Shown here: positions 1 to 64,000 of the stretch, piece after piece
Layout: each line of letters begins with the position of its first letter
How positions within the stretch are numbered: the stretch's first letter is position 1
Source of the DNA: Lachnospiraceae bacterium A4
Lineage (GTDB): Bacteria; Bacillota; Clostridia; Lachnospirales; Lachnospiraceae
Length of the DNA: 64,000 bases
Assembly: GCA_000403215.2 (NCBI GenBank)
Contig: KE159538.1
Location: 168,527 to 232,526, forward strand
Direction: 5' to 3'
Notes under the pieces: generated by a model
Databases searched by the model: none
What the model was told of the DNA's origin: nothing
The model's input: the letters and a program-made list of their open reading frames with translations, nothing else
Program-made: the position numbers and the translations under genes

Positions 1-5
1 AAAGT

Positions 6-45
6 CGAGGGATATGGAAAATATGTATAGCTTCCATATCCCTCG
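6..45. other. Long perfect stem-loop at window edge
   Basis: A 14-bp perfect inverted repeat (arms 6-19 and 32-45) encloses a 12-nt loop. No clear U-tract follows on the plus strand and the minus side runs off the window, so it may be a terminator for a gene to the left or a structured leader. Only the repeat itself is certain. Confidence 0.5.
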
Positions 46-204
46 TAAAAATGCCGTGTCTATTAGTTTCAATTATTCTTCGTGAAACAACCCTGCTTTG
101 CTTTTTATCTTGCTTTTTTCCAGCGGAAAGACTATAATCACTTCTATAAATCTCGCTGTACGCCGCTTTATCAAAACCCCCGCAGAAAGGTCAGGTATTG
201 TATC

Positions 205-480
205 ATGAAAAAATCCCCCAGACAACTCATTGCCATTGCTGCGCTGGCTGCCATTGTGCTGCTGGTCACTGCGTTTGTCATCTCTGCCTTCACCGCAGGT
301 CCGAGCGAAGCCGGAAACCGTTTTATGGCGCTTTTATTTGGCATTATTTCGGTTCCGCTGCTGGCGTGGCTTCTGCTATTCTGTGTTGGAAGAATGCAAA
401 ACAAGCACACCATCGCCGAATTTTTCCCTGAAAAAGAAAACAAAGCCCATGGCACTGACATAAAGAATGACAAAAAATAG
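205..480 (+). CDS. Small two-helix membrane protein, unknown function
   Basis: A 91-residue protein is predicted from the ATG at 205, which follows a GAAAGG-type ribosome-binding site; the open frame extends upstream to 82, but that part lacks a good start. Two hydrophobic segments (about residues 8-30 and 40-60) are followed by a charged tail rich in Lys and Glu. No family was recognised. It lies upstream of the lipoprotein gene but is separated from it by a promoter at 560-588, so it is probably a separate transcript. Confidence 0.6.
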   Translation: MKKSPRQLIAIAALAAIVLLVTAFVISAFTAGPSEAGNRFMALLFGIISVPLLAWLLLFCVGRMQNKHTIAEFFPEKENKAHGTDIKNDKK

Positions 481-559
481 TTGTAACTGCCGAGGAAGCT
501 GCCTCCTTCCGCGGACAGAGACCCCGATGGCATCAAATCGAAAGCCGCTTAAAATATTC

Positions 560-588
560 TTGACGCGAAATGCAGAAACGTTTATGAT
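560..588 (+). promoter_or_regulatory. Sigma-A-type promoter for the lipoprotein/ECF pair
   Basis: TTGACG (560-565) and TATGAT (583-588) are separated by 17 nt. The ATG of the lipoprotein gene is about 40 nt downstream, behind an AAAGGAG site. Confidence 0.7.
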
Positions 589-628
589 AAATACCGTATT
601 ATAATATTTTAACAAAGGAGTATTTATT

Positions 629-1180
629 ATGAAAAAAACATCAAACAGGAAACACCAGCTCTTATTATGCTGCATGATGCTGGTTCTGTCCATGTCATTT
701 CTGACAACCGGCTGCGCCGGCACTTCAAAACAGGAACCCGTTTCCACACCTGCTTCTGAACCAGCTTCTGACGCAGAAACAGCACCAGATACAGTACCTG
801 CAACGGAAATCGCTTCTGAGACAGAGAGAACGCCTGCGACAGATGCGGCGCTCAATGAGGCAGATACCTCTGATGTCACTGTATTAGGTGAGGGCAGCAT
901 TTCTTTTCCGTTTACTGTTGTAGATGGAGAGGGAAACACAACTCAATTCGAGATTCACACCGACAAAGAGACAGTGGGACAGGCACTGTTAGAACTTGAA
1001 TTGATTGCCGGAGACGACAGCGAATACGGACTGTATGTAAAAACCGTCAACGGCATCACGGCAGACTATGACACCGACGGAAAATACTGGGCATTTTATA
1101 TTGATGAGGAGTATGCTGCATCAGGCGTTGACACCACCCCCGTCACCGATGGCAGCAGCTACGCATTTAAAGTAGAATAA
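629..1180 (+). CDS. DUF4430 lipoprotein (transcobalamin-like C-terminal domain)
   Basis: This 183-residue protein has a lipoprotein signal with a lipobox around LTTGCAG (Cys29), a Thr/Ser/Glu-rich linker (about 35-90), and a C-terminal DUF4430-type domain (about 95-183) with the pattern VGQALLELELI and a YWAFYIDEEYA strand. That fold is related to the cobalamin-binding domain of intrinsic factor and transcobalamin. The next gene, 2 nt downstream, is an ECF S component, so a surface substrate-binding partner of a vitamin transporter is likely. Cobalamin or a relative is a family-based guess; no riboswitch was seen upstream. Confidence 0.75.
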   Translation: MKKTSNRKHQLLLCCMMLVLSMSFLTTGCAGTSKQEPVSTPASEPASDAETAPDTVPATEIASETERTPATDAALNEADTSDVTVLGEGSISFPFTVVDGEGNTTQFEIHTDKETVGQALLELELIAGDDSEYGLYVKTVNGITADYDTDGKYWAFYIDEEYAASGVDTTPVTDGSSYAFKVE

Positions 1181-1182
1181 AC

Positions 1183-1707
1183 ATGAAGCCTACAACCAGA
1201 GAACTTGTCGTCTTTGCCATGCTCGGGGCTGTCATGTACGCTTCGAAGGTCATCATGGAGTTTGCACCAAATATTCATTTGATTGGTGTATTTACGATTG
1301 CTTTCACCGTTGTCTACAGAAAAAAGGCACTGTATCCCATTTATATTTATGTCTTTCTGACAGGTATGTTTCACGGTTTTGCGGCATGGTGGGTTCCTTA
1401 TCTGTATCTGTGGACGCTGCTGTGGGGTGCTGTCATGCTTCTTCCGGCAAAGATGCCAGTAAAGGTTCGTCCCATCGTTTACATGACTGTATGCGCTGCA
1501 CACGGCTTCTTATACGGCACGCTGTATGCCCCGGCTCAGGCGCTGCTGTTCGGACTGAGTTTTGAGAAAATGATTGCATGGATTATTGCCGGCCTGCCGT
1601 TTGACTGCATTCACGGCGTCAGCAATTTCTTTTGCGGGATTCTGATTATGCCTGTCATTTCTGTACTGCGGTTATCAGAACGCCATATAAAACAAGGAAT
1701 CGAGTAG
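1183..1707 (+). CDS. ECF transporter S component (vitamin-type)
   Basis: This 174-residue, strongly hydrophobic protein has about six membrane segments. The N-terminal ELVVFAMLGAVMYASK stretch carries the small-residue motif used by ECF S components to contact the shared EcfT subunit. It starts 2 nt after the DUF4430 lipoprotein stop and is clearly in the same transcript. The substrate is not shown by sequence; the lipoprotein partner suggests a cobalamin-like compound. EcfA/EcfT genes are not in the window and would be shared from elsewhere. Confidence 0.75.
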   Translation: MKPTTRELVVFAMLGAVMYASKVIMEFAPNIHLIGVFTIAFTVVYRKKALYPIYIYVFLTGMFHGFAAWWVPYLYLWTLLWGAVMLLPAKMPVKVRPIVYMTVCAAHGFLYGTLYAPAQALLFGLSFEKMIAWIIAGLPFDCIHGVSNFFCGILIMPVISVLRLSERHIKQGIE

Positions 1708-1729
1708 GGGAAAGATTTTCCCCTACTCG
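1701..1729. terminator. Bidirectional terminator hairpin between convergent genes
   Basis: A 13-bp stem (arms 1701-1713 and 1717-1729) contains the stop codons of both flanking convergent genes. The A-rich/T-rich inner ends and the convergent setting indicate a bidirectional terminator, though the U-tract is short. Confidence 0.65.
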
Positions 1730-3459
1730 ATTTGTGTAATGCCCGTGATATCAGAATCAATCACAAGCGAATAATTCGTATAATACACGACAAAACCCGG
1801 CTTGGAACCATTTGGCTTCTTGACATTTTTCTTCTGCGTATAGTCAATTTCTACCTTCTCTTGTCCCCTCGCCTGAGAATAGTGCGCTGCAAGCTTTCCA
1901 GCCTCCTCAAACACGCGGTCTGGAAGCTCGTCATTGTTCGATTTCACAACCACGTGTGAACCGGGGATTCCCTTTGTGTGAAACCACCAGTCGTTTCCGG
2001 TGGCAAACTTAAACGTAAGCTCTTCATTCTGATAATTGTTCTTGCCCACATAGATATGATAGCCGTCGCTGCTGACATAATGAAAGGGCTTGCTGGTAAT
2101 CTTCTCCCGCTTTGTATTGCCCTTACGCCGGATATAACCGCTCTCAATCAGCTCTTCCTTAATCTGTACCAAGTCCTCTTCCTTTAGCGCAATATCGAGG
2201 GCGATACTAATTGACGAGAGATGTTCAATCTCCTCCTTTGTCTCTTTTGTGAGCGTTGTCAATGCTTCGTAGGTGCGCTTTAATTTCTGGTATTTGTCGA
2301 AATACTTCTTGGCGTTCTCCCCTGCGGTGAGCATCGGGTCTAGCGGTATCGTTATTTTTTCATCGGTATAATAATTCAGGGCTTCCATAGACTTCGCCCC
2401 AGCCTCCACGCCGTAGCCATACGCATTCAGCAGCTCGCCATACACGCGGTAAGTCTCTCTCTTGTCCGTATCCTGAAGCTGTTTGACCTGCAAATCATAC
2501 TTCTTAACATTCCGCTCAAGCGCTGTCGTGACAATCTTGCGCAAATCCACCGAGCGCTGCCGGATACGGGTTATCGTATTTTTCTCGGCATAATAATATT
2601 CCAAAAGCTCTGAGATACACTCGAATCTCCTGCGCTGCCCCTCCTCATAAGAGCTTAGCTGTACTGCGGCGTACTCAGCAGGCTGTTTATTTTCATAAAC
2701 GACATTATAGCAAAACTTTTCACTCCTGATATCCGCCGCCAGCCCGCTGAGCACAGAGACCATACGGTCAAGCGCTTCTGCCTCCAAGCCGGCACTTGGC
2801 AAGTCAGCGTCCACGCCCGCCCTGTAGCACAACTCCTGCGCAATGCTCGGCGAGATTCCGGTAAATCCTGTATAGACTGCCTTAAACAGCGGCAGGCTCT
2901 TTGCGCGCAGCACTGCTGCCATCTCCTCTTGGGTACACGAAAGCAGCTCCGCCTTGTCCTGTGTCTTTGGTATAAAATACTGCCATCCCGGCAAAACCTC
3001 CCGGACGGAGCTGACCATTCCCGAAATATGCTTGATGCTGTCGATAATCTTATCCTGATCGTCACAGAATATGATATTGCTGTGCTTTCCCATCAGCTCG
3101 ATAATCAGATATTTTCTGCACAAATCGCCCAGTTCGTTCAGATGCTCGAGTTCAAAGCGGACGATTCTCTCCAGTCCCGGCTGTGTCACCGACACAATGC
3201 GCGCATTTTGCAGATGCTTGCGCAGCAGCATGCAAAAATTCGGTGCTGTCATAGGACTTGTCTTGTTTTTTTGTGTCAGATACAGCAGCGGCAGCGATGC
3301 ATCTGCCGACATCAGCATCCGAACCTGGCCACAGCTTCCCTTTACAGTCAAGATTAGCTCATCCTTTTCAGGCTGAGCTATCTTGTAAATCCTATTTCCT
3401 ATTAATTTATCTTTCAGTTCACTGACAATCCCCGCGATTGTCACTCCGTCAAATGCCAT
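1723..3459 (-). CDS. rqcH: RqcH / NFACT-family ribosome quality control protein
   Basis: This 578-residue protein shows the full NFACT layout: an N-terminal NFACT-N domain beginning MAFDGVTIAGIV, helix-hairpin-helix and long coiled-coil regions (about 270-430), and a C-terminal NFACT-R (DUF814) domain with the typical DWWFHTKGIPGSHVVV signature. Bacterial RqcH binds obstructed 50S subunits and recruits tRNA-Ala to add alanine tails to stalled chains; older annotations call it a fibronectin-binding protein. It is convergent with the ECF gene and follows glgA by 4 nt, so it may be co-transcribed with glgA. Confidence 0.9.
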   Translation of the reverse strand: MAFDGVTIAGIVSELKDKLIGNRIYKIAQPEKDELILTVKGSCGQVRMLMSADASLPLLYLTQKNKTSPMTAPNFCMLLRKHLQNARIVSVTQPGLERIVRFELEHLNELGDLCRKYLIIELMGKHSNIIFCDDQDKIIDSIKHISGMVSSVREVLPGWQYFIPKTQDKAELLSCTQEEMAAVLRAKSLPLFKAVYTGFTGISPSIAQELCYRAGVDADLPSAGLEAEALDRMVSVLSGLAADIRSEKFCYNVVYENKQPAEYAAVQLSSYEEGQRRRFECISELLEYYYAEKNTITRIRQRSVDLRKIVTTALERNVKKYDLQVKQLQDTDKRETYRVYGELLNAYGYGVEAGAKSMEALNYYTDEKITIPLDPMLTAGENAKKYFDKYQKLKRTYEALTTLTKETKEEIEHLSSISIALDIALKEEDLVQIKEELIESGYIRRKGNTKREKITSKPFHYVSSDGYHIYVGKNNYQNEELTFKFATGNDWWFHTKGIPGSHVVVKSNNDELPDRVFEEAGKLAAHYSQARGQEKVEIDYTQKKNVKKPNGSKPGFVVYYTNYSLVIDSDITGITQIE

Positions 3460-3463
3460 GTTT

Positions 3464-4912
3464 TTATCCTATCATCCAATCATACATTTCCTGATACTTC
3501 ATTGCAGACACTTTCCACGAAAAGTCCGTCGCCATTGCTCTGTCCACAATCTTGTTCCACTCGCGCTTTCTGTCGTAGTACACCTGCTCTGCATACCGGA
3601 TTGTACTGAGCATCTCATGTGCATTGTAGTTTACAAAGCTAAATCCGGTACCTTCATTTTCGTACTCATTATAAGGCTCTACGGTATCCTTGAGTCCGCC
3701 TGTCTCCCTCACGATAGGAACGGTTCCATAGCGCAGTGACATCAACTGGCTGAGTCCGCAGGGCTCGAACAGCGACGGCATTAAGAACGCATCACATGAC
3801 GCATAAATCCTGTGAGAAAGCTCTTCTGAATAAAAAATATTTGCAGAAACCTTGCCATGATATTTCCAGTCAAAATGGCGGAACATATTCTCATAGCGCT
3901 CCTCACCAGTTCCCAGCACCACCAGTTGAATATCATCCTTGCTGCACAATTCGTCCATAATATATGCAACAAGGTCCATACCCTTCTGGTCGGTAAGCCT
4001 TGACACGATGCCAATCATCATTTTCTTATCGTTCTCTTCCAGACCAAGCTGCTTTTGCAGGTCTCTCTTGTTCTTTATCTTCTCTTTTCGGAAGTTTGAC
4101 GCATTGTAATGATGTACAATATACTGATCGGTATCCGGATTGTACTCATCATAGTCAATGCCGTTTACAATGCCTCTGAGATCGTGCGTTCTCGCGGTGA
4201 GGAGTCCATTGAGCTTCTCGCCATAAAATTCCGTCTTGATCTCCTCCGCATAGGTCGCACTTACTGTCGTGATCGCATCTGCATAAGTAAGCCCGCCTTT
4301 TAAAAGGTTTCCGTCTTTAAAGTATCCCAGTTTATCAGGTGCAAAATATGAGCCGTCAAGACCTGTGATATGCTGCACTGTCCTGATATCATAAATCCCC
4401 TGAAATTTAAGGTTATGGATCGTCATGATTGTTTTCATGCCTTGATAGAACTCACCCTTGGCAAATCTCTCTTTTAAATATACAGGAATAATCGCTGCCT
4501 GCCAGTCGTGGCAGTGCACAATGTCCGGTCTAAAGCCAACTACCGGCAGGATTGACAATGCTGCCTTCGAAAAAAATACAAACTTGGTGATCTCCCCTAT
4601 ATGATCATCACTGTACGGCTTAAACCCTCCAAACATTTTCTCATTATCAATAAAATAATATGTGATGCCGTCATACTGTGCTTCCAGTACCCCCACATAC
4701 TCACTCTGCCCCATAAAATCCATATAAAAATGTGTCCTGTACTGGATCAGCGATTTCATATTTTCAGACATACACATGTATTTCGGCAAGACTACTCTTG
4801 CATCAAAGTATTTTTTATCATAATATTTGGGAAGTGAACCTACCACATCTGCAAGTCCCCCCGTCTTTATAAATGGTACACCCTCTGAAGCCACAAACAA
4901 AATGTTTTTCAT
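3464..4912 (-). CDS. glgA: Glycogen synthase (ADP-glucose, GT5)
   Basis: This 482-residue protein is collinear with bacterial GlgA. The N-terminal KTGGLADVVGSLPK loop binds ADP-glucose, RLTDQKG starts the second Rossmann domain, and MPSLFEPCGLSQL carries the C-terminal E-x7-E motif. It extends alpha-1,4-glucan chains from ADP-glucose in the cytoplasm. No other glg genes are nearby. A promoter (TTACAT, 17 nt, TATAAT) lies at 4971-4999. Confidence 0.93.
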   Translation of the reverse strand: MKNILFVASEGVPFIKTGGLADVVGSLPKYYDKKYFDARVVLPKYMCMSENMKSLIQYRTHFYMDFMGQSEYVGVLEAQYDGITYYFIDNEKMFGGFKPYSDDHIGEITKFVFFSKAALSILPVVGFRPDIVHCHDWQAAIIPVYLKERFAKGEFYQGMKTIMTIHNLKFQGIYDIRTVQHITGLDGSYFAPDKLGYFKDGNLLKGGLTYADAITTVSATYAEEIKTEFYGEKLNGLLTARTHDLRGIVNGIDYDEYNPDTDQYIVHHYNASNFRKEKIKNKRDLQKQLGLEENDKKMMIGIVSRLTDQKGMDLVAYIMDELCSKDDIQLVVLGTGEERYENMFRHFDWKYHGKVSANIFYSEELSHRIYASCDAFLMPSLFEPCGLSQLMSLRYGTVPIVRETGGLKDTVEPYNEYENEGTGFSFVNYNAHEMLSTIRYAEQVYYDRKREWNKIVDRAMATDFSWKVSAMKYQEMYDWMIG

Positions 4913-4970
4913 ACTATCAAATCCCTTTCCACACTCATCTTAGTGTTGCGAATTAAGTTACACTGTAAAT

Positions 4971-4999
4971 ATTATACACCAACCGAAGCGGGAATGTAA
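4971..4999 (-). promoter_or_regulatory. Promoter of glgA
   Basis: Read on the minus strand, TTACAT (4994-4999) and TATAAT (4971-4976) are 17 nt apart, about 60 nt upstream of the glgA start. Confidence 0.65.
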
Positions 5000-5025
5000 A
5001 GGAATTTGTCGGATTATACTTTGTA

Positions 5026-5571
5026 TTATGCTCTGTAGTGAAGTCTTATTTTATCTGCTATCAAAGCTATGAACTCAGAATTTGTCGGCTTGCCTTTTCC
5101 AAGATTGATCGTATACCCGAAAAGGGAATCAAGCGTCTCCATTTTTCCTCTACTCCATGCTACTTCGATTGCGTGTCTTATGGCACGCTCAACACGGCTC
5201 GGTGTTGTCTGGTATTTCTTTGCGATCGACGGATAAAGAATTTTTGTGATAGAGTTTAACATCTCTATATCCTCCACCGACATCATGATCGCCTCCCGCA
5301 GATACTGATACCCTTTGATATGGGCTGGCACGCCGATCTCGTGTATCATATCTGTCACATCTTTCTCTAAATCATGTGTATTCTCCAGGGAATTTGACTC
5401 TGGCCTGCCGTCTGTCTTTTTGCCCATCAGGCTGTTCTCACTGTTCGTGAGTTTCGTGCCTGCTGGAACGGTGATCATAATCTGAAATTCCTTGTCTTTT
5501 GTAAGTAAATCGCTGAGAATCCTAAAGACCTTCTCGTTATCCTGCTGTGTCATTACGTTTAACTGCTCCAT
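5026..5571 (-). CDS. Spo0A-like DNA-binding protein without receiver domain
   Basis: The last ~110 residues match the Spo0A effector domain: [20 protein letters not shown], then the recognition region around [15 protein letters not shown], and the ending [18 protein letters not shown]. The N-terminal ~70 residues are helical and are not a receiver; no Asp phosphorylation site or CheY-like strands are present. The start chosen is the ATG at 5571, preceded by GGAGG at 8 nt; earlier in-frame starts reach 5607. A phosphorylation-independent regulator of 0A-box promoters is the likely role, but its targets are unknown. Confidence 0.8.
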
Positions 5572-5715
5572 TAGCTTCTCCTCCATCCCTAAATTTTTGA
5601 CTGCCAAATGCCACCTAAATCACGTCTCCCATTCATAATCTTGGCTCAAAGAATTTATAAACGCTACTCCCAAATTACGTTTACTTACAAATTCTAGCAG
5701 GATTTGGCAATGTCC

Positions 5716-5745
5716 ATTATATAAGAATGTCAATTTATCTTGCAA
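5716..5745 (-). promoter_or_regulatory. Promoter of the Spo0A-like gene
   Basis: On the minus strand TTGCAA (5740-5745) and TATAAT (5716-5721) are 18 nt apart, about 145 nt upstream of the gene. The rest of the 5572-5882 gap holds a short CTGATA/TATCAG hairpin followed by T residues on the plus strand near 5850-5875 and no gene that I can see. Confidence 0.55.
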
Positions 5746-5882
5746 CAGTTACTTATCGCACTTTTTGCGCTTTACATACAGCATCCGCCAAAATATAACA
5801 TATTCCGCTCAAATACCTTAAAAATAGCTGTTTTTTCTTGTTGAAAGAGCTGATATTTTTATCAGTTTTTTTGCAAAATGAA

Positions 5883-6503
5883 TCAGTTAAGAGCGATTTT
5901 TACGCGATTACTTTTTTTCATTTTTTGATTCATTTTGCGAATATACCCCTTTCTTGACACTTCTTCTGGCTTAATATACACATCTGTTCCCTGTATTTTT
6001 TCCCTGATAAAAAGCGCGTGCTCCTGCAAGGACACCGTCCTGTAATCTGACGTGTTTTTGTGACGCCTGCCCCAAAAAACATCCTTGTGCGTGTGCGTCT
6101 CCATCTTGTTTCCACCGATTCCCAGACCTCTTCCCCATGCGATATTGGCATGTACGCAGAAATTTTTGAGCACATCCATCGCCACGCTGGTCTGCTCACC
6201 CTCGTACAGCTCTGTATAGAGAATTGCATAAAATCTGCCGCCAATGCTTTCCCCGCCAATCACCGCCTGTTCGACTTTTTCAAGAAACCGCAGCACCAGG
6301 GAAGGCACACTGTCCAGATACACATCTGCCGCAAGCACAATGGCATGTGCATCTTCAAGATATCTGTACACACTGTTCCAATCCATATTCTCCTCGAGCT
6401 TCACCAAGACCAGCTCTTCATGCTGCAGGCATTTCTGAATGATTTCCGCGCATGTTTCATTGCCAGCAGCCAGTGTATAGCCTCCGTCCAAAAACAGTAT
6501 CAT
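5883..6503 (-). CDS. Flavodoxin-like / NAD(P)H oxidoreductase-like protein A
   Basis: This 206-residue protein contains the pattern AIVLAADVYLDSVPSLVLRFLEKVEQ, which resembles the FMN-binding region of flavodoxin-fold reductases. The C-terminus is basic. It overlaps no neighbour and lies 39 nt downstream of another flavodoxin-like gene, so the two probably form an operon. It is a divergent member: the usual N-terminal phosphate loop is weak, so FMN binding is not assured. Confidence 0.5.
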   Translation of the reverse strand: MILFLDGGYTLAAGNETCAEIIQKCLQHEELVLVKLEENMDWNSVYRYLEDAHAIVLAADVYLDSVPSLVLRFLEKVEQAVIGGESIGGRFYAILYTELYEGEQTSVAMDVLKNFCVHANIAWGRGLGIGGNKMETHTHKDVFWGRRHKNTSDYRTVSLQEHALFIREKIQGTDVYIKPEEVSRKGYIRKMNQKMKKSNRVKIALN

Positions 6504-6542
6504 TCCGCTTCCCCCCTCCTCCTTTCCGCGCTGCGCAAGATC

Positions 6543-6998
6543 TTATAAAATGATACCCTTCAACTGGCTGAGCTTCTCAATTGTATCATAAAAGATAATC
6601 TTGACGCCCCTCGCCTGCAATGATATTCCGTCTGACACAGACTGAAGCCTTGCCGACTGCTCCTCCTGCGGGGTGATATGCTCTCCGTAGAAGCAGCAGA
6701 CCATGCCAAATGTGTTCTTATTCCCGCCCTTGACCTCATAATGTGTCTGACCGTGCCGCATCTCCAGAAGCGGTCCAAAATGCCTTCTGCATTTCTCCAG
6801 CACGCCCTGAATAAACGGGCTGAAACCGCCATACACACAGCGGCTGATCAAAATTAACTGACAGCAGCTTCCCATTGCGCTCTCAATCTCACTGCCTGTA
6901 CACGCCGCCGCATCACTTATGACAATATCCTTTTCCTGAAGCTTCACGCCAAGCCCGTGCCATGATTCCTCCTGCATGTCGTGTACAATCATTTTCAT
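6543..6998 (-). CDS. Flavodoxin-family protein B
   Basis: About 151 residues from the ATG at 6998, behind an AAAGGG site; the frame is open to 7028. LILISRCVYGGFSPFIQGVLEKC and the RHGQTHYEVKGG segment resemble flavodoxin-family proteins of Clostridia, where a conserved Tyr-Gly-Gly loop contacts FMN. It is followed by protein A. The function and electron partner are unknown. Confidence 0.5.
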   Translation of the reverse strand: MKMIVHDMQEESWHGLGVKLQEKDIVISDAAACTGSEIESAMGSCCQLILISRCVYGGFSPFIQGVLEKCRRHFGPLLEMRHGQTHYEVKGGNKNTFGMVCCFYGEHITPQEEQSARLQSVSDGISLQARGVKIIFYDTIEKLSQLKGIIL

Positions 6999-7129
6999 TG
7001 TAAATATTCCCTTTCCATCCAAATTCAAGAGTTACCGCAATTTTACCATAGAATGCCAAATTAAAAAAGACTTTTTTGAAACTTTTTATTTCATTTTAAA
7101 TATTTTTAAAATAATTTTCAGAAAAAGTA

Positions 7130-7158
7130 TTGACTTTTTTTTCGAAAAATAGTATATT
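7130..7158 (+). promoter_or_regulatory. Promoter of the tRNA-Val/tRNA-Met operon
   Basis: TTGACT (7130-7135) and TATATT (7153-7158) are separated by 17 nt, ending 17 nt before tRNA-Val. Confidence 0.7.
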
Positions 7159-7175
7159 GTAAAAGTCAGTTACGT

Positions 7176-7248
7176 GGGGTCTTAGCTCAGCTGGGAGAGC
7201 ATCTGCCTTACAAGCAGAGGGTCACAGGTTCGAGCCCTGTAGGCCCCA
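7176..7248 (+). tRNA. tRNA-Val (TAC)
   Basis: A complete cloverleaf: acceptor GGGGTCT/AGGCCCC, D arm GCTC..GAGC, anticodon stem TCTGC/GCAGA with loop CTTACAA (anticodon TAC), T arm ACAGG-TTCGAGC-CCTGT. No CCA is encoded. Confidence 0.95.
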
Positions 7249-7274
7249 TTTTTCGTTTTATATTATATTGTAAT

Positions 7275-7348
7275 GGCGAAGTAGCTCAGTTGGCTAGAGC
7301 ACGCGGTTCATACCCGCGGTGTCGAGGGTTCGAATCCCCCCTTCGCTA
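7275..7348 (+). tRNA. tRNA with CAT anticodon (elongator Met, or Ile2)
   Basis: A complete cloverleaf: acceptor GGCGAAG/CTTCGCT, anticodon stem CGCGG/CCGCG with loop TTCATAC, T arm GAGGG-TTCGAAT-CCCCC. The first acceptor pair is G-U rather than the C-A mismatch of initiator tRNA, so it is an elongator. A lysidine-modified Ile tRNA cannot be excluded by eye. Confidence 0.92.
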
Positions 7349-7364
7349 TTTTTTATTGTCAAAA

Positions 7365-7397
7365 AGGACCGGCAAAAGCCAGTCCTCTTATTTTTTT
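7365..7397. terminator. Bidirectional terminator after the tRNAs
   Basis: The stem AGGAC.GGC/GCC.GTCCT with an AAAA loop is followed by a T-run at 7389-7397. On the minus strand it is also followed by T residues, so it can end the trpB2 transcript as well. Confidence 0.75.
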
Positions 7398-7405
7398 CTC
7401 AAAAT

Positions 7406-8776
7406 TTAGTTCACTTTAGGCAGCGCCGCCAGACTCTTTGCAAGCTCTTCGTCTGTCGGAATATAATCCTGCATCTCCCCATCGTTAAACCGCTGATAGG
7501 CAACCATGTCAAAGTATCCTGTCCCTGTCAGGCCAAAGACAATATTCTTCTCCTCGCCAGTCTCCTTGCACTTGAGCGCCTCGTCAATCGCCACTTTGAT
7601 CGCATGGCTGCTCTCCGGCGCCGGAAGGATTCCCTCCACTCTCGCAAAGGTCTGTGCTGCCTGAAATACCTCTGTCTGCTCCACGCTGCGCGCGGTTATG
7701 ATGCCATCATCATAGAGCTGTGACACGATCGAGCTCATGCCATGATAGCGCAGTCCTCCTGCATGATTTGCCGACGGGATAAAACCGCTTCCAAGCGTAT
7801 ACATCTTTGCCAGCGGACAGATTTTGCCTGTATCGCAGTAATCGTAAGCATAGACACCCCTCGTCAGACTCGGGCAGGAAGCCGGCTCTACTGCTATGAT
7901 CTCATAATCTGCCTCACCTCTTAGCATCTCGCCCGCAAAAGGAGAGATCAGGCCGCCAAGGTTTGAACCGCCTCCTGCACAGCCAATGATCATGTCCGCC
8001 TTGATGCCATATTTATCCAGCGCTGATTTTGTCTCCAATCCAATGATTGTCTGGTGCAGCAGCACCTGAGACAGCACAGACCCCAGCACATAGCGGTAGC
8101 CCTCCTGCGCTGTGGCTGCCTCTACAGCCTCTGAGATCGCGCAGCCAAGACTGCCTGTCGTGCCCGGAAACGCTTCGTTGATCTTTCTGCCAACATCGGT
8201 GAGCATGGACGGAGACGGCGTCACCTTCGCGCCGTAAGTACGCATCACCTCGCGCCGGAACGGCTTCTGCTCATAGGATACTTTGACCATGTACACCTGA
8301 CAGTCCAAATCAAAATAAGAACATGCCATAGACAGCGCAGTTCCCCACTGCCCTGCCCCAGTCTCTGTCGTCACCCCTTTGAGTCCCTGCTGTTTTGCAT
8401 AGTATGCCTGCGCAATGGCAGAGTTGAGCTTATGGCTTCCCGACGTGTTGTTTCCCTCAAATTTATAATAAATATGTGCAGGTGTGTCTAGTTTCTTTTC
8501 CAGACAATACGCCCTTGTAAGCGGTGACGGGCGATACATTTTATAAAAATCACGTATCTCCTGCGGTATGTCGAAATATGCGGTCGTATCATCCAGTTCC
8601 TGTCTTGCAAGTTCCTCGCAGAAGATTGGCGAGAGCTCCTCCACAGTAATCGGCTTCATGGTTGCCGGATTGAGAATCGGCGCAGGTTTATTTTTCATAT
8701 CTGCCCGCACGTTGTACCACTGTCTAGGCATCTCATTTTCTTCCAGATAAATCTTGTAGGGTATTGTATTGCTCAT
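7406..8776 (-). CDS. trpB: TrpB2-type tryptophan synthase beta chain
   Basis: At 456 residues it is longer than TrpB1 (about 400) and matches TrpB2. The PLP lysine lies in GSHKLNSA, and the GAGQWG and GCAGGGSNLGG loops bind substrate and PLP phosphate. TrpB2 joins indole and L-serine and is often encoded away from trpA, as here. It may salvage free indole. No T-box or other leader was seen upstream. Confidence 0.9.
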   Translation of the reverse strand: MSNTIPYKIYLEENEMPRQWYNVRADMKNKPAPILNPATMKPITVEELSPIFCEELARQELDDTTAYFDIPQEIRDFYKMYRPSPLTRAYCLEKKLDTPAHIYYKFEGNNTSGSHKLNSAIAQAYYAKQQGLKGVTTETGAGQWGTALSMACSYFDLDCQVYMVKVSYEQKPFRREVMRTYGAKVTPSPSMLTDVGRKINEAFPGTTGSLGCAISEAVEAATAQEGYRYVLGSVLSQVLLHQTIIGLETKSALDKYGIKADMIIGCAGGGSNLGGLISPFAGEMLRGEADYEIIAVEPASCPSLTRGVYAYDYCDTGKICPLAKMYTLGSGFIPSANHAGGLRYHGMSSIVSQLYDDGIITARSVEQTEVFQAAQTFARVEGILPAPESSHAIKVAIDEALKCKETGEEKNIVFGLTGTGYFDMVAYQRFNDGEMQDYIPTDEELAKSLAALPKVN

Positions 8777-8867
8777 GTTTTGTCCTCTTTCCTTGTTTTA
8801 TTTAAATACAGCACTTTGATTATACGCTTTCTTTGGCGAAACTTCAACCATCAAATCTTCTGGACCC

Positions 8868-10823
8868 TTACAAGGAATTGATTCTGTCAAACTTGTCATG
8901 CAGCTCGGCTGCAACCTGTCCAATCATCGTCGCTGACGCTGCAATCTCCTCTGTGCTCGCCGCGAGGTTGCTGATCCGCTCATTGACATTATCCACAACC
9001 TTCATCAGATTTTCAGAGCTTTCCATCAGCCGCGTCATCGCCTGCACGATCTGGTTTTTATTCTTGCTGCTGTCATCGGCAGCGCCCCTGCTGACATCGC
9101 TGAGCGTCTTAATCTCCTGCGCCACGACCGCAAAGCCTTTGCCGACCTCCCCTGCGCGCGCCGCCTCGATGGAGGCGTTCAGTGACAGCAGATTGGTCTT
9201 TGCCGCCACCTTTGTGATATTTTCATTGTTGCCGCCAAGCTGCTCTAAGAGCTCTGTGATCTCCCCAAACGACTTTTTCATATCATCGCAGAAATCGACC
9301 ACATCCACCATTGCCATACTGATGTTTGTGCTTTCTTCCGCATTGTTGTTATTGCCGTCAATCATCTCATCAATGGAGGCATTCAAGGTGTTAAACTCGC
9401 CGTTTGCCTCTGCCACCATCGCGCTGATCGTCTCATTTTTGTGTGCCATCTCCTCATTTTTCTTTTCTACTTCACACGAGATTTCCTGCACGCGCTCCTT
9501 CTCCGCCTCCGCCAGATTTTTGATATAATGAACACAGCTATTCTTGTCATTGCAGCCATTGTAGATTGCTGCTGCCATATCTGTACAGGTGTTGTATCCG
9601 CACGCACTGCAATTGATATGCTGCTGTACCGTACTTTTCTTATTCATATCAGCAAAAATATCGTTGAGCTCTGACAACGTAGGCTTCTGGATTTCATTGC
9701 CCTTTGATTTATCTGTATATTCGCGCATAAAATCACGGAGGTCAAGATGCGCAAACTGTCTGTTGAGATTGTGCAGCCGCTGTGCCGGCGTCGCCTTGCG
9801 CGCCCATGCGCTGCTTCTTCTGCTGGATTTACTCGCCGCCTTGATGGCCTGAAGCTCATAGAGAATATCATCACTCTTTGCCTTAGAATGCTCAATGCCT
9901 GTGCCATAAATGCATCCTTGTGCACAGTTAAGTGCATCCACCATAAATGGCAGTCTCTTGCCGCCAAGTACTCTCTCCTTGTAATCCTCCAGAAAATGAT
10001 ACGCATGTTTTTCGCCCTCAATCTGGCGGATAAACACCTCCTCTCCGCAGAACCAGTATACATTCTCTTTGAGTCCGCCGGGCATAGGATAGATCGATCC
10101 TAAACCGTACTCAATCTCATCTGTTGCCGGGTCTGCTTTGATATTATGGCTTCTGGCATAGTTTGCCAAATGGTCAAACGTTACATTATAACTCACATAA
10201 CCTTTATTTTTCGGATCGCTGATCTCATCTTTTTTCGCGATGCAGGGACTGATAAAGGCAAGCTTGTCTGTGATTTTCAAATATTTCTTCGCATAGATTG
10301 CCGCACACATCAGCGGGCTCTGGACTGGTACAAGTTTGGGAATCAGCTCAGGTATGTAATGTTCAATGTAGTTGACTACTGCCGGGCACGGCTGGGAGAT
10401 TCCCCCTTGGAAATTGTGCTCCGTAATGTATTTGACGTATCCCCATGTCGTGATATCCGCGCCAAAACTTACGCTGATAATTCGGTTTACGCCTAATTTC
10501 TTCAACCCGCCAAGAATTTTTTTGTATTCATTGGGATAGTTTGCCGCAAATGCCGGCGCCCACAGTACTGATAGTTTCTCTCCTTTTGAAAGCGCTGCAA
10601 AAAACTCCTCTGTGTCATCCACATATTCTCTTGCATTGTGTTCACATGCATCAAAACAAGCTCCGCACGCAATGCATCTATCACCGTCCACTTCAATAAT
10701 CTGTGTTCCCTTCCCTGTTTTGACAGCTTTGTTTGCAGTGATTACCGGACAAACAGAAATGCACTTATTACAACCAATACATTTCTCATTTGTAAAAATT
10801 AGCCCCTTCTGATTTCCGTACAT
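8868..10823 (-). CDS. [FeFe]-hydrogenase-like sensor fused to a chemotaxis signalling domain
   Basis: Domains in order: two 4Fe-4S ferredoxin motifs ([12 protein letters not shown] and [12 protein letters not shown], residues 15-65), a hydrogenase large-subunit region with cysteine motifs corresponding to the three H-cluster loops ([28 protein letters not shown]), an extra Fe-S type motif (CSACGYNTC) and a C-terminal methyl-accepting chemotaxis signalling domain with [20 protein letters not shown]. It has no membrane segment, so it is a soluble receptor. A redox or H2 sensor talking to CheA is inferred. The start used is the ATG at 10823; the frame is open to 10832. Confidence 0.85.
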
Positions 10824-10980
10824 AATGTACACATCCTCTCATAATTCATTTTAAATCATTGTATTTATTTTATCATAAAGATTGTATCTTGTACATATTT
10901 CTTATAATATTCAGTCCTTTTATAATTATTTTATTACTTTTCCACATAATCCTCCGCCCGTCTTTCTTTTTTATGCCCAT

Positions 10981-11034
10981 TTAGTGCGCACTATATTCAA
11001 ATATTTAATGCGTTATGCGCACTGATATAGTGCA
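10981..11034. promoter_or_regulatory. Cluster of GTGCGCAC-type palindromes in a large intergenic region
   Basis: Between the divergent hydrogenase-sensor and mannanase genes (10824-11400) the DNA is AT-rich and non-coding. It contains the perfect palindrome AGTGCGCACT (10983-10992), then TATGCGCACT and ATATAGTGCAT, related half-sites spaced over about 50 nt. This suggests an operator for one of the flanking genes. Nothing else was recognised there. Confidence 0.35.
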
Positions 11035-11400
11035 TTTTATTCTTTATCATAGATATCTTCGCTATATTTTGCCCACACTTTCTTTGATAATGTTTGAAAT
11101 ATATTTCAAAAAATGATATGTCTGTCAGCAGTGTTCGTGATTCCCTATTTATTTTATCTAATTTTAAGTTTTATTTAAGCAAATTATTAGTTATCTCCGA
11201 CAAACCCACCTAAAGCTATAGTAAAATCATACAACTATTAACTTCATTAAGTTGATAAATTCACGATTGATTCTTGCTGATTTTTCATGTATTTTAGTTT
11301 TACATGTAATATTTTGGCAGATTACCAGATGCTTTGGCGCCAGCACTGTCTAACCCATACTTATTACATGAATAAATTTTTACCCAAATGGAGGTTTTGC

Positions 11401-12846
11401 ATGAGAAAAAATTACAAGAAAATTTTATCCTTTGCAACAAGTACTGCTGCGTTTGTCTCGATGACCTTTGCTTCAATTTTTGCTTTTCCAGAGCAGAAAG
11501 CTCAGGCCGCAGCGGCTTTATATCAGCCGCCAGCAGCCTTTGAGACAACTGCCAGCCCAGAAACAAGTTCAAAGTCCGGCAACCGTTACGAGTTTGAGTA
11601 TGCAAACTGCTATGAACAAAACGGCCAGAACCGAATTGAAAATTCCACATTTCCCGGTTATTCAGGCAGCGGCTACTTGTATCTGGAATCTGGCTGGGGG
11701 GAAGTGTCCTTCTCTGTAGCCACTTCCGGCAACTACCGGATTACCATTGTGACCAATGCTGATTCATATAAGGAAAACTTTTTGTATCTTGACGAGAACA
11801 GCGCAGGTACGCTACGCACAAGCGGAAATAAGTGGGAGGCTTTCACGCAGACAGTGTATCTCACAGCCGGAGAACATAAATACGGCGTATCGGCTGACTG
11901 GGGATATACCGCACTCGATTACGTCGTTGTAGAGCCGGAGAAAATCTCTTCCACCAGCGGCATGTATGTGCGTAATGGCAGGCTTTATGATGCAGATGGA
12001 AAAGAATTTCTAATGCGTGGAATCAACGTAGCCCACGCATGGTATCCCAACGAGACACAGACCTCCATCAATGCCATTGCAGACCGCGGTGCAAACTGTG
12101 TCCGCGTTGTGCTGGCTGACGGAACGCAGTGGACGAAAACACAGCGCGCAGAGGTAGAAAATATCATTTCATGGTGTGAGGCAAGAAATTTAATCTGTAT
12201 CTTGGAAGTGCACGACCATACAGGCTTTGACGATGTAGGCCGCCTGAACAATGCCGTAAACTACTGGCTGGAAATCAAGGATTTAATCAATGCACACAAA
12301 AAATATGTCATTTTAAACATTGCAAACGAATGGCTTGGAACATGGAACAATGCCCACTCATGGACAAGTGCTTACCAGTCAGCCCTGCGCACGCTTAGAG
12401 ACGCTGGTATTGAAAATGTCATTATGATTGATACTTCCGGATATGGTCAGGAAACCTCAACCTGCATCAGCAACAGCCAGCAAGTTGTGTCCGCAGACAG
12501 TACCGGAAATACAATGATCTCAATTCATATGTACTCGGTTGCCGGAAAAGATGCTGCCACTGTAAAAAATTCGATTGATTCCATGCTTGCAACGGGCGTC
12601 TGCTTCTGTATCGGTGAATTTGGCAACTGGCAAAACGGTGCAGATGTTGACGAGACGACGATTATGCAGCAGTGCACGGAGAAAGGTGTCGGTTATATTG
12701 CATGGTCATGGAACGGCAACAGCGGCATTGATCTTTCTTTGGATATCGCAAAGGACTGGCAGGGAAGCAGCCTTACCGAATGGGGAGATTATGTCTTTTA
12801 TGCAGATGGCATTGGCATCAGAGACACTTCACGTCCTGCATACTAA
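11401..12846 (+). CDS. Secreted GH5 beta-mannanase-like hydrolase with an N-terminal carbohydrate-binding domain
   Basis: 481 residues from the ATG at 11401 behind GGAGG. A signal peptide (about 1-36, ending AQA) is followed by a CBM35-like beta-sandwich (about 60-172, with AGEHKYGVSADWGYTALDYV) and a GH5 catalytic domain (about 178-481). The acid/base Glu lies in NIANEWLGTW and the nucleophile Glu in CIGEFGNW. The domain resembles subfamily 8 endo-1,4-beta-mannanases. It probably acts outside the cell on mannans. No sortase motif or dockerin was seen. Confidence 0.85.
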   Translation: MRKNYKKILSFATSTAAFVSMTFASIFAFPEQKAQAAAALYQPPAAFETTASPETSSKSGNRYEFEYANCYEQNGQNRIENSTFPGYSGSGYLYLESGWGEVSFSVATSGNYRITIVTNADSYKENFLYLDENSAGTLRTSGNKWEAFTQTVYLTAGEHKYGVSADWGYTALDYVVVEPEKISSTSGMYVRNGRLYDADGKEFLMRGINVAHAWYPNETQTSINAIADRGANCVRVVLADGTQWTKTQRAEVENIISWCEARNLICILEVHDHTGFDDVGRLNNAVNYWLEIKDLINAHKKYVILNIANEWLGTWNNAHSWTSAYQSALRTLRDAGIENVIMIDTSGYGQETSTCISNSQQVVSADSTGNTMISIHMYSVAGKDAATVKNSIDSMLATGVCFCIGEFGNWQNGADVDETTIMQQCTEKGVGYIAWSWNGNSGIDLSLDIAKDWQGSSLTEWGDYVFYADGIGIRDTSRPAY

Positions 12847-12854
12847 TATGCCAA

Positions 12855-12882
12855 AAACCCGACTGTCAAAACAGTCGGGTTT
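12855..12882. terminator. Strong bidirectional terminator
   Basis: A 12-bp perfect stem (12855-12866 with 12871-12882) with a CAAA loop has an A-tract on one side and a T-tract on the other. It ends both the mannanase and the convergent argS transcripts. Confidence 0.85.
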
Positions 12883-12885
12883 AAC

Positions 12886-14658
12886 TTACATCCTCTCTGG
12901 CGCCGAGAACCCAAGCAGGTCTATGGCTGTCTCAAGCACATCTCTCGTGAGTGCAAGAAGTGCAATCCATCCTGCCTTTCTGTCCGCATCGTCCTCTGCA
13001 AGAATCTTTGTCTCATGATAAAAATGATTAAACGCGTTTGCAAGGTCATAGATATATGCACAGATTTTGTGCGGCGCATACTCGTCACATGCCGCCTCAA
13101 CGCTTGCATTATATTTTGCAAGCTCCATCATCAACTGTTTCTCACTGTCGTTGACAGGCGCTTTGATCTCAGACAACACTGCCTGCACATTCCCGCCATT
13201 TTCTGTAAACTTTGCAAGAATAGACTTAATGCGCACAATCGTATAGAGAATATACGGACCTGTATCGCCCTCCGACGACGTAAAGCGGTCGATATCAAAA
13301 ATGTAGTCCTTGCTCGCCTGATTGGACAAATCGCCATATTTTAGCGCGGCAAGCCCTACCACCTGCGCTGTCGCTGCGGCCTCCTCGTCTGAGGTCTCAC
13401 GGCTTTCTTTGATTTTGCGAAGCATTTCATCATTGATTTGCTGAATCAGATTTTCCAGACGCATGACGCCGCCCTCGCGCGTCTTAAAGGGCTTTCCGTC
13501 CTTGCCATTCATCGTACCAAAGCCAAGAAATTTTAGTTCTGTATCCTCCTGCACCAGCTTTGTCTTGCGCGCGCAGCGGAAAACCTGCTCAAAATACAAC
13601 TCCTGCCGCTTGTCCACCACATAGACAATCCTGTCTGGCTGTTCTGTCTCCATACGCATCATAATTGTCGCAAGATCTGTGGTATTGTAAAGCGCCGCGC
13701 CATCAGATTTGAGTATCATGCAGGGCGGAATCTCCTTTGTGTCAGTCTCCTCCTTCACATCAACCACAAGCGCCCCCTCGCTCAGATATGCATAACCGCC
13801 TTCTTTCATGGCCTCCACCATTCCCGGTATCATATCATGCACAGCGGACTCTCCGTTCCACAGATCAAAATCAACATTTAACTTCTCATAAATTTTCTTC
13901 AAATCCGTCACTGAAACGGCGATAATATGCTTCCACAGTGCGCGGTAGCCCGCCACACCGCTTTGCAGCTTGAATGTGCACGCCATCGCATCTGCCTTGT
14001 ACGCTTCGTCCTCCTTGGAACGCTTGCTCGCAGTGGGATAGATTTCCTCCAGCTCTGAAATCGTAAACGGCGGCTCAGATGGATACTCTCCATGATAGTT
14101 CTCATCGAAATACACAAGTTCTGGTTTCCTGATTTTCAGCTCGTTCATAATCAGTCCCATCGGCTGACCCCAGTCGCCCAAATGCGTATCACCGATGACA
14201 GTATGCCCCATATAGCGCGCGATGCGCTTTACGCTCTCACCGATAATCGCAGAACGCAAATGTCCTACATGCAGCGGTTTTGCGACATTGGGTCCGCCAT
14301 AGTCGAGCACAATCTTTGCTGGATTTTTGGCCTCCTCCAAGCCATACTTTCTGTCAGCACGCATCTTTTTGATATAATTTCCAACAAACTCTCTTTTTAA
14401 TGTCAGATTCAGAAAACCGGGCGCCACTGCTTCCGCCTTCTCGAACACCTCACTGTCAGCAAGCTTTGCCGCCACATCCTTTGCAATCATAATCGGCGCC
14501 TTTTTGTACTGTTTTGCGCCAGCCATCGCACCATTGCACTGATATTCGCACAGGTCAGGGCGGTTTGAGAGCGTCACCCTGCCAAGTGCGCGGTCATAGC
14601 CTGCCTGCTCAAATGCCTGCATCATTTCATCGGATATCAAATCTAATATTTTTTTCAT
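12886..14658 (-). CDS. argS: Arginyl-tRNA synthetase
   Basis: 590 residues from the ATG at 14658 (Shine-Dalgarno AAGGAAGGG); the frame is open to 14691. It has the HVGH signature within NVAKPLHVGHLRSA, the Arg-specific GDTHLGDWG region and a C-terminal DALR anticodon-binding domain (about 470-590). It is translationally coupled to queH through a 4-nt ATGA overlap. It charges tRNA-Arg. Confidence 0.95.
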   Translation of the reverse strand: MKKILDLISDEMMQAFEQAGYDRALGRVTLSNRPDLCEYQCNGAMAGAKQYKKAPIMIAKDVAAKLADSEVFEKAEAVAPGFLNLTLKREFVGNYIKKMRADRKYGLEEAKNPAKIVLDYGGPNVAKPLHVGHLRSAIIGESVKRIARYMGHTVIGDTHLGDWGQPMGLIMNELKIRKPELVYFDENYHGEYPSEPPFTISELEEIYPTASKRSKEDEAYKADAMACTFKLQSGVAGYRALWKHIIAVSVTDLKKIYEKLNVDFDLWNGESAVHDMIPGMVEAMKEGGYAYLSEGALVVDVKEETDTKEIPPCMILKSDGAALYNTTDLATIMMRMETEQPDRIVYVVDKRQELYFEQVFRCARKTKLVQEDTELKFLGFGTMNGKDGKPFKTREGGVMRLENLIQQINDEMLRKIKESRETSDEEAAATAQVVGLAALKYGDLSNQASKDYIFDIDRFTSSEGDTGPYILYTIVRIKSILAKFTENGGNVQAVLSEIKAPVNDSEKQLMMELAKYNASVEAACDEYAPHKICAYIYDLANAFNHFYHETKILAEDDADRKAGWIALLALTRDVLETAIDLLGFSAPERM

Positions 14659-15335
14659 TGTTCCCTTCCTTTCGAATACACACACCCACAATAATTCTGC
14701 CGGTAAAGCGCATACTCCGCCGACAGCTCAATCGACCGCTTATACCCATTTTTCTTCTTGAAATCCGATGGAAGCCATGAAATCTGGTATGCCGCTGCCA
14801 GTCGCTCTCCAATTTCATTTAACTTTGCGGCATTCTTTAACGGACTGATGGTGAGGGTCGTCGCAAAATAATCATACGCTTGTTTTTTTGCAAGTTCTGC
14901 CGTCTTGCTGAGCCGAAGCTCATAACAGGCAAAACAGCGCTCACCGCCCTCCGGGCACTGTTCCAGCCCTTTTGCTGCCGCATAAAAAACTGCCGGCTCA
15001 TACGCTCCTTCTATGACAGAAATCGGATAACCGCTGTCCGGCAGCAGATTATACGCGTCGATCAGGCGCTTCTGTTCTTCAACACGCTTTTGGTACTCTG
15101 CTTCCATCGAGATATTCGGATTATAATAAAAGACTGTAATCCGAAAATACTGCCTCAGATACTCAAGCACATAACTGCTGCACGGCGCACAGCAGCTATG
15201 CAGCAAAAGGCGCGGCGCTTCTGTGAGCTGATCTAGCAGTTTATCCAGCTCGCGCTGGTAATTTCTTGCATTTGCTTTCTGTTGTTTTTGTGTTGTCATA
15301 TCGCTTTTCATAACTATTTTCATAGCAACACTCAC
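14655..15335 (-). CDS. queH: Epoxyqueuosine reductase QueH
   Basis: This 226-residue protein has the QueH (DUF208) cysteine pattern: LLLHSCCAPCSSY near the N-terminus, then GERCFACYELRL and the final NYCGCVYS. QueH uses an Fe-S cluster and a metal to reduce epoxyqueuosine to queuosine in tRNA and replaces QueG in many anaerobes. It overlaps carB at its GTG start and argS at its stop, so the four genes carA-carB-queH-argS form one operon. Confidence 0.92.
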   Translation of the reverse strand: MSVAMKIVMKSDMTTQKQQKANARNYQRELDKLLDQLTEAPRLLLHSCCAPCSSYVLEYLRQYFRITVFYYNPNISMEAEYQKRVEEQKRLIDAYNLLPDSGYPISVIEGAYEPAVFYAAAKGLEQCPEGGERCFACYELRLSKTAELAKKQAYDYFATTLTISPLKNAAKLNEIGERLAAAYQISWLPSDFKKKNGYKRSIELSAEYALYRQNYCGCVYSKGREQ

Positions 15336-18300
15336 AGCTCAGCAATATTGACCAGCGTCAACGGATTGTCGTTTTTATTTTCAAGGCTTGTCGCGAGCGC
15401 CTTTGCGGTATCGAGCGCCGTGATGCAGTTCACACCTGTCTCAATAGACGTTCTCCGTATCAGGAAACCGTCTCTTGACTTATCGCGTCCCTGTGTCGGC
15501 GTGTCAATCACAAGGTCAATTTTATGTCCCAAAATCAAATCCATAACGGTTGGTGACTCTTGTTGAAGCTTATTGACTTTGTTTGCCTTAACCCCTGCGT
15601 CATTCAGCGCTTTTGCTGTGCTGCGCGTCGCATAGATCGTATATCCCAGCTTCGCAAAACGCCTTCCAATCTCAATCGCCTCGCCCTTGTCTGCATCTTT
15701 TACCGTAATAATCATCCGCTTATGCTTGGGCAAGTCGATTCCTGCGCCCAAAAATGCCTTGTACAATGCCTCATTAAAAGTTTTCGCAATGCCGAGACAC
15801 TCACCTGTGGATTTCATTTCCGGCCCAAGGCTGATTTCCGCCCCTCTTATTTTCTCAAAGGAAAATACCGGCATCTTCACTGCCACATACTCCGCTTCTC
15901 TCTGTAAGCCGGGCTCATAACCCAGTTCGCGGATAGTCTTGCCGATAATCACCTCCGTCGCAAGGTCCACAATCGGGATGCCTGTCACTTTGCTGATATA
16001 CGGAACTGTTCTCGAGGAGCGGGGATTGACCTCGATCACAAACACTTCCTCACCGACTGCAATAAACTGAATATTAATCAAGCCCTTCACATGCAGCGCT
16101 TTTGCCAGCCGCCTTGTGTATTCCGCGATTGTCTCTTTTACCTTAGCCGTAATCGTGTGTGCTGGATAGACTGAAATCGAGTCGCCGGAATGAACTCCTG
16201 TTCTTTCTATATGTTCCATAATCCCCGGAATCAAGATGTCTGTGCCGTCACACACCGCATCAACCTCAAGTTCTTTGCCCTGCAAGTACTTGTCTACGAG
16301 AATCGGATGATCCTGCGCGATGCGGTTGATGATTTCCATAAACTCCTCAATCTCCTCATCAGAAATCGCAATCTGCATTCCCTGTCCACCAAGCACATAC
16401 GACGGTCTGACAAGCACTGGATAACCCAGACGGTTTGCAACCTCTTTTGCCTCCTCTGCCGTGTAGACTGTGCCGCCTGCCGCGCGCGGAATCTGCGTCT
16501 CCTCCAGAATCTTGTCAAAAAGTTCTCTGTCCTCTGCGGCGTCCACGTCCTCCGCCTTCGTTCCCAGAATTGGCACGCCCATCTTCATCAGACTCTCTGT
16601 GAGCTTGATTGCCGTCTGGCCGCCAAACTGCACCACTGCGCCGTCCGGCTTCTCAATGTTGACAATGTTCTCCACGTCCTCCGGCGTCAGCGGCTCAAAA
16701 TAGAGCTTGTCGGCAATATCAAAATCCGTGCTGACTGTCTCAGGATTATTATTGACAATGATTGTCTCATATCCCGCTTTTGAAAATGCCCATGTCGCGT
16801 GGACAGAACAGTAGTCAAACTCAATTCCCTGCCCGATGCGAATTGGTCCTGAGCCAAGCACCAGCACTTTTTTCGGCGGATTGGTCTCCACCGCCTCGTT
16901 AATCCCGTCATAACAAGAATAATAGTACGGCGTACTTGCCTCAAACTCTGCTGCGCAGGTATCGACCATCTTATACGAAGCCGTGATATGATTCGCATAG
17001 CGCATCTGTTTCACGGCCGACTCCTCCATGCCAGCAAGCCGCGCAATCACGCTGTCAGGAAACTCCAGCCGCTTCGCTTCTTTTAACAATTCTAGTGAAA
17101 GGGGCTGCGTCTCCAGCGCGTACTCCATCTCCACAAGCACGGCTATCTTGTCAATAAACCACCTGTCAATCCGCGTAATCTCATAGATTGTATCGTAATC
17201 TATGCCTTTTCTGAGCGCCTCTGCAATGACATAGATGCGCTGGTCATCGACCTTCTGCATACGCCTCAGCAGCGCCTCCCTGTCAAGCGCTGAAAAATCA
17301 TAACTTCTAAGGCAGTCCACATGCTGTTCGAGCGAGCGGATTGCCTTCATGAGCGCCCCCTCAAAGTTAGTGCAGATGCTCATGACCTCGCCCGTCGCTT
17401 TCATCTGTGTCGTGAGCGTTCTCTTTGCGGTGATAAACTTGTCAAACGGAAGTCTTGGCATCTTGACAACACAGTAGTCCAGTACCGGCTCAAAACTTGC
17501 ATATGTCTTGCCTGTGATGGCATTTTTGATCTCATCGAGCGTGTAGCCGAGTGCAATCTTTGCCGCAACCTTGGCGATCGGATATCCTGTCGCTTTGGAG
17601 GCAAGCGCAGAGGAACGGCTCACACGGGGATTGACCTCGATCACACAGTACTCAAAACTTGTCGGGTGAAGCGCAAACTGCACATTGCATCCGCCTGTGA
17701 TATTTAACTCAGAAATAATATTGAGCGCAGAGGTGCGCAGCATCTGATATTCTTTGTCACTCAGGGTCTGCGAGGGCGCCACAACGATACTGTCACCGGT
17801 GTGGACGCCGACGGGATCAATATTTTCCATATTACAGACCGTAATGCAGTTTCCCGCGCTGTCGCGCATCACTTCGTACTCGATCTCCTTCCAGCCGGCA
17901 ATGCAGCGCTCGACCAGCACTTGCCCCACGCGGGAAAGCCTCAGACCGTTCTCAAGGATTTCTTCCAATTCAAGCTGATTGTGCGCGATACCGCCGCCGC
18001 TGCCGCCGAGTGTATACGCAGGGCGAAGCACTACTGGATAGCCAATTGTATTGGTGAACGCCACACCATCCTCGACATTCTCCACGACAAGGGACGCCGC
18101 GCAGGGTTCGCCAATCTTTTCCATGGTGTCCTTGAACTCCTGCCTGTCCTCTGCCTTTCGGATTGTGGCGGCTGTCGTGCCGAGCAGCTTGACATGGTGA
18201 GCAGCCAAAAATCCGCTCTCCTCAAGCTCCATGCCAAGATTTAACCCAGCCTGACCGCCCAGTGTGGGCAGAATCGAATCCGGCTTCTCCTTCTCGATAA

Positions 18301-18529
18301 TCTGCTCTAATACGCTTGTCGTCAAAGGCTCAATGTAAACCTTGTCGGCGATGTCACGGTCTGTCATAATGGTTGCCGGATTCGAGTTTACAAGCACCAC
18401 CTCGATGCCTTCCTCTTTGAGCGAACGGCACGCCTGCGTGCCGGCATAGTCAAACTCCGCAGCCTGTCCGATGACAATGGGGCCTGAACCGATCACCATT
18501 ACTTTTTTTACATTTGGATTCTTAGGCAT
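15332..18529 (-). CDS. carB: Carbamoyl-phosphate synthase large subunit
   Basis: 1065 residues, the usual full length. Two ATP-grasp halves are visible: VIGSGPIVIGQAAEFDYAG starts the first and VLGSGPIRIGQGIEFDYC the second. The ~130 C-terminal residues form the allosteric domain. It makes carbamoyl phosphate from bicarbonate, ammonia and two ATP for arginine and pyrimidine synthesis. It is directly coupled to carA. Confidence 0.97.
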   Translation of the reverse strand: MPKNPNVKKVMVIGSGPIVIGQAAEFDYAGTQACRSLKEEGIEVVLVNSNPATIMTDRDIADKVYIEPLTTSVLEQIIEKEKPDSILPTLGGQAGLNLGMELEESGFLAAHHVKLLGTTAATIRKAEDRQEFKDTMEKIGEPCAASLVVENVEDGVAFTNTIGYPVVLRPAYTLGGSGGGIAHNQLELEEILENGLRLSRVGQVLVERCIAGWKEIEYEVMRDSAGNCITVCNMENIDPVGVHTGDSIVVAPSQTLSDKEYQMLRTSALNIISELNITGGCNVQFALHPTSFEYCVIEVNPRVSRSSALASKATGYPIAKVAAKIALGYTLDEIKNAITGKTYASFEPVLDYCVVKMPRLPFDKFITAKRTLTTQMKATGEVMSICTNFEGALMKAIRSLEQHVDCLRSYDFSALDREALLRRMQKVDDQRIYVIAEALRKGIDYDTIYEITRIDRWFIDKIAVLVEMEYALETQPLSLELLKEAKRLEFPDSVIARLAGMEESAVKQMRYANHITASYKMVDTCAAEFEASTPYYYSCYDGINEAVETNPPKKVLVLGSGPIRIGQGIEFDYCSVHATWAFSKAGYETIIVNNNPETVSTDFDIADKLYFEPLTPEDVENIVNIEKPDGAVVQFGGQTAIKLTESLMKMGVPILGTKAEDVDAAEDRELFDKILEETQIPRAAGGTVYTAEEAKEVANRLGYPVLVRPSYVLGGQGMQIAISDEEIEEFMEIINRIAQDHPILVDKYLQGKELEVDAVCDGTDILIPGIMEHIERTGVHSGDSISVYPAHTITAKVKETIAEYTRRLAKALHVKGLINIQFIAVGEEVFVIEVNPRSSRTVPYISKVTGIPIVDLATEVIIGKTIRELGYEPGLQREAEYVAVKMPVFSFEKIRGAEISLGPEMKSTGECLGIAKTFNEALYKAFLGAGIDLPKHKRMIITVKDADKGEAIEIGRRFAKLGYTIYATRSTAKALNDAGVKANKVNKLQQESPTVMDLILGHKIDLVIDTPTQGRDKSRDGFLIRRTSIETGVNCITALDTAKALATSLENKNDNPLTLVNIAEL

Positions 18530-19728
18530 TATCTTGACACCTCCCTCTTTGCATTCATCATCTCAATAAAACGGTCAAACAGATAGCCGGAGTCCTGCGG
18601 CCCGCAGCACGCTTCCGGGTGGAACTGGACGGTGAAAATATTTTTTCCGGTGTAATTCAGCCCCTCATTTGTCCCATCATTGACATTGACAAACGCCGGT
18701 GTAGCCACGCTAGGGTCCAGCCTGTCCATATCCACCACATAACCATGATTCTGTGAAGAAATGTACACTCTGCCTGTCGCCAGATCCTTGACTGGGTGGT
18801 TGCCCCCTCTGTGCCCGTACTTCATTTTATAAGTATCTGCCCCTGTTGCAAGCGCCATGAGCTGATGTCCGAGGCAAATCGCAAAAATAGGAATCTCTGT
18901 ATCGTACAGCTTCTTGATCTCCGCGATGATCGCAGTGCACTCTTTCGGGTCTCCGGGGCCGTTCGAGAGCATGATGCCGTCAGGATTTGACGCAATAATC
19001 TCTTCGGCAGGTGTTGTTGCTGGATACACCGTCACATCGCACCCCCGTATCTTGAGGGAATAGGCAATATTATCCTTCGTGCCCAGGTCAAGAAGCGCCA
19101 CCCGTCTGCCTATACCATTTAAAGTTTTGACAAGCGACGGTTTCTTCTCCCGTTCTCCCGCCGCATACGCTGACGGCACAAATTTTGCACTTCCGGAAAG
19201 CGCGCCGTTCTCTGACAGTTCCCGCGAACCTTTTAACGTATACTTTTCTTTACAGGTAACTTTCTCAACAACTTTGCCTGTTGTGTAGGCTTTTAATCTT
19301 GGAAGCACCTCATCAAGTTTGTAGTGCGCATCTGTTGTGATCATACCGTTCATCGTGCCTTTTTCACGCAAAAGCTTCGTGAGTGCTCTGGTGTCAATGC
19401 CCGCAATACCTGGTACGTTATTCTCTTCTAAAAACTGCTGAATGGAAAAATCTGCTCTGAAATTGCTGAAATTCCTAGATAATTCCCGAACGATGAATCC
19501 GTCGGGCCAAGGTTTCTTAGACTCCATGTCATCTTTGCAGACGCCATAGTTTCCGATCAATGGATATGTCATGCACACTGCCTGCCCTGCGTAGGACGGG
19601 TCAGTGAGCACTTCAAGATATCCTGCCATAGAGGTATTAAAAACGATTTCGCTGACTACTTCCCTGTCGGCACCGATCTGAATACCCTCAAATACGGTGC
19701 CGTCCTCCAAAATTAAAAACGCCTTCAT
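18529..19728 (-). CDS. carA: Carbamoyl-phosphate synthase small subunit
   Basis: This 399-residue protein has a class I glutamine amidotransferase C-terminal half. The catalytic Cys is in FAICLGHQLMALATG and the catalytic His in TVQFHPEACCGP. It supplies ammonia to CarB. A spacer of about 30 residues around 165-195 is longer than in E. coli CarA. The promoter is at 19764-19792. Confidence 0.96.
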   Translation of the reverse strand: MKAFLILEDGTVFEGIQIGADREVVSEIVFNTSMAGYLEVLTDPSYAGQAVCMTYPLIGNYGVCKDDMESKKPWPDGFIVRELSRNFSNFRADFSIQQFLEENNVPGIAGIDTRALTKLLREKGTMNGMITTDAHYKLDEVLPRLKAYTTGKVVEKVTCKEKYTLKGSRELSENGALSGSAKFVPSAYAAGEREKKPSLVKTLNGIGRRVALLDLGTKDNIAYSLKIRGCDVTVYPATTPAEEIIASNPDGIMLSNGPGDPKECTAIIAEIKKLYDTEIPIFAICLGHQLMALATGADTYKMKYGHRGGNHPVKDLATGRVYISSQNHGYVVDMDRLDPSVATPAFVNVNDGTNEGLNYTGKNIFTVQFHPEACCGPQDSGYLFDRFIEMMNAKREVSR

Positions 19729-19763
19729 CTTATCACCTGTGCTTTCTTTGTCATAATCGGTTT

Positions 19764-19792
19764 ATTATATCATAAGAAATTATGGCATTCAA
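19764..19792 (-). promoter_or_regulatory. Promoter of the carAB-queH-argS operon
   Basis: On the minus strand TTGAAT (19787-19792) and TATAAT (19764-19769) are 17 nt apart. The same stretch overlaps an AGAAATTTCT inverted repeat just after the upstream small gene. No PyrR leader was recognised. Confidence 0.6.
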
Positions 19793-19816
19793 GAAATTTC
19801 TTTTCAGAAATTTCTT

Positions 19817-20044
19817 TTACATCATCCCTTTTAACTGTGCAAACAGGTCAAGGTCACTCTGGGTAATTTTCATATTTGTATTGTACTCTTTGCCTTCAGG
19901 ACTCACCACCTTGACCTCAATAATCGTGCCGTCCGCAATCGCTTCCTGCCCTACTGCCTGCATAAACGGCATAAATTTAGGATGATTTTTGGTAAAGGTA
20001 TCCCACGCCCCCTTAAATTTCATAATTGCTGTAAAATCCATCAT
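19817..20044 (-). CDS. Small cytosolic protein, unknown
   Basis: 75 residues from the ATG at 20044, 9 nt behind GGGAG. It has an N-terminal helix (FTAIMKFKGAWDTFTKNHPKF) and a C-terminal strand-plus-helix ending QSDLDLFAQLKGMM. It looks like a conserved small Lachnospiraceae protein, but I do not recognise a function. Confidence 0.6.
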   Translation of the reverse strand: MMDFTAIMKFKGAWDTFTKNHPKFMPFMQAVGQEAIADGTIIEVKVVSPEGKEYNTNMKITQSDLDLFAQLKGMM

Positions 20045-20092
20045 AGTCCCCATCTCCCTTTGATTTACTAAATACTACATTACAAAAATACA

Positions 20093-20117
20093 GTAAAAAA
20101 GCACCACACTGGGGTGA
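20093..20117 (-). terminator. Terminator downstream of the 86-residue gene
   Basis: On the minus strand a short CACC/GGTG hairpin is followed by a run of T residues, 18 nt after the stop codon of the upstream small gene. Confidence 0.55.
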
Positions 20118-20134
20118 TACTTCTCTCCTATGTA

Positions 20135-20395
20135 CTATATCAGGTAACTAACACTTTTCTCGTCCAGATTCTGCGTCGTCATGGCAGCCTTTGCTTCCTC
20201 CGTCTGAAATCTGTTAATATAGAAGGAATATTTCATTCTGCACTCAAAATGCCCTTTCTTCATCTCCCTCACTTTATCAACTTTGATCAGATACGAAACA
20301 CCCTGATTTAAAAAGGCTTTTTCAATCGTTTTCTTGACTTTCTCATCATAAGTTTCTGCAAAAGCGACTTCCCGCCCCTGATTTTTCTCTGCCAT
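20135..20395 (-). CDS. Small protein, unknown
   Basis: 86 residues from the ATG at 20395 (AAAGGA site; frame open to 20404). It has a charged N-terminus and alternating strands (SYLIKVDKV, HFECRMKYSFYI). No family was recognised. It is the last host gene before tRNA-Gly. Confidence 0.6.
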   Translation of the reverse strand: MAEKNQGREVAFAETYDEKVKKTIEKAFLNQGVSYLIKVDKVREMKKGHFECRMKYSFYINRFQTEEAKAAMTTQNLDEKSVSYLI

Positions 20396-20565
20396 TTCCG
20401 TCACATCCTTTATACTGATATACTACTATAGTATAGACCGAAATGGAAAAAAAGTACAGTTGACATATTTACTAATAAATAGAAGCATATTAATTTATTT
20501 TTTGTAACAATCTTGTGATTACTTGTAAAATTTTGTTCATTTTTTAATTTTTTTCAGATTAGGGC

Positions 20566-20595
20566 TTGCATTCTCCCTCACTTTCATGGTATACT
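20566..20595 (+). promoter_or_regulatory. Promoter of tRNA-Gly
   Basis: TTGCAT (20566-20571) and TATACT (20590-20595), 18 nt apart, end 11 nt before the tRNA. Confidence 0.7.
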
Positions 20596-20606
20596 AATTT
20601 TGCTTT

Positions 20607-20676
20607 GCAGGATTAGTACATTGGTAGTACATCGGCTTCCCAAGCCGAGGAGGCGGGTTCGACTCCCGTATCCTGC
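20607..20676 (+). tRNA. tRNA-Gly (CCC), probable prophage attachment site
   Basis: A 70-nt cloverleaf: acceptor GCAGGAT/ATCCTGC, anticodon stem TCGGC/GCCGA with loop TTCCCAA (anticodon CCC), T arm GCGGG-TTCGACT-CCCGT. The integrase gene ends 82 nt beyond its 3' end and base composition drops there, so the 3' half is the likely attL core. The second copy must lie outside the window. Confidence 0.93.
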
Positions 20677-20758
20677 TTTTTTTATGCTTGTATTTATAAG
20701 GCTTTGCGGACTCGGCATATCAAAAAGTAATCAAAAAGGTAATCAGACATTTGTTCGA

Positions 20759-21976
20759 TTATTTGGCAACATTCTGAAACTCAGGTATAGAGCTTATGAG
20801 CTGTGCCTTTACATCAATACTCTTCCTGTTCCGATGATAATGTTCCTCTGTGCATAAAATATCTGTATGTCCCATTTGTTCTATAATCAACCTGTTATCT
20901 ATATGATTGTCAAGTAATATTGATCCATAAGTTTTTCTTATTTTATGTGGAGACTTATTATATATTCCAAGTTTTTTACATATCCGCCATAATCGTGCCC
21001 TGACAGCTTGTGTTGAAATCCTGCTACCATCTTTGACAAATATATATTCGTCAAATGGATTCTGCAACCTAAGTGATTTTGTAAGCCATTCGTAGTCTTT
21101 TGGAATAATTGCTGTGCGTACACCAGCCTGAGATTTGGGAAACTCTTTTATCAAGCGAACATATTCTCCATTTTCATTTTTGAATCTAGTTTCTGTCCTT
21201 CGTATTTTAAATGTGTTGCCTTCAAAGTCATCATGTTTTAACCCAACAACTTCCCCAACTCTGATACCAGTCACAAACATAAGCATGATTCCCAGATTTG
21301 TCAGATCGGGATTATTTTTAAGATAATCGATAATAATTGGCATTTCCTCTTCATTAAATACCTCTTCATAATCTTCTTTAATAACTTTTTTAAATTTAAT
21401 TTCAGAAATGTCAATATCATTAAATATCTCTTCAACGTTAAACATAACCAACTTCCTTTTTTTAGCCCTTTTTAGGAATCCTCTGGTAATTGTTTTTAAA
21501 TTCGAAAATGCTTTTGCAGTAAGATTATGATACGCAATCTGTTCTTCCAAAAACTCCACAATTTGATTTTCATCTATTGATTTGATTCGATATTTGCCAA
21601 ATTCTTCGTAATGTCTGTTAAATACTTGACAGTTTCTCAGGTGTGTTGCTTCTGATATCTTCTTTAATTCAAGTCTCCGATTATTCCATTCCTCAAATAC
21701 GTCAGTAATTGTAGGATCTTCCAGTTCGTCTTCCCAATATTCAATTATGTCATCTTCCAGATCTTTTTTGATTGTTTTTTTCTTTAATACCCTTCCCTTC
21801 TCTTTGTTTGGAAGATAAGTGTACCAATTACCATCTTTCCCCTTCCATATTTTGTATGGATGCTTTTTTAAAATTTCTTCTCTTTTTTTCATTTCAATTT
21901 GCTCTTGCACAAATGACATATCTATCATATCATTGTCAATAGCAAATTTCAATAATTTATCTGTTTTTGTTTCTAT
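20759..21976 (-). CDS. int: Tyrosine recombinase (phage integrase)
   Basis: About 405 residues. The C-terminal catalytic domain carries the Arg in TGIRVGEVVGL, the His-x-x-Arg in SPHKIRKTYG, the His in MGHTDILCTEEHYHR, and the nucleophile Tyr in EEHYHR. An AP2-like N-terminal domain and SAM-like core-binding domain precede it. The best start is an ATA codon (21974-21976) 7 nt behind AGGAAGGGG; the first standard start in frame, TTG at 21952, has no ribosome-binding site. It probably recombines into the adjacent tRNA-Gly. Confidence 0.92.
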   Translation of the reverse strand: METKTDKLLKFAIDNDMIDMSFVQEQIEMKKREEILKKHPYKIWKGKDGNWYTYLPNKEKGRVLKKKTIKKDLEDDIIEYWEDELEDPTITDVFEEWNNRRLELKKISEATHLRNCQVFNRHYEEFGKYRIKSIDENQIVEFLEEQIAYHNLTAKAFSNLKTITRGFLKRAKKRKLVMFNVEEIFNDIDISEIKFKKVIKEDYEEVFNEEEMPIIIDYLKNNPDLTNLGIMLMFVTGIRVGEVVGLKHDDFEGNTFKIRRTETRFKNENGEYVRLIKEFPKSQAGVRTAIIPKDYEWLTKSLRLQNPFDEYIFVKDGSRISTQAVRARLWRICKKLGIYNKSPHKIRKTYGSILLDNHIDNRLIIEQMGHTDILCTEEHYHRNRKSIDVKAQLISSIPEFQNVAK

Positions 21977-22018
21977 ACTATAACCCCTTCCTGGTTAAAG
22001 ATTATTACGGGAGGTATT

Positions 22019-22453
22019 TTACCTTCCCGTACTTCCAAATCCTCCATCTCCCCTATCTGTGTCTGATAACTCATCTACCTCATTAAACTCCATATTCAGA
22101 TATGGCATTACTACAAGCTGGGCTATTTTGTCTCCTGGCTGAACAGTTTTTGTACTAACAGAATCATTATGTAATGCAACTTTATATTCTCCACGATATC
22201 CCGAGTCGCACACTCCCACACAGTTTGCTGGACGTAAACCTTCATTAGATGCAAGTCCGCTTCTAGCAAATACTGCTCCAAAATATCCGTCTGGTACTTC
22301 AATTGCTATCCCAGTATGTATAAACTCTGTTGTATGTGGTTCAATTATTACTGGTTCTTGAACATCTGCATATAGATCATATCCTGCGTCTCCCATATGC
22401 TGCCTTGTTGGTATTTTTGCTGTATCAGTTAACCTCTTTATGTTGATTCTCAT
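22019..22453 (-). CDS. dut: dUTP diphosphatase
   Basis: This 144-residue protein has all five trimeric dUTPase motifs: DAGYDLYA, ARSGLASNEGL, CDSGYRGEYKVALHN, PGDKIAQLVV and DRGDGGFGSTGR. It converts dUTP to dUMP, feeding thymidylate synthesis (ThyX is also phage-encoded) and keeping uracil out of DNA. The ATG follows an AGGATAGGA site and overlaps the upstream gene by 29 nt. Confidence 0.96.
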   Translation of the reverse strand: MRINIKRLTDTAKIPTRQHMGDAGYDLYADVQEPVIIEPHTTEFIHTGIAIEVPDGYFGAVFARSGLASNEGLRPANCVGVCDSGYRGEYKVALHNDSVSTKTVQPGDKIAQLVVMPYLNMEFNEVDELSDTDRGDGGFGSTGR

Positions 22454-22796
22454 TCGTCCTATCCTTTCCTTTTACAATTTTCAACTTTCTAAATTCATTT
22501 AATATTGCTTTATTGATTTTATTCATTATAGTATCATAATTTCCACACTCTATATTATAGAACGGTGCATAGGGCGTAGCATTATTATCTATTACATCAA
22601 TCTGTATTTTATTTGTATCTATGTATGCTATGATTCTGCCATGAAGAACCGTAATTTTTTCATGTCTTAATGCAGGGAAATAATATACATATTTTTCTTC
22701 TGTCTCATCATGCTTAAATCCCAAATCTAATAAATGTCTTGTATTATTGACAGATATTATATAATCATTGTCTTGTATGGATTTAACTCTAGCCAT
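22425..22796 (-). CDS. Hypothetical phage protein
   Basis: 123 residues from the ATG at 22796 (GGAG at 9 nt; frame open to 22802). It begins with a probable beta segment (RVKSIQDNDYIISVNN) and ends with a basic helix. It overlaps dut by 29 nt and follows a small zinc-ribbon gene. No family was recognised. Confidence 0.6.
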   Translation of the reverse strand: MARVKSIQDNDYIISVNNTRHLLDLGFKHDETEEKYVYYFPALRHEKITVLHGRIIAYIDTNKIQIDVIDNNATPYAPFYNIECGNYDTIMNKINKAILNEFRKLKIVKGKDRTNENQHKEVN

Positions 22797-22802
22797 AATC
22801 AA

Positions 22803-22967
22803 CTACTCCTTCTCAGCATTCTTTTTAAACTCTCTATAATCACATGGAATACACTGTCCCCAAAAATATGTTTTATCTTTGACACTGCAATATACCTTTA
22901 CTCTAGCCTTGTCTTCTTCGTTAATTATTGAGTGAATGCATTGTTCACATTCACTCGTTATGATCAT
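22803..22967 (-). CDS. Small zinc-ribbon-like protein
   Basis: 54 residues, beginning at an ATG that overlaps the nrdG stop as ATGA; another in-frame ATG is at 22976. Two CxxC pairs, CEQC near the N-terminus and CIPC near the C-terminus, plus one more Cys in KVYCSVKDKTYFWG suggest a zinc knuckle. The overlap with nrdG implies coupled translation, but a link to reductase function is only inference. Confidence 0.6.
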   Translation of the reverse strand: MIITSECEQCIHSIINEEDKARVKVYCSVKDKTYFWGQCIPCDYREFKKNAEKE

Positions 22968-23599
22968 ATTTGCCATAATACTATCTTACCTTCTTGTAAT
23001 GATTGTTGAACATCTATCAATCTTTGATTCTTACTTCCCCTGTATGGGAGCGTTATATCGCGTTGGGATTCTTTATATTGCCCATCCACAAATACATTGC
23101 ATTGTGCTATGATAGCTTTTCTTAAAGTATCATGCATTTTTAAAAAATTATATTCTTCATCCAATATTTCTTCCCATGTGTATCCACTATAAATCCAGAT
23201 AGTTTTATGCGGACTTGAAAGACGGATTTCATAGGCATTTGTATTCAATATATTGTGGTTGTTTTGATTGTTTTCATCTATATATCGCGTAGTATTATAT
23301 CGTTTATTTACCTCAGTTACTAAATCCAACACATCACCCAAATTACCTTCAAAGAGCGGATCACCGCCGCTTAGTGTCAGACCTGAAATATAATCTTTAT
23401 CCAATTCTCTAAACAACTCTTCTTTTGCCGATTCATCAAACAGGATACCGCTATTAGCATCCCATGTTTGAGGATTTTGGCATCCTTCGCATTTATGAGA
23501 ACAGCCTGAGAGCCATAAAACGACTCTCAAACCTCCTCCGTTATTCATATCTGGATAAGTTATGTTGTGATAATTGATATTTACACCACCTTTCTCCAA
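22964..23599 (-). CDS. nrdG: Anaerobic ribonucleotide reductase activase
   Basis: This radical SAM protein has the CxxxCxxC cluster motif in LSGCSHKCEGCQNPQTW and the glycine-rich TLSGGDPLF motif. It generates the glycyl radical on NrdD using S-adenosylmethionine. The longest frame starts at TTG 23599 behind GGTGG. Family alignment (expected start at NYHNITY) and an AAAGGTGG site favour an ATC codon at 23578 instead. It is encoded right after nrdD with a tiny ORF between them. Confidence 0.92.
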   Translation of the reverse strand: MEKGGVNINYHNITYPDMNNGGGLRVVLWLSGCSHKCEGCQNPQTWDANSGILFDESAKEELFRELDKDYISGLTLSGGDPLFEGNLGDVLDLVTEVNKRYNTTRYIDENNQNNHNILNTNAYEIRLSSPHKTIWIYSGYTWEEILDEEYNFLKMHDTLRKAIIAQCNVFVDGQYKESQRDITLPYRGSKNQRLIDVQQSLQEGKIVLWQI

Positions 23600-23712
23600 T
23601 AAAATCCACCAGATTTACAATTATTTTTAATCGCTCTACATATACCAGGATATTTTACTCCAACATCTCTTGCTACAATTTTATTTGTATAACAATACAC
23701 TAAATATTTCAC
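23581..23712 (-). CDS. 43-residue ORF between nrdD and nrdG
   Basis: The GTG start (23710-23712) overlaps the nrdD stop, and the stop lies inside the 5' end of the nrdG frame. The sequence, with VYCYTNKIVARDVGV, PGICRAIKNN and a final SGGFYWR, resembles the small helix-turn-helix repeat found at the C-termini of phage homing endonucleases (NUMOD1-like). It may be a relic or an independent small DNA-binding protein. The call rests on motif resemblance only. Confidence 0.4.
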   Translation of the reverse strand: MKYLVYCYTNKIVARDVGVKYPGICRAIKNNCKSGGFYWRKVV

Positions 23713-25865
23713 ATCGACACCCTATCTGCGATTTCTGCCACTTTACTAGGATTATATCTCGTTTCACCATGAACCCTAGTAAACCCAAGGTAGCCGTTCA
23801 TCCGATCAATCTTGGTAATCTTACTACTACCACACTTAGGGCAAGCATCCATTTCTACTTGCTGATATCCACAATCCTCACAGTAGCACATCGCAAGATT
23901 TACACCTTCATAGAAACCTTTCTCCATTGCCCTAAGAACCAGAGTCTTAATTGCTTCTATGTTATATCCCAAATTGTAACGGCAATACTGGATTTTTCCT
24001 CCGTTGAAATATCCCCAAAACCTTTCCTCTTTATCTTGTTTTTCAATAGGGGACATTTGTTCAGATACATGACAATGGAAACTATTGCTTACATAAGGTT
24101 TGTCTGATACATTCTCAATGATTCCATATACTTTACGGAACTGTTCTATCTGTAATCCACAAAGGCTTTCTGCTGGTGTACCGTAGATTGCATATAAAAT
24201 ATGATCTTCCTCTTTAATTCTATCTATGTACTGTTGAATATATTGCATTACCTCTAATGCAAACTCACCATCTTCACGGATAGATTTACCATTATATAAT
24301 CTTTGTAATTCGTTCAATGCTGTTATTCCATAACTCATAGTCATTGGAGGAAGAATTGATTTAATCTTATCCTCTGGCTTTAAATTTCCACCATACAAAC
24401 CGCCTTCACAGAAAGCTACTGGATTTACACTCGCTCTTAGTTCTCCAATGTAATCATAAGTACGCTTGTGTAATTCTCTGATAAGTTCAAGATAATATTC
24501 TAAAATTTCATAAAAATCTTTTGATTTCTGTCTTGCTTTTGCTAGTATCATAGGTAAGTGAAGTGAAACAACACCCAAATTACAACGTCCTTCAAATATT
24601 GGCTTATCGTTTTCGTCTACTGGATGCATACCACCTTTTTCATACCAAGGAGATAAAAAGGCTCTGCAGCCCATAGGACTCACTACTCTACCATACTTTT
24701 TATACATTTCAGGTACATATCCATTCCCAGTTAATGACAACCAATCTGGATACATCGTCTTACTGCTACAAGCAATTCCTGCATTAAATACATCTGCATT
24801 TGGATATTTTTCACTACCATCTCCATGCAAACTCTTGTCATATAAGAATACAATTTTGGGAAATAACACAGGACGCTTAAAGCCTTTCTTCCCCTGACCT
24901 TCTTTATGTACATTGAGCAATGTAATAGCTGCCATTTTACCAAATTTATCTGTTGCTAATCCAATAGTCATCGTAACAAAAGGATAGTCGCCTCGTGAAC
25001 TTCCGACCGTATTCAATTTATATTCAATCCCTTGCCACCCTTGCTCAAAGTCACGTTTCACCTTTTTTGTAGCATATTCTACTGAAGATTTTGAAACTAC
25101 ATATGTATCATCATCTGCTATATAATCATCAACAATATTAAGATATTCTGAAATGTACTTATTATAAGACTTTTCTGCATATGGACTTAAAATTTTATCT
25201 ACCTCTGGAACAGTAAAACCTCCATACTGTTGTGCCGCTGTTGAAAGAATAATATCACCCATAACATCAAATGCGGTATCGAGTGAATTTGGCTCGTTAT
25301 ACCACACATTCCCCATCTCAAATCCACCTTGCATAATCTTCCCAACACGCATTAAATCACAATTAAAAGTATCAAGTCTTGCACTTCTATCATGTATATA
25401 GATATATCCGTCTTTCATCGCCTGTTTCTCGTTCAATGTAAGGAAGAACTTTTTATATAATTCTCCATTCAATTCGTTATAGATAAGACTTCTTTTCGTT
25501 GCAACCAAGGCAGAATCAGTGTTCGCATTACTCTTATCCCCTATATATCTGATTGCCTGACTTCTCTCATAAACCTTGTCCATCATATGTACAAAATCTT
25601 TTTTGTAATTTCTGTATTCCTTGTACATCTTTGCCACTACTGGATAAAACTCTTCAAGCACAGATTCTACAATATTATGCATTTCAAAAATTTCAGTGTC
25701 TTCTAAATCATTTTCTACCAATTTATCCCATACAGCATTACAAATTATCTGATAGTCAGAATCAGATAATTCAACCATTGCTCTTCTTGCAGCTTTATTA
25801 CAAGCATTGATTATCTTTTGCTCATCATACTGTTCTAATGTTCCGTCTTTTTTTATTATCTGCAA
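23709..25865 (-). CDS. nrdD: Anaerobic ribonucleoside-triphosphate reductase
   Basis: About 718 residues. It has an N-terminal ATP-cone (MQIIKKDGTLEQYDEQKI onward), a glycyl-radical barrel, a C-terminal zinc site (CEDCGYQQVEMDACPKCG) and the radical loop MNGYLGFTRVHGETRYN, whose first-half Gly carries the radical. It reduces NTPs to dNTPs without oxygen. The likely start is TTG at 25865, 9 nt behind AGGAGG; an ATG at 25883 overlaps that site. Confidence 0.95.
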   Translation of the reverse strand: MQIIKKDGTLEQYDEQKIINACNKAARRAMVELSDSDYQIICNAVWDKLVENDLEDTEIFEMHNIVESVLEEFYPVVAKMYKEYRNYKKDFVHMMDKVYERSQAIRYIGDKSNANTDSALVATKRSLIYNELNGELYKKFFLTLNEKQAMKDGYIYIHDRSARLDTFNCDLMRVGKIMQGGFEMGNVWYNEPNSLDTAFDVMGDIILSTAAQQYGGFTVPEVDKILSPYAEKSYNKYISEYLNIVDDYIADDDTYVVSKSSVEYATKKVKRDFEQGWQGIEYKLNTVGSSRGDYPFVTMTIGLATDKFGKMAAITLLNVHKEGQGKKGFKRPVLFPKIVFLYDKSLHGDGSEKYPNADVFNAGIACSSKTMYPDWLSLTGNGYVPEMYKKYGRVVSPMGCRAFLSPWYEKGGMHPVDENDKPIFEGRCNLGVVSLHLPMILAKARQKSKDFYEILEYYLELIRELHKRTYDYIGELRASVNPVAFCEGGLYGGNLKPEDKIKSILPPMTMSYGITALNELQRLYNGKSIREDGEFALEVMQYIQQYIDRIKEEDHILYAIYGTPAESLCGLQIEQFRKVYGIIENVSDKPYVSNSFHCHVSEQMSPIEKQDKEERFWGYFNGGKIQYCRYNLGYNIEAIKTLVLRAMEKGFYEGVNLAMCYCEDCGYQQVEMDACPKCGSSKITKIDRMNGYLGFTRVHGETRYNPSKVAEIADRVSM

Positions 25866-25879
25866 TAATTGTTTCCTCC

Positions 25880-26065
25880 TCATTTATGTATTTGATAAAT
25901 ACAGCCACTTATAAAACCAATTAATCCTAAAACGAAATAAAAATGATTGGTTGTTAGTTCACATTGATTCACAAATGGCTGTAAGACTTCAATACAAATT
26001 TTATCTACATTAAATTGCACCAATATTCATGCTACAATTAGTCCTTCTACTAATCCACTTAACAA
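25880..26065 (-). pseudogene. Small membrane protein frame interrupted by an in-frame TGA
   Basis: Behind AAAGGAG, a TTG (26063-26065) opens a frame reading MLSGLVEGLIVA, then TGA (26027-26029), then a further 48 sense codons with a hydrophobic segment (FYFVLGLIGFISGC) and a stop just before the nrdD ribosome-binding site. The frame is unchanged across the TGA, so one G-to-A change of a Trp codon, or readthrough, would explain it. No other gene was seen in 25866-26117. Confidence 0.5.
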
Positions 26066-26117
26066 TAATTTCTCCTTTCCTCACCCAATGAAACAGGCAT
26101 TTTATTTTCACAATTTC

Positions 26118-26549
26118 TTAATTAGTATCGTCAATATTCATATTTTTCAATGCGGCTTCGGCTTCTTCTCTGGTAAGGAAAACTGTTTTTCCAAATTCTT
26201 CAGCAATAACGTCTATATCGCTTTCTCGGTCTGCCAAACACCTTTTATCATTAAAATTTGTTGTAATATGTATGACAATTGTCCCACACCATGTAACTCT
26301 AAATCCAGATATCCGACCTTCAATTGGCATTTCTTCAAAAGGCGTAAAATCATCGAGATAATAAACTGTATCATTTAATGCATATGGAAGTTCAAGTAAT
26401 CGCCCTTGTTCTTCTAAATTTTCATATTCTGCAAGTTTTCTTACAGCATCTCCAGTATGTATGATTCCGTCTTTCACAAACCAAGTTTCCACATCAGATT
26501 TCTTTACAAATATACCTTCACCATATATTTCAAATGTTAATCTATCCAT
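26118..26549 (-). CDS. Hypothetical phage protein (MDRLT... family)
   Basis: 143 residues from the ATG at 26549 (GAGGAAA site; frame open to 26567). The N-terminus MDRLTFEIYGEGIF, the middle LAEYENLEEQGR, ALNDTVYYLDDF and the end FLTREEAEAALKNMN form a pattern common in small proteins of Firmicutes phages. The function is unknown. Confidence 0.65.
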   Translation of the reverse strand: MDRLTFEIYGEGIFVKKSDVETWFVKDGIIHTGDAVRKLAEYENLEEQGRLLELPYALNDTVYYLDDFTPFEEMPIEGRISGFRVTWCGTIVIHITTNFNDKRCLADRESDIDVIAEEFGKTVFLTREEAEAALKNMNIDDTN

Positions 26550-26580
26550 AATTATTTTCCTCAACAATCATTATGACTTT

Positions 26581-26667
26581 TTAATATACTGTTATAGTAC
26601 TTATTGCTCCTACTAATGCTAAAATAAACATGAAAGCCAATATCCTAGCAGGAAATAATTTCTTCAA
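26581..26667 (-). CDS. 28-residue membrane peptide
   Basis: A TTG at 26665-26667 behind GGAGAG starts a peptide with a KK N-terminus and one hydrophobic helix (ILAFMFILALVGAIS). It is short, but the ribosome-binding site is well placed and the frame ends before the next gene. It could be a holin-like or regulatory micropeptide; the role is unknown. Confidence 0.4.
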   Translation of the reverse strand: MKKLFPARILAFMFILALVGAISTITVY

Positions 26668-26689
26668 ATTAAACACTCTCCTCTGTAAT

Positions 26690-26890
26690 TTATCTCTTAA
26701 TATTTCCCTTACCACCATCACGCAAATTCAAAGTCCAATGTTGAGTATTATCATCAGTATTTGCATAATTAAAAACTCTTTGTATACTTTCTATTACATA
26801 CTCTTCTTCATTAAGAGTAGCGGTTACAGCACTATTATTTCTATCTAATAATGCTGTCGCCAACTCATGACTTGTACCAATTTTATTTAT
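26690..26890 (-). CDS. 66-residue hypothetical protein with an ATA start
   Basis: The frame reads [ATA]NKIGTSHELATALLDRNN and ends NLRDGGKGNIKR. It has no ATG, GTG or TTG near its 5' end. ATA (26888-26890) lies 9 nt behind GGAAG and overlaps the upstream TAA as ATAA, which mimics the usual ATGA coupling. Codon use looks like that of the neighbouring genes. The function is unknown. Confidence 0.6.
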   Translation of the reverse strand: MNKIGTSHELATALLDRNNSAVTATLNEEEYVIESIQRVFNYANTDDNTQHWTLNLRDGGKGNIKR

Positions 26891-27462
26891 TCATGTTCAC
26901 TTCCTTTCATTAAATAATTCTCTAGTTCTATCCAATTAAAACACCTTTTGCCATTCCAATCTTCATTCCATTCATACTTGTCACCAAAACAAACTTTCAT
27001 ATTAGCATTACTATTATCTAAATATCGTTGCTCATCATCAATCAAAATGCCACCAGACATATCAATACATGATTTATCTTTATACTTATCCATATCAATG
27101 CCGATAAATTTTGCAAATGGTAAATTATCTTTAATCCAAAACTCTTTACCAAAAAGATTAGGTTGGATGCCCATCGAAACAATTACTATTTCATATTTGT
27201 CTTTTAATCTGAATAATACTTCTTTTGCATTATCCATAAATTCCACTTTTGCAAAAAATCTTGGTTGTGTGAAATATCTCTTTATATGTTTAGTTTTTGC
27301 ACAGTTGCACTCTTTAAAATCCCATGTGCTAATATCTGTCCAATGTATGTAGTGATAGTTTGGATAATATCTGTAATCTTCGTTGTACATATCACAAATA
27401 GCTTTTATGCTATTGCAAATAGTGTTATCATAGTCACAGTAGATCTTTGGTTTTCTTAAAAT
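26887..27462 (-). CDS. 5'(3')-deoxyribonucleotidase-like HAD hydrolase, ATT start
   Basis: 191 residues when started at ATT (27460-27462). The catalytic HAD motif DYDNT (residues 10-14) lies upstream of the first ATG (27390), so the gene must start at ATT, or at ATC a few codons later; no standard start is available after the upstream TGA. EIVIVSMG supplies motif II and GGILIDDEQRYL motif IV. It probably dephosphorylates deoxynucleoside monophosphates. It sits with thyX and dNMP kinase. Confidence 0.8.
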   Translation of the reverse strand: MLRKPKIYCDYDNTICNSIKAICDMYNEDYRYYPNYHYIHWTDISTWDFKECNCAKTKHIKRYFTQPRFFAKVEFMDNAKEVLFRLKDKYEIVIVSMGIQPNLFGKEFWIKDNLPFAKFIGIDMDKYKDKSCIDMSGGILIDDEQRYLDNSNANMKVCFGDKYEWNEDWNGKRCFNWIELENYLMKGSEHE

Positions 27463-27468
27463 ATGGCA

Positions 27469-28002
27469 TCACTCACTTTCTATCATTACGGCTTCATTAA
27501 CAAATTGTTTTACCTTTTCTTGTAGATTCTCAATAGTCCCATTGTTTTCAATTACAAAGTCATAATGATAATCAAACACATTTTTATCCGACACATTAGA
27601 TGTAATATGTGTTACAGAGTCTCTAACAATTAAAATAGATTTTGCTTTGAATTCATTAACCACTCTCTTAATTTCTTTTGGTTCTCTTATGTGCAGGAAT
27701 AAAACTTGCCCCTCATCGCTTCCCATGAATTCTTTAATTTTATTTTTCATGCTTTGGAATGGCATATCACAATAATTGCTCGTCAAGGACTTTAAATCAG
27801 ATAAAAACTTTCTATCCTTTTCAGACTTTTTACCGTCCCAGCCGATTTCTCTTGCAATTTCTTTTACTTTATCAACAGATGAGAAATTAACTACTGTATG
27901 AAATCTTTTGAGTTTATCATTTACTTCTACTAACACTAATTCTACGAAGGTGTCCTTTCCGACACCTCCAGAACCATTAATTACGAAGATTTGTTTATTC
28001 AA
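27469..28002 (-). CDS. Deoxynucleoside monophosphate kinase-like P-loop protein
   Basis: This 177-residue protein begins with a Walker A motif (INGSGGVGKDT) and has a later HIREPKEIKRV region and IVRDSV, as in phage dNMP kinases and adenylate-kinase-like enzymes. It starts at TTG behind GGAGG. It probably phosphorylates dNMPs made by ThyX and the salvage enzymes. Substrate range cannot be read from sequence. Confidence 0.75.
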   Translation of the reverse strand: MNKQIFVINGSGGVGKDTFVELVLVEVNDKLKRFHTVVNFSSVDKVKEIAREIGWDGKKSEKDRKFLSDLKSLTSNYCDMPFQSMKNKIKEFMGSDEGQVLFLHIREPKEIKRVVNEFKAKSILIVRDSVTHITSNVSDKNVFDYHYDFVIENNGTIENLQEKVKQFVNEAVMIESE

Positions 28003-28007
28003 ATATC

Positions 28008-28649
28008 TTATTCCTCCACTTCAATGTCATCAAAAATAATAGGTAGTCTTATCTTTAGTTCATTTAACAAAGGTCTTGTAACCTCCTGCATCTGCGGATG
28101 TGCTGCCTTTGCCGTCCTTAGCTTAAAGAACGCACGCCACTCCCTATAATTTGCAGTAATTGTAATTTCTGTCTTGGTGCTATTTGGTAGAATTGAACGT
28201 GCTTCCTGTGGCGTGGCTCCCATACCAATAGCACTCAAATATCCCGATTCCGCTAATGACATCGCCTGTTCCCAATTACTATATTCCTTAGTTCCTTCTT
28301 CCCAGAAAAACGGTTTAATAAATGTAATGCCATTATCAAACTTATCTTTTGAATAGTTACAGTATCTTGTACTTTCCTGAGCAAAAGAAGCAATCCTGTG
28401 TCTTACCAACTCATGTGATACACCACGATCTACTGTAAATTTTACAGACAGAGAAGAATGCTCTATCATTGCCTCATGTCCTCTTCCAATTAGCATTTTC
28501 ACAAAATTCTTAGCAGATTCGCCATCTTCTGTAATCTTATCTTCAGATTTGTAGCATACACGTCCAATCTTCTCAATGTGCTGTAACTCCTTGATTCCGC
28601 CCTCGGAAATCTCTGTTAAAATTTCATAACTTGGTTCAATAATTTTCAT
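28008..28649 (-). CDS. thyX: Flavin-dependent thymidylate synthase
   Basis: This 213-residue protein has the ThyX signature Arg-His-Arg-x7-Ser in ELVRHRIASFAQESTRYCNYS and a preceding AMIEHSSLSVKF. ThyX methylates dUMP to dTMP with FAD, NADPH and methylene-tetrahydrofolate. The ATG follows AAAGGAG. It completes the dUTPase-to-dTTP route encoded by the phage. Confidence 0.95.
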   Translation of the reverse strand: MKIIEPSYEILTEISEGGIKELQHIEKIGRVCYKSEDKITEDGESAKNFVKMLIGRGHEAMIEHSSLSVKFTVDRGVSHELVRHRIASFAQESTRYCNYSKDKFDNGITFIKPFFWEEGTKEYSNWEQAMSLAESGYLSAIGMGATPQEARSILPNSTKTEITITANYREWRAFFKLRTAKAAHPQMQEVTRPLLNELKIRLPIIFDDIEVEE

Positions 28650-28685
28650 ACTTGTTTTCTCCTTTTTTTCTTTTAATATATTGTT

Positions 28686-28931
28686 TTAAACTTCAAATTT
28701 TCTCATATCTTCAATAAACGATGAAATAACACATTTATCATCTGTAACGATTTTTGTTTCTATCTTTTTTCCTTGCGCGATTGCAAAAACACCTACAATA
28801 GATTTTGCATCAATGATACTTCTTCCATCATACACATTGATATCAAAGTCCTTATATTTTAAACTTGAGCAGACATTAATAAAATCAGCCACCATTTCAG
28901 GTGTTGATAACCTAATTTTTAATTTATTCAC
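28686..28931 (-). CDS. HPr-like phosphocarrier-fold protein
   Basis: This 81-residue protein resembles the HPr fold, with SLKYKDFDINVYDGRSIIDAKSIVGVFAIAQG aligning to the HPr strand 'DAKSIMGVMSLG'. The active-site His region at the N-terminus is replaced (STPEMVADF), so PTS phosphotransfer is unlikely. It starts at GTG behind GAGAGG. A host-metabolism or CcpA decoy role is speculation. Confidence 0.6.
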   Translation of the reverse strand: MNKLKIRLSTPEMVADFINVCSSLKYKDFDINVYDGRSIIDAKSIVGVFAIAQGKKIETKIVTDDKCVISSFIEDMRKFEV

Positions 28932-29005
28932 TTTTACCTCTCATGATTAAAATTTGAATTTTATTTTATTTGATGTGTTTACGAGTTACAATTATTACTT
29001 CTACT

Positions 29006-30925
29006 TTAAGATGTGATCATCTGAACAAATTGATTTTCGCTTATAATCGGTATTCCCAAATCTTTCGCCTTTTTATTTTTACCTGATGTACTTGTAACAT
29101 CATTATTGATAAGATAATTTGTTCTTGAGCTAACTGATCCTGATACTTTACCTCCCAACTGTTCAATAATATTTATAAGTTCGTCACGGTTTTTATAATG
29201 ATTTAAGCTACCAGTAATTACGAAAGTTTTGTTTGATAAGTCTGCATTATTACTACTCTCACTCTTCGTTTCAAAGATAAATTCATCAGCCAATGTAAAT
29301 ATCTTCATGTGATTTTCTCGCAAATAATCATGTAACGACTGGTTCATATTATCTCCAAATCCATCAATCTGACTATAATGCGTTACTATTCCATCTGTTC
29401 TAAACTTTTTATAATCATATTTAAAGAATTTTGCAATTTCTTTACTTGCCGTTCTGCCAATCAGAGGAATACACAGTCCATAAATGAATCTATCCAATGT
29501 AGTATTTCTACTTTTCTCAATATTCTCTAATAGTTTATCTACAGACTTTTCTCCAAAACCAACAGTATGATATTTCCATAAATAAATTTGGTTTTCCTTT
29601 AAATTATATAAATCTTTAAACGACTTAACCCATCCTCTTTCAATCAATAATTGCAGCGTTGCTTCGCTCATACCATCTATATTGATTGCATTTTTACTTA
29701 CAAAATGAACAAGTTTTCCTAACAACTTAGCTTTACAATCTGGATTCATACAATGTAATGTCTTGCTTCCATTTTCATTATGTATTTCTACGTCTCCCCC
29801 ACAGCACGGACATTTATCTGGTAACTTCCATGCATTACTCCTCGTAAGATTACTGTGTACTTTTGGAATTACCATATTTGCACGATACACTTGAATTGTA
29901 TCTCCAATACCCAATTGCAAATTTTCTATATAAGAAACGTTATGTAATGTAGCTCTGGTTGTAATGGTTCCATCTAAATCTACAGGCTCAAACACCGCAA
30001 CGGGATTTATCAAACCAGTTTTAGAGGTATTCCACTCAATATCTTTAAGTTTTGTTTCATACGGCTCATCTTCCCACTTTAATGCCATTCTACAGCATTC
30101 ATGATGTGAAGTTGATCCTAAAGATTCGGATAATTTACGACTGTCTAACTCGAAAATAATTCCGTCTGTTGGATATTGATAAAACTCTGGCTGCAATGCA
30201 TTACTTACTTGATCAACTGTACTATTTAATTTTGTTATCGGAACAATTTCAAACCCCATATTATGTACATCAATTAGCGTTTCAGATTTACTATCTTCTT
30301 TCATATCTGTCACACACTCAAATACTACGAAAGACAAATTTCTATCTTTAATGATATTTAAATCAAGATTTCGTAATGTTCCAGATGCTAGATTTCGAGG
30401 ATGTGAATATGGTGTATCTAAGTTTCTATTGATTCTTTTAAATTCATCCCAAGAAATTACACATTCTCCACGTAATTCTAAGTTGCTTTTATAAGGAATG
30501 GTCATAGGAAGATTTTTAATAAATCTGCATTGTTCCGTTACATCTTCGCCTTCTATTCCTGTACCCCTTGTGATTCCCTGTGCAAATTCACCATTTTTGT
30601 ACCTAACCACAACCGTTAATCCATCAAGTTTGTAGGAACCGTAGAATCTATTATTAGTAACAAATTTTTCAATTTCTTTTGTGTCTTTTGTTTTATTTGC
30701 ACTCAGCATTGGTTTTGTGTGTTTTACTTTTGTAAACCCATTCAATAAATATCCCTGTACTTTTATTGTTGGCGATCCTGCTAATACACAATTTGTTTCT
30801 TTCTCTAAGGTCGATAATTCATCATACAAATCATCATATTCTTTATCTGTCATCAATGGTCTATCTAAGCCATAATAGGCATATGATGCTTTTTGTAGTA
30901 TACTAGTTAATTCTTTGTACTTTAT
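29006..30925 (-). CDS. ligA: NAD-dependent DNA ligase
   Basis: About 639 residues with every LigA domain: Ia (YAYYGLDRPLMTDKEYDDLY), the adenylation domain with the lysine in SYKLDGLTVVVRY, OB fold, zinc finger (CPCCGG...CMNPDC), helix-hairpin-helix repeats and a C-terminal BRCT (NKTFVITGSLNHYKNRDE). It seals nicks using NAD+. The likely start is ATA at 30925, 11 nt after AAGGAG; an ATG at 30967 has no ribosome-binding site and overlaps the preceding gene. Confidence 0.93.
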   Translation of the reverse strand: MKYKELTSILQKASYAYYGLDRPLMTDKEYDDLYDELSTLEKETNCVLAGSPTIKVQGYLLNGFTKVKHTKPMLSANKTKDTKEIEKFVTNNRFYGSYKLDGLTVVVRYKNGEFAQGITRGTGIEGEDVTEQCRFIKNLPMTIPYKSNLELRGECVISWDEFKRINRNLDTPYSHPRNLASGTLRNLDLNIIKDRNLSFVVFECVTDMKEDSKSETLIDVHNMGFEIVPITKLNSTVDQVSNALQPEFYQYPTDGIIFELDSRKLSESLGSTSHHECCRMALKWEDEPYETKLKDIEWNTSKTGLINPVAVFEPVDLDGTITTRATLHNVSYIENLQLGIGDTIQVYRANMVIPKVHSNLTRSNAWKLPDKCPCCGGDVEIHNENGSKTLHCMNPDCKAKLLGKLVHFVSKNAINIDGMSEATLQLLIERGWVKSFKDLYNLKENQIYLWKYHTVGFGEKSVDKLLENIEKSRNTTLDRFIYGLCIPLIGRTASKEIAKFFKYDYKKFRTDGIVTHYSQIDGFGDNMNQSLHDYLRENHMKIFTLADEFIFETKSESSNNADLSNKTFVITGSLNHYKNRDELINIIEQLGGKVSGSVSSRTNYLINNDVTSTSGKNKKAKDLGIPIISENQFVQMITS

Positions 30926-30959
30926 CCAATCACATTCTCCTTCCATTGAAAGACTTGTT

Positions 30960-31346
30960 TTATCCATTTAAAAAATTTGCCACTGATTCAATAGAATCAA
31001 AACACCTAACTCCATTTCCCCTCAATAAGTTCTCAACGGCTTTCAAACTATGACTCATCTGTTTTGTAAAATTTCTTTCGTCTTCTTTATATAAATTAAG
31101 AAACAACGTCTTTTCTGGTCGCTTGTTAGAATCATCTACAACTTCAGCAATCGAATAGACCCCCTTGATGCCATTTGTAATTCCATACAAAACATAATCA
31201 GAAGTCTCTCTTTCATGTACTTCTTTTAATCTATCTTCTTCACTCCAATTCCTTACAATCGGATTATAGAAGTCACATTTGAGTAATGGCTGCAGTTTAT
31301 CTCTCCACTTCCATCCAGAACAAGTACCGCCTAAAAATACTTTCAT
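30960..31346 (-). CDS. Nucleoside 2-deoxyribosyltransferase-like protein
   Basis: This 128-residue protein starts MKVFLGGTCSGWKWRDKL and continues YNPIVRNWSEEDR, TSDYVLYGI and SIAEVVDDS, the pattern of the small deoxyribosyltransferase-like family (Nuc_deoxyrib_tr_3). Members exchange or hydrolyse N-glycosidic bonds of nucleosides. The neighbouring ligase gene and the NAD genes at 51-55 kb leave open a nucleotide or NAD-fragment substrate. Confidence 0.7.
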   Translation of the reverse strand: MKVFLGGTCSGWKWRDKLQPLLKCDFYNPIVRNWSEEDRLKEVHERETSDYVLYGITNGIKGVYSIAEVVDDSNKRPEKTLFLNLYKEDERNFTKQMSHSLKAVENLLRGNGVRCFDSIESVANFLNG

Positions 31347-31403
31347 ATCATATATTCTCCTTTTCTTTCTATAAAAGCGTGGTTCTATTGATTTTTCTTA
31401 TAA

Positions 31404-31790
31404 TCATTCAAATCTTACTTCTTCCATAGAAACAACTTTAAACCATCCAGGATTCAAACCAATCTTTTGATGAAATTCAAACATTAACTCTGATAGCTTA
31501 TCCTCTAACCATTTTCTCTCTTCGTCAGTTACACCATCATAAATGTATGTATCGCATCCAGAGTCATCACAATATGCTTCGTCTAACTCCTCCATAATTC
31601 TATCTGGATCAGGATCAGTTCTCAGTGGAACAAGTTCACATTCTCCAACATAAATTGTTGGATTATCTGTAAATAAACTTCTTTCAATCCATTCTCTACA
31701 TCCTAAAGCATCCTGTATTGCTTCTTCTTTTGTATCAAATGTGCCATGTGCCCAATTTTCATCATTTGTTTCGTTCCACGACCATAACAT
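31404..31790 (-). CDS. Hypothetical acidic phage protein
   Basis: 128 residues, Trp- and Asp/Glu-rich, with ENWAHGTFDTKEEAIQDALG and CELVPLRTDPDPDRIMEELDEAY. It resembles short conserved phage proteins with a TKEEAI repeat-like motif. The ATG follows GAGAGG. No function was recognised. Confidence 0.55.
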   Translation of the reverse strand: MLWSWNETNDENWAHGTFDTKEEAIQDALGCREWIERSLFTDNPTIYVGECELVPLRTDPDPDRIMEELDEAYCDDSGCDTYIYDGVTDEERKWLEDKLSELMFEFHQKIGLNPGWFKVVSMEEVRFE

Positions 31791-31796
31791 TTATTT

Positions 31797-32123
31797 TTAC
31801 CTCTCAATCATTTCAAATGCTTTTCTCATACCTTCCATGAAGTCAGTCCCATCCGCATTATCATCTATATACTTCTCCAATTTATCTATCTGTTCATTTA
31901 AATAATCCAAACTTTCTAATATATCACCATAATCGTTACATCTTTGTTCTAATTCATCTTTCTCACTTTCTAACGCCTGATATGCTGCAAACAATTCTTC
32001 ACTTGGTTCTCCACATATCTCTTCTACTTTCTGAGAAAATTCACTACCAATATTTTCAGATACAATTCTGATAACATCTGACAAGTCTTTAACTTGCTCC
32101 CAGTTTTCGCTTATCATTATCAT
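31797..32123 (-). CDS. Hypothetical coiled-coil protein
   Basis: 108 residues, mostly helical. The heptad-like stretch from ALESEKDELEQRCNDYGDIL to EQIDKLEKYIDD predicts a coiled coil. It is acidic, with no catalytic motif. Genes are tightly spaced on both sides. Confidence 0.55.
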   Translation of the reverse strand: MIMISENWEQVKDLSDVIRIVSENIGSEFSQKVEEICGEPSEELFAAYQALESEKDELEQRCNDYGDILESLDYLNEQIDKLEKYIDDNADGTDFMEGMRKAFEMIER

Positions 32124-32130
32124 AAAAATG

Positions 32131-32316
32131 TCACATCCTATCTCTAATGTTATCAGCCATTCTTTTGTATACTCTATTAATTTTTTCTCTACTATTCAAA
32201 TCATCTTTAAGCATTTTTATCAGTCCAGAAATGTAATCATCTGGTAAAGTATCCATTTCTACTTCCAACTCTGTTTCGTTTTCAATTTTATAGAATTTCA
32301 CTCCATATTGTTTCAT
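32131..32316 (-). CDS. Small hypothetical protein
   Basis: 61 residues, starting MKQYGVKFYKIENETELEVE behind AGGTG. It has a short N-terminal strand and a C-terminal basic helix (SREKINRVYKRMADNIRDRM). No function was recognised. Confidence 0.55.
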   Translation of the reverse strand: MKQYGVKFYKIENETELEVEMDTLPDDYISGLIKMLKDDLNSREKINRVYKRMADNIRDRM

Positions 32317-32346
32317 TTTTCTATCACCTGCCTTAAAACGAGCGAT

Positions 32347-33228
32347 TCATTGTTTGTACTCAAATTTATTTAACCACTCTTCTACAGGTTTCTTTTTACT
32401 CTTTCCATTAATATTGCCCTTGGTTCTCCCTTGAGAAAGTAGATAATTTTTATTTGAGCCTTCTAATTTAATGCCTTCAGATATGTAAATGGGTGCATTG
32501 TTCCATATTTGTCTTTCTAGTTCATATACATTAAACGAATATCCATATTGTTGAGTATTTTGATATGGCGGATCAATATATATGATAATATTTTTATTCT
32601 TTTTAATATCCCATTCTTCATCAAGAATATATATAAAATCAAATACATCCATACAATAGCCATGTAATCCTTCTGCATATTTGCAAAGCAACTCTATTCT
32701 TTTATATAAATTATCTGGCATTGGCATCATGGGATTTACAGGACTCTTTCTGTTACTTGTTTTTGTTGGCAACCAATAATCTCTTAATCCTCCTGCCTTA
32801 CACCATTTATTATTTTCTACCCATGTTGCTGTTGAACCAAAAGCACATGCTTGTAAAAATAAGAAGTGATATGGCAACATATTTTTATCAACAGTATTTG
32901 AAATAATATTAGAAGCATATTGCTTTATTTTTGTTATATCTCTTGGAATAGAATTGACAAAATCATTAAACAGTGATAATTCAAATGTACTATTGCCAAT
33001 CATTTGCCAAACCAAACCCCAAGGAGACTTATCCACCATATGAATATTTTGAGGTTTAACTCCTCGATTAAGTAATTCTACACTTATTGCTCCACTCCCA
33101 CAGCAAATATCATAAAACTGTGTACTATCATTGATTCTATTTTCTTCAAAAAATATATCTACGATCTGTTTTGCTAGTCGTTGTTTACCACCCTGATAAC
33201 TGCAAGGAATTTCTAATTTTGATGTCAC
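32347..33228 (-). CDS. D12 class (Dam-like) adenine-N6 DNA methyltransferase
   Basis: This 293-residue protein has the alpha-class order: the SAM motif YDICCGSGAISVEL (with the preceding PCSYQGGKQRLAKQI) and then the catalytic motif IYIDPPYQNTQQYGYSF. It methylates the N6 of adenine; the target sequence is unknown. It starts at GTG. A 34-bp palindromic leader (33241-33274) shared with the methylase at 60895 lies directly upstream. Confidence 0.88.
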   Translation of the reverse strand: MTSKLEIPCSYQGGKQRLAKQIVDIFFEENRINDSTQFYDICCGSGAISVELLNRGVKPQNIHMVDKSPWGLVWQMIGNSTFELSLFNDFVNSIPRDITKIKQYASNIISNTVDKNMLPYHFLFLQACAFGSTATWVENNKWCKAGGLRDYWLPTKTSNRKSPVNPMMPMPDNLYKRIELLCKYAEGLHGYCMDVFDFIYILDEEWDIKKNKNIIIYIDPPYQNTQQYGYSFNVYELERQIWNNAPIYISEGIKLEGSNKNYLLSQGRTKGNINGKSKKKPVEEWLNKFEYKQ

Positions 33229-33240
33229 TTTAACTACTTA

Positions 33241-33274
33241 GAGCAAATCATGATTTTCTGTGCGCACAAATCTC
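33241..33274. promoter_or_regulatory. Methylase leader motif, copy 1
   Basis: The palindrome AAATCATGATTT (33245-33256), a 3-nt gap and the palindrome GTGCGCAC (33260-33267) are flanked by GAG and CTC. The same arrangement with the same spacing occurs at 61727-61760 before another methylase. It lies about 12 nt upstream of the Dam-like start, so it can act as an operator or a leader element. Confidence 0.65.
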
Positions 33275-33294
33275 TTTACCCCTTTCATTATATT

Positions 33295-33570
33295 TTATTT
33301 CTCCTCCTGAAACTTATCTAACATTTCATCATAATAAGCAATCTTTTCTTTGATATAATCAATCACCATATCTTCAAATTGCTCCATAGCATCTTCTATC
33401 GACTCAGCAAATTCTTCATCATGTTCTACATTCAATAAGTCCGACACATAAATATAATTCTCCGAGTCTTTTTTTGTCTTGAATGAATTTGAGAATTATT
33501 TCATCATCATAGAATTGAGTAAAATTTAACAACCAGTATCTATTTCATATTCTCTGATTTTATCAATCAT
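33295..33570 (-). pseudogene. Small gene broken by two compensating single-base shifts
   Basis: An ATG at 33570 behind GGAG begins MIDKIREYEIDTG. One T too few near GGTTGTTAAAT and one A too many in a run of seven A residues move the frame out and back. Repaired, it encodes about 91 residues ending MVIDYIKEKIAYYDEML and DKFQEEK, a helical acidic protein. It overlaps the gene at 33563 in the usual stop-start manner. Sequencing error is possible. Confidence 0.5.
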
Positions 33571-33955
33571 TATAATCTCCGTTTATAATCTGTAAAATTT
33601 GTCTTACCAGTTCTGTCATTCGTTCCGAATCGCCACTAAACATTTCTCCTGTGGTTTTTATTTGATATTCCCATTGATCCTTTGATGCAATTTCTACAGG
33701 GACATCGTGATACACCACTGTTCCTGTAGGAACACTCCATTCTGGATCATATTCATGCCTGTACTCTTTCGTTAATCTTTTTAAACTATTTTGACAACCT
33801 TTTTCGTACATTTTTGAATTGCTTCTATTTGTATGATATGCTCTTGCGTAACTTACTCCTTCTATTTTCATGGGTTTAAATTTATTAATAATCAAAAGAA
33901 CACCATCTGTAATTCTATAAATATCTTGATACTCTGTTTTTGCTAATACTTCCAA
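33563..33955 (-). CDS. Hypothetical phage protein
   Basis: 130 residues from TTG 33955, behind GGAGG. It starts MEVLAKTEYQDIYRITDGVL, with a basic middle (KMYEKGCQNSLKRLTKEYRH) and a helical C-terminus. No family was recognised. Confidence 0.55.
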   Translation of the reverse strand: MEVLAKTEYQDIYRITDGVLLIINKFKPMKIEGVSYARAYHTNRSNSKMYEKGCQNSLKRLTKEYRHEYDPEWSVPTGTVVYHDVPVEIASKDQWEYQIKTTGEMFSGDSERMTELVRQILQIINGDYND

Positions 33956-34006
33956 GTTTTTAGTCCCTCCTCAACAGTTAAAACCTATCTTTCATTGCCT
34001 ATTTGT

Positions 34007-34351
34007 TTACCATTTCACATATTTATCTGGTCTTGTTTCAATCCAATAAGAAACAAATCTTTTCATAAATTTACTTTCTTTTATGTAATCATAAGCAGAT
34101 GAATTTCCGCTTACGCCAATACCTTTTTCATTCAGATACATTTTTAATTGATTAGAAACCATCTCATTATGATCTATCCATATAATTCCAAGATTAGGTT
34201 CTTTCGATAAAAAATCAACAGAACTATCAATATATCCTTCATGTAATTTTTCTACTTCTCCATTTCCAAAATACTCGTAAATCACAATTGGATAGTTTCT
34301 ACGACTTGAAAATTGATAACTCTTGTCTGTATCTATAATTATTTCCCTCAT
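34007..34351 (-). CDS. Hypothetical phage protein
   Basis: 114 residues from ATG 34351. An alternative start is ATA at codon 6 (34334-34336), 8 nt behind GAGGG. It shows alternating strands and helices and ends ETRPDKYVKW. It directly follows the 34352 gene. No function was recognised. Confidence 0.5.
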   Translation of the reverse strand: MREIIIDTDKSYQFSSRRNYPIVIYEYFGNGEVEKLHEGYIDSSVDFLSKEPNLGIIWIDHNEMVSNQLKMYLNEKGIGVSGNSSAYDYIKESKFMKRFVSYWIETRPDKYVKW

Positions 34352-34711
34352 TTATCTTATATCCTCATATTCTAAAATCTGAAATTCTTCAGGAATACAG
34401 CTGTAATCGCTTAGACACCTTTCCATAATTTGCTTATTAAAATTGTATTTCTTCCATTTAATTTCCCATCTTTCATCATCAAATAGAATAAACTGATCTA
34501 GTCTTCTTCCTCTCAGGTCGCCTATTCTATTTTCGTATAATCCAAATATTTCTGTTCCATCTTTTAGACGTATGTAACTTTGTTTATAATTATATATTGC
34601 TACATCTTCTTTATTATTTTCTGCAAATTTTCTAAGTCCATCTTGTGTAAGCTGCGAATTATATCCTATAAATCCTATTTTTAGTGGTACTACTTGTTCT
34701 ATTTCTCTTAT
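34352..34711 (-). CDS. Hypothetical phage protein with probable ATA start
   Basis: 119 residues from ATA (34709-34711), 6 nt behind AGGTG; a GTG at 34720 is part of that ribosome-binding site. It reads REIEQVVPLKIGFIGYNS and has many Arg/Asp residues in the middle (YENRIGDLRGRRLDQF). No family was recognised. Confidence 0.5.
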   Translation of the reverse strand: MREIEQVVPLKIGFIGYNSQLTQDGLRKFAENNKEDVAIYNYKQSYIRLKDGTEIFGLYENRIGDLRGRRLDQFILFDDERWEIKWKKYNFNKQIMERCLSDYSCIPEEFQILEYEDIR

Positions 34712-34720
34712 AATTATCAC

Positions 34721-35040
34721 CTACTTTTCTATTAAGTCTTTCTTTGTTTCCTCAGCTCTCTCCAAGAACCATTCCACCTTTTCGTTTACTAATGAATTAA
34801 ACAACTCAACACATTCTTCACATGTGTCAGCATATACTCTTGATAAAATGCTAACCGCTTTTGACTTTGCAAATTCTATTTCGCTACCCTTTCTAAAATG
34901 TACAAAGAATGATGAATACGAGTTTCTTTTGATATCTCATATCCTCTATATAGTTCATATATAGTTTTGAAATTAAACGCATAGTGTTTTTTGTTCTTGA
35001 ATTTGATATTATTGATTCCATTATAACTTTTATATATTAT
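34721..35040 (-). pseudogene. Truncated and frameshifted gene next to the moron
   Basis: An open stretch without a start reads SYNGINNIKFKNKKHYAFNF and YELYRGYEISKETRIHHS, then continues in another frame as FVHFRKGSEIEFAKSKAVSI to ERAEETKKDLIEK, ending at TAG 34721. It lacks a 5' end and has a shift near 34900. It stops short of the divergent promoter of the plus-strand gene, as if that gene had inserted into it. Confidence 0.45.
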
Positions 35041-35059
35041 TTATTTTTTTCTTATTATG

Positions 35060-35068
35060 TGATATAAT
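35060..35068 (+). promoter_or_regulatory. Extended -10 promoter of the plus-strand moron
   Basis: TGATATAAT is an extended -10 element (TG-n-TATAAT), about 54 nt before the ATG at 35122. The -35 region is only T-rich. Confidence 0.55.
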
Positions 35069-35121
35069 TATTTATATAATCTATCAAATTAAACAATATA
35101 CTTATGAGGAGGATATATATT

Positions 35122-35733
35122 ATGAATTGGTGGGAATCAAGCACACTTTGGGGAATCATTGGTTTAATTGGTGGGTTTTTAATTAGTTCATTTTATTATT
35201 TTTTAGGCAAAACTAGGAAATCTTTAATATTTTATATTGAAACTTCTACATTAATTTCAAATAATGTAATTAAATTAGAGGGACTTGATATAAAATTTGA
35301 CAATAAACCTATAACTTATCTCTATTGCTCGACAATACGGTTTAAAAATAGCGGAAATACTATTATTAAACCTACTGACTTTGAAACTTCAAATCCTTTG
35401 TCAATTATTATAAATAGAGAATCTATAGATTATGATATACAGGTACAAATATTAAAAGAAAACAACATAAATAATACATATTATTTAATTAACGCTATTG
35501 AAGATAACATTTGCTACAAAGCAATTATTGACTTTGAATATATTCCCAAAAAAGAAACACTTTCTTTTATAATTTTTCATACAGAATCCATATCAATAGT
35601 TGGCAAAATGCAAGACGGTAAATTAAAGAATAACGAATCACTTAAATGGATAATTTATGTAATATATTTAATAGTCTTTTTATGCATGGGTATTGCAGCT
35701 TTTATATTTGGAGTTCTTTCTAAGCATATTTGA
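35122..35733 (+). CDS. Plus-strand membrane protein (probable lysogenic conversion 'moron')
   Basis: 203 residues from the ATG at 35122 behind GAGGAGG. An N-terminal membrane helix (LWGIIGLIGGFLISSFYYF) is followed by a ~130-residue beta-rich domain and a C-terminal helix (IIYVIYLIVFLCMGIAAFIF). It is the only clear gene on the plus strand in the phage, with its own promoter and terminator, so it is probably expressed in the lysogen. Superinfection exclusion or defence is plausible, but no family was recognised. Confidence 0.7.
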   Translation: MNWWESSTLWGIIGLIGGFLISSFYYFLGKTRKSLIFYIETSTLISNNVIKLEGLDIKFDNKPITYLYCSTIRFKNSGNTIIKPTDFETSNPLSIIINRESIDYDIQVQILKENNINNTYYLINAIEDNICYKAIIDFEYIPKKETLSFIIFHTESISIVGKMQDGKLKNNESLKWIIYVIYLIVFLCMGIAAFIFGVLSKHI

Positions 35734-35757
35734 AAGTCCTATTTCATCTGTATATCC

Positions 35758-35812
35758 AGTCTATATATAGTAGCTTATAGTTTTGCAAACTGCTATATAT
35801 AGACTATTTTTT
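35758..35812 (+). terminator. Terminator of the plus-strand moron
   Basis: Arms 35758-35773 and 35790-35805 form a 16-bp stem with one wobble, followed by a T-run (35807-35812). Confidence 0.8.
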
Positions 35813-35815
35813 ATG

Positions 35816-36559
35816 TTACATCTGCATTAAAAGTGTCCTAATGGGTTCCCTTGTCATATTTTCTTTCGCCCATGAAATATATCCAGGATCACTTTTAGCA
35901 ACGTCAATCAGTTTCTCTCCACTATGTTTACCAAAATTAAATATGTATTCCTCTAACTTAGGAATTTCTTTCTTTGGTGCTTCGTGGCCATCAAAAAGCA
36001 CCTCAATATCTTTTCTACTTGCTAGATAATCCGCAAGATGTAGAATTTTTTGATACTTATTTTCAGGTAAAGGAAGAACCGTTTTACTTCTCTTATCTGT
36101 ATTCCATTGTCCCATATGGCTCTCAATTGCATTTGCAACAAATTCAACTTCTTCCTCTGGGATAAAACCAATAATAGTACGGATCTCATTCGCAGCTAAA
36201 AGCGGATGCTCAAATCTTGTAAACTTATTTCTTGCATAATCTTCATCATCGCCACTCTTTCTGGAGTCGTGCATAATGCCAGCCACACGAAGTAAATCTC
36301 TTTCTCTTGATGTAAAATCATTCTTGTAACAGTCAATGTTTAAAATGTGATTCAAGAATCTTACTAACGCACAAGTATGTCTTGCCAATCCTAAATCACC
36401 AAGTGCATACTGTGGATGATATTTACCCGTGCTTGAAGCACCAACATCCCAAAAATAATTAGGAATCGTTTCAATACATTCATTTGCAAAATTCTTAATA
36501 TCATCATTTTCAAATGTATCTAATAATGAATCAAAAATTTTAGATTTCTCGTTTCTCAA
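35816..36559 (-). CDS. HD-domain phosphohydrolase with C-terminal DUF3820-like domain
   Basis: This 247-residue protein has an HD domain with metal ligands in AGIMHDSRKSGDD and further His residues (RFEHPLLAANEI, AIESHMGQW). The last ~45 residues (FNFGKHSGEKLIDVAKSDPG) match the small FGKHKG-type domain found at exonuclease X C-termini. A nucleotide or second-messenger hydrolase is likely. It starts at TTG behind AAGGAG. Confidence 0.75.
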   Translation of the reverse strand: MRNEKSKIFDSLLDTFENDDIKNFANECIETIPNYFWDVGASSTGKYHPQYALGDLGLARHTCALVRFLNHILNIDCYKNDFTSRERDLLRVAGIMHDSRKSGDDEDYARNKFTRFEHPLLAANEIRTIIGFIPEEEVEFVANAIESHMGQWNTDKRSKTVLPLPENKYQKILHLADYLASRKDIEVLFDGHEAPKKEIPKLEEYIFNFGKHSGEKLIDVAKSDPGYISWAKENMTREPIRTLLMQM

Positions 36560-36572
36560 TATATACTTCTCC

Positions 36573-37103
36573 TTATCTCAAATAATTTTTCAAATAATAC
36601 TCAAAATACTTCTTTATAAATAAAGCCGAATACTTATTATCTGGCATGAAAAATACTGGAATATTATATTTGAACCAGAAACTATGTAATGATGCTAAAA
36701 ACGACTTTTTATTATACTGTGTATTATAATTTCCATTCGCCACATCAGAATAATTTGCATTTTCTATCAGCAATACTTTCTCTTTTGGAGCAAGACTCAG
36801 TTCCTTTTCAAAACGATCACGCTCTTTTGTCAGATTTCCGCTAATTTCTTCAAGACTTGCTTTCCTCTCAATGCAAACCTTTTTATTGAAATACATATCC
36901 CTTGGTATGGATAATTCTTCGTTCCTTGGTAATGCAAAACTGTAATCTCCGTATTCCAGTGCTTTCTTCTTATAGCAAATTCCATTTTTATCAAAACTGG
37001 AAATGATGTGATCGTTGACCTTTTCCCTGGAGTCAACCAAAATAATCATGGAAGACACCAGTTCATCAATTTCCTTGTCTGTGTATTTGTAACAACTAAT
37101 TAT
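36573..37103 (-). CDS. ERCC4-type nuclease
   Basis: About 176 residues from ATA (37101-37103), 7 nt behind GGAGGTG inside the dnaE 3' end. The start gives SCYKYTDKEIDELVSSM, then the active-site motifs ILVDSREK, GDYSFALP and IERKASLEEISGNL with RDRFEKEL. This matches the XPF/Mus81 nuclease fold (V-D-x-R-E, E-R-K). The shorter ATG start (37049) would keep the nuclease core. It probably processes replication or recombination intermediates. Confidence 0.82.
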   Translation of the reverse strand: MISCYKYTDKEIDELVSSMIILVDSREKVNDHIISSFDKNGICYKKKALEYGDYSFALPRNEELSIPRDMYFNKKVCIERKASLEEISGNLTKERDRFEKELSLAPKEKVLLIENANYSDVANGNYNTQYNKKSFLASLHSFWFKYNIPVFFMPDNKYSALFIKKYFEYYLKNYLR

Positions 37104-40100
37104 GAAGTATCACCTCCGAGTCATCTGTTATCTTTCTATAATCGTTTATCCACCACACAAATTCATTGAGTACTGTTTCCCATCCGTCTTCACCTTTTCT
37201 TTTTCTTGGTTCTTTATCACATCTAGCCATATATACAACATCACCATTTTCAACTGGAACTTCTGAATAACTTACCTTGATTTTTTTATCCTTTTTCACA
37301 AGTCTGCTATGAATCTTCATATCACAAATCTGACCATTTTTCAGGCAGTATGCTTTGAACTTCGGAGAATAGGTTGTGTCTATATCAAGAATAACAATAT
37401 ATCTGACATCTAGTTTTGGATTTACATATTCCACATAACCCAAGTGTTCTATTTGATATTTTATTCTCTGTGACAAGCTGCATCTATCAACATACAGTCC
37501 TGATGTGGTAAGTATGCTTTTCAACAATCCCTTCATATCTACATTAGAAAATCTTCCTGTTACAGTTTTTGTAGCAAATTGTTTTTTCTGTTCCTCTGTC
37601 ACCTCAAATTTTTTGAACACTTTTTTACTACTATATCCGTTAAAAACCTTGTTTTTTCCTTCTGTTTTATACTTGATGCAATCTTTCAATTTATCTAATG
37701 CTTGCTGATCGTCATATCCAAGAGATTTAACAAACTCTACACAATCAATCTCTTCAACGCTTGTAAACGTCTCTTTTTCAGCAAATTTCCTTATAACAGA
37801 TTCATCTATGTGTAGTTGTTGTAACTTATCATCTTTCCTTATCTGCTGTTTATCGTATAGTAAATCAAACTTTTCAGCGATGTCTAAAAGCCTGTTTATA
37901 TCACCAAATTCTTCAAAGAAGTCAATTTTGATAAGAATATCTAACTGTCTACTATTCAATGATGTTTTTTCTTTAAGGTAATATAGTAGGTCTACAAAAT
38001 CATCAAAATTGTAACCAGACATTTCATATAACTCATTCGCCACATTCTCATTCATGTATTTAATTGAACCAATACCCTTATAAATCGTATTTGTTTCTTT
38101 GTCGCAGAAATATCCTGCTCTTGAATATCTGAATTTAGGGGATTGGAATGTAATACCGCCCTTCTTTGCGTATGCTGTTAATGACTTCGTTTTTTCTTCT
38201 TTGTCTTTGTTAATATTTAGTGCCGTTGTTAAAAACTCTAGCGGATAATGCGTTCTTAAATACCCAGAAACATATCCCTCATAACTATATGGCTGAGAAT
38301 GATTCAATGAGAATAGGTATGCGCTTGCATCTTCTATAACCTGAATGAAAGCGACAATATCCTGCTCAGACTTTTCTTCTTCAATGCCATACACTTCTTT
38401 CATTGTTTCAATGTAGCCTTTAATTTGATGATCCGATTTATCTGTAAGCAATCCACCGTTCTTAATAATCGGTATATATTTATCTGTACCAGTTTTCTTT
38501 GCGAAACCACGCCTTACAATATCAGCTTCTCCCATTGTGAATCCGCAGTATTGATGTAGAAACGCAATGATCTGTTCCTGAAATACCAGATAGCCAAATG
38601 TGTTAGATAGGAAATCATCTATCGGCTTAGATCCCGTTTTCCTTACAACTCCACTTGCCAAATCTTCACGGTATGATGCCCCAGCAGGTCTTATTGCGCT
38701 GTTTCCAATGCTTAACAGTGTCATTCTATCAACATTCTCATTTACTTCTTGAAAACGCTTGATATTTTCATCAGACAAAAGTTTCTTTATATAACTATCT
38801 CCAGTGTTACCTTCCCATTGGAATATCTGTGTTGTATCGTCTCTTATAGAATTCCACACATTCACATCAGTAATATCTACATTATCTGGCGTTAATCTCT
38901 CAATACCAGCAAGTTTGCAAGTATCATTTATAAGCTCTATGGTATCAAGTCGAAGCAAATCGAGTTTCACATAATTCAAACCGTCAATTTCTTTCATGTT
39001 AATTTGACTTATGGGATAATTAGATGTCGAAGTTGTAAAGGTACCAAATCTGTCTGTAATAGTAAACGGTGCTACTACGCATCCACAAGGATGAGAGCCT
39101 ACAGAGACTATGGTTCCTTTTATCATATCTACATACTTAAACAATTCTTTGTATTTTTCTCTACTTTTTTCATACAATTCTTCATTATCTACTGAGTCAC
39201 ATATCGTAGAAACTTCTGCAAGTGGAATCCCTAACGCTCGTCCAACATCTCTAATGGCTCCCTTATCTGCAACGGTATTAAATGTAACAATGTCGCAACA
39301 ATACAGACCTGTTTTTGAAAATATATACTTTTTTACTTCTTCAATCCTTGATGGCGGGAAGTCTGTGTCAATATCAGAAAGACTAACTCTCTCTGTGTTC
39401 ATGAAGCGTTCAAAATTCAGATTATGCTTGATACTGTCCATTTCTGTAATACCAAGTAGCCAGGCTATAACGCTGCCATTTACAGATCCCCTCCCATATC
39501 CGACCATAATATCATTTTCAATACACCAGCTTATGATATCATCCATCAGTAGCATGAAATCAATTGCCCCGTTATGCTCATATGCCTTTAATTCATGCTT
39601 TATCCTGTCTATGTATTCTTGATAGTTTGGGTATTTATCAACGCCACGTTTCTTAATGCCTTGCATGATTTTATTTTGAAATGTCTTCATGGGATTTTCC
39701 CACAAATGCGGATACTTATATGTTCTGTCAATATTAAATTCTTCAATCATATTCGCTAAAACATTCGTGTTGTTTATCGCCTCTTTAACAACTTCCACAG
39801 GAAGTGAACCTTGTTTTTCATATGCTGTAACAAGCTCTTCATAAGACTTAAATGTTAAATCCCACGATTCCTCATCTGCAAAAAATACACCTTTTGATTT
39901 TTGCAAAATACTTCTTCCCTCTAAATGCTCTGTATTTAGCGCATGAGTATCTGTGCCAGTAATTAAAGGAACGCCTATTTCATCACTTAACACTTTTAGA
40001 TATTTATTATATTCCTTTTGTCCATCATCAATATGGTGCTGAATTTCCAAAAAACACCTATGTCTGTTTCTTTGCAGAAAACATATAAACCGATTTCTTA

Positions 40101-40542
40101 TATCATCATTGCCTTTGTGTAAAATGCCACCAAGACAAGCTGTACTAATAATAATATTGTCGCTCGTTTTTTCTAGGTCATCATACAAAATTCTGGGCAT
40201 ATAATAGAAATGACCATCGTTGCGATTATACGAATCTGAAACAAGCTGATTCAGTTCAAGAACTCCATCATAGTTTTTTGCAATCAAAACGCAATGGTAG
40301 TTGTCTCTTTTCTTGTCTTCTAAAGATTCTGTTATATACGCTTCGATACCATGAATATACTTCATGCCAGCCTTTTCAACTTCTTCTTTTTTATGAATCC
40401 ACTCAAATATATTTCCATGCTCTGTGAAACAAATAGCAGACATTCCAAGTTCTTTTGCTCTTGCAATATAATCTCTGAAATTAGTTATACTATCTATATT
40501 TGTTGTTCCGTTTGACAGCATACTATGTATATGGATTTTCAC
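37096..40542 (-). CDS. dnaE: DNA polymerase III alpha subunit
   Basis: 1148 residues. An N-terminal PHP domain keeps the metal ligands (KIHIHS, FTEHGN, HGIEAYI, TGTDTHAL). The polymerase III palm has YGRGSVNGSVIAWLLG and SDIDTDFPP with the catalytic Asp pair. The C-terminal part contains an OB-like region (TGRFSNVDMKG). It would replicate the phage genome. The annotated GTG (40542) has no ribosome-binding site because an insertion sequence separates it from one (see the mobile element at 40557). Confidence 0.94.
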   Translation of the reverse strand: MKIHIHSMLSNGTTNIDSITNFRDYIARAKELGMSAICFTEHGNIFEWIHKKEEVEKAGMKYIHGIEAYITESLEDKKRDNYHCVLIAKNYDGVLELNQLVSDSYNRNDGHFYYMPRILYDDLEKTSDNIIISTACLGGILHKGNDDIRNRFICFLQRNRHRCFLEIQHHIDDGQKEYNKYLKVLSDEIGVPLITGTDTHALNTEHLEGRSILQKSKGVFFADEESWDLTFKSYEELVTAYEKQGSLPVEVVKEAINNTNVLANMIEEFNIDRTYKYPHLWENPMKTFQNKIMQGIKKRGVDKYPNYQEYIDRIKHELKAYEHNGAIDFMLLMDDIISWCIENDIMVGYGRGSVNGSVIAWLLGITEMDSIKHNLNFERFMNTERVSLSDIDTDFPPSRIEEVKKYIFSKTGLYCCDIVTFNTVADKGAIRDVGRALGIPLAEVSTICDSVDNEELYEKSREKYKELFKYVDMIKGTIVSVGSHPCGCVVAPFTITDRFGTFTTSTSNYPISQINMKEIDGLNYVKLDLLRLDTIELINDTCKLAGIERLTPDNVDITDVNVWNSIRDDTTQIFQWEGNTGDSYIKKLLSDENIKRFQEVNENVDRMTLLSIGNSAIRPAGASYREDLASGVVRKTGSKPIDDFLSNTFGYLVFQEQIIAFLHQYCGFTMGEADIVRRGFAKKTGTDKYIPIIKNGGLLTDKSDHQIKGYIETMKEVYGIEEEKSEQDIVAFIQVIEDASAYLFSLNHSQPYSYEGYVSGYLRTHYPLEFLTTALNINKDKEEKTKSLTAYAKKGGITFQSPKFRYSRAGYFCDKETNTIYKGIGSIKYMNENVANELYEMSGYNFDDFVDLLYYLKEKTSLNSRQLDILIKIDFFEEFGDINRLLDIAEKFDLLYDKQQIRKDDKLQQLHIDESVIRKFAEKETFTSVEEIDCVEFVKSLGYDDQQALDKLKDCIKYKTEGKNKVFNGYSSKKVFKKFEVTEEQKKQFATKTVTGRFSNVDMKGLLKSILTTSGLYVDRCSLSQRIKYQIEHLGYVEYVNPKLDVRYIVILDIDTTYSPKFKAYCLKNGQICDMKIHSRLVKKDKKIKVSYSEVPVENGDVVYMARCDKEPRKRKGEDGWETVLNEFVWWINDYRKITDDSEVILHN

Positions 40543-40556
40543 ATAATTATTACTAA

Positions 40557-41890
40557 GGAACTGTTAATAAATTAATCCTTACAATTGGGTTTGATTTTAT
40601 AATTCCATTTTCCCAGCTGTTCATACGGAAAAAGATTGACTTGGGCAAGTTCCTCATCAGATATTTTTCGTCCAGTCTCATAAATATTGTTGTCTACAAT
40701 ACAATCGATTTTTAGACCATTTTGAGTAGTTGTTCCGGATATCAGACTAACAACAGTTTCAATATCAATAAGCGGCTGACCCTGCCAGTTTTTGGAAATG
40801 TAGCAGAACATTCTGTGTTCTATCTTGTTCCATTTTGATGCTCCTGGAGGATAGTGTGATATCATGACTTCAAGTCCGGTGTAATCTGCAAACTCCTGTA
40901 ATTCGCATTTCCATGCCCGGCTGCGGGAAGAATTACTGCCACCGCCATCACATGTTATGTAGATCCTTTTAGATTCAGGAAATGTATTTTTCCCACAAAT
41001 GTCCCACCATGCTGCGATGCTGGTAACAGCAAACTCTGATGTATCATGGTTTGTTCCAAGATTAATAAAACCAGTGTTACTGTTTAACACATAAACCCCA
41101 TATGGGCTGACTTTGCCCAGTTCAGCAAAAGGAAAGTCATGATCCAGTACCTTGCGCGGATCCTTGGACTTTCGGTATTCTGCTCCGTTGTTCTTAAAAT
41201 TGCCAATGTTTTCTTTCTTCTTTGTATCAACGGAGATTACCGGATCGCCGGTCTCAAGATACTGTTTCGCCAGATCATTAATGATCCCAAACTGTTCATC
41301 ACGGTCAGGACTCGGTTCACCGACCTGCAGCATTTTCTGGTTTACCTGCTTGCTGTATCCCATATCTGTAAGCAGCTGGGATATTTTTACATAGCTAATC
41401 TGTATCCCATATTCATCAGACAGGACAGCTTCTATTTTTCGCAGACTCATGCTTTGTGGAATCCAATGGATTACTTTGGAAGGATCACCATACGTCTGAC
41501 CATCAATAATCTTTTCAATAGCGTCAATAACTTCTGGATGATGTTCTACAAAAGGTTTGCGTCCCGCTCCTTCTCTACGGATTCGCCCTCCGGACACAAT
41601 TTCATCACAGTTGTTTGCTTCGATATTTCCAGAGTGCAGAGTAGAGAATGCAGCTCCTGTCAGTTCTTTGACATGAGTTGCCCCGCCTCTTCCATATACT
41701 TCGGTTGCCTTACCAAGAAGGATACGTTTTTGTTTTTCATCTACAGAATTATTTATCAGTAATATCAATTCGTCAAGTTTTGAAATATCAACATGTATAG
41801 CCATTTTTTCCTCCAATACAATTGCTTATATTGGAAGATAGTATAGCACAACTTGGTATATTTTGTAAGTAGTTATTTATTAACAGTTCC
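40557..41890 (-). mobile_element. ISAzo13-family insertion sequence (1334 bp)
   Basis: Terminal inverted repeats start GGAACTGTTAATAAAT at both ends (16 bp identical). A 3-bp TAA target duplication flanks them (40554-40556 and 41891-41893). One transposase gene fills the element. It sits between the dnaE start region and the ribosome-binding site that served it. Confidence 0.88.
40572..41804 (-). CDS. ISAzo13-type transposase
   Basis: 410 residues from the ATG at 41804 (GGAGG at 5 nt). Family motifs are visible: SVDTKKKENIGNFKNNG, GTNHDTSEFAVTSIAAWW, TCDGGGSNSSRSRAWK and HYPPGASKWNKIEHRMF, with the acidic catalytic residues in the D-D-E order. The gene is intact, so the element may still move. 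It cuts and rejoins the inverted repeats. Confidence 0.92.
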   Translation of the reverse strand: MAIHVDISKLDELILLINNSVDEKQKRILLGKATEVYGRGGATHVKELTGAAFSTLHSGNIEANNCDEIVSGGRIRREGAGRKPFVEHHPEVIDAIEKIIDGQTYGDPSKVIHWIPQSMSLRKIEAVLSDEYGIQISYVKISQLLTDMGYSKQVNQKMLQVGEPSPDRDEQFGIINDLAKQYLETGDPVISVDTKKKENIGNFKNNGAEYRKSKDPRKVLDHDFPFAELGKVSPYGVYVLNSNTGFINLGTNHDTSEFAVTSIAAWWDICGKNTFPESKRIYITCDGGGSNSSRSRAWKCELQEFADYTGLEVMISHYPPGASKWNKIEHRMFCYISKNWQGQPLIDIETVVSLISGTTTQNGLKIDCIVDNNIYETGRKISDEELAQVNLFPYEQLGKWNYKIKPNCKD

Positions 41891-41918
41891 TAATGTTTAT
41901 CACCTCGCTTGCATTGGT

Positions 41919-42758
41919 TTATTCATTTGGATCGTAATATTCACCATCGTTACTTTTCTTACTAATAGGTTGCGGCTTAAATTCACAAGCGTTATTTCTC
42001 TGGCCACACAGGTAATTGCAATAATAGTAATCCTGATTAGGCAACCACAAAGATTCATTTTCAATAAGTTTCAAAGTATCTTTCGCCCACTGGATAGCCT
42101 CATCATATTCTTCTTGTTTCCAAGGTATTTCAATCCATTTCTGGTCTTTAAACATATTCCATTTTAATTTGGAAACGCTACCATATTCTTTTACAATGGG
42201 GATGGAATATAGATATAGCTGCCTTTTAAACTCCAAGAAATGTTTTTGATCCGACTTACTGATACTTCCATTTTTCAAAATCTTGATACTTGCTGATTTA
42301 TGGTCAATTATAATTATTTCTCCCGTTTCTTTATCCTTAACCAACAAGTCTATATATCCCACAAAATCTTTATCTTCTATTTTGAAATGAATTTCTTTTT
42401 CTACTCCAAGGATTTCATATCTGTCTAAATCCAAGTCTATATTATTCAAATACTCAATTCCTTTATCATAATAGGACTGCCTAATATCAACATATTTATT
42501 TGGAGGAGCATCGTGTGGAACTGACTCATTAAAATTTTCTTCGTAATATTGATTCAAGTCAAACAGCGACAATTCGCCTTTAATATATTTTTCAAGTATT
42601 TTATGTATTAGTGATCCATATTCTCCAAAAAAACCATTTTCTGCTTTACTACATTCCAAGTAATGTAAATACCATTCATAAGCACAGTTATAATATGAGT
42701 TTAATCGTGAAAAACTCCATGTCATAGTATCCATTACAAATAATTCTTCTTCCGTCAA
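41919..42758 (-). CDS. RecB/Cas4-like PD-(D/E)XK nuclease with Fe-S cysteines
   Basis: This 279-residue protein has the nuclease core KDFVGYIDLLVK followed by IIIIDHKSA (D...D-x-K). An N-terminal Cys (SYYNCAYEW) plus C-terminal CNYLCGQRNNAC form the four-cysteine cluster seen in AddB- and Cas4-type exonucleases. It lies just after primase and upstream of dnaE in transcription order, so it belongs to the replication/recombination module. The start is TTG 42758 or ATG 42734. Confidence 0.78.
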   Translation of the reverse strand: MTEEELFVMDTMTWSFSRLNSYYNCAYEWYLHYLECSKAENGFFGEYGSLIHKILEKYIKGELSLFDLNQYYEENFNESVPHDAPPNKYVDIRQSYYDKGIEYLNNIDLDLDRYEILGVEKEIHFKIEDKDFVGYIDLLVKDKETGEIIIIDHKSASIKILKNGSISKSDQKHFLEFKRQLYLYSIPIVKEYGSVSKLKWNMFKDQKWIEIPWKQEEYDEAIQWAKDTLKLIENESLWLPNQDYYYCNYLCGQRNNACEFKPQPISKKSNDGEYYDPNE

Positions 42759-42764
42759 ATATTC

Positions 42765-43784
42765 TCACAGCCTCCTTCTCTCTTTATATAAAATCTCCCA
42801 CACTACTTTTCCTTTATCACAGGGAGACATCTTATCCTCAACACTTCCTAATAATCTATCTTTTACAAACCTTCTGTCAGTCACAACATAAACATTTGTA
42901 AACTTCCTAAGTTTTTCGGTACACTCTTGTATTTTTTTCATATCAACATCATTGTCATACGCAATGACTACTTTTTTTACACCTAACTTAATTAGCAACA
43001 ACACTTGTTCGTCATTTAACCATCCAGTTTCACTTGAGAGCCAGTAATTATATCCCCACCCTTCTACTTTCATGCCGGACTTTATGCCCTCAAAGATGAT
43101 AACTTCATCGTGAACTATAATGTTTTCGTAGTTTTCTTTCATCCCTATAAAGAAATCTGTTGTGCCAATCTTCTGATAATTTTGATACTTCTTAATTTTC
43201 ATTTCCTTATAGTTCTTATATCTTGTACGTCCTTTAAATCCTATCAGTCGTAATTCGCTATCATATACAGGGTAGACAATTCTATTTGTTATATTATCAA
43301 TCCTAATATTGTATTTCTTCATAATGTCTGGATTGATTCCCTCATCTATCCACTCTTCAGGAGTCTTATCTTCGTATTTATCTATTTCAGAATCATTCAG
43401 TATAACTCTATCAACAACACTTTTCTTTTTAGGTTCTGTTATTCTTGCAAGATTTTTATATACCTTTAATGCGCTGCATTGCTTTAGGTTCTTTACATCT
43501 ACTCCTGCTAATAAACCAACCTTTTCAACCGCATCGTTAAATGACATATTCTCAAATGTCATTAGCCAGTTGATGATATTTCCTCCTACCCCACAAGAGA
43601 AACAGTGAAATAAGTTTTTACTTGGCGTAATTACAAGAGAAGGTGTCTTGTCAATGTGTTTTGGGCAATGGGCAGCATAACTATCTCCACGACCTTCAAA
43701 GTCCATATCTTTACTTGCATATTCAAACAAATCCACTTTTGAGCATAACTCTATAAGAGCTTCGTTATCGTAGTTGTTAGCCAC
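42765..43784 (-). CDS. DNA primase (DnaG-type)
   Basis: 339 residues from GTG. The zinc-binding domain has CPKHIDKTPSLVIT and LFHCFSCGVGGNIINWL. A Toprim domain follows (VIIFEGIKSGMKVEG with its Glu, then VVIAYDNDVD with its Asp pair). It is shorter than cellular DnaG, as is usual for phage enzymes. It makes RNA primers with the adjacent DnaB-like helicase. Confidence 0.9.
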   Translation of the reverse strand: MANNYDNEALIELCSKVDLFEYASKDMDFEGRGDSYAAHCPKHIDKTPSLVITPSKNLFHCFSCGVGGNIINWLMTFENMSFNDAVEKVGLLAGVDVKNLKQCSALKVYKNLARITEPKKKSVVDRVILNDSEIDKYEDKTPEEWIDEGINPDIMKKYNIRIDNITNRIVYPVYDSELRLIGFKGRTRYKNYKEMKIKKYQNYQKIGTTDFFIGMKENYENIIVHDEVIIFEGIKSGMKVEGWGYNYWLSSETGWLNDEQVLLLIKLGVKKVVIAYDNDVDMKKIQECTEKLRKFTNVYVVTDRRFVKDRLLGSVEDKMSPCDKGKVVWEILYKERRRL

Positions 43785-43795
43785 CCTTTATCACC

Positions 43796-45142
43796 TCACT
43801 TTTCAAATGGATTAGATGATGAATCATGTTGTTTTGCCTGTTCAATCCTCATCCTATTACCATCAAACTTAAAATCTATATACTCATCTTCTCCCATCTG
43901 TTCGCCCATGCGGTTCAAATCTACGGTCAAAGCAAAATTACCACAATCCAATGTATCCTTTGCAAGTTCCTCTGTTGTTTTATCCCTCCATAGCATACTT
44001 GCACTTACATAACGCTCTAGTTTATCTGAATCTGCAACTTGGTTAGCCCTGTTAAGCTGTGCCCCAGCCAACATTGCAATGTTTAACTCGCCAGCTATAT
44101 TGTTTTTCAGGAAATCGCATCTTGCGCCAAGAGCATTATAGTTTTCGGAAGAAGACAGAATATTACTTTTGATATAATCGAAAATGCTGAACTCCAATCC
44201 CATCTTGTATTTCAAAATTTTATGTATAGCATATATTTCCTCATCTGTTGTTTGTGGAGTGTAGATATGAACAAATGGCTGTTTCTTGATCCACTCATTT
44301 GTTTTCTCTAATTTCTGACCCTCTTCATAAGAATATCTGCCATTTTTAATTCTCTTTACTTCAATTCCTGTTAGGTTTGCAAGCATCCTCTCAAAAAATA
44401 ATCTATCCTGCATTTCTGTATCAAAGAAAAGAGTTGGTACACCATTTTTAATTTTATGTATTGCTTCGTTCATGAAAAATGCAGATTTACCCTTTTTCAT
44501 CCTTGCTTTCAGTAATACAAGTTCCCCTGGCTCATATGTGAAGTAATCATTTAGTCTTTCATACTTAGAGGGGATGCCATAAACACCGTCCTCCGTCCTG
44601 CGACTGCAAATTTCTCTCCACAGTTCATCAACACGACTGCCAAACAATTCTATTTCATTTGATGTAATATATTGTTCTGTTAATTTGTTAATTTTCGTAT
44701 TTACCAGAGAATTGAGTTTGTTTAAATCTGAATCACTATTGAAACAAGCAGACTGTACTTCCAAAACAACCTTGTTCAAATCTCTCTTAAATGACATTGT
44801 AACTACATTATTTACAAGTAATTTGTATTCTTCTAATGTATGTCTGCAAGCGAACTGGCTCATCGAAATGAACTCTTGCATATCCGTCAAATTATATTCT
44901 TCTATCTTTTTCTTTACAGCCTTATTGGAGTTGAGCATATTAGTAATGTTGATAGCGTCTATTGTCTCAACACCGTTTTTGTATAATTCCTGTATCGCCC
45001 AATAAATACAGCCATTTTCTACATTATAAAAATATGAAGGTCTTAAATAGTCTGTATGCAATATAAATTCAGGATGATATACCAAAGTCGCAATTACTCC
45101 TGCTTCAGCCTGATTGTCTGAGATTAATGAAATGTCTAATGC
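43796..45142 (-). CDS. Replicative DNA helicase (DnaB-type)
   Basis: About 448 residues from TTG at 45142, 8 nt after GAGGGGTG; the frame is open to 45163. It has an N-terminal helical domain (AEAGVIATLVYHPEFI), the Walker A variant KARMKKGKSAFF, Walker B around LFFDTEM and a later GARCDFLKNNI sensor region. It is a hexameric helicase of the phage replisome. Confidence 0.9.
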   Translation of the reverse strand, partial: ALDISLISDNQAEAGVIATLVYHPEFILHTDYLRPSYFYNVENGCIYWAIQELYKNGVETIDAINITNMLNSNKAVKKKIEEYNLTDMQEFISMSQFACRHTLEEYKLLVNNVVTMSFKRDLNKVVLEVQSACFNSDSDLNKLNSLVNTKINKLTEQYITSNEIELFGSRVDELWREICSRRTEDGVYGIPSKYERLNDYFTYEPGELVLLKARMKKGKSAFFMNEAIHKIKNGVPTLFFDTEMQDRLFFERMLANLTGIEVKRIKNGRYSYEEGQKLEKTNEWIKKQPFVHIYTPQTTDEEIYAIHKILKYKMGLEFSIFDYIKSNILSSSENYNALGARCDFLKNNIAGELNIAMLAGAQLNRANQVADSDKLERYVSASMLWRDKTTEELAKDTLDCGNFALTVDLNRMGEQMGEDEYIDFKFDGNRMRIEQAKQHDSSSNPFEK

Positions 45143-45159
45143 CAAATAGCTATCACCCC

Positions 45160-45621
45160 TCACTTTATAATATCTGCAAAACTTTTATTTTGAATCGGAA
45201 CATGAGTAAATTCCGAGCCAGAATCTTCTTTAATTTCAATGTTGCCTTTCATGTTCTTCACTTTTGATTTATTATAGGCATCCAACACTTGTTTATTTTG
45301 TATTACATAGTAAAGTCCTTGCGGATAATTCAATGGTATTTTGTGGTCAATATAATACTGCAATCCAAACAATAGAAAATCGCTACCAAGTCCTTTTGTA
45401 AAAACGATATTCTTGATTACACTTTGCAAGGTTGAATATACGGGATTAGGATTTACATGATTCTTGAACAGATCAATAATCTTTTTGATATCTTCTTTTG
45501 TTTGAAAACAGTCTGGATGATAATACGAATTACCAGATTTAATTGCCTGTTCTTTGTCTAATGTTTTTTCTAGATGTAAGCACCCAGAATATTTACAAGT
45601 AACCGTTGATTGATTTCTCAT
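45160..45621 (-). CDS. Hypothetical zinc-binding protein
   Basis: About 153 residues from the ATG at 45621; the frame is open to 45693 inside the ssb 3' end. CKYSGCLHLEK, then SYYHPDCFQTK give a C-x5-C...H-x2-C ligand set. Similar proteins occur next to replication genes of Firmicutes phages. The function is unknown. A GGAGGG hairpin precedes the start. Confidence 0.6.
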   Translation of the reverse strand: MRNQSTVTCKYSGCLHLEKTLDKEQAIKSGNSYYHPDCFQTKEDIKKIIDLFKNHVNPNPVYSTLQSVIKNIVFTKGLGSDFLLFGLQYYIDHKIPLNYPQGLYYVIQNKQVLDAYNKSKVKNMKGNIEIKEDSGSEFTHVPIQNKSFADIIK

Positions 45622-45632
45622 ATTGAATTTTA

Positions 45633-45652
45633 GGAGGGCTGTTGCACCCTCC
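45633..45652 (-). promoter_or_regulatory. Hairpin masking a GGAGG site between ssb and the next gene
   Basis: GGAGGG and CCCTCC pair with an 8-nt loop just before the ATG at 45621. On the transcript the purine-rich arm could otherwise serve as a ribosome-binding site. No U-tract follows, so translational control is likelier than termination. Confidence 0.4.
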
Positions 45653-45670
45653 GTTCCTCCTATGGAATGA

Positions 45671-46105
45671 TTAATTAAAAGGTAACTCCTCATCTATACC
45701 ATCAGGAATATTCATAAAACCATCAGCAGAAGGTGCATTGTTGTTTGCTGGTGCGTTTGAAGGTGCAGACGCTCCACCGCTATTCTTACTCTCAACAAAC
45801 TCCGCTTCTTCTACAACAACATCTGTCGTATAAACCTTTACACCGTCCTTGTTGGTGTAGTTACCTGTCTGAATACGCCCCGAAATACCGATAGCCATAC
45901 CCTTCTTAAAATACTTCTCAATAAACTCAGCAGATTTACTAAATGCAACACAGTTGATAAAATCTGCATCATAATTACCTTCATTGTTCTTAAAACGTCT
46001 GTTTACAGCAACGGAGAAACGTGCAATCGCACTTGCGTTTTCTCCCTGTGTGTATCTAACCTCTGGATCACGAGTTAATCTTCCTACAAGTTCTACTTTA
46101 TTCAT
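45671..46105 (-). CDS. ssb: Single-stranded DNA-binding protein
   Basis: This 144-residue protein has the OB fold starting MNKVELVGRLTRDPEVRY, the typical INCVAFSKSAEFIEKYFKKG region, a low-complexity linker with Ala/Asn/Pro and the acidic tip DGIDEELPFN, which recruits partner proteins. The ATG follows GGAGG. Confidence 0.96.
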   Translation of the reverse strand: MNKVELVGRLTRDPEVRYTQGENASAIARFSVAVNRRFKNNEGNYDADFINCVAFSKSAEFIEKYFKKGMAIGISGRIQTGNYTNKDGVKVYTTDVVVEEAEFVESKNSGGASAPSNAPANNNAPSADGFMNIPDGIDEELPFN

Positions 46106-46125
46106 TCTTTCTTATCCTCCTCTGA

Positions 46126-47070
46126 TTACGCAATAGGCTTAATAGCCTTAATCTTCTCTAAACATTCTTTCGCTTTGTCAATGTCTCTGAAAGCATTTGG
46201 ATTTCCGCTAGGTACATAATTCTTCAATGTGGTCATCAGTTCTTCATTCTTTGTACCGCCAAGTTTGGTACACATTGCAATAATTTCTTTCTTAACAGCA
46301 GAAATATCATCGCTTGCAACATCAGAACCAGTATCTTTGTTCCTTACAACGGGAGTATAACCCTCTCCTGAATCTGCCCATTCCATAATTTTTTCGCCAT
46401 AAGACTCATTCAACAATGTAGCCGTCTCATTTTCAAAAATATGGGTGTTATCCTTCTGTACCTCTGCCATATGCGTCTTCTGATCAATCAGGAACGTACA
46501 AGTAAATTCATACTCAAAACCGTCTCTCTGCTTTGCGCCAACACCAAGTTTCTTAACGCTTGTCTTACCTTTTTCATCCTTTTCAAGTTCATACTGATCC
46601 TTGCCTCTCATAGTAGCAATTAGATGAATAGGACTATCTGCAATAGCTTCAATAAACTTATTGTGTCTAGGAGTTACCTTACCCCATGCCTGATATGTAC
46701 CACCTGCTTGCTGCTGAAGTTCAAGACATCCACCTTTTCCTTCCCATTCGTGAGAAGAACTGTCAATAATGAGAATTCCATATCCTTCTTTTACAGCAAA
46801 CTCAATGAATTCTACATATTTCTCTGGATTATGCGGAGCGTCAATATCAACAATGTCATAATCAAACTCATTAGCGTAGTAATATCCACGCTTTGCCTCT
46901 GTGTTGCCAAGCAGGATCTTCGGTCTATTACCTGTCTGCTGCTCAATCTTATTTGCCATGCCAGTAGCCAGTTTCAATGCCGAATACGTCTTACCGCCAC
47001 CGCTAGGACTCATCAATGCTACCTTTACATAAATCTTTTCTCTTACTGCTTTCTTTACCTGAAATCCCAA
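46126..47070 (-). CDS. RecA-like ATPase (Sak4 type)
   Basis: 314 residues from TTG behind GGAGG. Walker A SPSGGGKTYSALK and the Walker B-like GILIIDSSSHEWEG identify a compact RecA-core ATPase, as in phage Sak4 recombinases that act with SSB. The neighbouring ssb gene supports this. C-terminal residues from about 235 form an acidic linker and a helical end. Confidence 0.85.
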   Translation of the reverse strand: MGFQVKKAVREKIYVKVALMSPSGGGKTYSALKLATGMANKIEQQTGNRPKILLGNTEAKRGYYYANEFDYDIVDIDAPHNPEKYVEFIEFAVKEGYGILIIDSSSHEWEGKGGCLELQQQAGGTYQAWGKVTPRHNKFIEAIADSPIHLIATMRGKDQYELEKDEKGKTSVKKLGVGAKQRDGFEYEFTCTFLIDQKTHMAEVQKDNTHIFENETATLLNESYGEKIMEWADSGEGYTPVVRNKDTGSDVASDDISAVKKEIIAMCTKLGGTKNEELMTTLKNYVPSGNPNAFRDIDKAKECLEKIKAIKPIA

Positions 47071-47105
47071 ATTTGTTCCTCCTATAAATTAAAATATTTT
47101 CACAT

Positions 47106-47216
47106 CATATATAACATCAACAGCCTTTTCAGACTGGAACATAGAAATTAACAATAGCTATTGTTATTACATATATAACATCAACAACCCACACAGGACT
47201 GTAACATAGAGATTAA
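47106..47216. repeat. Two 46-bp imperfect repeats around an 18-bp palindrome
   Basis: Copies at 47106-47151 and 47170-47216 share CATATATAACATCAACA and CTGKAACATAGARATTAA (IUPAC), with a variable 6-7 nt core. Between and overlapping them is the perfect palindrome TAACAATAGCTATTGTTA (47149-47166). Each repeat can form a short hairpin. They lie just upstream of the RecA-like gene and behind tnpB. A tandem operator/promoter is likely. This gap (47071-47262) holds no gene. Confidence 0.6.
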
Positions 47217-47262
47217 ATCTATATAAAATCTAATTCATGAGTTTTTATAAATTATTTGCCCT

Positions 47263-48522
47263 TTATAGTGGTATATTTACGACTAACGGATGTGAACCTG
47301 CACCCACTATCCCATTGTCAAAAACGTTTGGGAATACTTTTTTCATTATCTGATAACTACCATTTACATCTGCATTTATCTTTTCTCCTTCCTTCGTTAC
47401 AAAAAGTCCTCTATGCACTCTTCTCGATTTATCATAATTTCCTTTTACTGGCTGCTCACCATCAATAAAACTCGTTCCACTTGTATAACTCTCATCGGTT
47501 GTCTTAAATATAATCCCCTCTGCTTCACATTTATAAGCCAGTCTTTGAACTATACTCAAATATGGAATACCAACAAATTTCTGATTCACCTTTTTACTCA
47601 TATTACTTTCTTGTTTCCATCCAGGATTATATCCACAGACCAAAGTATCAATATTATTCTCTTTGCAAAAATCAACCACTATTTTTGTAGATTTCTGAAT
47701 ATAATCATCTATTTTATGATTTCTCTTTATGGTGAATCTTCTCATCTCATTTGAATAATCTCTGTTATATCTTTTCTTTAGTTCTGATTGTTTATCAGCA
47801 ATCATTTTGTTATAATACTGATTCACAGATTTCAGAGGTTTACCATTTATGATAAAAGGTTTAATTCCGCAATTTGTTGTAATAGTCATAAGATTATCAA
47901 TTCCTAAATCAATAGATGCTATTCTATCAGAATTATCTTCTATATCAGGAACATCAATCTCATAAACAACTTCCATTATGTATTCGCCATTTTTAGGTAC
48001 AAATCGTAACTGAATTAACTTCTTATCTTCTGCAATCTTTGTCATAAAAGTATCATTCATCACCTTTAATGGCTTCCAACAGAAAAATATATATCTATTT
48101 TTTATTTTAAATTTATGATTATCTAATCCACATTCATATCTACCTTTATCTTTATCAATATATTTTGGTATTTTAGGTCTTCCACAATATTTACTTGGAT
48201 TTTTACCATAATCTTTTATACTTTTAAAGAATCCATTCCAAGCTTTATCTAACTTTCTTAAAGTTGCTTGTCCTACATTACTACCAAGTTCTCTATACGG
48301 ATCAGAGTCCTTACACAAATTGAATAACTCGTTATACTTAATCCAATTTGCATTTTCTCTTAACCCTTCTTCTTTTTCTTTGGAAGTCTGTATAAATTCT
48401 TGTCTGATTATATAATTACCATAGTTATACATATTTTTAGACTTCCAACATAACTCATCTATAATTGAAAAGAATTTATTGTTTTTCTTTATTCTATGTT
48501 GCTCTACTCTTGTTGTTTTTAT
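47263..48522 (-). CDS. tnpB: TnpB / Cas12-family RNA-guided nuclease
   Basis: About 419 residues. RuvC residues appear intact: Asp205 in ASIDLGIDN, Glu305 in GYNPGWKQESN and Asp385 in NADVNGSYQI. The region between motifs II and III reads SYTSGTSFIDGEQPV and lacks the usual zinc-finger cysteines, as in one clostridial TnpB clade. The best start is ATA (48520-48522), 8 nt behind GGAG; the ATG at 48600 would force translation through a repeat and a spacer. No TnpA is nearby. The adjacent array and RNA suggest guide-directed DNA cleavage or binding. Confidence 0.85.
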   Translation of the reverse strand: MKTTRVEQHRIKKNNKFFSIIDELCWKSKNMYNYGNYIIRQEFIQTSKEKEEGLRENANWIKYNELFNLCKDSDPYRELGSNVGQATLRKLDKAWNGFFKSIKDYGKNPSKYCGRPKIPKYIDKDKGRYECGLDNHKFKIKNRYIFFCWKPLKVMNDTFMTKIAEDKKLIQLRFVPKNGEYIMEVVYEIDVPDIEDNSDRIASIDLGIDNLMTITTNCGIKPFIINGKPLKSVNQYYNKMIADKQSELKKRYNRDYSNEMRRFTIKRNHKIDDYIQKSTKIVVDFCKENNIDTLVCGYNPGWKQESNMSKKVNQKFVGIPYLSIVQRLAYKCEAEGIIFKTTDESYTSGTSFIDGEQPVKGNYDKSRRVHRGLFVTKEGEKINADVNGSYQIMKKVFPNVFDNGIVGAGSHPLVVNIPL

Positions 48523-48523
48523 T

Positions 48524-48689
48524 TTTATCACTCCTATAAATCTACACTGTTCTAAAACTCTTAAATGCTCCAATGGTATGTATTGTAGGTTTACTACCAT
48601 ATAAATTCACACTGTTTTAAAACCTGATCTTAGTTCTACATCAAGCGTATATAGGTTTATTACCTCATAAATCTATACTGTTTCAAAAC
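48524..48689 (-). CRISPR. Mini CRISPR-like array (three repeats, two spacers)
   Basis: Read on the minus strand, 35-nt repeats begin GTTTT and end GTAAAC: copy 1 at 48655-48689, copy 2 at 48589-48623 and a degenerate third at about 48524-48558 that merges into the tnpB ribosome-binding site. Copies 1 and 2 match at 28 of 35 positions. Spacers are 31 nt (48624-48654) and 30 nt (48559-48588) and unrelated apart from a shared initial CTA. The 66-nt period and the GTTT/AAAC ends are CRISPR-like. No Cas1/Cas2 is in the window. Confidence 0.65.
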
Positions 48690-48909
48690 ATCAAATTTAG
48701 GTATTTGTGAAGAGATAAAATCCGTTCACAGGACAAAACCCACGCCCACTATCTAATTGATTTCTCTTTTAGAATACTTTTTGCATGGAATAATTGACTT
48801 GAATCAGCCACTCAGAATTGTTATAATTAGAATAACAATTTGGATTATTCCATTTTGTTTATGTATGGCTCGTTGTCAATTCGGTCGCCAAACTTGTATT
48901 GACAACGAG
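48690..48909 (-). ncRNA. Structured guide-scaffold RNA (omega-RNA / tracrRNA-like)
   Basis: This non-coding stretch before the array repeats the nucleotide core of the tnpB 3' end: AAAGTATTC, 18 nt, then GATAGTGGG (48745-48780), also at 47303-47340 in tnpB. In tnpB the core is coding; here the frame is broken, so conservation is at RNA level. Upstream are a 12-bp stem (48869-48880 with 48898-48909) and a three-way junction closed by GGAATAAT/ATTATTCC. ATACCTAAATTT at its end can pair with the first repeat. Confidence 0.6.
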
Positions 48910-48918
48910 TTTTCTTTT
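48869..48918 (+). terminator. Terminator-like hairpin on the plus strand
   Basis: CTCGTTGTCAAT and ATTGACAACGAG form a 12-bp stem followed by TTTTCTTTTT. If used, it would end a plus-strand (antisense) transcript across the array. On the minus strand it is the 5' stem of the guide-scaffold RNA. Which reading is real is unknown. Confidence 0.45.
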
Positions 48919-48930
48919 TATTTGTTATCT

Positions 48931-49701
48931 TTACAGAATCCTTATAATCTGTTCATATAAACAGCTACTTCTCTCCCAATGAAAAGTTTCATTGACATGC
49001 ATATGACCAAAGAGCCATGCCTTATAATCAATATTCTGCTTAATCTCTTGCAAATAATCAGTCAACCTATCTCTTTGATATAATCCAGAACCACCATCCA
49101 TATGTCTAAGCAGTGAAGTATATGGACTATGAGTTATAATGTAATCTACCTTATTATTCTGCTTTTTAAGATTAGTCAAACCCTCATTCATCTCTTCTTC
49201 ACTCGGAAGTTCTCTTTCCCACCAGCTTATATGATTGATTCTGTATAAAGCATATGGATTCTTGTCTAACTTTTTCTTCTTTTCTTTGAAGTCTGGATCA
49301 TCAGGTTCCAAAATACCTGCAGATATATCATGGCTGCTTGCGCCTCCAAAAGCAAAGAATGACTTATCTTCTATGTCAAATATCTGTCCTCTCATTAGAT
49401 GAATAACTGATGGACGAATGAAATGCACATTTCCTCCGTGCCACTGTTCTATTGGGCAATTATCAAGTCTATCAAAATTATCATGATTTCCATCAATAAA
49501 TAATGTCGTGAATGGTTTATTTTCAAGCCAGTCTAACCAATACTTCTCAGTTTTATTTTCTCCGCTATAATCCCACACAAGACCAAAATCACCAAGAATA
49601 ATTACCACATCATCTTTTGCCATTTCCTTCTGCTCTGGAAAAATATCTGTTGAAAATCTTTGTGGATTTCCGTGTATATCACCTGTGATCCAAACCGCCA
49701 T
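48931..49701 (-). CDS. Calcineurin-like metallophosphoesterase
   Basis: This 256-residue protein has the metal-site motifs WITGDIHGNP, VIILGDFGLVWD, FIDGNHDNFDRL, YIITHSPYTS and LFGHMHVNETF. This is the full dinuclear phosphoesterase set. The substrate could be nucleic acid ends or a small nucleotide. The ATG follows GAGGTAGG. It is upstream of the guide-RNA/array/tnpB locus in transcription order. Confidence 0.9.
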   Translation of the reverse strand: MAVWITGDIHGNPQRFSTDIFPEQKEMAKDDVVIILGDFGLVWDYSGENKTEKYWLDWLENKPFTTLFIDGNHDNFDRLDNCPIEQWHGGNVHFIRPSVIHLMRGQIFDIEDKSFFAFGGASSHDISAGILEPDDPDFKEKKKKLDKNPYALYRINHISWWERELPSEEEMNEGLTNLKKQNNKVDYIITHSPYTSLLRHMDGGSGLYQRDRLTDYLQEIKQNIDYKAWLFGHMHVNETFHWERSSCLYEQIIRIL

Positions 49702-49707
49702 AACTAC

Positions 49708-49831
49708 CTACCTCTTATCTGCTTTCTTTTCCTTTTTCTCTTTCTGTAACTTTGCTTCCTCTGCTAACTTATTCTCTAATTTTTTTTGTGATACTTCTCA
49801 TTTTGCCTACTGGCTTCGCTGTAATTCCCAT
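49708..49831 (-). pseudogene. Small basic coiled-coil gene shifted at an A8 run
   Basis: An ATG at 49831 behind GGAG starts MGITAKPVGKMRSITKK, then an eight-A run pushes it to a stop. With seven A residues it would continue LENKLAEEAKLQKEKK to the TAG just before the phosphoesterase gene (40 residues). Either a real mutation, programmed slippage, or a homopolymer sequencing error. Confidence 0.45.
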
Positions 49832-49850
49832 ATGTATATTTTCTCCTTTT

Positions 49851-50039
49851 CTATCTCAGTGTACTTGTTTTTCTATCTGCCCATTCTCTGCAATTAATAT
49901 TTATAGACAAAGGCAACTCCCATTTTGAAACTTCATCAATTAATTTCTCTATCTGAACCAAAACTCTGTCTGAATATTTACATACATTTGATTTGTTACA
50001 AGTCCGGCAATTTTTAGTATTATTCGTTTCTGTAATCAT
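49851..50039 (-). CDS. Small Cys-rich phage protein
   Basis: 62 residues with an N-terminal cluster CRTCNKSNVCKYSD followed by an amphipathic helix (VQIEKLIDEVSKW). It may bind zinc. The ATG follows GAGGTGAG. No function was recognised. Confidence 0.6.
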   Translation of the reverse strand: MITETNNTKNCRTCNKSNVCKYSDRVLVQIEKLIDEVSKWELPLSININCREWADRKTSTLR

Positions 50040-50055
50040 TTTCTCACCTCACAAT

Positions 50056-50349
50056 TCATACTTCTTCACTGTGACATCCATCTGTAATCATTATAACTTT
50101 ATCTGAATTTGCATCTTCAAATAAGCTATAAATATTCTTACAATAGCAATGTTCTCCTGTTGTTTCCGTAAGATTGGTCACATAAAAATCATCATTATAT
50201 TCACTCTTAGTATCGCCAATTACACCAAAAGCAATATCTCCTCTTTCTGAATCTCCCAGATAAATACCAATGGGTGTATCATCTGAAATATTATTATCGT
50301 CACACCACTTCTTTAGCTGCCCTATTGTTAATGGACTCTGTGTTTTTAT
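50056..50349 (-). CDS. Hypothetical phage protein with ATA start
   Basis: 97 residues from ATA (50347-50349), 8 nt after the strong site AAAGGAGG. It reads KTQSPLTIGQLKKWCDDNNI. The only standard start in frame upstream is a GTG at 50397 without a ribosome-binding site and overlapping the previous stop; none occurs downstream for most of the gene. The fold looks like the SH3-like small proteins of phages. The function is unknown. Confidence 0.6.
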   Translation of the reverse strand: MKTQSPLTIGQLKKWCDDNNISDDTPIGIYLGDSERGDIAFGVIGDTKSEYNDDFYVTNLTETTGEHCYCKNIYSLFEDANSDKVIMITDGCHSEEV

Positions 50350-50396
50350 AAAACTCACCTCCTTTACACCATGCCATGAAATAAGAAATTCAACCA

Positions 50397-51188
50397 CTAT
50401 TTATCAAACCAATACACATTAGAATTCTCTTCTTTTTCCTTATGATAATCTCCAATCCAATGGAATTGTCCATGATCTCTACACCAATCATGACATGCTG
50501 CTAAAACATTTGAGAAGTTCACCAGATTTGAATTTGACATCAAAAATTCCAAATCCAAATTTCTAATAGCATCTATTAATTCTCTCTTATATACTTCTTC
50601 GTATGGAATTTTATCAATTATCAAAGTTAAGTTATCTTTATCAAAACGTACATCTCCACATGTGAAATAATATTTTTCTTCCTCTATTCCATCATGGCAA
50701 TAAGTATATATTCTACTCTTTAACCTTTTAATTTTTCCCACACATATCTTCTCAATAAACTCTACTGATGGATCAAAAAACTTGCTTTTATCTAATATAT
50801 ATTTGACTGTATATAATCCGTCTTCTCTTATTTCAAGACATTTTGTTCCAGAATACATTTGAATAGGAATAGGGGTGTCTTTTACAAGTCCTATCTTTTT
50901 TGCATATACCAGAAGATTTTCATTTTTACTATGTACTCCAAATGGAATTCCACAAATAATAGAAAATGCAGTTCTGGCATCAAGCCACTTACTTTTCATA
51001 TATAGACTTTCATCTTCTCTGATTCCTACATTATCAGCTTCACCTTTCTCATATATTTCCTTCACCTCATCAAGATTGAAATAAGAATGAGAGCGATTAT
51101 CATACCACCCAATTTCAATCCATTGGTCGCTCCATCCACCCATATAATCAGTCATTACACAAATGTTATCTATAAAATATTTCTTCAT
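50397..51188 (-). CDS. Hypothetical phage protein
   Basis: 263 residues from ATG behind AAAGGAG. Aromatic-rich, starting MKKYFIDNICVMTDYMGGW. The middle IKRLKSRIYTYCHDGIEEEK and the end CHDWCRDHGQFHW contain Cys and His pairs that might bind metal. No family was recognised. It directly follows NadE in the transcript. Confidence 0.55.
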   Translation of the reverse strand: MKKYFIDNICVMTDYMGGWSDQWIEIGWYDNRSHSYFNLDEVKEIYEKGEADNVGIREDESLYMKSKWLDARTAFSIICGIPFGVHSKNENLLVYAKKIGLVKDTPIPIQMYSGTKCLEIREDGLYTVKYILDKSKFFDPSVEFIEKICVGKIKRLKSRIYTYCHDGIEEEKYYFTCGDVRFDKDNLTLIIDKIPYEEVYKRELIDAIRNLDLEFLMSNSNLVNFSNVLAACHDWCRDHGQFHWIGDYHKEKEENSNVYWFDK

Positions 51189-51230
51189 TTATCTCCTTTA
51201 TATCAAATGAAATTTCGGTTTCAATACTAT

Positions 51231-51962
51231 TTACGGTTGAAAACTTGGCATCAACTGCAATTTGAACAGATTCTTCTCATGCATCATATCAATTCTCTTC
51301 TTTACTTCTCCATCTTCAATTTCACCAGTACGAATATACTTATCTAATACATCGTAGGTGAATCCAAGATTATCTTCATCCGTCTTTCCACAAAGCCCAT
51401 CCGTAGGAACTTTATCAATCAATTCATCTGGCAAGCCTAAAACCCTTCCAATCTCTTTAACTTCTGTAACTGTCAAATTAGATAATGGACTAAAATCACC
51501 TGCTGCATCACCATATCTCGTAGCATATCCCACCCAATCCTCAGATAAATTACATGTATTCGCAACTCTACCATTCATACTCTGGCTAACTGCATATAAG
51601 GTTGACATTCTGATACGAGCCGGAAGATTAATAGTAGTCTGGTCACTAATATCTACATTCTCTTTCATCGCATTAAGCACACCATTAACAGCGTCTTCAA
51701 TAGGAACCGTAACAAATTTAATACCAAGATTTCCACACAAGAAATACGAATAATAAATATCGCTTTGCTCTCCATTTGGCATCAATACACCAATTACTCT
51801 GTCCTTACCAAGTGCTTCCACACATAAGGCAGCTACAATAGAACTATCCTTCCCGCCCGAAATTCCAACAACGGCATTACAATCTTTCCCATTTTCTTCA
51901 AAGAAATCTCTGATCCATTCCACACATTTATTTTTTAGCTCTATTGCGTTAAAATCATTCAC
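51231..51962 (-). CDS. nadE: NAD+ synthetase (ammonia-dependent)
   Basis: This 243-residue protein has the ATP-pyrophosphatase loop GISGGKDSSIVAALC, then NLPARIRMSTLYAVSQ and CNLSEDWVGYATRYGD, the NadE substrate sites. It amidates nicotinate adenine dinucleotide to NAD+. There is no glutaminase domain. It starts at GTG behind GGGAGG and overlaps the NADAR gene. It is the last member of the phage NAD cassette. Confidence 0.93.
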   Translation of the reverse strand: MNDFNAIELKNKCVEWIRDFFEENGKDCNAVVGISGGKDSSIVAALCVEALGKDRVIGVLMPNGEQSDIYYSYFLCGNLGIKFVTVPIEDAVNGVLNAMKENVDISDQTTINLPARIRMSTLYAVSQSMNGRVANTCNLSEDWVGYATRYGDAAGDFSPLSNLTVTEVKEIGRVLGLPDELIDKVPTDGLCGKTDEDNLGFTYDVLDKYIRTGEIEDGEVKKRIDMMHEKNLFKLQLMPSFQP

Positions 51963-52383
51963 TTCTCAATTCCTCCCTAACTCGCATTAAAATCTTACCC
52001 AATCTATTTTCACCAATACCATTTACAGTTCCCCAAATCCTATCTCCCCAAGTATTGCCTTCCTCTAAATGTTCATCTCCTGTTGCTAACAACCTATCTC
52101 TTAATTCTTCATTTTGAGAAAATTTTGCCTTGCAGATTTCATACATCCAAACAATCTTAACGGATTCCCAATCAAAATCTTTTCTTAATGTTACATGTCT
52201 ACCTTTTTTCTTAGCATCTGATGGATTTAAATTTGCAAAAGTTTTACGTTCATCTTCACTACTTACTTTTTGAGCCTGAAAAGCTGCTTCATTATTTCTA
52301 TAAGTAATTCCCCTATATGTCACTGGTACTTCATAAAAGTTACTGAGGAAAAAATATTTTCCTCTAAACTCATTTATCATCAA
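51955..52383 (-). CDS. NADAR-family protein (YbiA-like N-glycosidase)
   Basis: This 142-residue protein shows the NADAR pattern: FFLSNFYEVPVTYRGITY, NNEAAFQAQKV, then KGRHVTLRKDFDWE, LLATGDEHLEEGNTWGDRIWG and ENRLGKILMRVREEL. NADAR proteins act on ADP-ribosylated or N-glycosylated substrates, and some remove ADP-ribose from guanine in DNA. Among NAD genes in a phage, relief of DarT-like attack or recycling of ADP-ribose is inferred. Confidence 0.85.
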   Translation of the reverse strand: MMINEFRGKYFFLSNFYEVPVTYRGITYRNNEAAFQAQKVSSEDERKTFANLNPSDAKKKGRHVTLRKDFDWESVKIVWMYEICKAKFSQNEELRDRLLATGDEHLEEGNTWGDRIWGTVNGIGENRLGKILMRVREELRSE

Positions 52384-52386
52384 TTA

Positions 52387-53850
52387 CTACCTCCGCCCAT
52401 ATAATCTTTCACGAATATCTAAAAATGTATCTTCTTTGACAAGTTCTCCATTTTCAAATACTGCCTTCAGGAGCGTATTATCACTCATTTCAAGAAGTTC
52501 ATCTCTACATATAAGTTCTCCATTTTCGCCAGCATATACTCTACAACATCCTTTATGAGATTTCTTCAACTTACTTGTATCAGTTTTAGGGTCTTTATAA
52601 ATCATCAGCTTCTTTCCATTAATAACTCCGTATGTTGCTTTCATAGCAATACCAAAAGTGTCTCTTGTTGCTACAATAAGATTACCATTTTCAACGATTG
52701 CTGAGAAACAGAAAGCACCAACACCATATGCAATACAATTAGCAGCAAAACCACGTATTTCTAATTCAGACCAAATAATATCTACATTTGATAAAGTACA
52801 CCCATCCCCATAAATGATACCAATATGCGGATCAAGCACTTTATATCCCTTAGAGTTCACTGTACCACCAAAAATTTCCCACAATTTTTCTACTGTTTTT
52901 ACTGAAATATCTACAATATCTCCACTATCAGGACGAATCAATAACTTACCATTATGATTCATAACATCATCTTTTACTTGTGGAAGAATGTTATTTACCA
53001 TATTCCAATAATCATAGGTATCTGAAACCATACTGAATGATGTATTTGGATAAAGTTCATTCAAAAGACGCTTTACGAATGTTGCCTCATCTCCATCAAT
53101 GGAATAATTTGCTCCCATAACCGAATGTTCTGTAGAAACTGCTCCAATGCCCAATCTATTATTTTTACAATCAGCACTATAATACTTATCAATATAGTTG
53201 ATTGCCGGAATTGTCGATGTCTTATCAAAAGAAATCAGCCAAGATGCAGAACATCTTGTAGCTTCATCCATACATGACATTCCCCGCATACCAAAATCTG
53301 CACAAGCCATAGATGAAGGAATATTTTCTACAGTCTTTTCATACCACTTATCCGCAATCTGCCTATACATATATCCAATAGTTGCATGACAACATGGTTT
53401 CCAAAGTTCTACCTGTAAAATACATTCAATCCACTGTACAAGCCACGCAAAACCATCATGTGTATTTGTAATCTCAATACAAGGAACGCCCATAGGCACT
53501 AAAGTCCCTTCTGGCAATGCTCTAATTTGTAGTGGTAAATATCCAAGACTGTGAAGATTAATGATCTTATCCCAATCATAATTCTCTTTTCCGATTTGAA
53601 TATCCATCGAATCTGTATACAACTCTAATACTTCATCTTTTGTCAATGCAAAGAAATTATCATTAAAATACTCAATCAGATATTCTTTAATAAATGCTTG
53701 AAGTCCAAAGAATACCATTTTATTCTGAGTCTTCAACATGGATTTTCTTGGAACCCAATATGAAACCAATTTAGTAAGCCCTGTAGGATACATTCTGTCG
53801 TGACACTGTTTATATGTATCAGAAAGCAATAATGCCATTGTATTACTCAT
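52387..53850 (-). CDS. Nicotinamide phosphoribosyltransferase-like (NadV or Namat)
   Basis: 487 residues, NAMPT/NadV length. The active-site blocks are present: ADFGMRGMSCMDEATRC, VSTEHSVMGANY, LLIRPDSGDIVD and IIYGDGCTLSN. NadV joins nicotinamide and PRPP to NMN. In the described phage NARP1 pathway a protein annotated this way (Namat) instead joins nicotinamide to ADP-ribose pyrophosphate, making NAD+ directly. Sequence by eye cannot separate the two. It lies 6 nt after the Prs-like gene. Confidence 0.85.
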   Translation of the reverse strand: MSNTMALLLSDTYKQCHDRMYPTGLTKLVSYWVPRKSMLKTQNKMVFFGLQAFIKEYLIEYFNDNFFALTKDEVLELYTDSMDIQIGKENYDWDKIINLHSLGYLPLQIRALPEGTLVPMGVPCIEITNTHDGFAWLVQWIECILQVELWKPCCHATIGYMYRQIADKWYEKTVENIPSSMACADFGMRGMSCMDEATRCSASWLISFDKTSTIPAINYIDKYYSADCKNNRLGIGAVSTEHSVMGANYSIDGDEATFVKRLLNELYPNTSFSMVSDTYDYWNMVNNILPQVKDDVMNHNGKLLIRPDSGDIVDISVKTVEKLWEIFGGTVNSKGYKVLDPHIGIIYGDGCTLSNVDIIWSELEIRGFAANCIAYGVGAFCFSAIVENGNLIVATRDTFGIAMKATYGVINGKKLMIYKDPKTDTSKLKKSHKGCCRVYAGENGELICRDELLEMSDNTLLKAVFENGELVKEDTFLDIRERLYGRR

Positions 53851-53856
53851 TTTTAT

Positions 53857-54681
53857 TTAAACCTCCATAACTGTAATTTTTTCATGTTCACCTGTGAAAA
53901 TGCTATTTGTTGTAAACAGCCTCTCTACTGTATTATTCTCCAAAGACTTAATCAAAGTGCCCTTCTCCATATTAAGAACCGAATTTTCAGTGTGCGTTGC
54001 AAAAGCATAGATTTTATCTACACCATTTTCTTTCAAAGTATTTGCACTATAATAAAGGGAGCCACCATATGCAATAATGTCATCAATCATAAGAACTGTT
54101 TTGCCAGACAAGTTAATACCATTAGACTTTATATCTAAACCAAGAATCTTTCCTGTATCCCAATCTCTTTTCTTTTCACCATAACAGTATTTGTACTTTG
54201 GGAACATATCAGAATATCGTTTTGCTGCTCCCTCGTCTGGGAAATATAAAATCAAATTCGTATTATCTTTCTCAATCTGCTTAATTACTTCATTAATATA
54301 AATCTTTGGAGTTTCTATAATCACATTATCAATTAGTGCTGCTCCTACATTACTATGTACATCTAAAATCGTTACTAAATCGAATTTAAGCCAATTAATA
54401 ACATCTGCAAAACTTTTTAATGTAAATACTTCATCTCTTTCGTGAATCCGATCCATTCTTGCATTTGGAAGATAATTCATTTTCAATCTCACTGATTTCG
54501 TATAAGGATTATTTCTTAAATGTCTTGTAATATAAATCAGTGTTGATAACTCTTCTTCCTTTTCGTATCTCCAATCAATGCTGTAATCTCCAGATGCCCT
54601 CCACATAGATTCTACTAATAACTTCTGTGTTCCATCTGGAAAATGATCAATATTAATTACTTCATCATTTACTTTAATCAT
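53857..54681 (-). CDS. Ribose-phosphate pyrophosphokinase-like (Prs or Adps)
   Basis: 274 residues, shorter than cellular Prs (about 310). The flexible loop (MNYLPNARMDRIHERDEVF) and the PRPP loop (LMIDDIIAYGGSL) are present, and HFPDGTQ replaces the usual FSDGE. Prs makes PRPP. In NARP1 the protein annotated as Prs (Adps) pyrophosphorylates ADP-ribose. Divergence, short length and its pairing with the NadV-like gene make the Adps reading credible. Confidence 0.8.
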   Translation of the reverse strand: MIKVNDEVINIDHFPDGTQKLLVESMWRASGDYSIDWRYEKEEELSTLIYITRHLRNNPYTKSVRLKMNYLPNARMDRIHERDEVFTLKSFADVINWLKFDLVTILDVHSNVGAALIDNVIIETPKIYINEVIKQIEKDNTNLILYFPDEGAAKRYSDMFPKYKYCYGEKKRDWDTGKILGLDIKSNGINLSGKTVLMIDDIIAYGGSLYYSANTLKENGVDKIYAFATHTENSVLNMEKGTLIKSLENNTVERLFTTNSIFTGEHEKITVMEV

Positions 54682-54684
54682 ATG

Positions 54685-55215
54685 CTATTCTCCAATCACA
54701 TCAATCTGGCACATCTTCATTGTGTCTAACGCTGCCTTATGGCTCTCAGGTGTAACACCAGCACAGCAACTTGCATCTACTGTCATTTTTACTTCTGGAA
54801 AATATGCTTTCAGCAACAATGCGTTTGAAACCACGCAAATATCTGTACATAATCCAATAAGTTCAATCTCAAATTCATAACCATATGTAAGTTTTACAAT
54901 TTCATCAACTAATGTTGCAGATCCAAATGTATTTTTTTCGATAATCTTATAATCTTTATCCGATAGTGCTTCCATCACTTTTTCATTTAGTAACCATCCA
55001 TTTGTCATTTTGATGCAATGAGGAACTGGAAGTTTTTTACCCTCAGAAGTTTGCAAATAATTGTTGTAATGAGTATCGAGCGTAGCAAAAATCTTACCAT
55101 CAAAATCTTTAATCTTATTTGTTACATTATCTACAATACAAACTGCTTCTTTTGTTCCTAAAGCTCCATCAACAAAATCATTCTGCATGTCTACAACTAC
55201 TAATACTTTCTTCAT
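54685..55215 (-). CDS. pncA: Nicotinamidase / isochorismatase-family hydrolase
   Basis: This 176-residue protein has the catalytic Asp in VVVDMQNDFVDGAL, a Lys in IIEKNTFGSA and the nucleophile Cys in GLCTDICVVSNALLLK. Nicotinamidases turn nicotinamide into nicotinate. It begins the NAD cassette (pncA, Prs-like, NadV-like, NADAR, nadE), with gaps of 3-6 nt or overlaps. Some isochorismatase relatives have other substrates. Confidence 0.85.
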   Translation of the reverse strand: MKKVLVVVDMQNDFVDGALGTKEAVCIVDNVTNKIKDFDGKIFATLDTHYNNYLQTSEGKKLPVPHCIKMTNGWLLNEKVMEALSDKDYKIIEKNTFGSATLVDEIVKLTYGYEFEIELIGLCTDICVVSNALLLKAYFPEVKMTVDASCCAGVTPESHKAALDTMKMCQIDVIGE

Positions 55216-55266
55216 AATTTTTTTCTTCCTTTCAATCCTATATGCCTTTGAATTATATTTTAATGC

Positions 55267-55746
55267 TTAATTATTGATAATTTCATAAATAATATCATTG
55301 TGATATTTACCGTATTTATCCTTAATAGCATCCCTCAGAACATGCTTAGTACCTCCAAATTTTTCACAAAACTTATCATAATTTTTCTCTACTGAATTAC
55401 CACCTATCATTCTCCATTCAATTCTATGTAACTTATAATCATAAATAAGTTTCTTCAATTCCTTATATAAATCCATTCCTACAATTGGATTCCCTCTATC
55501 AAAAGAAATTAATCCAAATCTTGAAGCACAGGAACTATACCAGTCAACATAGTAGTCCAAATATCCAATAAGTTTTTCTTTCGTATTTACGATTGCATAT
55601 TGAAATCTCCCTGTTTCAGTTTCTTCTTGAATATTTGGCAACCAATTATTTAAGCCTCCAGTTTCGTACATCATGTCATCTGAATAATAATATCTTTTAA
55701 ATGCTTCTTGTATCTCATTTTTCTTTATAATCGCAGGTATTAACAT
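55267..55746 (-). CDS. GNAT-family N-acetyltransferase
   Basis: About 159 residues from ATG 55746 (GTGAGGTG site; frame open to 55755). It has the RimJ/RimL-like order RFQYAIVNTKEKLIGYLDYY, then LHRIEWRMIGGNSVEKNYD and a C-terminal YHNDIIYEI. The substrate is unknown; it may modify a host protein. It is encoded just before the NAD cassette but separated from it by about 50 nt. Confidence 0.7.
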   Translation of the reverse strand: MLIPAIIKKNEIQEAFKRYYYSDDMMYETGGLNNWLPNIQEETETGRFQYAIVNTKEKLIGYLDYYVDWYSSCASRFGLISFDRGNPIVGMDLYKELKKLIYDYKLHRIEWRMIGGNSVEKNYDKFCEKFGGTKHVLRDAIKDKYGKYHNDIIYEIINN

Positions 55747-55801
55747 CAAAATCACCTCACTTTAAATCTTGAAACTCTGGATTCATTGTCTATTTACATA
55801 C

Positions 55802-56008
55802 TTAATGCTTTTCACTCCAAAGGATGCCTTCATAATCTACAGCTTTGTTATATAACTCTCTTAATGTCATACATACTGTTTCATCTGTTAAATGACAGCT
55901 AAAAAATGTTGTAGTGTATAATTTTGATTCTCCATAACCATGTTTAAGATACACGTTCAACATATCCCACGAAAATTCATCTAATTCAAAAGGATTAAAT
56001 TCTCCCAC
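55802..56008 (-). CDS. Small hypothetical protein
   Basis: 68 residues from GTG behind AGGAG, aromatic and acidic, starting MGEFNPFELDEFSWDML. No family was recognised. Confidence 0.5.
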   Translation of the reverse strand: MGEFNPFELDEFSWDMLNVYLKHGYGESKLYTTTFFSCHLTDETVCMTLRELYNKAVDYEGILWSEKH

Positions 56009-56055
56009 GTTTTATATTTCTCCTTTCCTATATCGATGAAAGCAAAATTTCAAGA

Positions 56056-57012
56056 CTATTTCTTCACTTCATAAGCCACGTTTATCATGTCCTGAGCTTC
56101 TTTTAATTTATCTTTTGCTCGTTGCCACGCTTGATATGATTTCTGTTTGGGATCTATGTCAAATAAATTTCTTTGTGCATTTGAAATGATAGTTCTTAAT
56201 CTATCAAAATCAAACTTACCAGCATCAATACAGCCAAAATGATTGTTATATTTATCTATAATTATTTTCCTTATTGTACTTCTATCGTCTTCGTATCTTT
56301 TCCTTACATCTTCTAAAGTACCTTCTATAACTCGTGGATTTCCCCAACTATCATCAAATACATAACCGCCAAAACCCGTTACATATCTAATACAACTATG
56401 AGAAGAATTACTCCAAATCTTTTTATTATTAGTCGCAGAATAATTTGCATTTTCCTTATATTCCATTCCTAATTCTTCAAAACATTCCCTTGTAATTCCC
56501 AACCATGCCTGTCCCTGTTCATATGTAAAAAGTGTAAAATCTTTGTCATCACCATTAAGAAATGCATTATGAATATATTGGCAACCTGTATCATACTTTG
56601 TCTTTTCAAACTGTACTAATAAAGGTTCACTTATTTCTTGCTTGGTGTTATAAATTGGTGTCCACAATTGCATAAATTTTCTATATGCAAATTCATCATC
56701 AAGACTTTCCCACTCTTCTTCGTAACCGTCATACTTTCTTTTTGATAACAACTGATTTATTTGCTCATCATACTGTTTAACAGATAATTTTTCTTCGCCA
56801 CATACATATTCTTTTATGTACTTGTTCTCTGTAATTATTCTAATGTTAGAAACGTCTTTTACCTGAACCTTAGCTTCACTATATGATTCAACAGTTATTA
56901 CTTCTCCATCAACAAGGTATTTTCCAGATTTTAAGTAAACTACTTTTAGATTTTTATCCTCAATATCTATTCCTTTTAATGGATTTATCGCTGGTGCAAC
57001 CTCTTTATTCAT
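56056..57012 (-). CDS. Hypothetical phage protein
   Basis: 318 residues from ATG behind GAGGAGAGG. A small N-terminal beta domain (about 20-75, with LKVVYLKSGKYLVDGEV) precedes a mixed region and a basic helical C-terminus (YQAWQRAKDKLKEAQDMI). No function was recognised. Confidence 0.55.
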   Translation of the reverse strand: MNKEVAPAINPLKGIDIEDKNLKVVYLKSGKYLVDGEVITVESYSEAKVQVKDVSNIRIITENKYIKEYVCGEEKLSVKQYDEQINQLLSKRKYDGYEEEWESLDDEFAYRKFMQLWTPIYNTKQEISEPLLVQFEKTKYDTGCQYIHNAFLNGDDKDFTLFTYEQGQAWLGITRECFEELGMEYKENANYSATNNKKIWSNSSHSCIRYVTGFGGYVFDDSWGNPRVIEGTLEDVRKRYEDDRSTIRKIIIDKYNNHFGCIDAGKFDFDRLRTIISNAQRNLFDIDPKQKSYQAWQRAKDKLKEAQDMINVAYEVKK

Positions 57013-57023
57013 TTATCCTCTCC

Positions 57024-57425
57024 TCAATTCAACAATGCCGCAATTTCATCCAACTCTAATTCAGTCTTCTTTTCATCAGATAACATCTTGTCCAATTTAG
57101 ATTCCAATGCTTTCAGCTCCGCTTCTTTATTCTTGTACTCGAAAATCTCAATTTTACATCTAATATCTGTGATCCATTCTGCGATGTTATACCCCGAAAC
57201 TTTCAAACTGATTCCCAAATCTTTAGCAGACATTAAATACATATTCAATCTAACAAACAACAACTGCAAATCATCAAACTGGAGAACATTCAAATTGTAT
57301 TTCTGCCCTTCCAAATCTAAAACACAATTTGTAAGTGGTGTGAATTTCTTTGATCCTTTTAGTTCTGTTTTCTTTTTATCAATAATCTGCTTTAACTGTA
57401 AAACTCTTTCATCATTTTTGCTCAT
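57024..57425 (-). CDS. Hypothetical coiled-coil protein
   Basis: 133 residues. The N-terminal (VLQLKQIIDKKKTELKG) and C-terminal (KNKEAELKALESKLDKML) helices predict coiled coils around a short beta segment. It overlaps the next gene upstream by 4 nt (ATGA), so translation is coupled. Confidence 0.55.
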   Translation of the reverse strand: MSKNDERVLQLKQIIDKKKTELKGSKKFTPLTNCVLDLEGQKYNLNVLQFDDLQLLFVRLNMYLMSAKDLGISLKVSGYNIAEWITDIRCKIEIFEYKNKEAELKALESKLDKMLSDEKKTELELDEIAALLN

Positions 57426-58624
57426 ATTTTGTACTCCTTTTCATATTCTCTACCATTTGCTAGATATTTTTGAATATATTTTGGTTTCATAATTTCATAT
57501 ATTTCTTTTAATTCCATAGGTTTTAAAATTTTTGTTTCATAACCCACTCTATATCCATAAGACCATTTATCTTTATCCGCCTTAATATATTTCTTTATTT
57601 GGAATTTACCCTTATCATCTCCATAGCAATCATCCGCCAAATAAGATTCATCATCACCAGCATGTGAACTTATAAATTTAAAGCTCCTATAATATATTTC
57701 TCCATTACTATGTTTTCTAATTCCTAAATCCAAAAAATCCCCCAATGTCATATTACATACAACATCTTTTAATGGATCATATGGTGAATAATGATGTGAG
57801 CCTTCCAAAGCCCAAAATATATCAGAATATTTTGATGTGCATTTATCATCGACACAACTAATAAATTTATTTTGGGAAATACTTTTAAACTGTTTGAAAT
57901 TCCATATATCATTATTTTCAGTAGCAAACCAATAATATTTTCCATATGGATAGTTGTCTATATAGTCATAATCAATATACTCATAGCCATATCTACCATG
58001 TACACGTGGGATTTCTTTCCCTGATTTGCTTGTTTTTACTTCTCCATTTTCAGTCCACTTATAGCCACTGTCATAATAGTCGAATCTTCCTACATAAATC
58101 CATTCTTCGTTATCTTTTGTAAGATATGTAGCACCTACAATTAAATCTTTTGCTTTAATGCTTTCATTATTATGTACGATTTTGTTATATTCTGTGATCT
58201 GCTTATAATCAGGAGACTCCACTGGCATAAGTACCAAATCCTTACCGTCCCAGCCATAAACAAATTCTCCTTCGAGTCCTTTACCTTTGATGGAATTTGC
58301 ATTTTCAAGAATATATAACAGATTTTCAATGGTTATCTCAAACTCAAAGTTACGTGGATCATATACTCTACAATATGCTTGACGGTGATCCCATCCCGAA
58401 GAATAATCACCAACCTTTTTATTCAGTACAAATCCCGTTGTCGGCACATTATCAAATTCTTCATTAGGAATCTTTTTGTCACGCCAACTATTCCAAGATG
58501 CTTCTTTTCTCAGTTTGCCTTTTTCGTCATAGTAAATTACATATGCCAATTTACCTGTGTAAGTACCAGAACGATTTTGGTATCCTACATTGATTATTTT
58601 GGGAATAAATATATTACTTTTCAA
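57422..58624 (-). CDS. Hypothetical phage protein
   Basis: 400 residues from TTG behind AAGGAGG. Unusually rich in Tyr and Asp, with repeated YIDYDYIDNYPYGKYYWF-like stretches, beginning with a beta segment (GKLAYVIYYDEKGKLRKEAS). It resembles DNA- or RNA-associated phage early proteins only in general composition. No function was recognised. Confidence 0.5.
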   Translation of the reverse strand: MKSNIFIPKIINVGYQNRSGTYTGKLAYVIYYDEKGKLRKEASWNSWRDKKIPNEEFDNVPTTGFVLNKKVGDYSSGWDHRQAYCRVYDPRNFEFEITIENLLYILENANSIKGKGLEGEFVYGWDGKDLVLMPVESPDYKQITEYNKIVHNNESIKAKDLIVGATYLTKDNEEWIYVGRFDYYDSGYKWTENGEVKTSKSGKEIPRVHGRYGYEYIDYDYIDNYPYGKYYWFATENNDIWNFKQFKSISQNKFISCVDDKCTSKYSDIFWALEGSHHYSPYDPLKDVVCNMTLGDFLDLGIRKHSNGEIYYRSFKFISSHAGDDESYLADDCYGDDKGKFQIKKYIKADKDKWSYGYRVGYETKILKPMELKEIYEIMKPKYIQKYLANGREYEKEYKI

Positions 58625-58647
58625 GCGATTCCTCCTTGTGCTTTTAA

Positions 58648-58893
58648 TTAAGTATACAGTTCTTTTAAATCAATTCCGTATTTATCCAATATTTCCTTTT
58701 TTATTTCTAACAGGTAATCGCAATCATCTTCATAATTATAAAATTCTCTACATCTAAAATTTTTACGTACAGAATAAGATAGAAAATTCAAAGCTAATAG
58801 ATTATTATTGGCTACTGGATTGTTATATAATTTACGAAATACATGGTTTTGTCTATCTGTCAAATCATCGGTATCATATCCTCCAACAATCAA
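58648..58893 (-). CDS. Small hypothetical protein
   Basis: 81 residues from TTG behind GGAGGG. It contains a possible RNA/DNA-binding helix set (NNLLALNFLSYSVRKNF, LLEIKKEILDKYGI). No family was recognised. Confidence 0.5.
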   Translation of the reverse strand: MIVGGYDTDDLTDRQNHVFRKLYNNPVANNNLLALNFLSYSVRKNFRCREFYNYEDDCDYLLEIKKEILDKYGIDLKELYT

Positions 58894-58953
58894 GTCATCC
58901 CTCCTATTTTCTCAATGAAAGAGTTGTTCTATTGATTATAAAAATTATTCTTT

Positions 58954-59259
58954 TCAATTTGCCCCATATTGTTCATTAAGATCTTCAAGTTTAACATACT
59001 TTATACAATCGTTATGTATAGTTCGTCCGACACCTGGAACTTGCATATCCATATAGTCAGGATATCTTTTCCAATAACCATGACAATCTAAATAAACAAC
59101 ATCAACTCTATTAATTCCCAAACTTAACAATATTTCTGGATTTATCATTAATCCGGAAAAATCTTTCCCGTTTTCACATATTAAACGATTTTTATCAATA
59201 TCAATTGAATAAAAACAATCAACAAAAAATCGTTTATCATTTTGTTCTTCTTTTATCAC
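58954..59259 (-). CDS. Small hypothetical protein
   Basis: 101 residues from GTG behind AAAGGA, starting MIKEEQNDKRFFVDCFYSID. It has a strand-rich middle (LSLGINRVDVVYLDCHGYW). No family was recognised. The gap 59260-59372 shows nothing. Confidence 0.5.
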   Translation of the reverse strand: MIKEEQNDKRFFVDCFYSIDIDKNRLICENGKDFSGLMINPEILLSLGINRVDVVYLDCHGYWKRYPDYMDMQVPGVGRTIHNDCIKYVKLEDLNEQYGAN

Positions 59260-59372
59260 ATTAATTAATCCTTTCTATGAAATGAAAATTTGATTGTCTA
59301 ACACAATTCCCACCAAAAATCATATAATTTATGACTTAGGTTCCCCTTTTTTGGTAATTCTCCTTTGTATCT

Positions 59373-59744
59373 TCAGATCTTTCTATTAGACATTTTTTTA
59401 TGATAATTGGAATTACTATGCCTTCCTCTTCCACGATACAATCTCTTATAATATGGTTTTGAATTTTCAACATATCCTTGTGCTTTAATCCAAATTTCGT
59501 CAGTATATATAACTGGAGATGGATACCCTGTTACATTTTCAGCAAGAAATTTAAGATGGTTTCTATGTTTCTGATCACGTTCTCTTTTATTTCTTCTCTT
59601 TTGTTTGCATTGATTTTTATGTTTTATTTCTACACCATAAATATCATTACAATAGCCAAATCTGTAAACATATCCACCGACTTTATCACACCACTGACCG
59701 CCTAAAGCATAATTATAATATGGGCAATTTTTACATTCCAACAT
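59373..59744 (-). CDS. Basic Cys-rich hypothetical protein
   Basis: About 123 residues from ATG 59744. The N-terminus has CKNCPYYNYALGGQWCDK and a later CND.../NQCKQKRRNKRERD segment, giving four or five Cys that could bind a metal, followed by a very basic tail. This suggests nucleic-acid binding. The function is unknown. Confidence 0.55.
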   Translation of the reverse strand: MLECKNCPYYNYALGGQWCDKVGGYVYRFGYCNDIYGVEIKHKNQCKQKRRNKRERDQKHRNHLKFLAENVTGYPSPVIYTDEIWIKAQGYVENSKPYYKRLYRGRGRHSNSNYHKKMSNRKI

Positions 59745-59756
59745 TATCACCACCAT

Positions 59757-60521
59757 TTACAAAACAATATTATTCCACTTCTTGTTCTTTTCATATTTCC
59801 ACTGAATGTTTCCAAAACTGATTCTCGTTTCAATTTCTTCTACATTTTTCATAGAAAGTAACCATTCATGATACGCATTCACTTCCTCGTCTGTAGCATC
59901 CTGAAATACTTTCCAATGATTAAGAGTTTTGTCAATCTCCTCTACTGCCCATTCATAATCAGATAATGCAGCTTGTCTCCTAAATTCTGCAAGATACTCT
60001 TCTACTTCAGCCTTTGCCTCTTGATATGTAAAATAAACTTTATCTGGTCTGATGCTCACATGAGTTATATGATGTTGCCACATAGGATATTTCTTGATAA
60101 TACGAAACCCTTCTTTAGTAATATCTGTTTCAATATGTCCATGAAAAATTTTATCTGATTTAACAAGTAATCCTGATTCATATGCTTTCTTAATTGACTT
60201 TGGCTCATCTATCCGTACACATAATTCATTAAATAGTTTTTCATCTTCAGGATCAATTCTCCATTCCAAATCAAATAATTTTGTATTATATGTCCAGTCT
60301 TTAGGAAGCTTTCTATATTTTTGATTGTCCTTAAATTCATCAATCGGAACTCCATCTATATATCTTGTTTCTTTTGGTTCTAATAAATCTATACATACAG
60401 CATCAGAAAATTGTTCGTCTACTCTGCCATATTTGACGTTGTATTCGTTCCCGCTTTTATTACACCAATAAACAATGTCACCATGATTAAAACGCTTTTC
60501 AAACCCTTTTCGGATATCTAT
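59757..60521 (-). CDS. Hypothetical phage protein with probable ATA start
   Basis: About 254 residues. In-frame candidates are TTG 60527, GTG 60524, ATA 60521 and ATC 60515; the AAGG/GGTG ribosome-binding site best fits ATA or ATC. It contains NHGDIVYWCNKSGNEYNVKY and ETRYIDGVPIDEFKDN, a pattern common to small-phage hypothetical proteins, and a helical C-terminus. No function was recognised. Confidence 0.5.
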   Translation of the reverse strand: MDIRKGFEKRFNHGDIVYWCNKSGNEYNVKYGRVDEQFSDAVCIDLLEPKETRYIDGVPIDEFKDNQKYRKLPKDWTYNTKLFDLEWRIDPEDEKLFNELCVRIDEPKSIKKAYESGLLVKSDKIFHGHIETDITKEGFRIIKKYPMWQHHITHVSIRPDKVYFTYQEAKAEVEEYLAEFRRQAALSDYEWAVEEIDKTLNHWKVFQDATDEEVNAYHEWLLSMKNVEEIETRISFGNIQWKYEKNKKWNNIVL

Positions 60522-60529
60522 CACCAACC

Positions 60530-60847
60530 TTATACTAATTGTAAAATCCCATCATAATTATTGGGACTCCATGCTAAACTATCATCTTTGATATAATGCA
60601 ATTCTCTGTATTCATCTCCATCTTTTATATAAAGACCATATTCTTTGAGCCATTCATTATTTATATCATTATCTTCTAACGGAGAAAAAATTAATTTGCA
60701 TTTTTCTTGATGTTTGCCAATCTTTTCTATAACAATACTTAGACTTGCTTCAATATTCCAAGCCGACATAATAGCCTTTGGAATTTCTGTTTTCTTTAAA
60801 ATGAAATGTCCTGAGTCACCACAATAATTTTCATAATAAATTCTTAT
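60530..60847 (-). CDS. Hypothetical phage protein with ATA start
   Basis: 105 residues from ATA (60845-60847), 8 nt behind the near-perfect site AGGAGG. The extra N-terminus reads RIYYENYCGDSGHFILKKTE and joins in frame to the shorter ATG version (60769). Internal ATG use is possible, but its site is weak. Mixed alpha/beta composition; no family was recognised. Confidence 0.6.
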   Translation of the reverse strand: MRIYYENYCGDSGHFILKKTEIPKAIMSAWNIEASLSIVIEKIGKHQEKCKLIFSPLEDNDINNEWLKEYGLYIKDGDEYRELHYIKDDSLAWSPNNYDGILQLV

Positions 60848-60894
60848 TTATATCACCTCCTGCCATAAAACCGATGTTTTAAGTCTATATGTAT

Positions 60895-61716
60895 CTATTC
60901 TTCTTTTGTAAAATTCAACATTTCATCTTTTGCTCTCTGGTAGAAATTACGGTCAATTTCAAAACCGAAAGCACTTCTACCAAGCTCATAAGCGGCTCTC
61001 AGTGTTGTGCCTGAACCAGCACAAGGATCAATAACCACATCTCCAGCATCAGTAAATATCTCAATCAGCCGTTTTAGAACTGCTACTGGTTTCTGTGCTG
61101 GATGGATCTTTGGTATCTCTTTTCCATCCTTCTTCCATTCAAACCAGTTAAAGATCATATGCCCTGTTCCTGGAATATTTTTACCATTCTCATCAATCTG
61201 AATACCATTTCTGAATTTTGGCAACTTGTCACGATACAAAAGCAACGCATACTCTGTAGCACCTACAACACGCATATTAGCTTTAAGAACTTGTGGACTA
61301 TAATTTTTACAGAACACAAGTGGTATGTAATGAATAAATCCATGCTTCTCTGCTGCTTTGATAAGAGTCTGAATCTGTTCAAATGAGCAGAAAACAATCA
61401 TACAAGGTGAATTACTGCTTCTGCCTCGTGGTACTGGTTTCGTATCATCTTTTTTAAGCATCTTGGAACAAAAGTGAAAATACTCATACAGATTAAAATT
61501 GAAATCAGAATTGAATGCCGCCTTACCAGCTAATTTACTTTCACCTTTTTTATTATCTCCTCCGTTGTACCACATCGGATTTGAACCGTAAAAATTATTT
61601 CCTACGTTATAGGGAACGTCTGCTATGATTAATTGAGCAGGACGAATTGCATATTTCTTATAATTCTGCATAGAGTCTCTATACAGTTCACACTTAATTT
61701 TCTTTTGATATTCCAT
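60895..61716 (-). CDS. Beta-class DNA methyltransferase (N6-adenine or N4-cytosine)
   Basis: This 273-residue protein has the catalytic motif early (IIADVPYNVGNNFYG; DVPY in place of DPPY) and the SAM motif late (VVIDPCAGSGTTLRAAYELG), the order of beta-class enzymes. The target is unknown. A palindromic leader like that of the Dam-type gene lies 12 nt upstream. No restriction partner is visible, so protection of phage DNA is likely. Confidence 0.88.
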   Translation of the reverse strand: MEYQKKIKCELYRDSMQNYKKYAIRPAQLIIADVPYNVGNNFYGSNPMWYNGGDNKKGESKLAGKAAFNSDFNFNLYEYFHFCSKMLKKDDTKPVPRGRSSNSPCMIVFCSFEQIQTLIKAAEKHGFIHYIPLVFCKNYSPQVLKANMRVVGATEYALLLYRDKLPKFRNGIQIDENGKNIPGTGHMIFNWFEWKKDGKEIPKIHPAQKPVAVLKRLIEIFTDAGDVVIDPCAGSGTTLRAAYELGRSAFGFEIDRNFYQRAKDEMLNFTKEE

Positions 61717-61726
61717 TCTTTATTAG

Positions 61727-61760
61727 GAGTAAATCATGATTTATTCTGCGCAGAAACCTC
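61727..61760. promoter_or_regulatory. Methylase leader motif, copy 2
   Basis: AAATCATGATTT (61731-61742), 3 nt, CTGCGCAG (61746-61753), flanked by GAG and CTC as in copy 1 at 33241. Matching spacing and position before a methylase gene argue for shared regulation. The rest of the gap (61717-61848) holds an ACAATGAA/TTCATTGT inverted repeat near 61830-61850. Confidence 0.65.
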
Positions 61761-61848
61761 ATTTCCTCCTGTTTTTCATTATTCTAATTTTTGCATATGC
61801 TTATTTTGCTTCTACTTTTTGACATACAATGAATCGAAATTTTCATTG

Positions 61849-62874
61849 TCATTTATTTATTTCTTTTTTCTTCTTGTCCATCCCCTTATAAAATTCTTTG
61901 TATTTTCTTGTGTACTCGTAACTATCGCCAAAAATATTATTTACAGCTACAAATAATTTTGGTTCATACTTCTCTACAGCAATCAATTCTTCTTCAAAAT
62001 CTCTTCCAAAAGGACAGCAAGCGCAACCAGTACGTTTGAATCCGTATTCACTATAACACTTACTATGTATTATATTATAATGTTCATCATATTCTATTTT
62101 ATCTATATCCTTATACCAAAATAACGGTCTGTAATTATCATATCCGCTTCCATTTTTGTCAAAGCAACTCTTATAAGCAGTTGATCTAACTCCTCCCTCT
62201 GCTTTTCTTACACCCACTATTTGTAAGTCATAATCATTTTCACTTAATAATTTATGGGCAACATCTTTTTTAGCATATTTGCAACATAAATTTGATATTT
62301 GAAAAGTTGGTGGATTTTTAATCAGAAATTCTTTTAACCATTTATTTTGTTTAATATTAAATGCAGGTGATTTTTTCTTATTACACCACCATTCTAATGC
62401 CGATTTACATTTTGGATATTCTGAATATAATTCATCAAAATCTCTATCTTCAAACTTGAAATGATATTTCTGTAATCGTCTTATCATCTCACTGACATGT
62501 TTTGAAATAAAAGGTTGACCATATTGTTTACAAGTCAACGGAATTGGTTTTATAGCTTTATATTCTTTAATCTCTACTTCATATTTATCTTCAAGATATC
62601 TTAAATGGTCTTTTGTTGCTTGATACTCCAAACCAGTATCAAACCATACATACTCAATTTTATTGTCTTTGTCACATTTTGTACAAATATCCAACATTAC
62701 ATCACTATCTGATCCCCCAGATATTGAGCAAACTATTTTCTTATATTGGGTACTGTTTATTTTTGACCATGCTCTTACTAAATTATCACCTATTGTCTGG
62801 TTCTGCGGAGCATTACTAATTAATTCCATCAGATCAGCAGGTTTTGAATTTATATTTTTATCTTTTCCTTGCAA
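61849..62874 (-). CDS. PAPS-reductase-like / ATP-pyrophosphatase protein
   Basis: This 341-residue protein has the ATP loop CSISGGSDSDVMLDI, followed by IEYVWFDTGLEYQATKDHL, typical of the PAPS reductase superfamily. Cysteines in SNLCCKYAKKDVAH and RTGCACCPFGRDFEEEL suggest an Fe-S cluster. Superfamily members include DndC, which loads sulfur into DNA; phage members often neighbour methylases, as here. Whether it modifies DNA, tRNA or a metabolite is unknown. The start is uncertain (TTG 62874, weak site). Confidence 0.75.
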   Translation of the reverse strand: MQGKDKNINSKPADLMELISNAPQNQTIGDNLVRAWSKINSTQYKKIVCSISGGSDSDVMLDICTKCDKDNKIEYVWFDTGLEYQATKDHLRYLEDKYEVEIKEYKAIKPIPLTCKQYGQPFISKHVSEMIRRLQKYHFKFEDRDFDELYSEYPKCKSALEWWCNKKKSPAFNIKQNKWLKEFLIKNPPTFQISNLCCKYAKKDVAHKLLSENDYDLQIVGVRKAEGGVRSTAYKSCFDKNGSGYDNYRPLFWYKDIDKIEYDEHYNIIHSKCYSEYGFKRTGCACCPFGRDFEEELIAVEKYEPKLFVAVNNIFGDSYEYTRKYKEFYKGMDKKKKEINK

Positions 62875-62890
62875 TTACTGTATTTACAAG

Positions 62891-62902
62891 GTATGCGCAT
62901 AC
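62891..62902. promoter_or_regulatory. GTATGCGCATAC palindrome before the PAPS-reductase-like gene
   Basis: A perfect 12-bp palindrome with the TGCGCA core lies 17 nt before the TTG start. The same core occurs in both methylase leaders, but the AAATCATGATTT part is absent here, so a common regulator is only a suggestion. Confidence 0.35.
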
Positions 62903-63020
62903 ATATTACCTAGAATTACTTGTATATCTCCTTTCATAGTCTACTGAATTGCTGATTTTTTATTGACATTTGCAACTGCCAATAAAAATATAATTTCTTC
63001 TGCTTACTCTATTTCATCTT

Positions 63021-63158
63021 CTATACAGCGGATAATTTTACCGATGAAATTGGCTTTCTATTGGGTATCACACCCATTTTATGTAGACAACATTGTGTAC
63101 ATAAGGCATTAGAAGTACCTCTATCCAATAGTCCTTAAAAGACATTTTGGAATACTTT
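63021..63158 (-). ncRNA. tnpB 3'-end relic or stand-alone omega-RNA
   Basis: Behind the methylase stop the minus strand reads KVFQNVF, a stop, then GLLDRGTSNALCTQCCLHK, echoing the KKVFPNVFDNG C-terminus of tnpB. Nucleotide features AAAGTATTC and GATAG are shared with the tnpB 3' end and with the RNA at 48690. It folds with a 7-bp closing stem CTATTGG/CCAATAG (63058-63064 with 63125-63131) and inner stems TTATGTA/TACATAA and GGGT/ACCC. No tnpB body is attached. The rest of 62875-63157 shows no gene. Confidence 0.45.
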
Positions 63159-64000
63159 TATTTATTTTCTTTCACACATTCCATAATTCTATTTTTGCCA
63201 GTATTAAATATCTCTTCATCATTCTCAATACAGATAATCTTCCTGCCTGTCCTAATGGCAGCCACACCAGTTGTCATACTACCAGCCGTTGAATCAAGCA
63301 CAGTATCACCCTCATTTGTATAGGTTTTAATTATTTCTTCTACTAAGGCTACTGGCTTTTGAGTTGGAGTTAATGCACACTTTTGGGTATCTTTGGCGAA
63401 TAGCCAAACTGACTTAGGAAATCTCTCTGTACTGTCATATGTATGATTTTTGATTTCGTTGTAATTTGTTGACTGCTTACTATTTCTTTTGTGGGACGCT
63501 GTACTAACTTTTCTGATATGTCCGTTTGTTTTCTGAGGATTATACGTTGGTTGTTTCTTATAGAAAACACACATATCCTCATGATATCTCATTGGCATTC
63601 TATTAGCATTCTGGAACCCTGTAGGTTGTGTTTTCTCCCAAATGAGATTGTATTTCCACATCTCACGGTTGCTCTCCATAAGATCAGCGGTAAACATACC
63701 GTTTGCAAATAGAATAATTGCGCCATTATCTTTAATGATTCTTTTATATTGAGTCCATAACCCCATAGACTTATTTTCTTCAAAATACGAAAGTGCACCA
63801 TTATAATCAGTTTCTCCTTGCTTATAACACCACAAAAGAAAATCATCTTTATAAAATACCTTTGGTTTCTTTCTCACTTCTAAAGTTATATAGTCATTAA
63901 ATGGAATTACTATATCCCAAGCATTCCTGGCGGTCTGCCCAAACGGAAGATCTGTGATAATTGCATCTATAGATCTATCAGGAATATCATCCATTAGTTT
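63158..64000 (-). CDS. Beta-class DNA methyltransferase (cut by window edge)
   Basis: The frame is open to the right edge, and the visible start (KLMDDIPDRSIDAIITDLPF) is the middle of the usual N-terminus, so the true start lies outside. The catalytic motif is TDLPFGQT; the SAM motif TVLDSTAGSMTTGVAAIRTG deviates from D-P-F-x-G-S-G. LTPTQKPVALVEEIIKTYT is a typical beta-class block. The target is unknown. It is upstream of the PAPS-like and second methylase genes in the transcript. Confidence 0.85.
   Translation of the reverse strand, partial: KLMDDIPDRSIDAIITDLPFGQTARNAWDIVIPFNDYITLEVRKKPKVFYKDDFLLWCYKQGETDYNGALSYFEENKSMGLWTQYKRIIKDNGAIILFANGMFTADLMESNREMWKYNLIWEKTQPTGFQNANRMPMRYHEDMCVFYKKQPTYNPQKTNGHIRKVSTASHKRNSKQSTNYNEIKNHTYDSTERFPKSVWLFAKDTQKCALTPTQKPVALVEEIIKTYTNEGDTVLDSTAGSMTTGVAAIRTGRKIICIENDEEIFNTGKNRIMECVKENK

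What the first reader, a model, noticed from the sequence alone, without database searches (positions are those of the whole stretch)
47263..48918. TnpB-family nuclease with its own mini CRISPR-like array and detached guide-scaffold RNA in a prophage
Three parts sit in a row on the minus strand: a structured RNA (48690-48909), two or three 35-nt repeats with 30-31 nt spacers (48524-48689), and a TnpB-like RuvC nuclease with an intact D-E-D triad. The RNA carries the same nucleotide core as the tnpB 3' end (AAAGTATTC ... GATAGTGGG) but out of coding frame. An RNA scaffold split from the nuclease gene and attached to an array is what one expects of a transitional type V system (compare the described TranC and V-U types). 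Caveats: the repeats are only about 80% identical, there are just two spacers, and no adaptation genes are in the window.
Basis: partly seen in the sequence, partly recalled or inferred. Interest (0 to 1): 0.95.

Follow-up and report, generated by a model that had tools for sequence, protein, structure and literature searches.

The report
Phage nuclease with split guide RNA
A virus sitting in a bacterial chromosome carries a small RNA-guided DNA cutter whose guide RNA seems to have been divided into a separate scaffold and a short CRISPR-like list of targets, which looks like one of the steps by which transposon enzymes turned into CRISPR systems.

Summary
Upstream of a TnpB-family nuclease in a large prophage lie a detached guide scaffold and three 37-nt repeats with two spacers. 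Four related phage loci have the same layout with wholly different spacers; a fifth keeps a scaffold-like stretch and one repeat. A covariance model built from tnpB 3' ends of relatives without arrays finds the detached scaffold, and the repeat end pairs with the scaffold through compensatory changes, like an omegaRNA pseudoknot. The proteins form one clade under purifying selection. The host's CRISPR is type I-C with an unrelated repeat, so this is no host-array mimic. No protospacer was found; the only cas1 found in the genome belongs to the host locus; transcription and activity are untested. Best reading: a phage-borne TnpB-to-type-V intermediate (TranC/V-U-like). The kind is known; the lineage and the coexistence of three guide sources look new.

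The parts
47263..48531 (-). TnpB-family RNA-guided nuclease, probable coding part; open frame reaches 48600. Triad D231/E370/D411 numbered from the 48600 ATG
   Evidence: dN/dS 0.082 against L004; start inferred
48690..48783 (-). Detached guide scaffold (tracrRNA-like), derived from an omegaRNA core
   Evidence: R1 hit 48728-48783, E 0.0019; pairing counts
48731..48747 (-). Scaffold hairpin; its loop 48736-48741 (GGGTTT) pairs with the repeat ends
48700..48703 (-). Antirepeat core TACC, pairs with GGTA of the repeat
48653..48689 (-). Repeat 1
48624..48652 (-). Spacer 1
   Evidence: no relative in L002-L005; identical in L001
48587..48623 (-). Repeat 2
48559..48586 (-). Spacer 2
   Evidence: no relative in L002-L005; identical in L001
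48522..48558 (-). Repeat 3, degenerate; its 3' part is the tnpB ribosome-binding site
   Evidence: by eye
47232..47343 (-). omegaRNA linked to the tnpB 3' end; loop 47293-47298 pairs with 47232-47237, guide would start at 47231
   Evidence: R1 2.7e-12; loop-terminus pair GGTTCA/TGAATT
63056..63161 (-). Standalone omegaRNA after a methyltransferase-like gene; guide would start at 63055
   Evidence: R1 4.4e-4; G405 homologue alike into the guide
48785..48909 (-).
47088..48965 (-). Stretch shared at 99.95% with L001 while flanks are about 89% alike or unrelated
20759..21928 (-). Phage integrase beside tRNA 20607-20677, the likely prophage end

Best explanation
This is a phage-encoded, TnpB-derived RNA-guided DNA nuclease on the way to a type V CRISPR system. 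A copy of the tnpB omegaRNA came to lie upstream of the gene, and its 3' part (last helix and the bases just before the guide) was repeated, so that guides are now held in a crRNA-like array while the 5' part is a standalone tracrRNA-like scaffold. Proposed working: scaffold, array and tnpB are transcribed together (inferred); each repeat end pairs with the scaffold by a short repeat-antirepeat helix and by the pseudoknot between the scaffold loop GGGUUU and the repeat end AAACCU (supported by covariation); the RNA is cut into units by a host RNase (inferred); TnpB loads scaffold plus crRNA and cuts DNA matched by the spacer (inferred from the family and the conserved triad). The nuclease can probably also load its own linked omegaRNA and the standalone omegaRNAs of the prophage (inferred). 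The likely use is attack on competing phages or other mobile DNA in the lysogen (inferred; no target found).
For: Layout recurs in L002-L005 with different spacers; one protein clade, 100/99; R1 built from 16 tnpB 3' ends of loci without arrays finds the detached scaffold at E 2e-6 to 0.002 in five distinct loci and 0.007 in L082; 75 of 75 cells paired with four double changes, 8 of 500 shuffles as good, slid controls worse; loop-terminus covariation over 34 elements, 0 of 2000 permutations as good; purifying selection; relocated single-guide form in L041 and one-spacer form in its sister L082.
Against: No protospacer found. No adaptation genes beside it; the one Cas1 match in the genome is in the host I-C locus. 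Repeats are diverged (75% between loci). Plain duplex energy of scaffold tail with repeat is no better than shuffles for the window (69 of 200 as low) and L004 (133 of 200). L038 keeps only one repeat and its scaffold scores only E 0.31. No consensus promoter excess in the region: 8 sites found, 14.4 expected. Nothing shows transcription.
Confidence: 0.72

Rival explanations
1. The repeats are tandem regulatory elements in the tnpB leader (for example scaffold binding that hides the ribosome-binding site in the last repeat); the intervals are neutral filler, not guides.
For: Only two spacers, diverged repeats, last repeat holds the ribosome-binding site, L038 has one repeat, no protospacers.
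Against: Near-constant interval length, repeat ends that match the pre-guide end of omegaRNAs with compensatory pairing, and a duplicated whole repeat-spacer unit in L003.
Confidence: 0.13
2. Only the scaffold with repeat 1 and spacer 1 works, as one contiguous natural single-guide RNA, i.e. a relocated omegaRNA; the further repeats are decaying copies.
For: Scaffold and repeat 1 are contiguous and fold together; L041 has just such a single upstream guide RNA; repeat 3 is degenerate.
Against: L003 and L005 have more internal repeats with the conserved end, and their scaffolds carry longer antirepeats that fit further repeats.
Confidence: 0.1
3. It is a viral mini-array or RNA anti-CRISPR that uses or blocks the host's Cas proteins.
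For: Phages are known to carry one- or two-spacer mini-arrays (PMC11656645, passages).
Against: The host locus is type I-C with repeat GTCACGCCCC...; the phage repeat pattern was in no other of 397 family genomes; scaffold and nuclease travel with the array.
Confidence: 0.04
4. Ordinary phage-borne TnpB with a chance repeat upstream.
For: TnpB genes without arrays are common in phages.
Against: Recurrence in one protein clade with conserved layout and covariation.
Confidence: 0.01

Closest known systems
TranC, transposon-CRISPR intermediates (LaTranC; definition recalled, only the PDB title 9jfq seen)
   Same: TnpB-derived effector, omegaRNA split into tracrRNA-like and crRNA-like parts, short array
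   Different: Phage-borne; weaker structural match to LaTranC (Z 15.1) than to Cas12f (23.6) or TnpB (21.3); LaTranC was not retrieved by sequence at E up to 1; linked omegaRNA kept
Subtype V-U loci: TnpB associated with CRISPR arrays, about 50 events inferred (PMC12669027, passages)
   Same: TnpB-like protein beside an array, no adaptation module
   Different: Whether this lineage is among those events could not be checked; repeats here are diverged and few
Cas12f (V-F)
   Same: Best fold match, Z 23.6; tracrRNA and crRNA
   Different: Far below the NCBIfam Cas12f2 cutoff (30.7 against 450 bits); guided_TnpB fits better; glutamate rearranged
IS200/IS605-type TnpB with omegaRNA (e.g. ISDra2)
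   Same: Protein family, linked omegaRNA with pseudoknot before the guide (PMC10097598, passages)
   Different: Second, detached scaffold with array; phage setting
Viral mini-arrays and RNA anti-CRISPRs (PMC11656645, passages)
   Same: One or two spacers in a phage
   Different: Repeat is not that of the host, and scaffold and nuclease are carried along

Membership tests
TnpB (RNA-guided endonuclease) | Curated family score | tested here: met
   guided_TnpB 174.8 bits, cutoff 100
TnpB (RNA-guided endonuclease) | RuvC D-E-D triad | tested here: met
   Conserved in 24 of 24, with E in the alternative position (PMC10711439 passages)
TnpB (RNA-guided endonuclease) | omegaRNA overlapping the gene's 3' end | tested here: met
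   R1 2.7e-12 at 47285-47343; the window is not in R1's training set
IS200/IS605 transposon | TnpA partner and element ends | not tested
   No TnpA profile run; the ORF list shows no further minus-strand ORF of 60 aa or more between the two neighbouring genes
TranC / type V-U | TnpB-like effector beside a repeat-spacer array | tested here: met
TranC | Guide split into scaffold and crRNA derived from omegaRNA | tested here: met
   By sequence and covariation only; RNA species not tested
TranC | RNA-guided cleavage programmed by the array | not testable with these tools
   Needs experiment
TranC | Close kinship with described TranC proteins | tested here: inconclusive
   LaTranC Z 15.1; no sequence hit at E up to 1; other TranC proteins not available
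CRISPR-Cas adaptive immunity | Spacers that match foreign DNA | tested here: inconclusive
   No protospacer found in the collections searched
CRISPR-Cas adaptive immunity | Adaptation module in the locus | tested here: not met
   Cas1 search of the own genome: one match, at C23 in the host locus
Cas12f | Curated family score | tested here: not met
   NCBIfam Cas12f2 30.7 bits against 450; PADLOC Cas12f E 9e-9
Viral mini-array / RNA anti-CRISPR | Repeat equals the host CRISPR repeat | tested here: not met
   Host repeat unrelated; pattern absent from the 396 other family genomes

The most novel reading that the evidence does not exclude
One phage nuclease serves three kinds of guide RNA at once: the omegaRNA linked to its own gene, a tracrRNA/crRNA array upstream of it, and standalone omegaRNAs scattered in the phage genome, at least one with a conserved short guide. 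The array grew without Cas1-Cas2, by copying of the omegaRNA end and by recombination, so that the linked, relocated and split forms seen across these phages are living stages in the origin of a tracrRNA-type CRISPR system.
Probability: 0.38. Interest if true: 0.87.

Novelty: new variant of a known kind. Interest (0 to 1): 0.71.

Why it matters
That tracrRNA/crRNA pairs arose from a split omegaRNA has been proposed from structure (PMC10097598, passages). Here the predicted stages stand side by side in one group of phage TnpBs: linked only (most relatives examined), relocated with one guide (L041), a one-spacer array (L082), and arrays of two or more spacers (window, L002-L005), with a plausible linked RNA still kept in the window, L002, L003 and L004. 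That makes the order of events, and how an array gains spacers before it has adaptation genes, open to direct test. It also suggests that temperate phages carry such intermediates, perhaps as weapons against rivals.

Tried and rejected
Protospacers, all negative. Seed patterns of both window spacers (22 and 20 nt, exact) in viral contigs found only the near-identical contig of L001; a degenerate pattern of the coding-like long spacer of L005 found only itself. Array queries by blastn in the phage collection: window, best E 0.1, a Gardnerella phage across spacer 1 and repeat 2 (15 of 35 rows shown); L005, best 0.3 (10 of 14 shown); L003, best 4 (both rows shown); L002, best 0.003, an Aeromonas phage over repeat 1, not a spacer (6 of 24 shown); L004, best 0.5 (5 of 5 shown). 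Window in plasmids: best listed 2 (6 of 9 shown). Own genome: next to the array itself best E 0.36. Window array in 22 records and L005 array in 24: outside array loci nothing better than E 0.0057 and 0.0044, none a whole spacer. Short hits to one L005 spacer were in excess, so 8 places were read: 27-31 of 56 bases match, against a mean of 27 and a maximum of 30 in 60 random stretches, so chance. The hit in MT835492 fell across a repeat-spacer border and was dropped.

Host-derived repeat: rejected. A looser scaffold pattern hit 6 contigs: the five array contigs and L135, a chance match inside a coding frame. The model of the 5' RNA module (R2) had only 5 consensus pairs and was used mainly as a sequence model. 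An 11-residue insertion that I first took as a mark of the array clade also occurs in array-less L058. The downstream tandem at 47095-47216 was considered as a second array and rejected: it also occurs away from tnpB in L004. The first tree held two wrong-strand rows and one frameshifted row (L031, L032, L075); it was replaced, without L075. The repeat detector missed the L037 array and the single repeat of L038 at its threshold; both were read by eye.

Literature: ten searches. One review holds the word TranC once (PMC12784727, listing only); LaTranC matched only parts of unrelated words in the 20 rows listed. No listed paper describes this lineage, which says something about this library only. 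Seen as passages: PMC10711439, PMC11656645, PMC12669027, PMC10097598, PMC12948488. PMC10691335 is not held.

Full report
What is there. On the minus strand, in order of reading: an RNA module (48785-48909), a guide scaffold (48690-48783), three repeats with two spacers (48522-48689), and a TnpB-family gene ending at 47263. The protein scores well over the guided_TnpB cutoff and carries OrfB_IS605 and Cas12f1-like_TNB domains. Its putative catalytic residues are D231, E370 and D411; these positions are invariant in 24 of 24 aligned relatives, and the place of the usual glutamate is a glycine in all of them. The spacing of E370 is that of the alternative glutamate of Fanzor-type proteins, with a serine where those have the first zinc-finger cysteine (PMC10711439, passages). 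An AlphaFold model from those 24 sequences (mean pLDDT 88.7) matches Cas12f best (Z 23.6), then TnpB (21.4 and 21.3), Fanzor2 (19.0) and LaTranC (15.1).

It sits in a prophage. An integrase (window 20759-21928) lies beside a tRNA gene (20607-20677), and an anti-repressor and a tape-measure protein lie to the right of the window in the same 791,821-base contig. I infer a temperate phage of roughly 150 kb; its right end was not mapped.

Relatives. Two viral-contig scans gave 13 and 61 loci. The species-genome scan gave 9 loci; the five with full-length matches had no scaffold hit upstream, and the four fragments were not checked. Of 397 family genomes, the own one and four others (44-54% identity) had a match at 1e-80; of 392 order genomes, with L038 as query, the own one and two others (44-47%) at 1e-100. 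The layout is found in L001 (cassette 99.95% identical, same spacers), L002, L003, L004 and L005; L038 has a scaffold-like stretch and one repeat. L002-L005 and L038 are 64-93% identical to the window protein. Window, L002, L003, L004, L005 and L038 (entered as L035-L039) form one clade, support 100/99, in the corrected tree of 53 rows. An exact scaffold pattern in viral-contig hit five contigs, those of L001-L005.

Do spacers vary while repeats stay? Window against L004: gene 91.5%, scaffold region 92%, full repeats 82% and 81%, spacers 48% and 53%; shuffled spacers give 47 +/- 6%. Over five distinct loci the internal repeats average 75% identity between loci (48 comparisons; degenerate last copies left out) and the spacers 48% (57 comparisons; the 57-nt L005 spacer left out, the L003 duplicate entered once). 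In L003 one repeat-spacer unit is present twice in identical form, which I read as recombination rather than ordinary acquisition.

Is the scaffold an omegaRNA? Model R1 was built from 16 tnpB 3' ends of loci without arrays; one of them, L041, has a relocated omegaRNA upstream but entered by its 3' end. Over 11 sources (L003 and L036 being one place) it found the linked 3' end in the window and in L035-L039, and also the detached scaffold in L036 (2e-6), L035 (5e-5), L039 (2.6e-4), L037 (9e-4), the window (0.0019) and L082 (0.007); L038 only at 0.31, not significant. In 270 kb made of the window, ten flanking 20-kb stretches and one phage stretch, the only further hit up to E 1 was at 0.93.

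Does the scaffold pair with the repeat? In a five-row alignment, hairpin, pseudoknot and antirepeat core pair in 75 of 75 cells with four double changes; 8 of 500 shuffles do as well, and all six slid versions do worse. The most telling change: L003 has GGGGTT in the loop and AACCCT at the repeat end where the other four have GGGTTT and AAACCT. I drew the structure from these sequences, which favours it on cells paired. Across 34 elements (22 linked, 6 standalone, 6 split) loop and pre-guide end covary: mean score 12.5 against 9.9 with permuted partners, 0 of 2000 as good; linked alone 0 of 2000, standalone alone 33 of 2000, split alone 160 of 2000. For linked and standalone elements I picked the end by eye, which biases that test; for split ones it is fixed by the repeat-spacer border, but there the test alone is weak. 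The ISDra2 omegaRNA has a pseudoknot of this kind, and its authors proposed that tracrRNA and crRNA arose from a split omegaRNA (PMC10097598, passages). A plain duplex test of scaffold tail against repeat stands out for L003 (0 of 200 shuffles as low), L005 (12) and L002 (21), but not for the window (69) or L004 (133); cognate pairs average -14.8 against -13.6 kcal/mol for non-cognate ones. The window RNA with its first repeat folds better than shuffles, z -3.45, but that stretch includes the separate 5' module.

The linked omegaRNA persists. In window, L002 and L004 the loop reads GGTTCA and the end TGAATT, changed in step against GGTTTA/TAAATT in relatives; L003 keeps a good pair; L005 is weak. 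So the upstream scaffold is a copy. Among 68 further sources an R1 hit upstream of tnpB occurs only in L041 and L082. L041 has one upstream omegaRNA with a single guide behind a TTGACA-17-TATAAT promoter (by eye); L082, its sister in the tree, has two repeats and one spacer, though its tnpB frame ends early. Whether the RNA was split once or twice is undecided.

Standalone omegaRNAs. R1 matched in 12 of 13 whole records at E up to 0.05. Besides linked ends, scaffolds and the L041 upstream copy I read detached copies in the own genome (window 63108-63161), G399 (two), G405 (two) and G408 (one); one weak G398 hit I take as noise, and L117 is the end of another tnpB. The window copy and one in G405 follow a similar methyltransferase-like gene (named by eye) and are alike until about 12-14 bases into the guide, then diverge. 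The first 15 guide bases have no second place in the own genome at up to one mismatch.

What is shown and what is not. Shown by sequence: layout, homology of the scaffold to omegaRNA, compensatory pairing with the repeat end, spacer turnover, purifying selection on the nuclease (dN/dS 0.082 window-L004), and a cassette shared at 99.95% between phages whose flanks differ. Not shown: transcription, processing, loading, cutting, targets. Promoter-like sites in the region are fewer than in shuffles (8 against 14.4).

Host. The only Cas1 match in the own genome lies at C23 beside a 19-copy array with repeat GTCACGCCCC..., and Cas1c models fit it best, so the phage array does not copy this host array. 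The phage repeat pattern matched only the own prophage among 397 family genomes.

Known or new. The updated classification states that TnpB joined CRISPR arrays or adaptation modules about 50 times, and collects such candidates under V-U (PMC12669027, passages). TranC, as I recall it, is the experimental case of a split omegaRNA. So the kind is known. I could not check whether this lineage is among the inferred events. What stands out is the phage setting, a TnpB with the alternative glutamate and without the zinc-finger cysteine, the retained linked omegaRNA and the standalone guides. I file it as a new variant of a known kind.

Noticed in passing
window 48785-48909 (-); C12:245757-245878 (-); G405:55904-56025: An uncharacterised structured RNA: a hairpin with an apical TTTGGCGA motif and changing stem, then a conserved TATAACAA..ATTCAAGTC part. 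It lies upstream of the scaffold in window, L001, L002, L004, L005, and away from tnpB in two places; no Rfam match at gathering and none convincing below it.
   Followed up: partly
window 63056-63161 (-) and L121 (G405): Standalone omegaRNA after a methyltransferase-like gene, with the first 12-14 guide bases conserved between two phages.
   Followed up: partly
L051 5234-5490: Downstream of a tnpB the omegaRNA 3' end is repeated, twice in tandem and once further on, each followed by different bases: perhaps another route to an array.
   Followed up: no
L089 1387-1980 and 5695-6040: A viral contig with two TnpB/Cas12f-like genes, each near its own repeat array; the first matches Cas12f/Cas12u3 models at 4e-106 and 1.8e-102.
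   Followed up: partly
L041 3779-3990: Single relocated omegaRNA upstream of tnpB behind a perfect TTGACA-17-TATAAT promoter, read by eye.
   Followed up: partly
window 47095-47216 (-): Two tandem 64-nt hairpin-like units after tnpB; related units occur away from tnpB in L004 3474-3571.
   Followed up: partly
window 52387-54681 (-): Adjacent ORFs that look, by eye, like NadV and Prs, i.e. a phage NAD salvage pair.
   Followed up: no
L002/L044 (G398) and L075/L092 (G408): Single phage contigs carry two tnpB genes of this family; in G398 one has the array layout and the other has no scaffold hit upstream.
   Followed up: no
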